A stretch of DNA of 32,328 bases from Candidatus Woesearchaeota archaeon (lineage in GTDB: Archaea > Nanobdellota > Nanobdellia > Woesearchaeales > DSVV01), in the NCBI GenBank assembly GCA_018303325.1, contig JAGVYH010000071.1, forward strand, positions 1 to 32,328. The letters are read 5' to 3'. The position numbers and the translations under genes were made by a program. Shown here piece after piece: positions 1 through 32,328 of this stretch. The number at the start of each line of letters is the position of its first letter. The stretch's first letter is position 1. The notes below the pieces were generated by a model. The model did no database searches and was not told the origin of the DNA. It saw nothing but the letters and a program-made list of their open reading frames with translations.

Positions 1-82
1 AGATTTTGAAAAAATTAATCTTGTAAGGCACAAAATTAATCCGCAATGGAATTATACAATCGGTTGAAATTGGCAATTTATT

Positions 83-313
83 TTATAGCAGTCCCTTAGC
101 TACTTCTACATAATTGTCCTCAATTCGCTCTCTTCTCTGTATAATAATATCTGGACTAAGGCCGAAACGAATGAGATTTCCGCTATACTTTTCTTCTGTA
201 ACAATAATAGGGTATATTCCTCTTTCCTGAAGGCTGATAATAAACCTTTTCGCTTTAGCTATTCCGCCATAACCTCCCACAAAACCAGTAAAAATCAGAT
301 ATTTTTCTTTCAT
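83..313 (-). CDS. Possible glycosyltransferase N-terminal fragment
   Basis: A 76-codon ORF starts at 313 with a Lys-rich MKEKYLIF beta-strand, then a glycine-rich loop (GFVGGYGGIAKAK) and an alternating strand/helix pattern (ERGIYPIIVTEE). This resembles the first Rossmann half of GT-B glycosyltransferases or related nucleotide-sugar enzymes, but a complete GT-B enzyme is 350-400 residues. After the stop at 83-85 the same frame stays open to the window edge (about 27 codons), so the gene may be interrupted by a nonsense codon, or the extension may be chance. It lies divergent to the Lrp/AsnC gene. The family assignment rests on general fold pattern only and is weak. Confidence 0.35.
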   Translation of the reverse strand: MKEKYLIFTGFVGGYGGIAKAKRFIISLQERGIYPIIVTEEKYSGNLIRFGLSPDIIIQRRERIEDNYVEVAKGLL

Positions 314-394
314 TGTTTTCTGAAATTTTAATTTCTTCCCTATTTCTAATTTATTATAGAGTTAATCAATTTGGAGTTAACTAATTCCAGTCTT

Positions 395-446
395 CAACAT
401 AGTAATGTTGTAGTTATCTTAGAATGCTAAACATTATGATATATCA
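395..446. promoter_or_regulatory. Palindromes upstream of Lrp/AsnC gene
   Basis: The 227-bp gap between the divergent genes contains a perfect inverted repeat CAACAT-AGTA-ATGTTG (395-410) and a perfect 10-bp palindrome TGATATATCA (437-446). Lrp/AsnC proteins usually autoregulate through palindromic sites near their own promoter, so these are candidate operators. Apart from AT-rich promoter-like sequence and a micro-ORF rejected below, I see nothing else in the gap. Confidence 0.3.
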
Positions 447-540
447 GATATATTAACACTTCTTGATGAAAATGAAAAAATTAAGCGATATATTTGAGGA
501 ATCAGAAAAATATTTAAAATAAAGATTATTTCTTTAAAGA

Positions 541-1014
541 ATGAATCAGAAAAAAGATAAGAAACTGGATAAAAAAGACCTCACACTTTTGCGGATGTTA
601 GATGCTAATGCTAGATTGCATATTTCAACTATCGCACAGCAGTTAGGGCTTACAGAAAATGCAGTAAGGTATAGAATAGAACGTTTGAAAATTAGGGGGT
701 ATTTTAGGGGTTACTCTTTAAGATTATCGGCAACACATTTTGGGAAAAATATTCAAGTCGTCTTTTCTGTTAATGTAAGGCCTGATTCATTGGCTTCTTC
801 ACTCAAAAAACTGGCACATTATCATGAGTTTACAAAAGTTTATCGGTGTTCCGGAGAATATTCTATTGTTTGTATTGGTTTTTTTAATGACAACGAACAT
901 TTAGAAGAATTTCTTAATAAGAAGATGCTTGTAGAAATCCCTGTAACTGACTGGGCAGAACATATAGTCCTCAAACGATATAAGAATGATGAGTTTAATA
1001 TAAAAATGATTTAA
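541..1014 (+). CDS. Lrp/AsnC-family transcriptional regulator
   Basis: The 157-residue product has the standard two-domain layout. An N-terminal winged HTH covers residues about 10-60, with the DKKDLTLLRMLDANAR opening and the recognition region LGLTENAVRYRIERLK. A C-terminal ligand/oligomerisation (RAM-like) domain of alternating strands follows (VVFSVNVRPD, VYRCSGEYSIVCIGF). Length and order match archaeal Lrp/AsnC regulators, which bind promoter DNA as dimers or octamers and sense amino acids or other metabolites. The ligand cannot be read from the sequence. It is a single gene, convergent with the exchanger gene downstream with only 76 bp between them. Candidate operator palindromes lie upstream. 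Confidence 0.9.
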   Translation: MNQKKDKKLDKKDLTLLRMLDANARLHISTIAQQLGLTENAVRYRIERLKIRGYFRGYSLRLSATHFGKNIQVVFSVNVRPDSLASSLKKLAHYHEFTKVYRCSGEYSIVCIGFFNDNEHLEEFLNKKMLVEIPVTDWAEHIVLKRYKNDEFNIKMI

Positions 1015-1090
1015 TTGAGTTTTACGAAATACCTTTTGAAAAAGACATAATACTTTTTTAGTATATCTTTGAGATAATCAAGATTTTCAG

Positions 1091-2044
1091 CTAGCCAATC
1101 ATGCCTTTTGTGAAAAATTCTACGAATACAAATAAAAGATACAATAAAATAAGGGCTATGCCTTCTATAACATACAGTTTATATCCAATATAGAAGAAAG
1201 TTGTAAAGAGAAACGCAGAAACAATTAGAAATGCTGCACCTATCATGAATAATGTTACATTTGCAGTGATTGGCATGATTAATGAAACTATTCCTAAAAT
1301 GAGAGTTGAGTTAACGACAATTGTACCAACTTGGTCTCCAATTGCCATTTCTCCTTTACCTTTCAAAGTAGCAATAATACCAAAAGTCATCTCAGGCAAT
1401 ACTGTTCCAAGTGAAATTAAAAAGAAGCCAACCATTATAAGAGGCATGTTCATATCTATTGCCAATAATTTTCCATAATGAATTATATACTTCGCACTGA
1501 AAAACATAATTATAAGCAATACCATAAATAATGAGGTATTGAAGACTGCCCCATACCTGCTTATATTATCTTCTAATGGCTTTTTGAATCCTTTTCTTTC
1601 CTTTACTAAATGATAGATATACATACAGAATGTTGCTATTAAGATAATGCCATCTATTCTTCCAAGTTTTCCGTCTACCAAGAAAAGTATTAACGGCAAT
1701 ATTGCTACACTAATCATATAAACAGATTCTTTTTTTGTCTGTCTTGTTTTTATCTTAGCTCCTCTGCTCACAAGTATTATCATACCTGTAACTAATGTTA
1801 AGTTAAGGATATTTGCCCCAATGATGTTGCCAAGGCTTAAAGCAGGGCTCTTTTCTACTGCTGAGCTGATACCGACAAAAAGCTCTGGCAAAGAAGTTGC
1901 TATTGCCATAATTATAAATCCGGCTGTGAATTCAGTTATTCTTAAAAAACGTGCAATGTTTTCAAGCGCTCTGACTAATAAACTGCTTGAACTGAACAAA
2001 ATAACTGCGCTTACAATAAATAATATTAAATTAATCCATTCCAT
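1091..2044 (-). CDS. CaCA-family sodium/calcium-type exchanger (YrbG-like)
   Basis: The 317-residue integral membrane protein has about ten hydrophobic segments and the internal duplication that defines the Ca2+/cation antiporter superfamily. The first alpha-repeat is near residues 45-85 (ATSLPELFVGISS followed by GNIIGANILN). The second is near 205-245 (LGTVLPEMTFGI followed by GDQVGTIVVNST). The acidic residue in each LPE motif is the expected ion-binding site. The second repeat is less canonical (GDQVGT in place of GNVVGS), so the ion (Ca2+, Na+ or another) is uncertain. It lies 142 bp downstream of the P-type ATPase on the same strand, which suggests joint cation extrusion. Confidence 0.88.
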   Translation of the reverse strand: MEWINLILFIVSAVILFSSSSLLVRALENIARFLRITEFTAGFIIMAIATSLPELFVGISSAVEKSPALSLGNIIGANILNLTLVTGMIILVSRGAKIKTRQTKKESVYMISVAILPLILFLVDGKLGRIDGIILIATFCMYIYHLVKERKGFKKPLEDNISRYGAVFNTSLFMVLLIIMFFSAKYIIHYGKLLAIDMNMPLIMVGFFLISLGTVLPEMTFGIIATLKGKGEMAIGDQVGTIVVNSTLILGIVSLIMPITANVTLFMIGAAFLIVSAFLFTTFFYIGYKLYVIEGIALILLYLLFVFVEFFTKGMIG

Positions 2045-2186
2045 GTTTTTTCTTTGGGAGATTGTTCTTTATAATATTATTCTTTTATTTGATTCTCTTT
2101 TACTATTCCACATCTGTTTTATTGCCTACATTTTTTGAGAAAAGTTACTTTTCTTTCTCTTCCTTTTTATTTCTAATCTTTCTTTC

Positions 2187-4871
2187 TTAATCATCCTTTT
2201 GATGTTTGTTAATCTTCTTCTTTGTTTCTGTTCTTGTTTGTTCTATAAATATCTTAATCAATTCACCTATTATCAAGATGGGTACAGATGCTAATCCTAT
2301 GATTATTATTTCTTTGAATGTTAGGCTGGTTGTTCCGAAAAACGATTGTAATAATGGTGCCTTGATAATAATAATCTGAACCCCAAAAGATATTATGATT
2401 GACAATAACAACAGCCAGTTTGGGTTCAGCTTATAAAACGGAGATTTGAAAGCCCTGAAATTCAGAGCATTAAACCCTTCCAGAAAAACAATTCCAGTGA
2501 AAGCAATTGTCTGTGCTTTTAGAGCATCTCCTGAATCTATAACCGTTAATATTAGCAATATGGATACACAGATATACATAGATATAGCAATCCATATCAT
2601 CAGCAATTTTGTATTGAACAAATCAGCTTTTTCTGGTTTTCTAGTCATTATATCTGCCTCTGGTTCCTCAAAACTCAGGGTTAAGGCGATAATACCGTCA
2701 CTAACTAAATTTATCCATAAAATCTGAATTGGCAGTAAAATAAGCATTGGAAGACCAAGCCTAGAGCCAAAAATAAGAGCAATGACAATAATAAGTATCT
2801 CAGCGAGATTTGTGCTCAATAAGTAATATGAAAATTTTTTTATATTGTCAAAAACACGTCTCCCTTCTTCCACAGCGTGTACAATAGACGAGAAATTGTC
2901 ATCAATCAAAATCATGTCTGAGACATCTCTTGAGAGATCTGTTCCTCTAATCCCCATTGCAATTCCAATATCTGCTTTTTTTAGTGCAGGTGCATCATTA
3001 ACACCATCTCCTGTTACTGCTACAACCTCATTTTCTTTGTTTTCCTTCAACAAGCTTACAATCCTTAATTTGTCTTTCGGCGTAACTCTGGCAAATATAG
3101 AATATTCTTTAATCTTTTTTTTCAGTTCACTATCACTCATTTTTTCAAGTTCTTTTCCAGTAATCACTTTCTCAGATAAACCTATCTGTCTTGCTACAGC
3201 CAAAGCAGTAATATCAGAATCACCAGTTATCATCTTGATTGTAATTCCTGCTTTTTTGCATTCTTTAATAGCATCCTTTACCTCAGGTCTTGGCGGATCT
3301 AATAATCCTTCAAATCCAACAAATGTTAATCCAGACTCAGCATGGCTCTGGTTTATCTTTGTAATTTTTAATGAGACTTTTTTAAAGGCAAACCCAAGCA
3401 CTCTTAATCCTTCACCAGCAAGGGTTTTGTAGATTTTTTCAAGTTCTTTTCTTCTTTTTTCGCTTAAATAAACATATTTCCCATTAATCAATTCATATTT
3501 TGAAAGTTTGATTATATTTTCCGGTGCACCCTTGACATAGCTTTTGTACATATTGTCTTTGCCCCTGACAATAGTCATAAACTTTCTTGAGGAGGTAAAG
3601 GCAAACTCATGAATCCTAGGTTCTTTTCTTGTTAATTCTTCTTTGTCAAAGCCAAAACTATGAGCAGCTTTCAGCAGCGCTTGCTCAGTTGGATCACCAA
3701 AGAAGACATATTCACCTTCCTTTTCTCCATCCTGCTCCATCCTCGCATTATTGCAGAGGCAGTTTATCTTTAAAAGCATCTCACTGCTTAAATCTTTCTT
3801 GAGTTTTTCAGAAATTAAAGCATTTGCATCATGAAACCTTTTGTTAAAATAAAATTTATTCACCATCATCTTTTCTTCTGTAATTGTTCCGGTTTTATCA
3901 GAACAGATTACAGTCACCCTACCTAATGTTTCTGCTGCAGGCAGCCTTCTTATAAGGCATTTAACATTATGCATTCGTTTGATGGCTATAGCAAGGCAAA
4001 TGGTTATTACAGCAGGCAAACCTTCAGGAACAGCAGCAACAGCCAAACTTATTGCTGTAAAAAACATATTCAGTTTATTCATTCCAAGATAAATTCCAAC
4101 AACAGTTATGATTATACAACCTATTATTACAACAATACCTATTTTTTTGGCAAAATCATTTAGTTTAACCTGCAGAGGTGTTTTTTCCTTTTCTACATCT
4201 TGAACTAGGGAAGCAATTTTACCAAATTCAGTTTTCATTCCTGTGCTTATTACAACTGCTTTTCCAGAACCATTTGTTATGGTTGTTCCTGAATACAGCA
4301 TATTCACTCTTTCAGTAAGAGAAATCTCATTTTTAATCCTTTTTGCATCTTTGTCAACAGGAATGCTCTCGCCTGTTAAGATTGCTTCATTGCACTGAAG
4401 CTGATGGCTTTCTATAATCCTTGCATCGCCAGGGATCTTGTCACCCTCATGCAAAATAATAATATCACCAGGCACAATGTCTTTTATAGATATTTCATAA
4501 AGAATGCCTTCTCTGATTACTTTTGTTTTAGGCTGAAGCATTTTTTTCAGATTTTGAATTGCTTTTTCAGCTCTGTAATTCTGTACAAAACCAATAATAA
4601 CATTCAAAATAATAATAGCCATTATTGCATAAAAGTCAAACAAATGGTGCATCAGTAATGAGATAAAAGCAGCAATCATGAGAAGGTAAACAAAAAAAGA
4701 ATTAAACTGTGAGAAAAACATCTTTAGGATAGAAAAGGATACTTTTTTCTCTAATTCATTATGCCCGTAATAACTTAATCTTTTTTGTACCTCTTTTTTT
4801 GTTAAGCCCTTTTCATTTGTTTTGAGCAGTTTAAGTACTTCCTTAACACTTAAAGTGTGCCAATTGTTCAT
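2187..4871 (-). CDS. P2A-type cation (Ca2+-like) transporting P-type ATPase
   Basis: At 894 residues this is a full-length P-type ATPase. In order: cation-ATPase N-terminal domain (1-75); actuator domain with TGES at 166-169; M4 motif VPEGLP (281-286); phosphorylation site SDKTGT with Asp325; nucleotide domain KGAP (447-450); MITGD (547-551); hinge TGDGVNDAP (620-628); and six C-terminal membrane segments. M5 carries N688 and E691 (STNLAE) and M6 carries N721 and D725 (NLVSDG). This matches the PMR1/SERCA-like P2A pattern of Ca2+-binding side chains, so Ca2+ or Mn2+ export is the likely role. Start at 4871 gives a complete N-domain. The CaCA exchanger follows on the same strand. Confidence 0.93.
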   Translation of the reverse strand: MNNWHTLSVKEVLKLLKTNEKGLTKKEVQKRLSYYGHNELEKKVSFSILKMFFSQFNSFFVYLLMIAAFISLLMHHLFDFYAIMAIIILNVIIGFVQNYRAEKAIQNLKKMLQPKTKVIREGILYEISIKDIVPGDIIILHEGDKIPGDARIIESHQLQCNEAILTGESIPVDKDAKRIKNEISLTERVNMLYSGTTITNGSGKAVVISTGMKTEFGKIASLVQDVEKEKTPLQVKLNDFAKKIGIVVIIGCIIITVVGIYLGMNKLNMFFTAISLAVAAVPEGLPAVITICLAIAIKRMHNVKCLIRRLPAAETLGRVTVICSDKTGTITEEKMMVNKFYFNKRFHDANALISEKLKKDLSSEMLLKINCLCNNARMEQDGEKEGEYVFFGDPTEQALLKAAHSFGFDKEELTRKEPRIHEFAFTSSRKFMTIVRGKDNMYKSYVKGAPENIIKLSKYELINGKYVYLSEKRRKELEKIYKTLAGEGLRVLGFAFKKVSLKITKINQSHAESGLTFVGFEGLLDPPRPEVKDAIKECKKAGITIKMITGDSDITALAVARQIGLSEKVITGKELEKMSDSELKKKIKEYSIFARVTPKDKLRIVSLLKENKENEVVAVTGDGVNDAPALKKADIGIAMGIRGTDLSRDVSDMILIDDNFSSIVHAVEEGRRVFDNIKKFSYYLLSTNLAEILIIVIALIFGSRLGLPMLILLPIQILWINLVSDGIIALTLSFEEPEADIMTRKPEKADLFNTKLLMIWIAISMYICVSILLILTVIDSGDALKAQTIAFTGIVFLEGFNALNFRAFKSPFYKLNPNWLLLLSIIISFGVQIIIIKAPLLQSFFGTTSLTFKEIIIIGLASVPILIIGELIKIFIEQTRTETKKKINKHQKDD

Positions 4872-5002
4872 TTTTCCTCTTTTTTCAAACTTTTTAACTA
4901 TTCTTACTCAAAATAAGATGATATTTAAATTTTTGCATATCTTTGTTTCATCCAAAAATTCAACAATGGTTCTTTCTACACAAAACAAAATCCGTTTCAC
5001 AT

Positions 5003-5024
5003 GAGCTGTTAAGTTAGCGAGACC
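5003..5024 (+). repeat. Left terminal inverted repeat of the element
   Basis: This is the left copy of the 22-bp inverted repeat. It differs from the reverse complement of 8413-8434 at only three positions (8, 13 and 15). The direct repeat TCCGTTTCAC (4991-5000) lies two bases outside. Confidence 0.6.
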
Positions 5025-5034
5025 CAAGCGTAAA

Positions 5035-5043
5035 CTTTATATA
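5035..5043 (+). promoter_or_regulatory. TATA box for the 173-aa gene
   Basis: The sequence CTTTATATA is centred about 27 nt before the ATG at 5066, so transcription would begin at or close to the start codon (leaderless). Confidence 0.5.
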
Positions 5044-5065
5044 GGATTTTAATATTAGTCTTTAT

Positions 5066-5587
5066 ATGAGGTTTAAAAGGAAAGGAGAAGAACATACAGC
5101 CATAAAAGAAATTAAACTCTTTGATGGTACGGTTATAGGTGTTTTTGAAGGTAGTAGAGGGGCAAATCCAGATCATGATATTCTTATTAAATATCAAGAA
5201 CAAGGTAAGAGATTAAGAACACCTAAACATATTCATTGGGTTATTGATTTACTTATTAAAAAGGAGCATAATAGAAAACTCACTCTTGAATTTATGAAAT
5301 ACTTAAGGAATATGTATGAAAAAGTAGAGGCATTTAAGAGTAAAGAAGATCGAAAAAATTGCGAATTAAAACAAACCACGTTGGCAAAACTCAAACCTTT
5401 TGAAGAATTAAATGAATATGGTGAATATAAAGTTGAGTTTATAGGGCATCTTATAGAACTAATGATAAAAATGGAGAAAAATACTCCGCCTGAAAAACCC
5501 GCAAGAGTATTCAAGGAGTTAATGGATGCAATGATTCAGGAAAAAGAAATATTTGTCATAGTAAGTAAAGCTACACAGATTGGGTAA
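5066..5587 (+). CDS. Uncharacterised 173-aa protein paired with a methyltransferase
   Basis: I do not recognise the family. The N-terminal third is rich in short strands (AIKEIKLFDGTVIGVFEG), followed by NPDHDILIKYQEQGK, a charged RTPKHIHWVIDLLIKK segment, and long amphipathic helices to the C-terminus. There is no signal peptide or membrane segment. The start at 5066 is supported by a TATA box. The gene is convergent with the methyltransferase gene, with two bases between the stop codons, and lies inside the putative transposon. A restriction endonuclease or other methyltransferase partner is therefore an attractive but unproven idea. The acidic/Lys stretch near residues 54-61 is only loosely like a PD-(D/E)xK nuclease core. 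Confidence 0.75.
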   Translation: MRFKRKGEEHTAIKEIKLFDGTVIGVFEGSRGANPDHDILIKYQEQGKRLRTPKHIHWVIDLLIKKEHNRKLTLEFMKYLRNMYEKVEAFKSKEDRKNCELKQTTLAKLKPFEELNEYGEYKVEFIGHLIELMIKMEKNTPPEKPARVFKELMDAMIQEKEIFVIVSKATQIG

Positions 5588-5589
5588 GA

Positions 5590-6351
5590 TCAAATTAATG
5601 TCGCTTGTGAAAGTCTTTTTCTAGCAATATCTAAATATTTTTTCTCTTTCTCTATTCCTATGGAATTTCTACCCATCGTTTTAGCCATTACTGATGTAGT
5701 ACCAGAACCAACAAAAGGATCTAAAACTAAATCTTCCTTATTTGTACATGATAGGATAATTCTTCTTAATAATTCCTCTGGTTTTTGTGTTGGATGTTCT
5801 CCAGCCCATTTTTCTTTTCTTGGTGTTAAGGTTATACTCCAGACATTTCTTGTTTGCTTTCCTTTTGGATTTATGGGATCTTCTATATCTTTTTTTGTTT
5901 GTTCATAATTAAAAGTCCACTTTGTTTTAGAATGATTTTTAACAGCCCATATTAAATGTTCTGTACTCTCTGTGAACATTCTACACGTTATGTTAGGTTG
6001 TGCATTTGGCTTAAACCACACAATGCTATTATTTATCTTAAAATCTAATTGATGTAAAATAAACCCCATCAAATAAATATTATGAAAAGAACCACAAACC
6101 CAAAAACTTCCACCATGTTTTAAAATTCGCATACATTCACTGATCCATTTTAAACTAAAATCAAAATATTCATCTTTTGAGAATATATCCCACGCTTCTT
6201 CTAAAGTTATGTGTTTTGAATATTTCCAACCTAAACCGTTCTTTTTAGCTAAACCATAAGGTGGATCTGCAAAAACTAAATCTACTGATTCGTCTGGAAT
6301 TTTCTTTAGTTCTTCTAAACAATCTCCCAAAATAAATTTATGTTCTGTCAT
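5590..6351 (-). CDS. Beta-class DNA adenine/cytosine-N4 methyltransferase
   Basis: The 253-residue enzyme carries the catalytic motif IV DPPY at 29-32 near the N-terminus. The SAM-binding motif I (DPFVGSGTT, 211-219) and HPTQKP (186-191) lie near the C-terminus. This order defines the beta group of amino-methyltransferases, of the M.HinfI/CcrM type. It would transfer a methyl group from SAM to an exocyclic amine in a short DNA target; the recognition sequence cannot be deduced. Length is compact, with no extra C-terminal DNA-binding domain. It starts 7 nt after the stop of the AbrB-like gene, so the two are probably co-transcribed, and it is convergent with the 173-aa gene. It could be one half of a restriction-modification pair or an orphan maintenance enzyme. 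Confidence 0.92.
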   Translation of the reverse strand: MTEHKFILGDCLEELKKIPDESVDLVFADPPYGLAKKNGLGWKYSKHITLEEAWDIFSKDEYFDFSLKWISECMRILKHGGSFWVCGSFHNIYLMGFILHQLDFKINNSIVWFKPNAQPNITCRMFTESTEHLIWAVKNHSKTKWTFNYEQTKKDIEDPINPKGKQTRNVWSITLTPRKEKWAGEHPTQKPEELLRRIILSCTNKEDLVLDPFVGSGTTSVMAKTMGRNSIGIEKEKKYLDIARKRLSQATLI

Positions 6352-6358
6352 ATTATCA

Positions 6359-6538
6359 TTACTCTTTTTTTGGTTCTTTATCTTTCTTAATTAGTAATTT
6401 TTCTCCTTTTATTACTGATTCTAGCATTTGTCCTTCTTTCCAACCCAATTTGTCTATTATGGAAGGTTTGATTACTATCACATATTTAGGGTATTCTACA
6501 TTACCTATTTTCTTAGATAATTGCTTTTGTAGTCTCAT
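6359..6538 (-). CDS. AbrB/SpoVT-like DNA-binding protein (59 aa)
   Basis: A 59-codon ORF begins at 6538 and reads MRLQKQLSKKIGN, then YPKYVIVIKPSIIDKLGWKE and GQMLESVIKGEKLLIKK. The swapped-hairpin pattern with the LGWKEGQ turn is typical of AbrB-like DNA-binding domains, found in archaeal regulators and antitoxins. The ATG lies 29 nt from a TATA box centred near 6567 on the minus strand, so the message is probably leaderless. The methyltransferase gene follows after 7 nt. Four GGTACC-type sites sit upstream, so autoregulation and control of the divergent transposase promoter are likely but inferred. Confidence 0.8.
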   Translation of the reverse strand: MRLQKQLSKKIGNVEYPKYVIVIKPSIIDKLGWKEGQMLESVIKGEKLLIKKDKEPKKE

Positions 6539-6540
6539 AA

Positions 6541-6655
6541 ATTTACAATAGGTACCTACCCATTTATATACTTTTCGGTACAGAAAACTATATATTGTAA
6601 TTGTTATTATTCGGTACCGAAATACTTATATACTTTCGGTACCTACCATATTACT
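6541..6655. promoter_or_regulatory. Divergent promoter with four GGTACC operator-like sites
   Basis: The gap between the AbrB-like gene (minus) and the transposase (plus) has two TATA boxes: about 6563-6570 read leftwards and 6625-6632 read rightwards. Each is 27-29 nt from a start codon. Four related sites occur: GGTACC at 6551-6556, TTTCGGTACAGAAA at 6573-6586, the perfect palindrome TTCGGTACCGAA at 6610-6621, and TTTCGGTACC at 6634-6643. The first and last sit between a TATA box and its transcription start, where a bound repressor would block initiation. The AbrB-like protein is the obvious candidate binder. Confidence 0.65.
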
Positions 6656-7534
6656 ATGGAAAACGTAATAAAATGCAAACATTGTAACGGAAAGAACTTT
6701 ATTAAGAAAGGGCTTAGGCAAACACAAAATAGGGGAAAAATACAGGTTTATAGGTGCTTAGATTGTGGTAAGAAGTTTACCAATGATGAAGGCTTTTATC
6801 GTATGCGAAACAACCCTGAAAAGATAACATCAGCTATTGACCTTTATTTTTCTAACCTTTCAAGCAGAAAGGTAAGGAACTATTTTAGACGCCATTTAGA
6901 GCATAATTCAAGTCATGTAACTGTTTTAGATTGGGCTAGAAGATATACATTAAAAGTGCATAATTACGTCAATAAACTGCAACCAAAACTAAGCGGTCAA
7001 TATTATGCAGATGAGACTGAAATAGATAGGGGAAAAGTTAATGACAAGTTTTGGTGCTGTGTTGATTGGGAAACTAGGTTTATTGTTGATACTCATTACA
7101 GCTTAACTTCAAATATTGAAGAAGCTAAAACCTTTCTGGAAAAAGTAAAGCAAAAAGGAAAGCCAAAATACATTCAAACTGATTCAGCAATGTTTTATCC
7201 ACAAGCCATGAGAAAAGTATTTTCTTCTCATTCATATCATACTACTTATCATGGAGAACCAAGAGTAAAGCATATAGTTAATAACGTACATAAAACAGGA
7301 AGGCATAACGTAAGAATTGAAACTGTCTTTTCTAAGATAAAAGATAGAGTTGATGACTTTAGGGGATTGAAAGCTCTTTGGTCTGCTCCCATTTTGATGG
7401 CTGGAATTGTTTTACAGCATAACTACATAGAAGAGCATACAACGACAGGAAAAGTGCCTTGCGAATTGGCTAATCTGAAACTTGAAACAGGACAGAATAG
7501 ATGGTTAAGATTAATAAGATTGGCAAGTAATTAA
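6656..7534 (+). CDS. IS6/IS240-like DDE transposase with zinc ribbon
   Basis: The 292-residue protein starts with a four-cysteine zinc ribbon (C7, C10, C34, C37), then a helical HTH-like segment (about 55-110), then an RNase H-fold catalytic domain. The likely triad is D119 (YADETEI), D176 (IQTDSAMF) and E222 (VRIETVFSKIK), with K229 in the expected helix and a downstream FRGLKALWSA block typical of IS6/IS240 proteins. It would cut and join element ends in the 22-bp inverted repeats. The start at 6656 lies 27 nt after a TATA box. Its last four bases overlap the convergent membrane-protein ORF, so no private IS end follows the gene. The ends used are probably those of the larger element. Family placement could also be an unclassified archaeal DDE group. 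Confidence 0.85.
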   Translation: MENVIKCKHCNGKNFIKKGLRQTQNRGKIQVYRCLDCGKKFTNDEGFYRMRNNPEKITSAIDLYFSNLSSRKVRNYFRRHLEHNSSHVTVLDWARRYTLKVHNYVNKLQPKLSGQYYADETEIDRGKVNDKFWCCVDWETRFIVDTHYSLTSNIEEAKTFLEKVKQKGKPKYIQTDSAMFYPQAMRKVFSSHSYHTTYHGEPRVKHIVNNVHKTGRHNVRIETVFSKIKDRVDDFRGLKALWSAPILMAGIVLQHNYIEEHTTTGKVPCELANLKLETGQNRWLRLIRLASN

Positions 7535-8097
7535 TCTTCATTTGGTTTGTTTGGTTTTGATTTCTCTAACTTTTCTGCTTCATCTAATAATCTTCTTGAT
7601 TTTTCAATCATATCTTCAAATTCACCAGTCAACATTTCTTTTAACTCTATAAAAACTTTTACACAAATTATGACAAATAATATTACTCCAAATAAAATAA
7701 AACATTGAGATAGTAATAATATATTTGATTGAGAAATAAAAGAAAACTTAATGCCTACAAGGTCTATTAAAGGTAGTATTGCAGACAATGATAAAAATAT
7801 GACGTCAATCAATACTCCCCATATTACCCAAAATGGTAATTTAGAGTAGGTTTCAAATTTTTCTTTTTGTTCTTTTAATTGTGTATACAACTCTTCATTT
7901 CTTAAATCCTCTTTTAATTTACTTAGTGTGTTTTTAAGTTTTTGTTGGTATTCCTCAAACTTTTTAACTTGTTTACCTATTATTTGTGGTTTAAAATTAG
8001 GGATTATTATAGCATATAACGCGAGTATCAATCCTAATCTTATAAAACCTGTTTGTATGATGAACTCCTCAAAAACTAAAATTTATTGTGGTGTCAT
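7531..8097 (-). pseudogene. Membrane protein gene with in-frame stop at codon 5
   Basis: The intact part (7531-8031, 166 codons if read from TTG) encodes a hydrophobic start, a charged coiled-coil-like segment (KFEEYQQKLKN through YTQLKEQKEKF), two central membrane helices and a charged helical tail ending in KSKPNKPNED. The same frame stays open upstream to a TAA at 8083-8085, and four codons before that is an ATG (8097) overlapping the stop of the preceding small gene as ATGA. The natural start thus looks to be 8097, with a nonsense codon at position 5. The TTG at 8031 falls inside a membrane helix and has no adjacent ribosome site, so it is a poor start. No family recognised. Confidence 0.55.
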
Positions 8098-8284
8098 TTT
8101 CTACTCCTTACTAAGTTTTTAAATCCACGTGAAAGTATAAAAAAACCTATTGCAAGAATCAACATAACACCACTTAAAATTGTAATTTGGAGAGTTGACA
8201 ATAATAACAAAACAGCCCACCCAGAATAAAAAATTGCTAAAAAAGGAATATAACTTGAAAAGTAAATATTGTTTTTCTTCTCAT
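8094..8284 (-). pseudogene. Small two-helix membrane protein, frameshifted
   Basis: An ATG at 8284 lies about 29 nt after a TATA-like ATTTAAATA (about 8309-8317). It reads MRRKTIFTFQVIFLF and stops right after a run of six T. The alternative frame from that run continues LAIFYSGWAVLLLLSTLQ, then a second hydrophobic helix, ending with GFKNLVRSRK and a TGA at 8096-8094. Adding one T to the homopolymer would give a coherent 63-residue protein with two membrane helices and positively charged ends. This can be a real frameshift, a sequencing error in a homopolymer, or a programmed -1 shift. Its stop overlaps the ATG of the next gene, as expected for a two-gene operon. Confidence 0.45.
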
Positions 8285-8373
8285 ATAATTGTCGTAATCA
8301 TCGACTTTATTTAAATTTTCTTGTTTTCTCAAGAACTGACACCCCTTCGATTACCACTTCCGAAAGGGCTTGA

Positions 8374-8397
8374 CCTGACGTTAACTTTACAGCTCAT
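8374..8397 (-). repeat. Additional internal copy of the element end
   Basis: Read on the minus strand, it begins ATGAGCTGTAAAGTTAACG and matches the first 19 bases from 5001 at 17 positions, including the AT prefix that the outer right repeat lacks. No flanking direct repeat fits this copy. It may be an older or nested right end. Confidence 0.5.
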
Positions 8398-8412
8398 AAA
8401 AAAACCTTTCTA

Positions 8413-8434
8413 GGTCTCGTTTACTTTACAGCTC
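8413..8434 (-). repeat. Right terminal inverted repeat of the element
   Basis: This is the right copy of the inverted repeat, directly abutted by CGTTTCAC (8435-8442), the second copy of the putative target duplication. Confidence 0.6.
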
Positions 8435-8561
8435 CGTTTCACAACTAATTTATATACTAATTAAACTTAATTTAAATTATTCGTTAAATTTATCTAAATA
8501 TCCATTACACAACAACTAACGCAGACATAACACAAAACCCAGACATAATACAATCACTAAA

Positions 8562-9371
8562 ATGGAAAAGAAACAACCGAATAAAAAAGATAAAAAACCC
8601 AAAGAAGACACAGTTAAAGATACAATTAACATAACCAAAGATACTGCGAGAAATACAGCGAAAAAAACAGTCCAGATCAGACTAATTGGTTCTTCGCATA
8701 TTGCACAACAGTCAATAGATGATGTCAAAAAGAACATAATTAATTTCAAGCCAGAGGTTGTTGCAGTTGAATTGGATGCAAGAAGGCTGGAAGCATTATT
8801 GGACAATGAAAAGAACAATGGAAATAATAAACAAAAAGTGCCTATCTCATTAATATTCAGAATAGGTGTTGTCGGCTACATATTTGCAAAGTTTGGAAGC
8901 TGGGGCTCAAAAAAACTAGGTAAATTAGTCGGTGTTGAGCCAGGCGAGGAAATGCTGACTGCTGTAAAGCTCGCGAGAGAAAAAGGCATCAAACTAGCGC
9001 TTATTGATCAGCCAATTGAAATAACTTTGGCGAGGTTTTCTGCGAAAATTACAATGAGGGAAAAACTAATGTTTGTCAAGGATTTGATTTATTCGGTGTT
9101 ATTTGCAAAAAAAGCAGCGAAAGAAATAGGGATTGATATTAATTCATTTGATTTAAGAAAAGTGCCTTCTACTAAAATAATTAAACAACTAGTTAATGTT
9201 ATGAAAACAAAATATCCAAACGCATATCTTGTTTTAGTTGACGAGAGAAATAGGGTTATGGCCAATAATTTAATCAGATTATCAAAAACACATCAAAAAA
9301 TACTGGCTGTTGTCGGCGCAGGACACTTGGAAGGCATTAAGAGCGAGATGGATGCGCTGATGAAAGATTAA
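8562..9371 (+). CDS. TraB/PrgY-family protein
   Basis: The 269-residue protein shows the diagnostic TraB motifs in order: LIGSSHIAQQS near residue 40, VVAVELDARR near 65, LIDQPIEITLAR near 147, VDERNRVMANNL near 227, and GAGHLEGI near the end. These conserved His/Glu/Asp/Arg positions form the Tiki/TraB metalloprotease-like core. Substrates in archaea are unknown. The N-terminal 35 residues are Lys/Asp/Thr-rich and low complexity. Many archaeal homologues carry a C-terminal membrane region; this one stops soon after the GAGH motif and looks soluble. It lies just right of the putative transposon and is convergent with the CFA-synthase gene. Confidence 0.85.
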   Translation: MEKKQPNKKDKKPKEDTVKDTINITKDTARNTAKKTVQIRLIGSSHIAQQSIDDVKKNIINFKPEVVAVELDARRLEALLDNEKNNGNNKQKVPISLIFRIGVVGYIFAKFGSWGSKKLGKLVGVEPGEEMLTAVKLAREKGIKLALIDQPIEITLARFSAKITMREKLMFVKDLIYSVLFAKKAAKEIGIDINSFDLRKVPSTKIIKQLVNVMKTKYPNAYLVLVDERNRVMANNLIRLSKTHQKILAVVGAGHLEGIKSEMDALMKD

Positions 9372-9436
9372 ATCCCTTAATTACACAGCTGAATAAAATT
9401 ATAACTATTTGTGGTATTTATTAAATTAATTACATT

Positions 9437-9590
9437 ATTTAGTTCTTGGGCGAAGCCACACGTCTCATGATGATGATTTGTTTATTTATGTTATTTTATT
9501 CTTTGAAGTTTTCTATACTACCTTTCAAAAAACTTTAAAATTTCTCATGAGACGGTGGACTTCGTCCTACAAACGGGTTGTGAGCGGAGA
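9437..9590. repeat. Dispersed hairpin repeat, two inverted copies
   Basis: Two copies of a repeat seen elsewhere in the window face each other between convergent genes. The minus-strand copy at 9437-9473 contains CATGAGACG, GTGGCTTCGCC and AACTAAATAA. The plus-strand copy at 9526-9590 contains AAAAAACTTTAAAA, TCATGAGACGGTGG, ACTTCGTCCTACAAACG and TTGTGAGCGGA. The 20-nt arms (TCATGAGACG plus the GTGG/TTCG part) can pair across about 75 nt. Each copy also has a small stem with a TTC loop. The position at two gene 3' ends suggests a termination or 3'-end role, or a mobile repeat. Confidence 0.6.
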
Positions 9591-9627
9591 AAAACGGATA
9601 AGAAATTGGAAATCAGTTAAACAAATC

Positions 9628-10737
9628 TTATTTTTGATATACTAACTGTCCAACCCTCATATGTTCTGCTCTTAATGCACCTGCACATGATAAAAAATAA
9701 AAATTCCAAGTTCTATGCTCACTTGTTTCAAGTTTAATAGTTCCTGTATCTATTGCTTTGTTTAGTCTTTCATTCCAATTTAATAAAGTTTTCACATAAT
9801 GTGATGTCATGTCCTGAAATGCAATTTCATCTAATGGTTGGAAATATTCTGACGCTGCTGAATGAATTGTATTGTACGGAGGCAGTTCATGATTTGGAAA
9901 AATATGCTTACGTATCCATGGGTTACTTAATATCATATTAGTTGGAGAATAAAGTGTTTGGAATAAACATCTCCCTGTTGGTTTCAATGCGTGGTTTACA
10001 GCTGTCATAAACTCTCTATAATTTTTATGCCCTATATGTTCTAAAATACCGACTGCTGTCACCTTATCAAACCTATTTGGTGAAAATAAACGAAGAATAT
10101 CACGATAGTCGCAGATATACACTTTCACTTTTCTTCCTTCACAAAGCTTCCTTGCATAATTTGCCTGCTGCTCAGACAAAGTTACCATAGTTACATTAAC
10201 ATCAAATCTCTCGCTCATATATAACGCTAAACCACCCCATCCGCCGCCAATGTCTAAAACTTTATCATTCATTCTAATATCTAATTTATTACAGATCAAT
10301 TCCAATTTATTTTCTTGAGCTTTTTCAAGATTATCTGTTTTTTCAAAATAGCCGCAAGTATACTGATTATAATGATCTAAAAATTTTAAGAATAAATCTG
10401 GATTTAAATTATAATGTTTATCAATAACTTTATGTGAACCTGTCCTGTCTTGTAAATTGTGTATACTTCTGGAAAATGAACCAATCAAATCATAAACTCG
10501 CGCTAAAGTTGGATTATAAACTCCAGCCTTTAATAATTTAAAAACAACAACATCAACAGAATGAGAATTCCATAAACCATCTATATAAGAATCTCCCAAT
10601 CCTATAGATCCATTAACTAATACTTCCCTAAAAAATTTGTCGTCATGAACTACAATCTCATTATGATTACCATCATCAGAATCTCCTAATTGTAATCCTG
10701 CTTTTTCAAAGAGATGAGTTACAACTTGTTTTATCAT
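9628..10737 (-). CDS. Cyclopropane-fatty-acyl-phospholipid synthase homologue
   Basis: The 369-residue protein has the CFA-synthase N-terminal domain (FFREVLVNGSIGLGDSYIDG, about 35-55). A class I SAM methyltransferase domain follows, with YNLNPDLFLKFLD, QYTCGYF, LDIGGGWGGLA, the EHIGHKNY motif and a C-terminal NFYFLSCAGALRA block. The reaction is methylene or methyl transfer from SAM to a lipid double bond at the membrane surface. The usual GCGWGG loop is GGGWGG here, so the cysteine implicated in bicarbonate binding in E. coli is missing, while the Glu (SEYF) and Tyr (FYF) positions remain. Archaeal lipids lack fatty acyl chains, so the substrate may be an unsaturated isoprenoid lipid or lipid taken from a partner. 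Acquisition from bacteria is plausible. Confidence 0.88.
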   Translation of the reverse strand: MIKQVVTHLFEKAGLQLGDSDDGNHNEIVVHDDKFFREVLVNGSIGLGDSYIDGLWNSHSVDVVVFKLLKAGVYNPTLARVYDLIGSFSRSIHNLQDRTGSHKVIDKHYNLNPDLFLKFLDHYNQYTCGYFEKTDNLEKAQENKLELICNKLDIRMNDKVLDIGGGWGGLALYMSERFDVNVTMVTLSEQQANYARKLCEGRKVKVYICDYRDILRLFSPNRFDKVTAVGILEHIGHKNYREFMTAVNHALKPTGRCLFQTLYSPTNMILSNPWIRKHIFPNHELPPYNTIHSAASEYFQPLDEIAFQDMTSHYVKTLLNWNERLNKAIDTGTIKLETSEHRTWNFYFLSCAGALRAEHMRVGQLVYQK

Positions 10738-10879
10738 AATTATTAAATTTAGGTGTGTGTTTTTAACAATGTTTTGTTGAATAATCTTTTCGTTTGTTCA
10801 TCTTTTTTATTTGTCTTCTGTTAATATCATTAACAAAGATAAGTCTCTTATGATATAAAAAGAGATATACTAATATCAT

Positions 10880-11932
10880 CTATTTGTATTCTTTCTCAAC
10901 AAGTTCTAAATAATAAATACGGTTAAATATTATCATCAGATATGCAACTAAACCGCTTAAAACAAAGATAGATATACTAATTATGCTCATTAATTTCATA
11001 TTCTGACCAAACTTGAAGATGATAAATGAAGCGCCAACACCAATCAAAGAAATGATTCCGCTATAAATCAGGAATATAATCAGCGAAATAATTAACGGTT
11101 TATAAGCATATAACTTTGACATAGCATTCCATGCCATTATAAACGAGTGGGTTATTTCTTTGTTTTGCTTTACATTTTGACAAAAAAATAAATGAAGCAG
11201 ATTAATGAACAGATATGCAAAGATAAATACAACCACAAAACCTGCAATCAATGCTGTCTTTTTGTATTCTGGCTTTATCATATATGTTAATGCCGAAGAT
11301 AAAATCACATTTATTAGAAATACAATGAAATAAAAAATAAGATTGGTAAGATAGAATTTCTTTAAGTGTGGTGTTTCAAATGATATCTTGTTTTTGTAGC
11401 TGAACATAATATCCAGCACCTTTTTTTTTGTAAATGTATAAACTAAAATCAGAATCATCAGATTTATTACTGCAACTGGTATAATTATCAGGAGAATTAA
11501 ACTAGATGCAACACTTATTTTAGTAAACATATAATTAAATGCGCCATTAACCAGCATTATTGCCGCAAGAAAAATAAAATCAACAAGAAACATAAGCAAT
11601 ATATTTTTCGGGGTTGAGATGAACAGCTTGAACGCATTGAAGAAAGTTGTTTCTTTGATGTAAAAACTTGTTTCTTTGAGAATGGTTGAGAATCTTTTAA
11701 AATTTAGAACTGCTTTATTTTTTATACTAATTATTTTGTATTCTTCTTTTAAGTTATCTCCTTTTGTTTTTTCTTCTTTTTTCCCCTCTTTTTTTAAGTT
11801 GTCTTCTTTTGTTTTTTCTTCTTTTTTCTCCTCTTTTTTTAATGCGGCTTCTTTTTTATCTTCATAAAAGTCTTTCTTCTCTTCAGATAAATCTTTCTTA
11901 ACTTTTTTAACACTCTGCTCTTTTTTTTGCAT
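10880..11932 (-). CDS. Six-helix membrane protein with K/E-repeat N-terminus
   Basis: The 350-residue product begins with about 70 extremely charged residues. These contain two copies of a 16-residue block (KKEEKTKxDNLKxE pattern, about residues 33-66) encoded by a near-identical tandem DNA repeat around 11745-11840. About six hydrophobic helices follow (near 110-130, 145-170, 195-220, 230-255, 285-310, 320-345). The C-terminal half resembles the generic hydrophobic DUF-type membrane proteins common in DPANN genomes; I cannot name a family. The start at 11932 is the only ATG before the charged region. The gene is divergent from the AAA+ ATPase, with 103 bp between the starts. Confidence 0.8.
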   Translation of the reverse strand: MQKKEQSVKKVKKDLSEEKKDFYEDKKEAALKKEEKKEEKTKEDNLKKEGKKEEKTKGDNLKEEYKIISIKNKAVLNFKRFSTILKETSFYIKETTFFNAFKLFISTPKNILLMFLVDFIFLAAIMLVNGAFNYMFTKISVASSLILLIIIPVAVINLMILILVYTFTKKKVLDIMFSYKNKISFETPHLKKFYLTNLIFYFIVFLINVILSSALTYMIKPEYKKTALIAGFVVVFIFAYLFINLLHLFFCQNVKQNKEITHSFIMAWNAMSKLYAYKPLIISLIIFLIYSGIISLIGVGASFIIFKFGQNMKLMSIISISIFVLSGLVAYLMIIFNRIYYLELVEKEYK

Positions 11933-12007
11933 GTTTTTATAAGATTCCTGCCTATTTAAAAAGTTTGTTAAATAATTATTTGAAGTATACTTAAGAACAA
12001 TAATTCA

Positions 12008-12015
12008 TTTATATT
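12008..12015 (+). promoter_or_regulatory. TATA box of the AAA+ gene
   Basis: The sequence TTTATATT is centred about 25 nt before the ATG at 12036, consistent with a leaderless archaeal transcript. Confidence 0.45.
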
Positions 12016-12035
12016 AATTACAGATTTCCATAGCT

Positions 12036-13604
12036 ATGTTTTCATATATTAATCCAGTTTACACTGATTTTCATTATGTAGTTGCATCTCAAAGAAATGA
12101 AGTAGGGGACATTCTTTCTGGCTTAGTTAAAGCATTTAATGGTGTTATGCCCGTAGTTGAATATAAAAAACAAGTTGAGCTTTGTATCTGGGACAGAAAA
12201 AATAGACTTGAGAAGCCAAGATTGGCTGTTTATTGGCAATTGGATCATTTGAGTGAAGCATTATACAAAAGAATGGAGAAAATATTTAGTGAATCTGTGC
12301 TTGATGACGATAAGCTTACATCTAGAAACAAATATATGAAAAAAAGAGCGCTTCCAGCAAAATTTGTTGGATTTGATGGGCATTCTACTGGAAAGATAAG
12401 GGGCTTTCCTTTATATTTAGATTCTAATGGAATCCATAATCTCTATGATTTAAGCAGAGAAAATAAAATATTGTGGGTTGCAAAGAGTTATTCGTCTGTT
12501 AAATCTGCAAGAGAGCAGATGAGAGGCAGAGGAGATAATTATTGGTTTTACAGCAACGGAAAATTTATTCTTGATTTAAGATTAGCAGAATGCAAGGAAA
12601 TAGAATTTATAGATACTGCATTAAGAATTAGTGTTGCCTTGAATGGTTCTTATGATTCTTTTGACCGATACAAGGCGCTTTCTTTGGCGCAGAAACAGTT
12701 AGTTCGACGAAATAAGGAAACAGTAAGGCAGGAAGAAGTTATCGGTTTAGAAGATTTGATAGAAGATATTAAATTCAGGCAGTTTTTTGCAACTATTCGG
12801 CCGCAGGAAGCCAAAGCATTAGGGGTAACTAATGAATCTGTTTTATTAGTTGGTGTACCTGGCACAGGCAAGAGTTCAATTGCTTCCAGCTTGCTTTGGG
12901 ACAACTTGCTTGAAGACGTTGTTTTTATTCCTCTAAATGTAAAAGAATTATTAGAAGCATCTTATTTGTCAGACAAAAATATGGATACTTTCTTTAGCGG
13001 CATTCGCGATTTAAATCGAAGATATGGTTTTAGACCAATGTTATGGTGTGATGACTTGGAAGCAGCATTCCTAAAAGATTTCGGTGGCTCAAAAGAGATG
13101 GCAGTTGCGCAGTCAACTTTGCTTAATAATCTGCAGGGTGTTAGTAAGGATTTTGGCATAAGAATATCTGGCTCTACAAATAATCCTGAAGATATTGACC
13201 CGCGGTTCTTGGAATTTGGAAGAATAAGTTATATGTTTCATGTGCCTATTCCAAAAGAACAAGCAGTTATTGCAAAAATCCTATCTGTTCATGTAGAAAA
13301 ACGAGGGCAAACTTTAGCAAATGGTGTTTGTTTAGACGAAATTGCAGCAAGTTCAATCGGTTTTACGCCCAGAATGTTGGTTAATCTTGTTAATGAAGCG
13401 GGGGTTCAGGCAGCTAGGCGAATTTTTGGTAAGTTCTCTAAACAGCAACAAACCTCAGAGCCACTTGAGGTGACTGCCCATGATTATAAAAAAGCAGATG
13501 CGTTCATACGTGCAAGATCAGATATAAATATCATAGCCAGAAGAGATGATGAAATTGCCAAATTTGTAGAGAGGCATAATAAACTAAAAGTTGGTTTTCA
13601 GTAA
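12036..13604 (+). CDS. AAA+ ATPase with novel N-terminal domain
   Basis: The 522-residue protein has about 235 N-terminal residues I do not recognise, followed by a classical AAA module. Walker A GVPGTGKS is at 273-280, the Walker B region MLWCDDLEAAF at 335-345, sensor 1 STNNPEDIDPR at about 380-390, and candidate arginine fingers are R390 and R396. The sensor 2 helix is GFTPRMLVNLVNEAG (about 440-455). The layout resembles FtsH/PAN/Cdc48-type unfoldases. Walker B reads D-D where the family normally has D-E, which usually slows hydrolysis, although the ATPase could use LEA differently. There is no membrane segment or protease motif. The N-domain should define the substrate or partner. It is a lone gene, divergent from the K/E-repeat membrane protein. 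Confidence 0.85.
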   Translation: MFSYINPVYTDFHYVVASQRNEVGDILSGLVKAFNGVMPVVEYKKQVELCIWDRKNRLEKPRLAVYWQLDHLSEALYKRMEKIFSESVLDDDKLTSRNKYMKKRALPAKFVGFDGHSTGKIRGFPLYLDSNGIHNLYDLSRENKILWVAKSYSSVKSAREQMRGRGDNYWFYSNGKFILDLRLAECKEIEFIDTALRISVALNGSYDSFDRYKALSLAQKQLVRRNKETVRQEEVIGLEDLIEDIKFRQFFATIRPQEAKALGVTNESVLLVGVPGTGKSSIASSLLWDNLLEDVVFIPLNVKELLEASYLSDKNMDTFFSGIRDLNRRYGFRPMLWCDDLEAAFLKDFGGSKEMAVAQSTLLNNLQGVSKDFGIRISGSTNNPEDIDPRFLEFGRISYMFHVPIPKEQAVIAKILSVHVEKRGQTLANGVCLDEIAASSIGFTPRMLVNLVNEAGVQAARRIFGKFSKQQQTSEPLEVTAHDYKKADAFIRARSDINIIARRDDEIAKFVERHNKLKVGFQ

Positions 13605-13719
13605 TCTTTTTTCGACTTGATTTGTTATGATAAATATATGATGTTCACACTTAATGTTTAGGTGTATTTCATATACAAAAACAGAATACATAAATACTAG
13701 ACGTTTCTTCTTTTCATGA

Positions 13720-13986
13720 ATGAATAATTTATTCACCATAGAACCATGTAAAACCAAGCAAAGCTGCAAGGCAAAACTTAATAAACGACAGAATCTTAAT
13801 TTGAAGAATCTTAAAGAAAATTTTAATGTTGTCAGTGACGCGGGTATTGTTTTGGTGCTTAATGTTGAGGGCGTTGAAGTTGTTGTTCATGGCTATGGCG
13901 AGCTGATATTCAAAACTGGCAAAAATAAAGTTTCACAAAATAAAATAGAAAGTATTGCAAAAAAAATATTTGATGCATGCCTGTAA
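13720..13986 (+). CDS. Small uncharacterised protein upstream of cysS
   Basis: The 88-residue product has a basic, cysteine-containing N-terminus (C10, C16) and a compact alpha/beta core: LNLKNLKENFNVVSDAGIVL, VLNVEGVEVVVHGYGELIFK, then a C-terminal helix IESIAKKIFDACL. The frame stops 9 nt before the CysRS start, so the two genes are almost certainly co-transcribed. The VVVHGYGELIFK strand-turn-strand is distinctive, but I cannot assign it. The ATG at 13720 is used because the ATG four bases earlier (13716) ends after three codons. Confidence 0.75.
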   Translation: MNNLFTIEPCKTKQSCKAKLNKRQNLNLKNLKENFNVVSDAGIVLVLNVEGVEVVVHGYGELIFKTGKNKVSQNKIESIAKKIFDACL

Positions 13987-13995
13987 GGTGAGAAG

Positions 13996-15471
13996 ATGGT
14001 TTTAAGGTTGTACAATACATTAACAAGAGCAAAAGAAGATTTCAAGCCATTAAAACTTAATGAAGTAAAAATGTATTCCTGCGGTCCAACTGTTTACAAT
14101 TATCCACACATTGGCAATTATCGCGCATTTATGTCCTCAGATATTCTCAAAAGGTATCTTTTGTATAAAGGATATAATGTGGCTCATGTAATGAACATAA
14201 CAGATGTAGACGACAAAACAATCAGAGACTCAAAAAAAGAAAAAAAAAGTCTTAAAGAATTCACTGAGTTTTACACCCTTGCTTTTTTAGAAGACATGAA
14301 AGCTCTTAACATACTCACACCAGACATAATGCCAAAAGCAACTGATTATATTGATGAAATGGTCAAGCTTGTCCAGAAACTTCTTGAGAAAGGATATGCT
14401 TACAAAGTAAAGGACGGAATTTATTTCAAAATAAGCTCGTTCAAAGATTATGGAAAATTGTCTCACATTGATTTATCACACACAAAAAAAGGCAAGAGAG
14501 TGAGCAATGATGAATACGATAAAACCAATCCAAATGATTTTGCTTTATGGAAATTTTGGGAAAAGGAAGACGGCGATGTATTCTGGGAAACAAAAATTGG
14601 CAAAGGAAGACCAGGCTGGCATATTGAGTGCTCAGCCATGTCAATGAAACTTCTTGGAAAGAGTTTTGATATTCATACTGGCGGCGTAGATCTCATATTT
14701 CCGCATCACGAGAATGAGATTGCCCAAAGCGAAGCAGCAACAGGAAAGAAATTTGTAAGCTTCTGGCTACACAATGAGTATATTCTTGTCGAAGGAAAAA
14801 AGATGAGCAAGAGTTTAGGCAATTTTTACACTTTAAGGGATTTGCTTGCGAAAGGTTATGATGCCAAATCAATAAGATATCTGCTGTTAAGCACGCATTA
14901 CAGGCAGCAATTGAATTTTACCCTTGACGGATTAGACGCTTCAAAGCATGCAATAGAAAGAATAAAAGAGCTTGTTAATAAACTGAAGAGAAAGATAGAT
15001 GACAAGACTAAAATTAAAACACAAAATGCTAATTTATTAAAGAATAATTTACTAAAAAAAAATGAACATGACAAAATACACGATAAAACACACGACAAAA
15101 CAATCACCAAATTAATAGAGAATACAAAGATTGGGTTTGAAGAATCAATGGATGATGACCTCAACATCTCTGAGGCATTAGGCATATTTTTTGGGTTTAT
15201 AACAGAAATAAATAAACGAACAGATAATTTGTCATCAAAAGATGCAGAAATTATTTTAGGATTCTTAACTCATATTGACAGAGTTCTAGGTGTAATGAAG
15301 TTTGATGACGAGGAAATCCCTGAAGAGATAATTGAGCTTGCAAAGAAAAGGCAGGAAGCAAGAAACAACAAAAATTATGCAGAATCAGACAATCTTAGGG
15401 AGGTAATGAAGAAAAAAGGATATTATGTTGATGATACTTCTTCGGGGTATGCAATTAAAAAGATAGTTTGA
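13996..15471 (+). CDS. cysS: Cysteinyl-tRNA synthetase
   Basis: The 491-residue class I synthetase charges tRNA-Cys with cysteine. The signature sequences are MYSCGPTVYNYPHIGNY (first zinc cysteine plus HIGH-type motif, about residues 27-43), WHIECSAMSMKLLG (second zinc ligand), GGVDLIFPHHENEIAQSE (zinc His/Glu region) and KKMSKSLGNF (KMSKS loop, near 270). Length is normal (about 460-490). In the anticodon-side helical region an unusual Lys/Asn/Asp/His-rich stretch (about residues 333-375, containing HDKIHDKTHDKT) is encoded by short tandem DNA repeats around 15000-15110. An RBS-like GGTGAG precedes the ATG. It is co-transcribed with the 88-aa gene. Confidence 0.97.
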   Translation: MVLRLYNTLTRAKEDFKPLKLNEVKMYSCGPTVYNYPHIGNYRAFMSSDILKRYLLYKGYNVAHVMNITDVDDKTIRDSKKEKKSLKEFTEFYTLAFLEDMKALNILTPDIMPKATDYIDEMVKLVQKLLEKGYAYKVKDGIYFKISSFKDYGKLSHIDLSHTKKGKRVSNDEYDKTNPNDFALWKFWEKEDGDVFWETKIGKGRPGWHIECSAMSMKLLGKSFDIHTGGVDLIFPHHENEIAQSEAATGKKFVSFWLHNEYILVEGKKMSKSLGNFYTLRDLLAKGYDAKSIRYLLLSTHYRQQLNFTLDGLDASKHAIERIKELVNKLKRKIDDKTKIKTQNANLLKNNLLKKNEHDKIHDKTHDKTITKLIENTKIGFEESMDDDLNISEALGIFFGFITEINKRTDNLSSKDAEIILGFLTHIDRVLGVMKFDDEEIPEEIIELAKKRQEARNNKNYAESDNLREVMKKKGYYVDDTSSGYAIKKIV

Positions 15472-15518
15472 TAAACTGTTTATTATAAATGATTGTTTTG
15501 CTTCTAATAATAACCTCA

Positions 15519-15586
15519 TTAAAAAACTTTAAAAAATTCTTCATGAGACGTGGGACTTCGTCCTACAAATGTGCTGGGAGCGAAAA
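15519..15586 (+). repeat. Dispersed hairpin repeat copy downstream of cysS
   Basis: This copy begins AAAAAACTTTAAAA, continues TTCATGAGACGTGGGACTTC, then GTCCTACAAATG and TGGGAGCGAAA. It is collinear with the 9526-9590 copy over about 65 bp. The GGAC-TTC-GTCC mini-hairpin is retained. It starts about 50 bp after the CysRS stop. The remaining DNA up to the small ORF at 15738 is AT-rich without other recognisable features. Confidence 0.65.
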
Positions 15587-15737
15587 GTAGACTATAAGTG
15601 AGAAAAATATTAAAAATATAAACTATACGAAAATTAATCGCATTTAATATACTTTATAGGACACATATAAAAAACCAGAATAAATATAAGAACAACACAA
15701 CTAATAATTAAAAAGAAAAAAAATAAAATTAAGAGGT

Positions 15738-15869
15738 TTATTTCTTTTTCTTTCTCTTTCCGCCTCTATTCATCTTTACCATTGAGATGTCTCCTTTTTT
15801 ATCTACAAAGTAAAGAAAGCCGTTTTTCTTTTTTACGCCGACTTTTGCTACTTTTATAATTGTTGCCAT
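15738..15869 (-). CDS. 43-aa basic protein of unknown function
   Basis: The ORF is short but well formed, with an ATG at 15869 and a purine-rich ribosome site (AAGGGGTGA) a few bases upstream. The product begins MATIIKVAKVGVKKKNGFLY, continues FVDKKGDISMVKMNRGGK and ends in a poly-Lys tail. The pattern (two short strands around GFLYFVDKKGD, then MxRGG and a basic tail) looks like a genuine small nucleic-acid-associated or ribosome-associated protein, and I believe similar proteins recur in DPANN and some bacterial genomes. The function is unknown. It is convergent with cysS and separated from it by the repeat. Confidence 0.7.
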   Translation of the reverse strand: MATIIKVAKVGVKKKNGFLYFVDKKGDISMVKMNRGGKRKKKK

Positions 15870-16052
15870 TTAAATTCACCCCTTTCACTGGTCTTTTTTT
15901 ATATACTAAAAGTACCTGCTATTTTCTCTGCACACGCTAATATTTAAATGTTTTGATTTTTTATAATGTTTTTCGAGGAGAAAAACTTAATATATTGACA
16001 AGAAGGTTTAGTGTTGAATTATAAGAATGTTAATTTTTTGGTTAAGCAAAAT

Positions 16053-16139
16053 TATACTAAAAGTCCTTAACTTCCGAACAAAAAAAAGGACTTTTGTATA
16101 TACAAATGGAATTAGTTTGTTCGAAAACTAATTCCATTT
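16053..16139. terminator. Tandem hairpins with complementary loops
   Basis: Two adjacent stem-loops lie just downstream of the minus-strand 345-aa gene. The nearer one has a perfect 15-bp stem AAATGGAATTAGTTT (16104-16118 with 16125-16139) and a 6-nt loop. The second pairs TATAC and AAAAGTCC (16053-16066) with GGACTTTT and GTATA (16088-16100), with one bulge. On the minus strand a run of T follows AAAAGTCC. Loop bases CGAAC (16075-16079) are complementary to GTTCG (16119-16123) in the other loop, so a kissing interaction is possible. Termination of the 345-aa transcript is the simplest role. The rest of the 293-bp gap between the genes at 15869 and 16163 is AT-rich and featureless. Confidence 0.5.
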
Positions 16140-16162
16140 AGTATATTTGAGTAACAAACCAA

Positions 16163-17200
16163 TTATCTTCTTACTGCTGGTGTTGGATTATACTTATCAA
16201 TTATGTTTGTGTCTAATTTATATTTAGCAGGGTCAACAATTTCGGGTGAAGTAAATGTTAATACACCATATCGTCCATTTTCCCATCTGACAGCCCAATG
16301 TAAGTTTCCGTCATTCTCATCACTATCGATTTTTACAACTCTTTCTGCTCCTAATAAAGAATAGCTATCATTCTTTGCACTCTTACACGCTTCAATATTC
16401 TGTTTATCGAAAGGAATCATCTTAACAGCTTTGCTATCTTGAAGAACTCTTGCAAAAGCGCCATTGTATCCTTCTATAACCTTAGTTCCTAATTCTTCAA
16501 CTTCTTTGTCAACATCCCAATAATATTTATACTTTGGTGCTCCACCTGCACATGGCTCTCCAGCCCTAGAAAGTATTGTTGTAAACATGGAACATGTTAA
16601 ACAAACAGGATCAATTTGTCCATTATAATTGTGTTCCTTTTCATCAACCAATGCTGCTAATGCAACAAGATTAATGCCAAGCTTTCCTTCTCGTTGTAAT
16701 TCTATGGCTTTTTGCACAATTGCTTGTGTATTATGATTCAAAGCACTCCAACGCTTTTCTGTTATTGCAAGATAAATACCGTCTACAATACCAGAAATGA
16801 AACGTGCTTCATTATCTTTAAAATCCCAACCTGTTTGTGGTTTTGGGTAATAAACAGTTGGCCGTTCTGGTCCCATTCCAAATACATGACTATGATAAAA
16901 ATCATCAAGTCTTCGCAATGCTTCAGAATGTTCTGTTCCGTTAGGTTTTCCTTCTTGAAGCGATTTAATAGCAAAAAAATAATTTGCTAAATTATCCAAG
17001 CCTTTTTCTTTATATTCAAGGGTCATCCCATAATATCCTTCCAGCACTCTGTCGCGATTAACTTTAATATCAACATCTGCTACAGCTTGCCATGCAACAT
17101 TTTTCAAAGCTTTTTCTACTTTTCTCATTGCTTTAATAATATTCCACTCAATGGCAATATAGAAATCAAAATTAGTTACATGAATATCGATTATTGTCAT
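16163..17200 (-). CDS. Uncharacterised 345-aa protein
   Basis: I do not recognise this protein. I place the start at the ATG at 17200 (MTIIDIHVTNFDF) because a strong TATA box (TTTATATATAAG, about 17219-17230) lies about 25 nt upstream. A longer frame opening at 17287 would cross that promoter. The protein is soluble in appearance, with helical stretches (RDRVLEGYYGMTLEYKEK, AIVQKAIELQREG), a Cys-containing segment (DPVCLTCSMF then GEPCAGGA) that could bind metal, and a beta-rich C-terminus (WAVRWENGRYGVLTF). It is followed by tandem hairpins. Base composition is slightly less AT-rich than neighbours. Context with structured intergenic DNA on both sides hints at an acquired island. Confidence 0.75.
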   Translation of the reverse strand: MTIIDIHVTNFDFYIAIEWNIIKAMRKVEKALKNVAWQAVADVDIKVNRDRVLEGYYGMTLEYKEKGLDNLANYFFAIKSLQEGKPNGTEHSEALRRLDDFYHSHVFGMGPERPTVYYPKPQTGWDFKDNEARFISGIVDGIYLAITEKRWSALNHNTQAIVQKAIELQREGKLGINLVALAALVDEKEHNYNGQIDPVCLTCSMFTTILSRAGEPCAGGAPKYKYYWDVDKEVEELGTKVIEGYNGAFARVLQDSKAVKMIPFDKQNIEACKSAKNDSYSLLGAERVVKIDSDENDGNLHWAVRWENGRYGVLTFTSPEIVDPAKYKLDTNIIDKYNPTPAVRR

Positions 17201-17337
17201 ATTGATTTGTAAAACATATCTTATATATAAATAATTATTTCTTTTATTATGCCCTTTTAGTACATAAAAAAAGTCTAAAACAGGCAAATCTAGACCATTT
17301 AGTTATACTCTTATCTCTAATAATTTTTTAAGGTACA

Positions 17338-17459
17338 GGCTCCAGCACCGTGTGCCAGAGCCAGAAAACAATGTGCTTTACTGTTTGTTAATTGCTGAAG
17401 TGTTTGTTGGGGGTGTCTAGATTTTGATCTTAGACGCACTTTAGCAACATTAACAAACA
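17338..17459. other. Two strong secondary structures in one intergenic gap
   Basis: Within the gap between the 345-aa and 95-aa genes are a compact hairpin (17338-17362: GGCTC and GCAC arms around CGT) and a long bulged hairpin (17382-17459). In the long one TGTTTGTTAAT pairs with ATTAACAAACA, GCTGAAGT with ACTTTAGC, and GTGTCTAGAT with ATCTTAGACGC, leaving an 11-nt bulge. The compact hairpin becomes a continuous 11-bp stem with two G-U pairs only if RNA is read from the minus strand; the long one uses G-U pairs only in plus-strand RNA. A TATA-like AGTATAAATATC sits near 17520 on the minus strand. It may be a small RNA, a processed 3' region or a mobile repeat. Confidence 0.4.
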
Positions 17460-17564
17460 ACCACGGCACATAAGCATGAATTTTCTCGCTAAATTATCTA
17501 GGAAAGCAGATTTGTGATATTTATACTGCAGATTGTTGGCATTTTTTTATTTTACTAAATCAGT

Positions 17565-17852
17565 TTATGGTTTTCTAACCATATCTGTTTCTTCGTCAAC
17601 AATTACCTTTTGTCGTTTATAATTTAAATTCCAAACCCTGAAAAATTGGGTTACATCTTCGTCATACATATACGGCACAAGCAAAACGCCTTTACCAATA
17701 TGCTGAATCTTCGCAAGTTTTACAATGCCTGTCTTTCCATCTCTGCCTTTTAGAGCATAATAAAACCTGACTTTGTCCTTTTTCTGTAGATGCTCTGTTG
17801 AAAAGCAGTATAAAACCATTTTTTGCGGTTGAACTATAAAATCTTCAATCAT
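17565..17852 (-). CDS. Uncharacterised 95-aa protein next to palindrome array
   Basis: This small protein is rich in beta-strand patterns: KMVLYCFSTEHL, VRFYYALKGRDG, GIVKLAKIQHIGKGVLLVPY, ending with acidic DEETDMVRKP. No membrane segment, HTH or known motif is evident. The ATG at 17852 is directly preceded by a TGTTAG-N5-CTAACA palindrome, and a TATA box (GATTTAAATATAAG on the minus strand) lies about 27 nt upstream, so the gene is probably leaderless and repressible. The start codon's neighbouring bases are part of the first palindrome. It could be the element-encoded regulator that binds the array, but the sequence gives no proof. Confidence 0.7.
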   Translation of the reverse strand: MIEDFIVQPQKMVLYCFSTEHLQKKDKVRFYYALKGRDGKTGIVKLAKIQHIGKGVLLVPYMYDEDVTQFFRVWNLNYKRQKVIVDEETDMVRKP

Positions 17853-18169
17853 GTTAGTCTTGCTAACAGTTCTTATATTTAAATCTTTTTATGTTAGTTA
17901 AGCTAACGATTATTTTATAAAGACTTATTAGTTAAGTTAACTACCCCCATTGATTTCATTATATCTGTTAACTAATCTAACAGAATAATCTAACTAATAT
18001 TTAAATTTTTTGATTTTGTTGACATTTTTTAATAAAATTTACATTGTTAACTAACTAAATTTTATGTTTTGGTCTTATTTGTTAACCAAATTAACACCTT
18101 TATTTTTTATTTTGTAGATTAAACTAACAAATAACTTATTTTAATACTTATTTGTTAATTAAACTAACA
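17852..18169. promoter_or_regulatory. Array of about eight 17-bp palindromes between divergent genes
   Basis: A palindrome with consensus TGTTARTTAARCTAACA recurs at 17852-17868, 17892-17908, about 17927-17941, 17966-17982, about 18045-18061 (degenerate), 18080-18096, 18113-18129 and 18153-18169, with a half-site near 17985-17994. Centres are spaced mostly 33-40 bp. Arms TGTTAR/YTAACA are conserved and the central 5 bp vary. The first copy abuts the ATG of the 95-aa gene and lies after its TATA box. Such an array suits cooperative repressor binding, an iteron-type replication origin, or a partition site. Confidence 0.7.
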
Positions 18170-18254
18170 AAGAGAATTATTGAATGGACTGTAAATAAGT
18201 CTTAAAGTTAAGCTGCTAAAATATTTAAACAACAAAATTAAGTATTATAATTAC

Positions 18255-18989
18255 ATGAACTATCAAGATACAACTATAATCATTCCAACATTTAACGAGG
18301 AGAAGAATATAGCTCAGCTTATTGACAAAATTAAGAAACTTTTGCCAAAAGCGAAGATAATTGTAAGTGATGATGGCTCATTGGATAAAACGCAGGTAAC
18401 TGTAAAAAAAGCTGCAAAAAAGTGGGCAAAAGGATCAAAAGAAGAAAAAGGAGAAAAAGAAGAAAGCGTAATTTTGTTGGACAGAACAAAAACCCTTGTT
18501 CATGGCCTTACTGTCAGTGTAATAGATGCAATTAACTTATGCAAAACATCTTATTTTGTAGTTATCGACGCTGATTTTCAGCATCCGCCTGAAAAGATAA
18601 AAGAGGTAGTAAATAAGTTAAGGGCTAGCGTGGAGATTGTCGTGGGTAACAGAATTAAGGTTAGTGAAGATTGGTCTGTTTCAAGAATAATTATTTCTAA
18701 AACAGCGTATATGCTCGGGTATTTGCGGCTGTTATTAAAGAAATTTCCAAAATATGATATTGTCAGCGGTTTTTTTGGAGGAAGAACAGAGCTAGCTAAA
18801 CAGGTTATTGCACAGAATTATTCAAAATTTGAATTAAAAGGTTACAAAGTGTTGTTTGATATCCTCAAATACCTGCCATCAAATGCAAAAATAGATAAAG
18901 TGGATTATGAGTTTGGCATAAGAAAAGCAGGGCAGTCAAAACTTAACAAAAAGGTTATGTTTTATTATTTAAGGTCGCTGTTTAAGTGA
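18255..18989 (+). CDS. Dolichol-phosphate mannosyltransferase-like GT2 enzyme
   Basis: The 244-residue GT-A glycosyltransferase opens with TIIIPTFNEEKNIAQLI, then IVSDDGSLDKT, the metal-binding region VVIDADFQHPPEKI (near residue 110) and a C-terminal RKAGQSKLNKK motif characteristic of Dpm1/DPMS enzymes. It has no C-terminal membrane domain, so it would act as a soluble or peripheral protein, moving a sugar from a nucleotide donor to a polyprenyl phosphate. A Lys/Glu-rich insert (about residues 58-75) lies after the DDG motif. A TATA-like AATATTTAAA about 29 nt upstream supports the ATG at 18255. It probably supplies lipid-linked sugar for the GT-C proteins encoded at 20.9-30.2 kb. Confidence 0.9.
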   Translation: MNYQDTTIIIPTFNEEKNIAQLIDKIKKLLPKAKIIVSDDGSLDKTQVTVKKAAKKWAKGSKEEKGEKEESVILLDRTKTLVHGLTVSVIDAINLCKTSYFVVIDADFQHPPEKIKEVVNKLRASVEIVVGNRIKVSEDWSVSRIIISKTAYMLGYLRLLLKKFPKYDIVSGFFGGRTELAKQVIAQNYSKFELKGYKVLFDILKYLPSNAKIDKVDYEFGIRKAGQSKLNKKVMFYYLRSLFK

Positions 18990-19106
18990 TGTTTTTGGTT
19001 TAATTTGTTTGCCTAAATTTAATTTATATTTGTATGACAAATGATATAAATCAATATAAACCTGTTTAATTTCTTAACACAATATTGAATTAGCGAGGTG
19101 TTTTAT

Positions 19107-20036
19107 ATGCGTAATTTTACATTATCTGGATTAGCTGTTGTTTTAGCAAGTGCTTTAGGTTGCAGCGGGGAAGAACCACAAGAATCACAAGATGAATTAT
19201 TAGAAAGACCAGCTATTATTCATCCTAGCCAACCAACACAGACACAACAAAATCAACAAGTCTTAATTACATCTTCAAATTATTTTTTAGCTTATCCAAC
19301 ATTACAAGATTTAGAAGATGCAGTTAACTTGTCAACTGATGATTTAAAATGGAAAGAGGATTTATTAGCGCTTTCTGCAAAAGGTGATGAGTTTCATGAG
19401 AGAATACAAAGTTCTTTAGGAATGTCCCTTTTGTATTTAAATGGATTTGAATATAGCTTTAAGAATAAACAAGAAAATTATGAAACTGCATTATATTACC
19501 TAGATTGGGTGAGAACAACTATAGAAAGAGAAGTTCAACTCAATGCCAATGGGACTACTGAATTTATTACCTACGGACTTAATGCAAATAGAGAAATATC
19601 AGACATTTTGCATTCTGCTCAAGATAAAGGTCATTTAAGTAATGTCGGAAAAGTTATAGGCTATTTAGTGAATGCTTCAGTTATTTCACATTATGTGTTT
19701 AACTCTTTTGGTTTTTTTTATGAGACTGACCTTGAAAATGATGGTGCAAGAGTTGCTTTTGAAAACAAATTAGAGGACAAAGCTAAGCTTGAAGAAATGA
19801 GGGATGAAGCAAAAGTAGCATATAATGCTTTACCATTAGATATTAAGTTAGATATAATTGGATTTGTTGGAAAACAGGTTCATAATGGGTTAATGGAAAG
19901 TACATTAAAACTATTAGATAAACCTCAAGATGCACCAAGAGCCCCATCTGAAAAAGAAGAATTTTACCGTCAATTTGGGCAAGAATTGTTTGCAAAATAT
20001 GGGTTAATGGATACAACTCAACAAACTAATAATTAA
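19107..20036 (+). CDS. Putative lipoprotein of unknown function
   Basis: The ATG at 19107 is preceded by an RBS-like GCGAGGTG and gives a 309-residue precursor. A GTG nine bases earlier lies inside that site and is less likely. The N-terminus MRNFTLSGLAVVLASALGC is a short signal peptide with a lipobox (SALGC), followed by SGEEPQESQDE and a Pro/Gln/Thr-rich linker (to about residue 50). The mature part looks largely helical (YETALYYLDWVRTTIEREV, EEMRDEAKVAYNALPLDIKL). I do not recognise a family. It is probably anchored outside the cell membrane. Lipobox proteins are known in archaea but the anchor chemistry here is inferred. Confidence 0.8.
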   Translation: MRNFTLSGLAVVLASALGCSGEEPQESQDELLERPAIIHPSQPTQTQQNQQVLITSSNYFLAYPTLQDLEDAVNLSTDDLKWKEDLLALSAKGDEFHERIQSSLGMSLLYLNGFEYSFKNKQENYETALYYLDWVRTTIEREVQLNANGTTEFITYGLNANREISDILHSAQDKGHLSNVGKVIGYLVNASVISHYVFNSFGFFYETDLENDGARVAFENKLEDKAKLEEMRDEAKVAYNALPLDIKLDIIGFVGKQVHNGLMESTLKLLDKPQDAPRAPSEKEEFYRQFGQELFAKYGLMDTTQQTNN

Positions 20037-20217
20037 TAAACTCCTATTTGTTTGGATGAAGTTTGTTTTGGTAACGTCTTCAAATTGGTAAAATAATAAT
20101 TTTCTAACTTTTTTTCAATATCTGTTTATTGCTCACAATGTGTTATAGAGCGCAGCTAAACATCTCATTAATTTTTTAATAATATTAAATAATAAATAAA
20201 ATTATAATAAACTAAAA

Positions 20218-20256
20218 ATCATCGTGAACCGGTGGCTTCGCCAAGGAACTAAATAA
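20218..20256 (+). repeat. Dispersed hairpin repeat copy
   Basis: It reads ATCATCGTGAACCGGTGG then CTTCGCCAAGGAACTAAATAA, closely matching the minus-strand copy at 9437-9473. The mini-hairpin here is TGGC-TTC-GCCA, a compensated version of GGAC-TTC-GTCC. It sits between the 3' ends of the lipoprotein and HD-domain genes. The preceding 180 bp are AT-rich with no other feature seen. Confidence 0.6.
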
Positions 20257-20268
20257 CTGCATTTTGTT

Positions 20269-20835
20269 TTATCTGTCTAACTTTTTCACAGCGTCTTCAT
20301 ACAATGGTTTAGCTCTCTCTTTTGCTTTTTTTGATGTTATTCTATTATACATCCATTCAAATTTTTCTTTTACATATTCTTTTCCTTTTGTTTCTGCTTT
20401 ATCTAAGAATTTGTTTACATTGCACTCAAAAAAGCTTAAACTGTCTGCATCTTTTAACAGGTTTTGCTCTTCATTGCCGCCATCTTCATGCCTTAAAATT
20501 AATTGTTTCACTTTTTCAATTAATTTATTATCAGCTTTTTGCTTCTTCAAGAAATCAGCTGTTATTTCTGCACCCCTTTCTTGATGCAGCCTTAAGAAAT
20601 CTTTTGAAAGAAAACCTGATTTTATTATCTTTTTTACATCCTCTTTTCTATATGCTCTTTCAATATCATGTGCCACTGCTGAAATAAGTAATGCCTCATC
20701 TGCATTTTTCTTTAATTGCTTAATCCAATATGCTGTTCTTAAAAGATGTTTTACTTCCTGCTCTTTACCTATTTTAATGAATGAATCTATTACAAACTGC
20801 TCTGTTTTTTTGTATAAATTATTTATGTTTTTCAT
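20269..20835 (-). CDS. HD-domain phosphohydrolase
   Basis: The 188-residue protein shows a complete HD metal site: the His of KHLLRTAYWIKQL (residue about 25), the HD pair in AVAHDIERAYR (about 51-52), a further His in LILRHEDGGNEEQ, and the distal Asp in KDADSLSFFECN. This superfamily hydrolyses phosphate esters of nucleotides or related compounds; the substrate here is unknown. Length suits a stand-alone HD enzyme. It is the last gene of the seven-gene minus-strand block, starting 25 bp after the GT-C gene ends, so it may be co-transcribed. A dispersed repeat lies just past its stop. Confidence 0.85.
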   Translation of the reverse strand: MKNINNLYKKTEQFVIDSFIKIGKEQEVKHLLRTAYWIKQLKKNADEALLISAVAHDIERAYRKEDVKKIIKSGFLSKDFLRLHQERGAEITADFLKKQKADNKLIEKVKQLILRHEDGGNEEQNLLKDADSLSFFECNVNKFLDKAETKGKEYVKEKFEWMYNRITSKKAKERAKPLYEDAVKKLDR

Positions 20836-20860
20836 TATGATTTTTATGATTTTATCTCAT

Positions 20861-22585
20861 TTAATTGTCTACTTTATAAATCCTTTTCACTTCCTCATAC
20901 TGTTTTTCAAATACAAGCTTGTTTGAGTTAGAATCTTTTATTTTTTCAAACAATTCTGGCCTTAATGATTCCTCGCATTTCTTGTCAAAGCACATAAACG
21001 GCGCTTCAATGAAGACGACAGCTTTTACCTGTGGCATTAGCTGAGGATCTGTTGTCCATTTATTGTATATGTCATAGCCTTCTTCGACAGAAAAGTAGAA
21101 AGGAATCATCTTTATGTCAGTATAAGCAACATGCACTGGATCACTTGTTAAAATTATACCTTGATTTATGCCCTGATAATTGTCAGAAAAGAATTTATAA
21201 TATTCTTTTATAATCTCTGGCTCATCTTTAGGGGAAGACAAAAACTTATTGTAATCTTTGTGCAGGGAAAGTGTTCCAGCGTAGACAATATATATTATCA
21301 ACAGCAAGTATGGCAGTTTTTTTAGCCAAAACTGCTCTTTTGTATTTTGCTCTCTTGCATTTTCCCTTAAATCAAGCGAGTTGATGTACTTAAACACATA
21401 AACCAATCCATATCCACTTAGAATTGCTGTAAACGGCAACAGCATCAATCCAAATCTTTCCTGTTTGTTTATCATGAATGTAAGATATGCAAGATAAACA
21501 ATAAATGTTATTACAATAATTATGCTTTCATTATAATAACTCTTTTTTTCCAGTTCAATAATGTCTGAAAATTCAGCCGGCTTGTTGAATGTATAGGTTT
21601 TATTTCTTAACTTTTTGTATTCGTTAATTCTTGTTAAAACTCTTACATACATATCTCTTAAAAGAATAAACAGGCCAATTAAGCCAAATATCAAAAACAG
21701 ATTTTGTATGTATAAATTGAAAGGATAATAAAATATGTTTAATAATAAGTCATTAATTGCGTAAGCTGGATTGCCTTGATGAAGAGAAGCTTTTAGTATA
21801 GGGAATAATGCAGACTCATACATTAAGTAATTAAAGATAAACAATATACCCACCAACGGAACAAACCCACCAATATATTTTGCAGAATTAATTAATAATT
21901 CTCTGAATCTTGTTTTTATATCTGTTCTTCCGAGCAGGAATTCTGTAATTAATGCCGCAATGCAGCACACTAAAATAAGGCCTTGCGGATATCTAAAAAT
22001 AAAGGCTATCGAACTTACAACACCAGCAATGACAAATCTTCGTTCAATAAAAAAATATACAGCCAGCAGAACAAAAAATGTTGAGGGTATCTCTGTCATT
22101 AATCTAAGACTATTGTAAAAAAACAAAGGTGTTACTGCGTAAATAAATGCGCTTATTACAGCAATCTGTTTGTTGAATAATTTTAATGAAATTAAGTAAA
22201 CCAAAATGATTGTCCCTGCTGCGAATAACATTTCAATAATTCTGTCAGTAATTATAATATTGATAGCATCAATACTTATTTTTGAGCCAAGTTTCCATAC
22301 AGCACCAAACAACAAAGGCAGACCTAATGGCCTTATCTCTTCCCATAATCCAACCTGTCCAAAAGAATAAATATACTTGCCAATACCAATGTAAACTGCT
22401 TCATCCCATAATACGAAGTGAAACCTTAATAATAAATGCAGAATGTAGACGAGAATGAAAACAATTACTATTACATAAATCCAGTTAATTTTGGTAAGCA
22501 GATTCTTAATCTCGTCTAATTTACCTGAATCTTTTTTATCTGTGTTTTTTTCCGAGTTTCCTGAAATCTTACTCAAACTTGACAT
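20861..22585 (-). CDS. GT-C-type membrane glycosyltransferase (PMT/ArnT-like)
   Basis: I choose the ATG at 22585 (MSSLSKISGNSEK, 574 residues) because GGTGAT precedes it; an ATG 12 nt earlier is possible. After a charged N-terminal tail there are about ten to twelve membrane helices and then an extracytoplasmic C-terminal domain (about 430-574). The first loop contains LWDEAVYIGIGKYIYS and RPLGLPLLFG, the acidic and Arg/Pro signature of GT39/GT83 family enzymes that use polyprenyl-phosphate sugars as donors. A cytoplasmic-like charged loop lies near residue 320. The frame overlaps the end of the upstream 787-aa gene by 17 bp, so they are translationally coupled. Confidence 0.88.
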   Translation of the reverse strand: MSSLSKISGNSEKNTDKKDSGKLDEIKNLLTKINWIYVIVIVFILVYILHLLLRFHFVLWDEAVYIGIGKYIYSFGQVGLWEEIRPLGLPLLFGAVWKLGSKISIDAINIIITDRIIEMLFAAGTIILVYLISLKLFNKQIAVISAFIYAVTPLFFYNSLRLMTEIPSTFFVLLAVYFFIERRFVIAGVVSSIAFIFRYPQGLILVCCIAALITEFLLGRTDIKTRFRELLINSAKYIGGFVPLVGILFIFNYLMYESALFPILKASLHQGNPAYAINDLLLNIFYYPFNLYIQNLFLIFGLIGLFILLRDMYVRVLTRINEYKKLRNKTYTFNKPAEFSDIIELEKKSYYNESIIIVITFIVYLAYLTFMINKQERFGLMLLPFTAILSGYGLVYVFKYINSLDLRENAREQNTKEQFWLKKLPYLLLIIYIVYAGTLSLHKDYNKFLSSPKDEPEIIKEYYKFFSDNYQGINQGIILTSDPVHVAYTDIKMIPFYFSVEEGYDIYNKWTTDPQLMPQVKAVVFIEAPFMCFDKKCEESLRPELFEKIKDSNSNKLVFEKQYEEVKRIYKVDN

Positions 22586-24932
22586 TAATATCACCAAATG
22601 TAACTTGCGCAGGATATTCTCTTAATATTAATTGTCCGTAGGGATAAGATGCGCTGTGAAAAAGAACTGCCCTGTTTTCTTTTGAAAGTTTCAGCCATGA
22701 AACCAGCTTGTCATAATCATCAGAATTAAAAACTCTTGTGGCAATAACTTTTGCATTATTGTTCACTGCTGCATTAACTATCTTGTCCATTTGTGAGAAG
22801 TTATTTATTGTTACATATATTAAATTAAGGTTTATACTTTTTGACAATTCGCTGAAATAATTAGTGGGAGTCTGATAATACCAAACAGCATATGGCAGGT
22901 TTGTTGCATTTGTTACAATTATTTTTTCGCTTAATTTTATTTTTATCGGCTGGTTTCCTATCACTGCTTTTATTACTATTTTTTCTTTTATCATCATTTC
23001 TTCATCTTTTTCATCAATTGCTTTAATTTGTTCTCCTGTTTTGGTGATTTCTTGTTCTTCCTTTTTTATGATTTTTACTGGCGGAGATGTTAATAGATTT
23101 ATATTTTTGCCAAGTGCTAAGTAACTATACTTATCAGGAAGACAGATAACTGTTTTTCCTTTGTTTGATAAATATGCAGCTGCCTTGACTTTGCCGGGAT
23201 GATCACAGTCACTAATAACAATGCTTGCATTTTTTCTGATTGTCTGCTCGACGAGCATATTCACGCCATGAGTATCAACAATAATTGCAATATCCTTTCT
23301 CAAAAATCTTGTTGTTGGATACATTATCTTGTCAAAAGGAACTTCAAACATGAATACATTATTTTCATTAGGAGCATACCATTTTCCATCTTTTTCCATT
23401 ATTATTGTGCCTACTGCCAATTCATGCTGCGCTCCTGTTTGTTTTAATTCTTTAACTCTTCCGCCTTCATGCCATCCAATATCTTCTCTCAGCTCTGTTT
23501 TATTATATTTCAGTCTCTCTGAAAATATAGTTAATATATTGTTGGAATATGGTGAAGCCAATTGCTGTCCTAGCCAATCTCTTGTAACCCTGTCAACCTG
23601 AGAAATCATTATATCTTTGTCTGTAATTTCAATTCCAGAAGCTCCTATAATTAATTTATTTTTATCAAGTGGTTTGTTTATCTTTTCAGGTGAGATTTCT
23701 GATATTTCAAATTCTATAGGCAATGGTTTATTGTTTGCAAGCGCTAAATCAATCTCTGCTCTTTTTGTATTGCCTGAGTTTTTCCACGATTCAGCAGCAA
23801 GCTCAAGAAACGCTTTTTTATTTCTGCCGCAGCCAATTGATACTGTCGTTTCATAAATTATTGCCTTAAACTCTTCGCTGTCAGTTTCAAGAGCAGCTTG
23901 GTCATAATATTTTAAAGAATCACACATCTTGTCAGTATCCTGCATAAGCCTGCCAAGCAGGAATGTTAACTCTCCTTTTAAAAATGAATTCTTTTGATTA
24001 TTTAATCTATTTAATCTATTTAATTCATTTAAGTTATTTGTATTATTTAATTCCTTTGATTTATTCGATTCATTAGTGTTATTTAAATTATTTAAACTAT
24101 TAGAATTATTTAACTTATTAAGATTGTTTAATTTATTTAATTCATTTGCATTATCAGTATTGTTTAAGCTTTTTTCAACATATTCAATATATTGTGTTTT
24201 GTTTACACCAATGCTGTCAAACAAATAATTCATATCATATTTTCTCCCATATTTGTCTGTTGAAGCATTTCTTATTATCTCTTTAATTGTAGCATTTATC
24301 TCTCCGCCGTATTTAAACCCATCTACTTTGATGTTATTAATAATCATAGTTGGAGCCTTTGTAATATTATAACTTTTTACTAACAAAGGAACAAGAACCT
24401 CGTCTTCATAATCCTTGTCTAATGAAAGAACAACTACATTTGTCTTATACGAAAGGCTAATATCTTCCAGAATATAACCCTCTGTAATGCTGTCAGCATC
24501 ATCCTTTTCATAAAAAAATAAAATTGTTACATAATCTGTGTCACATTCTTTGTTGAGCTTATTTATCAGTGTATAAAATTCTAGTTCAAGAAGGAAATAA
24601 TGTCTTTTTAGATAATCAAAATCTATTTTTTTTATTAAACTTTCACTCCAGTAATTTGTCAGGGCAATACCTACTTTATGCATGTCTGTCTTTAAATCAA
24701 AAAACCGCTGGTTCATAACTCCACATTTATCTCCGCCGACAGAATCAATAAATTGCTCCTCTAACAAGTACGCTGTTTTGTCTGTTTCATGATTCTCTAT
24801 AACTCTGGTAATCTCATCCATGCGATATAAATCGAGTACATAACTTATCAAAAGCCCAATAATAAAGATAGATATTGTTAATATTAAGCTGGTTACAAAA
24901 ATCTTTTTTTTAATGTTTGTCTGTGATTCCAT
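22569..24932 (-). CDS. Membrane-anchored multidomain protein, thioredoxin-fold-like N-domain
   Basis: The 787-residue protein has one N-terminal membrane helix (about 12-34). A domain to about 220 (VTILFFYEKDDADSI, NVVVLSLDKDYEDE, YNITKAPTMIINNIKV) looks like a thioredoxin-type fold without the CxxC, and is shared with the 211-aa neighbour. Next come an Asn/Leu-rich low-complexity stretch (about 260-315, encoded by TTTAAT-type repeats at 23998-24170), a helical repeat-like region (about 315-395), and two alpha/beta regions to the end (IAIIVDTHGVNMLVEQTIRK, ASIVISDCDHPGKVKAAAYL). I cannot name the C-terminal family. It is probably exported and membrane-tethered. It lies between glycosyltransferase genes, suggesting a role in surface glycan handling. 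Confidence 0.8.
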   Translation of the reverse strand: MESQTNIKKKIFVTSLILTISIFIIGLLISYVLDLYRMDEITRVIENHETDKTAYLLEEQFIDSVGGDKCGVMNQRFFDLKTDMHKVGIALTNYWSESLIKKIDFDYLKRHYFLLELEFYTLINKLNKECDTDYVTILFFYEKDDADSITEGYILEDISLSYKTNVVVLSLDKDYEDEVLVPLLVKSYNITKAPTMIINNIKVDGFKYGGEINATIKEIIRNASTDKYGRKYDMNYLFDSIGVNKTQYIEYVEKSLNNTDNANELNKLNNLNKLNNSNSLNNLNNTNESNKSKELNNTNNLNELNRLNRLNNQKNSFLKGELTFLLGRLMQDTDKMCDSLKYYDQAALETDSEEFKAIIYETTVSIGCGRNKKAFLELAAESWKNSGNTKRAEIDLALANNKPLPIEFEISEISPEKINKPLDKNKLIIGASGIEITDKDIMISQVDRVTRDWLGQQLASPYSNNILTIFSERLKYNKTELREDIGWHEGGRVKELKQTGAQHELAVGTIIMEKDGKWYAPNENNVFMFEVPFDKIMYPTTRFLRKDIAIIVDTHGVNMLVEQTIRKNASIVISDCDHPGKVKAAAYLSNKGKTVICLPDKYSYLALGKNINLLTSPPVKIIKKEEQEITKTGEQIKAIDEKDEEMMIKEKIVIKAVIGNQPIKIKLSEKIIVTNATNLPYAVWYYQTPTNYFSELSKSINLNLIYVTINNFSQMDKIVNAAVNNNAKVIATRVFNSDDYDKLVSWLKLSKENRAVLFHSASYPYGQLILREYPAQVTFGDINVKFE

Positions 24933-25004
24933 TTTTAGTTTGTTAATAACACATAAGTCTATTGTTTTGTCTCTTTTGTCTGTGATTCGTTTTTTCTCTT
25001 TTCC

Positions 25005-25640
25005 CTAACTTACAGTATTAGCTATTTTTTCATAACTTGCAAGTCCTTTATTTACATCGTCATAATCAATAACTATTGCCGGCGGTTCTGAAATTCCATA
25101 ATAATCCTCTAAAAAGGTTAGTTCCTTTGTATAATTGAATTCCAGCGCAAACACATTAACAGGATAGATTTTACCAATCTCATCCAGAATTTTACCCTGC
25201 TCTTTTGAATCAGGATTATTTTTACCATAATAAAATAATATAACGTGCTCATCACTTTTGCAGTTTTTTTTGAATTGATTGTATAAGAGATAAGTCCTTA
25301 TCTGCATCAAATGGAATTTCTTTTTCAGAAGTTTATAATTATCTTTGCCTAAATTTGATTCTGAGGTTGGTTCGCTTAACATTATACCTAAGTTATACAG
25401 CTCACTTGACAACGAATTAATCCTTTCTTCAGACAAACTGCAGTCTTCAGATGCTCCCAAAAGCTCCTGCTCAACCAAGAAACTTTCAGTATTAAGCTCA
25501 AGATTTTTTATAAACCTTGCAATTTCCTCCTGCTCTTTGCTTTCAATGTGTTTGCCAAGCAAAATGCCGATAAAAAAAACTATTGCAATGACGACAATAA
25601 TTACAAGGAATGTCTGTTTCATATATTTTTCTTCAATCAT
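25005..25640 (-). CDS. Membrane-anchored thioredoxin-fold-like protein, paralogue of neighbour
   Basis: I place the start at 25640 (MIEEKYMKQTFLVII), five bases after the stop of the GT2 gene and behind a GGTGA ribosome site, giving 211 residues. The longer frame from 25697 would overlap the GT2 gene. One N-terminal membrane helix (about 8-28) is followed by a charged helical region with one Cys (SEDCSLSEE). A thioredoxin-like core follows (HVILFYYGKNNPDSKEQG, VNVFALEFNYTKELTF, then GISEPPAIVIDYDDV with a cis-Pro-like PP). No CxxC is present, so redox activity is doubtful. It matches the N-terminal domain of the 787-aa protein in layout (NKLNKECD versus FKKNCKSDEH; ITKAPTMII versus ISEPPAIVI). 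Confidence 0.78.
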   Translation of the reverse strand: MIEEKYMKQTFLVIIVVIAIVFFIGILLGKHIESKEQEEIARFIKNLELNTESFLVEQELLGASEDCSLSEERINSLSSELYNLGIMLSEPTSESNLGKDNYKLLKKKFHLMQIRTYLLYNQFKKNCKSDEHVILFYYGKNNPDSKEQGKILDEIGKIYPVNVFALEFNYTKELTFLEDYYGISEPPAIVIDYDDVNKGLASYEKIANTVS

Positions 25641-25645
25641 ATTAT

Positions 25646-26908
25646 TCACCACTTTTTCTTTAGTTTTAATGCCTCTTCTGTTAATGCACCCAGCCAATGC
25701 AGTGCTGTCAATACAGGCAAAATTACAAAAAATGCCCAGATTGTAAAAGGGTATCTTATTTTTTCCCTTACTTCTTTATGCGCTAAATAAAATATAAGTA
25801 TTCCTAAAAGCAGTGCAATTATAACTGGTATCATTATCTTTGCATTGTATGTTAAAATTATATCTTTCAGTTTTGTATACCCCAAAATATGCGTCCAGAA
25901 ATATCCTTTTATGAGCATTGCTCTTCTTATGAAATAATAAATATTAGACAAGCTGCCATAACTTACAAAGACAACACTGCCTATAAGCAGAAGAATGCCA
26001 ATCACGTTTAATGGAAGCTGGAAATATGCCAGAAATCCAAATTTTTTATTCAAAAACATCTGCCTGTATTTTTTATGGCTCTCTACAAAACCTCTGTACC
26101 ATCTAACTCTCTGCCTCCATAATTTTGAGAAATTGTCCGGAACATTGGTATATGTTATTGCTGATGTTTCAATGTCAATGTCATATCCATTATATTTTAA
26201 TCTCATCGCAATCTCAAAATCTTCAGTCAAACTTTTTTCATCAAATCCTTTAACAGTTTTTAAAACATCTGTTCTGTAAACACTTAACACACCTGGCGTG
26301 ACAGAAAGAGTATTAATGAATGCCATTAATTTTCTTGTAATTATAGCAAGAATATATTCCATCCTTTGTAATTTTTCATAAATGTTTTTTGGCTCATTGA
26401 CCTTTATGGCGCTTATAGTTGCGCCGATATTAGCGCCATCAAAATGCGGAATCATTTTGATAAGAGAATCTTTCTCAATGTAAGAGTCTGCATCCAAACA
26501 GGCAAAGAATTCTGTGCTGCATTTTTCTAACGCAACGTTTAATGCTTTGGCTTTACCTTCGTTTTTTTTGTTGATAACTTTAAAATTATATTCTTTTTCA
26601 TAATAATATTCTTTCTCATATTTCTTTCTTAATTCTTCAGCAACTTCTTTTGTTCTGTCAGTTGAGCCGTCATTTACAACAATAATCTTAATCTTATTCT
26701 TTGGATAATCCAGTGCAATAACTGAATTTATTGTTTTTTTAATCCCAAGTTCCTCGTTATATGCAGGAATAACTATTGTGACGCTAGGAAGGTCTTTTTT
26801 TGTTACATGTTTTGGCTCCCAAAGATAAAGAAAACTAACCCAAACTATTGTAATGTACAAGCTGATGAATACAACTATTGCAATGATTAATGCAGTTATG
26901 TCAATCAT
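25646..26908 (-). CDS. Membrane GT2 glycosyltransferase (cellulose-synthase-like)
   Basis: The 420-residue processive-type glycosyltransferase has an N-terminal helix (5-30) and a GT-A catalytic domain. Motifs are VTIVIPAYNEELGI, VVNDGSTDRTKE, CLDADSYIEKDS (DxD), SLTEDFEIAMRL (TED catalytic base) and QRVRWYRGF (QxxRW), followed by three to four C-terminal helices. This matches membrane GT2 enzymes that polymerise or transfer hexoses from nucleotide sugars at the cytoplasmic face. It sits in the middle of the minus-strand block, five bases from the thioredoxin-like gene, which suggests functional linkage. Confidence 0.92.
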   Translation of the reverse strand: MIDITALIIAIVVFISLYITIVWVSFLYLWEPKHVTKKDLPSVTIVIPAYNEELGIKKTINSVIALDYPKNKIKIIVVNDGSTDRTKEVAEELRKKYEKEYYYEKEYNFKVINKKNEGKAKALNVALEKCSTEFFACLDADSYIEKDSLIKMIPHFDGANIGATISAIKVNEPKNIYEKLQRMEYILAIITRKLMAFINTLSVTPGVLSVYRTDVLKTVKGFDEKSLTEDFEIAMRLKYNGYDIDIETSAITYTNVPDNFSKLWRQRVRWYRGFVESHKKYRQMFLNKKFGFLAYFQLPLNVIGILLLIGSVVFVSYGSLSNIYYFIRRAMLIKGYFWTHILGYTKLKDIILTYNAKIMIPVIIALLLGILIFYLAHKEVREKIRYPFTIWAFFVILPVLTALHWLGALTEEALKLKKKW

Positions 26909-27015
26909 AATTCTACCTTTTAACTTATCTCCCCTTTAACTTAATAATGAACCTAATAACTATCTGTTAATTAGTGAATTTCTATTAAGTTGCTATTTCT
27001 TTCACTTATTTGTTT

Positions 27016-28542
27016 TTAACCTGATTTCTTATACTCCCAAACTTCAGCATAAGGATTAAGATAAACCCGCCTAAATTTATCTGAATTGTCAAACAAGAAC
27101 AGCAATCCCTGATTAGGCTTGTCCCAAACCAAACCTTCTTTCATTTCTTTACTAATAAATATTAAATTTATATTAAATCTTGTCATCAATTCTTCAACTT
27201 CTTTCAAGGATCTTGACTGAAAAATTGTGTTTGTAATGCCCTTAAAATAGCTGTAATCTTCAATTAAGTTTTGATTTGAATCTATAAGAACTTTTAACTG
27301 AGTATGATATTTAATCATGTGCCCATATTCAGGATGAGACAGAATAACTGAATCAACTGGCTTATTGCTCTTTATCCAGCCAAATGCATCAATAAATTCC
27401 TGTGTCGGCGGCATTTCTGCAACTCTGCTTATGAATGAGACGCCTGAAAACAAGATTCCTAATATAATTATTAAAAATGTAAAATTTTTTATAATTTTTA
27501 ATTCCCATTTTATTTCTAATAAATAGATTAACCCAAACGCAGAAAGAATTATCACTATAAAATTTAAATAGTTGACATATTGATGATAAATAAATGAAAA
27601 TACAAATAGTACCAAACATGAAACATATATCCATGAATATTTCTTTTCATACTTTTCCGGCCATGTTTTTATTAACCCAAAAATTGTAAGAATAATTGCA
27701 AAGATGCCAAACCCTTCGCTTGCACCAAGATCAGTTACATAACTCTGCAATATATTTTCTGAAAGAATGCTTGTTTTTATAAAACCATATTTGTAATATA
27801 TCGGCAGATTGAAATATAATGAAATTCCAATCATTACTATACTTAATCCAATGATTTGCCAATATTTTTTATTGACAAATAGTTCATAACCCAAAATAAA
27901 CATGACTGCAATTAATGTATGAAATATTCCGAATACAGATATTATTACGTAAGGTATTAATGAAAGGTATTTTACTGGTAAATATTTTAAACTGGTTGTT
28001 TTTGAAGTATAAAGATAAAAACCCAGCAGTTGGAGGAATATTACGAAATATATCTGGTCAGGCATCAAAAATGTCTGTAAAAATAATGGCGAAAGCACGA
28101 GAAGCAAAAGAATAATGAATCTTTGCAGATATGAAACTTTAAATCTTTCTAAAATCCTGTCAAATAAAAATACTGATGCAAGACCAAACATTATTAATAA
28201 TCCTAACATTATCCCTGTTAATGAAATATATGGGATATATCTTCCAAATGCAGCAATAATTAAGTGATAGGGTGTTATAATTAATGGCCTAAATGGTATG
28301 ATCAATTTATCATTAAAATTCGTTTTTGAAAGGCCAGCCTGTGAAAAAACCTCATTAACAGACAATTCTTTATTAAGAAGCTGTTCTGAGATACTTAAAT
28401 GATAGTAGCTTTTGTCCCCTGGCAGGATTAGCTCTCCATAATTAACATATCTAATCATATGCGGAACAATTAAAAATATAGCTGTTATCAGTATAATGTA
28501 CAAAATATAATTCTTTTTGGTTATGTAGCTTATTTCTTCCAT
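27016..28542 (-). CDS. GT-C-like polytopic membrane protein
   Basis: The 508-residue protein has about eleven membrane helices in the first 390 residues and a soluble C-terminal domain (about 390-508, starting SVILSHPEYGHMIKYHTQ, ending VYLNPYAEVWEYKKSG). The first extracytoplasmic loop contains LPGDKSYYHLSISEQL, an acidic/Tyr-His signature reminiscent of STT3/AglB-type and other GT-C enzymes. I cannot tell whether it transfers single sugars or whole oligosaccharides. The C-terminal layout (SHPEYGHMI, then FNINLIFISKE) parallels the 502-aa neighbour (APINDGHLIAYF, then NGINYVLFTPN), so the two are probably paralogues. The flanking gaps of about 110 bp on either side suggest one transcription unit. 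Confidence 0.82.
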   Translation of the reverse strand: MEEISYITKKNYILYIILITAIFLIVPHMIRYVNYGELILPGDKSYYHLSISEQLLNKELSVNEVFSQAGLSKTNFNDKLIIPFRPLIITPYHLIIAAFGRYIPYISLTGIMLGLLIMFGLASVFLFDRILERFKVSYLQRFIILLLLVLSPLFLQTFLMPDQIYFVIFLQLLGFYLYTSKTTSLKYLPVKYLSLIPYVIISVFGIFHTLIAVMFILGYELFVNKKYWQIIGLSIVMIGISLYFNLPIYYKYGFIKTSILSENILQSYVTDLGASEGFGIFAIILTIFGLIKTWPEKYEKKYSWIYVSCLVLFVFSFIYHQYVNYLNFIVIILSAFGLIYLLEIKWELKIIKNFTFLIIILGILFSGVSFISRVAEMPPTQEFIDAFGWIKSNKPVDSVILSHPEYGHMIKYHTQLKVLIDSNQNLIEDYSYFKGITNTIFQSRSLKEVEELMTRFNINLIFISKEMKEGLVWDKPNQGLLFLFDNSDKFRRVYLNPYAEVWEYKKSG

Positions 28543-28653
28543 TATGACACCATTTTTTATGTTCTATCTTTCATACTATTTTTCATATATTCATAATACA
28601 ATATCCACAATCTTCAATATTTTCAATAACACTTTCTCAATAGCACTCTTAAT

Positions 28654-30162
28654 CTATTTTGCCATCATGCTCTTTATGATAACACACTTGTTTTTGTACA
28701 ATGTTGTCACCCATAATTCTGTTTCAGTAAAACATTCCTTGTCTACGAATTTCAGTCCTTCTAGACTGTATTCTTCTTTGGTGTTTGGTGTAAATAAAAC
28801 ATAATTAATTCCGTTTTTATGAAGTATCTCACTTGCTTTTATTTTTGAAATAGTAGTATATAACTCATCAATATCTTTAACTACTTCATTTGCATCATCC
28901 AAGAAAAGGAAATTAGTATCGCCAAAATTCTTTCTTTGGGCAAAATAAGCTATTAAATGGCCGTCATTTATCGGAGCGCCAATTCTTGCATCATTAGGTG
29001 TTAATTCTTTTATCTTAATCAAATCATCAATTAAAGAAGGTTTTGTTGATTCCTCTACTGATCTATTAGCAAGTGAAATTGACGGAAGAATCGAGGTAAG
29101 CACGAATACAATACATATTAAAACAAATAATGGGGTTTCCAGCTTTGAAAATTTTGTTGTTCTTATATAATTGTTTAAATGATGGTATGCAATACCAAAT
29201 AATATTACAAGCATCACGCTAAGATAAATTAATGCAAGCTCTAGTTTTATCAGCCTTAGCCATAACAATATTGTTGTGGTCATTACAAAGCTAATCAGCA
29301 GATATACTTTTTTATCTTTTAAATTGAATAGATAATAATAAATTATGAATATTCCTAAAATAAACGGGATTATGCCTATTTGATATATTGCCTGCCATAT
29401 TGAAATCTGATGAAAATAAGCAGCAGCATATTTTATTGGCATATTCTGCCATATAAAACTAAGCCCGTGCTTAAGAAATGCTTTTTTGAAAATGAGCAAG
29501 TACATCCACAACATTATAAATGCAGAGAACAGGGTTATTTCTACTTCAGACCTGTTCAATTTGAAGTCTTCTATTTTTATGAGAATAAGGTAAACTATCA
29601 GGCTTAATATTAATAAGATTACAGATGTGTGGGTTAACATGAACAAAACGATTGCAAGAAGAAAATATTTCAGATTAGTTTCCTGTTCTATATTAATGAA
29701 AAGATACAATAACAATACAGTTAAAGGTATTACCACAGAATAAACACTGATTGTATTTAATGTTGTGTAAAAATAAACAGGGATAAATGCAGAGAAGATT
29801 GACGTAAATATTGCTATTTCCTCATTTTTTGTTATATCCTGAACTAACAAATATACTGCAAACACGATTGTAGAGGCAAATATATTCGGCAATACTTTTG
29901 CTATAACTATTGGAGAAAAGATTTTTGCAAAAATGGCCAGTATATAATGAAATAAAGGAAGAAAGACATAAACCCTGCCGCCAAAACTTAAAGGGTCATT
30001 ATACAAAGGCACAAAATGCTCTTTGATATATTCTACCTGCCTTAAAGCGAAATAAGCATCATTATCACTGAAATAAGTTGTTTCAAAAGCATAATATATT
30101 CTTATTCCTGAAACTATTATGAATATACTTAATAATATTAATACTATCCATGATTTTCTCAT
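28654..30162 (-). CDS. STT3-like GT-C membrane glycosyltransferase
   Basis: The 502-residue protein has one N-terminal helix, then a first external loop with TTYFSDNDAYFALRQVEYIK and PLYNDPLSFGGRVYVFLPLF. The D-N-D plus Y-x-A-L-R-x-V-E pattern resembles the DxD loop of STT3/AglB oligosaccharyltransferases. About ten more helices and a C-terminal domain (about 385-502) follow. The WWDYG motif of true STT3 is not seen, so a related dolichol-sugar transferase is the safer name. It is the first gene of the minus-strand block. The upstream gap to radB contains TATA-like sequences for both directions. Confidence 0.82.
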   Translation of the reverse strand: MRKSWIVLILLSIFIIVSGIRIYYAFETTYFSDNDAYFALRQVEYIKEHFVPLYNDPLSFGGRVYVFLPLFHYILAIFAKIFSPIVIAKVLPNIFASTIVFAVYLLVQDITKNEEIAIFTSIFSAFIPVYFYTTLNTISVYSVVIPLTVLLLYLFINIEQETNLKYFLLAIVLFMLTHTSVILLILSLIVYLILIKIEDFKLNRSEVEITLFSAFIMLWMYLLIFKKAFLKHGLSFIWQNMPIKYAAAYFHQISIWQAIYQIGIIPFILGIFIIYYYLFNLKDKKVYLLISFVMTTTILLWLRLIKLELALIYLSVMLVILFGIAYHHLNNYIRTTKFSKLETPLFVLICIVFVLTSILPSISLANRSVEESTKPSLIDDLIKIKELTPNDARIGAPINDGHLIAYFAQRKNFGDTNFLFLDDANEVVKDIDELYTTISKIKASEILHKNGINYVLFTPNTKEEYSLEGLKFVDKECFTETELWVTTLYKNKCVIIKSMMAK

Positions 30163-30253
30163 ATATTTTTAATAAATCTATATATTTATATATGTTTTGG
30201 GGGTGTGATAGGGTTATTAATTTTTCTCTGTAATTTGTTACTAAACTATGTTT

Positions 30254-30354
30254 CTCATGCAAATGAAAGAAGCATGAGGTGGTATTACAATCATTCTTAA
30301 AAAAAATGGAAATTTTACTGAACAAATCTATGTGATAACAAAAAAGTATATATA
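30254..30354 (+). promoter_or_regulatory. radB upstream region with hairpin and TATA box
   Basis: In the 214-bp divergent gap, GTATATATAA (30346-30354) lies about 27 nt before the RadB ATG and is its likely TATA box. A perfect 7-bp inverted repeat CTCATGC/GCATGAG (30254-30260 and 30272-30278) with an 11-nt spacer lies farther up and could be an operator. TATA-rich sequence near 30170-30195 could serve the glycosyltransferase gene on the other strand. Confidence 0.45.
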
Positions 30355-30376
30355 ACCTATCAAATTACACCGATTT

Positions 30377-31177
30377 ATGGCAGAAACAACAGATAAAACA
30401 GAAACTAAAACAGATAATCAGACAGATAATAAAACAACAGGTAAAACAGAGAGTAAAATAGAGAATAAGACAGAAGATAATACAGAGAATAAAACAGAAG
30501 AGAAATTAAAGAGCAGTACTTTTATTATAGACCAATTACTTGGCGGATATGAAAAGGATATAATAACTACAATTTATGGCCCTGCTGGAAGCGGTAAGAC
30601 GACGTTATGCTTATTAGCGTCAATCAGCGCATCCCAACTAGGAAAAAAGGTTATTTTTGTTGATACAGAAGGCGGGTTTTCTCTCACTAGGTTTAACCAG
30701 CTTATTAATCAATTTGAAAACAAGGATATGTTAAAAAATATCTTTATTCTAAAACCAACCACATTTCATGATCAGCATAAAGCTATTGAAAGATTAAATA
30801 ACATGATTAATGAAAGCATTGGCCTTATTGTTGTTGATACCATTGGCATGCTTTACAGAGTTGAAATTGGCAAAAAACAGGCAATAAAAGAAATAAACAA
30901 TATGCTCAGCGTTCAATTAAACCTTTTGACTGAAATAACAAGAAAATATAATATTCCCATTCTCTTGACGAATCAAGTATACAGTGATTTTGACGAGAGA
31001 AATGCAATAAAAATCGTTGGCGGGGATATTATTACTTATGCCAGCAAATGCCTTCTAGAGCTGAAAAAAGGCGCAAATAATGTGCGCGTTGCCATCGTGA
31101 GAAAACATCGAAGCATTCCTGATGGAAAAGAAGCGAAGTTTAAGATAGTTGAAGATGGTTTTGGTGCGATAGATTAA
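30377..31177 (+). CDS. radB: RadB-type RecA/Rad51-family protein with Thr/Lys/Asn-repeat N-terminus
   Basis: The 266-residue product contains a RecA-fold ATPase core: STFIIDQLLGGYEKDIITTI, Walker A GPAGSGKT (68-75), VIFVDTEGGFS, and Walker B IGLIVVDTIG (about 137-146). The C-terminal part includes PILLTNQVYSDFDE and GGDIITYASKCLLEL. There is no helix-hairpin-helix DNA-binding domain, which separates archaeal RadB from RadA. The first 45 residues are a repetitive Thr/Lys/Asn/Glu tail (KTETKTDNQTDNKT pattern) absent from typical RadB, encoded by short A-rich DNA repeats. The ATG at 30377 sits about 27 nt after a TATA box. RadB is thought to assist homologous recombination; it works with RadA, not present here. 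Confidence 0.9.
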   Translation: MAETTDKTETKTDNQTDNKTTGKTESKIENKTEDNTENKTEEKLKSSTFIIDQLLGGYEKDIITTIYGPAGSGKTTLCLLASISASQLGKKVIFVDTEGGFSLTRFNQLINQFENKDMLKNIFILKPTTFHDQHKAIERLNNMINESIGLIVVDTIGMLYRVEIGKKQAIKEINNMLSVQLNLLTEITRKYNIPILLTNQVYSDFDERNAIKIVGGDIITYASKCLLELKKGANNVRVAIVRKHRSIPDGKEAKFKIVEDGFGAID

Positions 31178-31250
31178 TATTTAATAGAAACTAAATTATA
31201 AACATTATATTTGTTTAGCCAATTTCTTGTTTCTCGCTTTCCATCCAGTT

Positions 31251-31306
31251 ATTCGCTCCCAACTCGTTTGTGGGACGCAGTCCACCGTCATATGAAAAAT
31301 TAAAAT
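31251..31306 (-). repeat. Dispersed hairpin repeat copy
   Basis: Read on the minus strand it contains ATTTTAATTTTTCATATGACGG, matching the left half of the other copies in split form, then TGGACTGCGTCCCACAAACG and AGTTGGGAGCGAAT. The mini-hairpin is GGAC-TGC-GTCC. It lies between the convergent radB and rpsB genes. Confidence 0.6.
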
Positions 31307-31384
31307 GGGTGCTGGGTGCTAGTGGCTAGGTGCTAGTTACGATGAATTATCGCCACCAGCACCTAGCACCCAGAACCTAGCACT
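31307..31384. repeat. Inverted and tandem GGTGCTAG-type repeat overlapping rpsB end
   Basis: The left arm (31307-31338) is built from GGTGCTGGGTGCTAG units and the right arm (31352-31384) from CACCTAGCACCCAG units, around a short centre (TTACGATGAATTATCG). The arms pair imperfectly to form a long hairpin. Unlike the AT-rich surroundings it is about 55-60% GC. The right arm overlaps the rpsB stop codon and last codons. Confidence 0.7.
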
Positions 31385-31947
31385 TCCTCTGGACTTTTTA
31401 TCATGCCTTTCTTTAGCATGTAATCTCTTGCAAAGATGTAGAATAATAATCCCAGACTTTTTTTACCTTTATTATTGCATGGAACCACTAAATCAATTTT
31501 ATTTGATTGATTATTTGTATCGCATAATGCAATTACCGGTATACCAACTATCAGCGCATCAGTGATTGCGTTCCTGTCAGGCCATGAATCTGTTGCAACA
31601 ATTATTTTTGTTTCAATAAAATTCTCTAAATTTGAATTTGTCAATATTCCTGGCGGATATCTGCCTGCAAACACAGGAATGCCAGTCATTTCATTTACCA
31701 TTTTTAATGCGTCCCATCCGTTTTCTCTTCTGCTGACAAGCAATATATCTTCCGGCGCATAGTCTGAAAGAAGATTTATCATGACTTTAATTCTTTCATT
31801 TATCTTTTCAAGGTTTAATACACATAAACCATCTGACCTTACTTTGTAGATAAATTTGTTCATATAACTAGTCTTGAACTTTGTGCCGATATGAATACCA
31901 GCTTTCAAGTAAATCTTTGTTGGTACAAGCAATTGTTCTTCTGACAT
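31363..31947 (-). CDS. rpsB: 30S ribosomal protein uS2
   Basis: The 194-residue protein matches archaeal/eukaryal-type uS2 (Sa). Landmarks are YLKAGIHIGTKFKTSYMNKF, then VRSDGLCVLNLEKINERIK, GRYPPGILTN, IVATDSWPDRNAITDALIVG and IPVIALCDTNNQSNKIDLVV, and the C-terminal NKGKKSLGLLFYIFARDYML. It sits at the cytoplasmic 30S head-platform junction. A good ribosome site (GGAGGAAATAAA) precedes the ATG at 31947. The last residues VLGSGC and the TAG stop are written by the GGTGCTAG repeat at 31307-31384, so the C-terminus has apparently been altered. It is not in the usual archaeal ribosomal/enolase cluster. Confidence 0.95.
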   Translation of the reverse strand: MSEEQLLVPTKIYLKAGIHIGTKFKTSYMNKFIYKVRSDGLCVLNLEKINERIKVMINLLSDYAPEDILLVSRRENGWDALKMVNEMTGIPVFAGRYPPGILTNSNLENFIETKIIVATDSWPDRNAITDALIVGIPVIALCDTNNQSNKIDLVVPCNNKGKKSLGLLFYIFARDYMLKKGMIKSPEEVLGSGC

Positions 31948-32037
31948 TTTATTTCCTCCTTAACTAAATTTTTACTTATTTTTAAATTAAATCTTAATTT
32001 GCTTTTGCTTAAGCTTTACATTAAGTTAAGACAACTT

Positions 32038-32160
32038 TTAGTTTGTTAATATTCCAGCATCAGAATTCGTCTGTGCTGCAATATTCTCAGCCTTGCAACT
32101 TGACACAAGGTCCATCATTTCAATACATTTTTGACAATTGTCTAAATGTTTTTTAGCTAT
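32038..32160 (-). CDS. Possible 40-aa zinc-motif (HxxxCxxC) ORF, odd start
   Basis: On the minus strand a frame from ATA at 32160 encodes (Ile/Met)-AKKHLDNCQKCIEMMDLVSS and then CKAENIAAQTNSDAG to a TAA at 32040-32038. The HLDNCQKC motif is like the zf-HC2 metal-binding helix of anti-sigma-type proteins. A TAA two codons upstream of the ATA closes the frame. The only in-frame ATGs (32118, 32115) would remove the motif. AAGGA lies just ahead and a TATA-like CTTATATCC about 32 nt upstream. It is either a real small protein with a rare start or a gene remnant. It lies upstream of rpsB on the same strand. Confidence 0.35.
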   Translation of the reverse strand: MAKKHLDNCQKCIEMMDLVSSCKAENIAAQTNSDAGILTN

Positions 32161-32287
32161 TCCTTATGTCTGGCTAATACACCTAAGGATATAAGAAGCC
32201 TTTTTAAATGTTATTGTTTTTTTGAGTAGTGTGCTAAACCGTAATTATGTCACAGTTACTACACAAATCTATAGGTGTGTTTGTTTT

Positions 32288-32328
32288 AGGAGGAGAAAAT
32301 GGTAAAATACACCTTAAAAAAGAAGATA
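32288..32328 (+). CDS. Start of an unknown gene, truncated by window edge
   Basis: A strong ribosome site AGGAGG (32288-32293) sits five bases before an ATG at 32299, which opens MVKYTLKKKI to the end of the window. Only ten codons are visible, so no function can be given; the basic start fits many small archaeal proteins. Coding sequence itself is 32299-32328. Confidence 0.55.

Follow-up and report, generated by a model that had tools for sequence, protein, structure and literature searches.

Glycosyltransferases of the GT-C class act on lipid-linked sugars, and processive GT2 synthases such as those of the BcsA-BcsB and PgaC-PgaD systems work together with a second protein, either an exoplasmic one anchored in the membrane or a small membrane protein. 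In bacterial O-antigen and capsule loci, the genes for glycan synthesis are replaced in place between conserved flanks. The eukaryotic oligosaccharyltransferase (OST) combines an STT3-type GT-C enzyme with OST3/OST6 (TUSC3/MAGT1), and OST3 homologues are cited for Asgard archaea (PMC10307638). arCOG00563 is described as a family distantly related to PMT and STT3 and linked to AglD-like GT2 genes (PMC5898192).

The locus analysed here belongs to contig C13 in an archaeal genome bin of 1.97 Mb assigned to Candidatus Woesearchaeota; the window is the whole stretch of 32,328 nucleotides that was analysed. Six minus-strand genes occupy positions 20861-30162 and, read from 30162 to 20861, follow the order GTCA, GTCB, GT2, TRX-short, TRX-long and GTCC, with RadB and uS2 genes adjoining the locus. 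The three GT-C-like proteins, the membrane GT2 and the two anchored proteins of the original prediction are thus all in place, and its description of the region as a surface-glycan locus is supported. The features, called by a simple ORF rule, are the following.

28654..30162, minus strand: GTCA, 502 aa, about 11 transmembrane (TM) segments, first gene of the cassette, PMT_2 match at 4e-7
27016..28542, minus strand: GTCB, 508 aa, about 10 TM segments, GTCA paralogue and predicted STT3/AglB-related GT-C
25646..26908, minus strand: GT2, 420 aa, 4 TM segments, membrane glycosyltransferase of apparently processive type, PF00535 match at 6e-32
25005..25640, minus strand: TRX-short, 211 aa from the ATG at 25640, ORF extendable to a TTG at 25697
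22569-24932, minus strand: TRX-long, whole ORF, one N-terminal TM helix and a large extra C-terminal module
24288..24932, minus strand: N-terminal part of TRX-long (residues 1-215), comprising the TM helix and a CxxC-less thioredoxin-like domain
22569..23999, minus strand: TRXlC (from about residue 312 to 787 of TRX-long), alpha/beta domains preceded by helical repeats
20861..22597, minus strand: GTCC, 578 aa, about 10 TM segments, optional last gene, PMT_2 match at 6e-11
18255..18989, plus strand: small GT2, 244 aa, PF00535 match at 4e-24; the best NCBIfam models, AglJ, PpgS and PgfS, all score below cut-off

The tight or overlapping spacing noted earlier was confirmed for the locus, with the exception of the 52-nt overlap between TRX-short and GT2, which exists only if TRX-short starts at the TTG. 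A conserved ATG at 25640, 5 nt past the GT2 stop codon, is probably the actual start, so that the large overlap in the ORF list is an artefact of the TTG start. TRX-long and GTCC overlap by 29 nt (from the TTG start) or 17 nt (from the next ATG). Within TRX-long, an Asn-rich low-complexity linker (NKLNNLNKLNN...) at 24000-24175, largely missing even in close relatives, joins the two domains.

Several neighbouring genes can be mentioned in passing. A cyclopropane-fatty-acid-synthase-like protein (9628-10737; CMAS, 1e-62) would be surprising should this archaeon have ether lipids, and is a possible lateral acquisition. Three proteins, encoded at 19098-20036, 16163-17287 and 10880-11932, have no Pfam or NCBIfam match, and the first of these has a lipobox-like N-terminus (LASALGC). 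An IS240/IS6-type DDE transposase (6656-7534) lies close to an N6/N4 DNA methylase (5590-6351). Some 25 loci share a conserved gene for a protein of about 154 aa, which is situated immediately past the downstream end of the cassette and is encoded on the other strand (e.g., L061:12908-13372).

The gene set GTCA-GTCB-GT2-TRX, with GTCC as an optional member, recurs across Woesearchaeales and in other orders of the class, and a description of this cassette was not found in the literature searched. Because the identical gene order is found in dozens of family-level groups, it cannot be attributed to chance, and the expectation that the genes would be conserved together is borne out. Of 193 genomes in the order, 145 contain the TRX domain; for GTCA the figure is 191 of 279 genomes in the phylum, a minority of these being weak matches that could represent other GT-C proteins. 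GT2 proteins of 220-245 aa similar to the small GT2 of the window are encoded near GTCC in several loci; the small GT2 resembles polyprenyl-phosphate sugar synthases and might supply donors to the GT-C enzymes.

In profile searches of the PDB, STT3, PglB and AglB come first both for the GTCA family (best match at 1.8e-9) and for the GTCB family (AglB at 8.5e-7); with GTCB of the window itself, no Pfam family scores above the cut-off. The two proteins are paralogues (hhalign, 7e-45) and match AglB at 2.7e-12 (GTCA) and 2.9e-11 (GTCB), in an alignment with woesearchaeal AglB that covers the GT-C membrane domain and reaches into the start of the C-terminal core. Given that GTCC aligns to AglB with a similar value (8.5e-11), hhalign alone is not specific for STT3 kinship, and the PDB profile searches are the more specific evidence; judging from these, GTCA and GTCB are distant relatives of STT3, AglB and PglB with a GT-C membrane domain. 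They differ from AglB and STT3, as well as from proteins of the arCOG00563 type, to which they are likened by description only, in forming a pair of paralogues, in lacking the WWDYG motif (0/77 GTCA and 0/79 GTCB proteins) and in being encoded with TRX and a GT2 of apparently processive type. The invariant residues of GTCA are Y37, D56, C477 and C493, both cysteines being close to the C-terminus, and acidic residues are frequent, albeit not invariant, in its first external loop.

The best PDB matches of the GTCC family profile are mannosyltransferases and ArnT, so that GTCC appears to be a GT-C protein of the PMT/ArnT/GPI-mannosyltransferase type and was rejected as a candidate OST.

The AlphaFold2 model of TRX-short (44 sequences, mean pLDDT 89.9) begins with a long helix containing the TM segment, continues with a helical hairpin and ends in a C-terminal beta-alpha-beta-alpha-beta-beta-alpha domain, which Foldseek matches to thioredoxins (probability 1.00, E 3e-5). 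Profiles built from the TRX alignment retrieve thioredoxins from the PDB at 4e-7, and single-sequence PDB searches with either TRX protein yielded only noise. TRX-short and TRX-long have one N-terminal TM helix each and are paralogues (29% identity, E 1e-23), and the thioredoxin domain of TRX-long is accordingly assigned through its alignment with TRX-short. Alignment with relatives reveals no CxxC in either copy of the window: where the relatives have CPDC, CPEC, CPSC and the like, the window copies show a two-residue gap. Hence the proposal of two paralogous, single-helix-anchored proteins with a thioredoxin fold lacking CxxC stands, the fold having been modelled directly for TRX-short. C67 and C127 of TRX-short, which lie outside the active site, are invariant in the 44 sequences and could form a disulfide across the hairpin.

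With OST and its Asgard counterparts the cassette thus has in common a membrane-tethered, outside-facing thioredoxin fold that is encoded with STT3-related GT-C proteins and, in many relatives, has CxxC. The resemblance does not extend to kinship with OST3/OST6: the OST3_OST6 family is not among the Pfam matches listed for TRX, and no OST3 or TUSC3 chain is among its listed PDB profile or fold matches. The topology also differs, the single helix of TRX being N-terminal, whereas in OST3/OST6 the thioredoxin domain is followed by four TM helices. The comparison with OST3/OST6 is a loose functional analogy, lacking kinship in sequence or specific fold.

The GT2 family is characterised by the invariant residues D84, D139xD141, E229-D230 and Q266-R-x-R-W270 (41 sequences). 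GT2 of the window matches the PgaC/IcaA model with 162 bits, under the cut-off of that family, and the family profile matches cellulose, chitin and hyaluronan synthases; it also matches ceramide glucosyltransferase, and QxxRW occurs in such non-processive GT2 enzymes as well. From the motifs we infer a processive synthase. Of 115 cases, 97 have GT2 as the gene immediately preceding TRX in the same orientation, and in 33 of these the two genes share an identical 7-nt overlap. As the Woesearchaeales loci were picked by TRX or TRXlC matches, and the counts are conditional on these, other orders of the class were sampled through GTCA, and in that sample GT2 directly precedes TRX in 15 of 20 loci. 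In nine tandem loci (those with two TRX copies), GTCB, not GT2, is directly upstream of TRX, and all three genomes without a TRX-adjacent GT2 that were searched encode a GT2 homologue elsewhere (E 1e-95 to 3e-100).

Lineages have exchanged the GT2 and TRX genes in place as one unit and kept GTCA, GTCB and the flanking genes. Loci L061 and L081 are 84% identical in GTCA, 80% in GTCB and 78-86% in the downstream genes, but only 39% in GT2 and 23% in TRX. When nine tandem-type loci were compared with 24 others, the AU test on GTCA rejected a single clade of the tandem-type loci (p 1.6e-31), whereas in the GT2 tree these loci form one clade with support 100, and GT2 and TRX change class together. 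It follows that GT2 and TRX move jointly and independently of GTCA and GTCB, which is the strongest evidence obtained here on who partners whom. Taken together, gene order, congruence of the trees and in-place exchange, which do not by themselves amount to proof of physical contact, support TRX as a partner of GT2 rather than of a GT-C protein, contrary to the proposal that the TRX proteins are accessory subunits of the GT-C enzymes in the manner of OST3/6. A thioredoxin-fold protein thus appears to work for a synthase of the polysaccharide type, and no such combination was found in the literature searched. The cassette resembles BcsA-BcsB and PgaC-PgaD in pairing a GT2 that has the D, DxD, ED and QRxRW motifs with a membrane-anchored partner, and differs from both in the thioredoxin fold of this partner and in the presence of STT3-like GT-C enzymes in the operon. 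The replacement of GT2-TRX between conserved flanks likewise recalls the O-antigen and capsule loci, but here the boundary falls inside a set of four genes, between GTCA-GTCB and GT2-TRX, and the exchange is seen in DPANN archaea.

The best overall explanation of these observations, and probably the correct one, is a widely conserved cassette for surface-glycan assembly in Woesearchaeales and related orders, in which TRX is the dedicated partner of GT2 and the GT2-TRX half is exchangeable. Under this scheme, GT2 would, as its motifs suggest, form or lengthen a sugar chain on the cytoplasmic side of the membrane and pass it to the other side. TRX, anchored by its single N-terminal helix with the thioredoxin fold outside, would be the exoplasmic partner of GT2 to which the genomic data point, and might guide, fold or hold the product or the synthase, as BcsB does for BcsA. 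GTCA and GTCB, often along with GTCC, would act at the outer face, either by adding lipid-linked sugars or by transferring the product. Exchange of GT2-TRX would be expected if this half determines the structure of the surface glycan, glycan-type switching being the presumed reason for the exchange. The window represents the tandem type, in which TRX is duplicated, CxxC is absent from both copies and the second copy is fused to TRXlC, a module that often adjoins GTCC elsewhere.

A bolder proposal, which we regard as unlikely, is that DPANN archaea possess, besides AglB, a second STT3-derived multi-subunit glycan transferase with a thioredoxin-fold subunit, whose GT2-TRX half is swapped like a serotype cassette and whose CxxC-less type has in TRXlC a new exoplasmic glycan-handling domain. 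Quite unlikely, too, is an OST-like complex in which GTCA and GTCB transfer a glycan onto protein or lipid on the outside and TRX is a subunit comparable to OST3/6, redox-active where CxxC is present and purely binding in the window. The profile matches of GTCA and GTCB to STT3, PglB and AglB, the existence of CxxC-bearing TRX relatives and the two invariant cysteines near the GTCA C-terminus agree with such a complex, as does a canonical AglB that accompanies the cassette in the stretches fetched for eight non-redundant loci (L046, L057, L068, L073, L076, L077, L078 and L121), which suggests a recurrent link to an N-glycosylation gene. However, TRX tracks GT2, not GTCA or GTCB, in both gene order and phylogeny; none of the 156 GTCA and GTCB proteins has WWDYG, and TRX differs from OST3/6 in topology and shows no similarity to it among the matches listed. 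Moreover, the genome already encodes a canonical AglB on another contig, C31; canonical AglB of the same order carries WWDFG, which is present in the seven cassette-neighbouring AglB proteins that were scanned. What holds of the OST analogy in the original prediction is therefore the relationship of GTCA and GTCB to STT3, AglB and PglB and the CxxC of most TRX relatives; the kinship, topology, motif and gene complement do not fit.

The distribution of CxxC bears on the role of TRX. Among 113 non-redundant loci, CxxC is found in 79 of the 81 that have a single TRX without TRXlC, in 4 of the 11 with one TRX plus TRXlC, and in none of the 21 with two TRX copies. A TRX tree built with the motif columns masked separates a group of 58 CxxC-less proteins from a group of 93 that includes all CxxC proteins and six without the motif. 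Within the CxxC-less group, 21 tandem short copies form one clade (support 99), and 19 long copies together with three further second copies form another (support 88), so that the TRX duplication and the TRXlC fusion each look like single events. Since CxxC is general in the thioredoxin superfamily, we infer that its absence is the derived state, the position of the root of the TRX tree not being fixed. Frequent shifts of locus label on the GTCA tree might be read as repeated parallel losses of CxxC tied to duplication; this is ruled out by the TRX and GT2 trees, which show one large CxxC-less clade and in-place exchange. A tie of CxxC absence to duplication only is likewise ruled out by the many single-copy TRX proteins without CxxC in other orders of the class.

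These data also make it very unlikely that TRX acts on envelope proteins as an exoplasmic thiol-disulfide enzyme and owes its place in the locus to the outside cysteines of several proteins encoded there, with the CxxC-less copies decaying or repurposed. Such an enzyme would explain why most TRX relatives have CxxC where thioredoxins have their active site, and why C477 and C493 of GTCA are invariant, but these cysteines remain invariant where the TRX of the lineage has no CxxC, the CxxC-less proteins form a large and lasting clade, and an oxidase of general function would have no need to move together with a particular GT2.

The large C-terminal extension of TRX-long was rightly singled out as a domain without a known relative. 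TRXlC is defined by the motifs IGWHEG, WYAPxE, DTHG, CDHPGK and LFHS (alignments of 17 and 36 sequences) and is modelled with high confidence (pLDDT 92.3, pTM 0.91); it has no credible sequence match in Pfam or the PDB, and the model yields only weak, partial fold matches, none of them good, and no match among viral structures. A relationship to periplasmic binding proteins was rejected, the best matches having a TM-score <=0.3 and rmsd >12. The module occurs fused to TRX, alone with its own TM helix, and fused behind GTCC (L046/L093). In 31 evaluable loci (6 further loci are at contig ends), GTCC is directly downstream of TRXlC in 15, no more than two genes away in 8, fused to it in 1 and not nearby in 7. 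The large extra domain of TRX-long, rather than its thioredoxin domain, is the portion linked to a GT-C. TRXlC matches also come from three bins labelled bacterial. For one of these (L102) the label is probably wrong because it contains the cassette and falls among archaeal loci in the GTCA tree; in the other two, labelled Aminicenantes (L113) and Thioploca (L114), TRXlC may be due to misbinning or lateral transfer.

It is highly improbable, albeit compatible with the GT2-TRX partnership favoured here, that TRX-long is itself an enzyme in which the thioredoxin part is only an anchor and TRXlC modifies the exported glycan (e.g., as a lyase, hydrolase or ligand-binding scaffold): the invariant E185, H251, D249, D273 and K277 of TRXlC are typical of an active site and the module has several alternative contexts, but it matches no known enzyme family and its likeness to type-1 periplasmic binding proteins is weak and partial.

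The genetics of surface glycans, by which the reduced cells of Woesearchaeota and other DPANN archaea presumably make contact with their hosts, is almost uncharacterised. TRXlC adds a conserved exoplasmic domain without a known relative to this picture, and with a defined core set of genes and an exchangeable half, the cassette might allow the type of glycan to be tracked from sequence.
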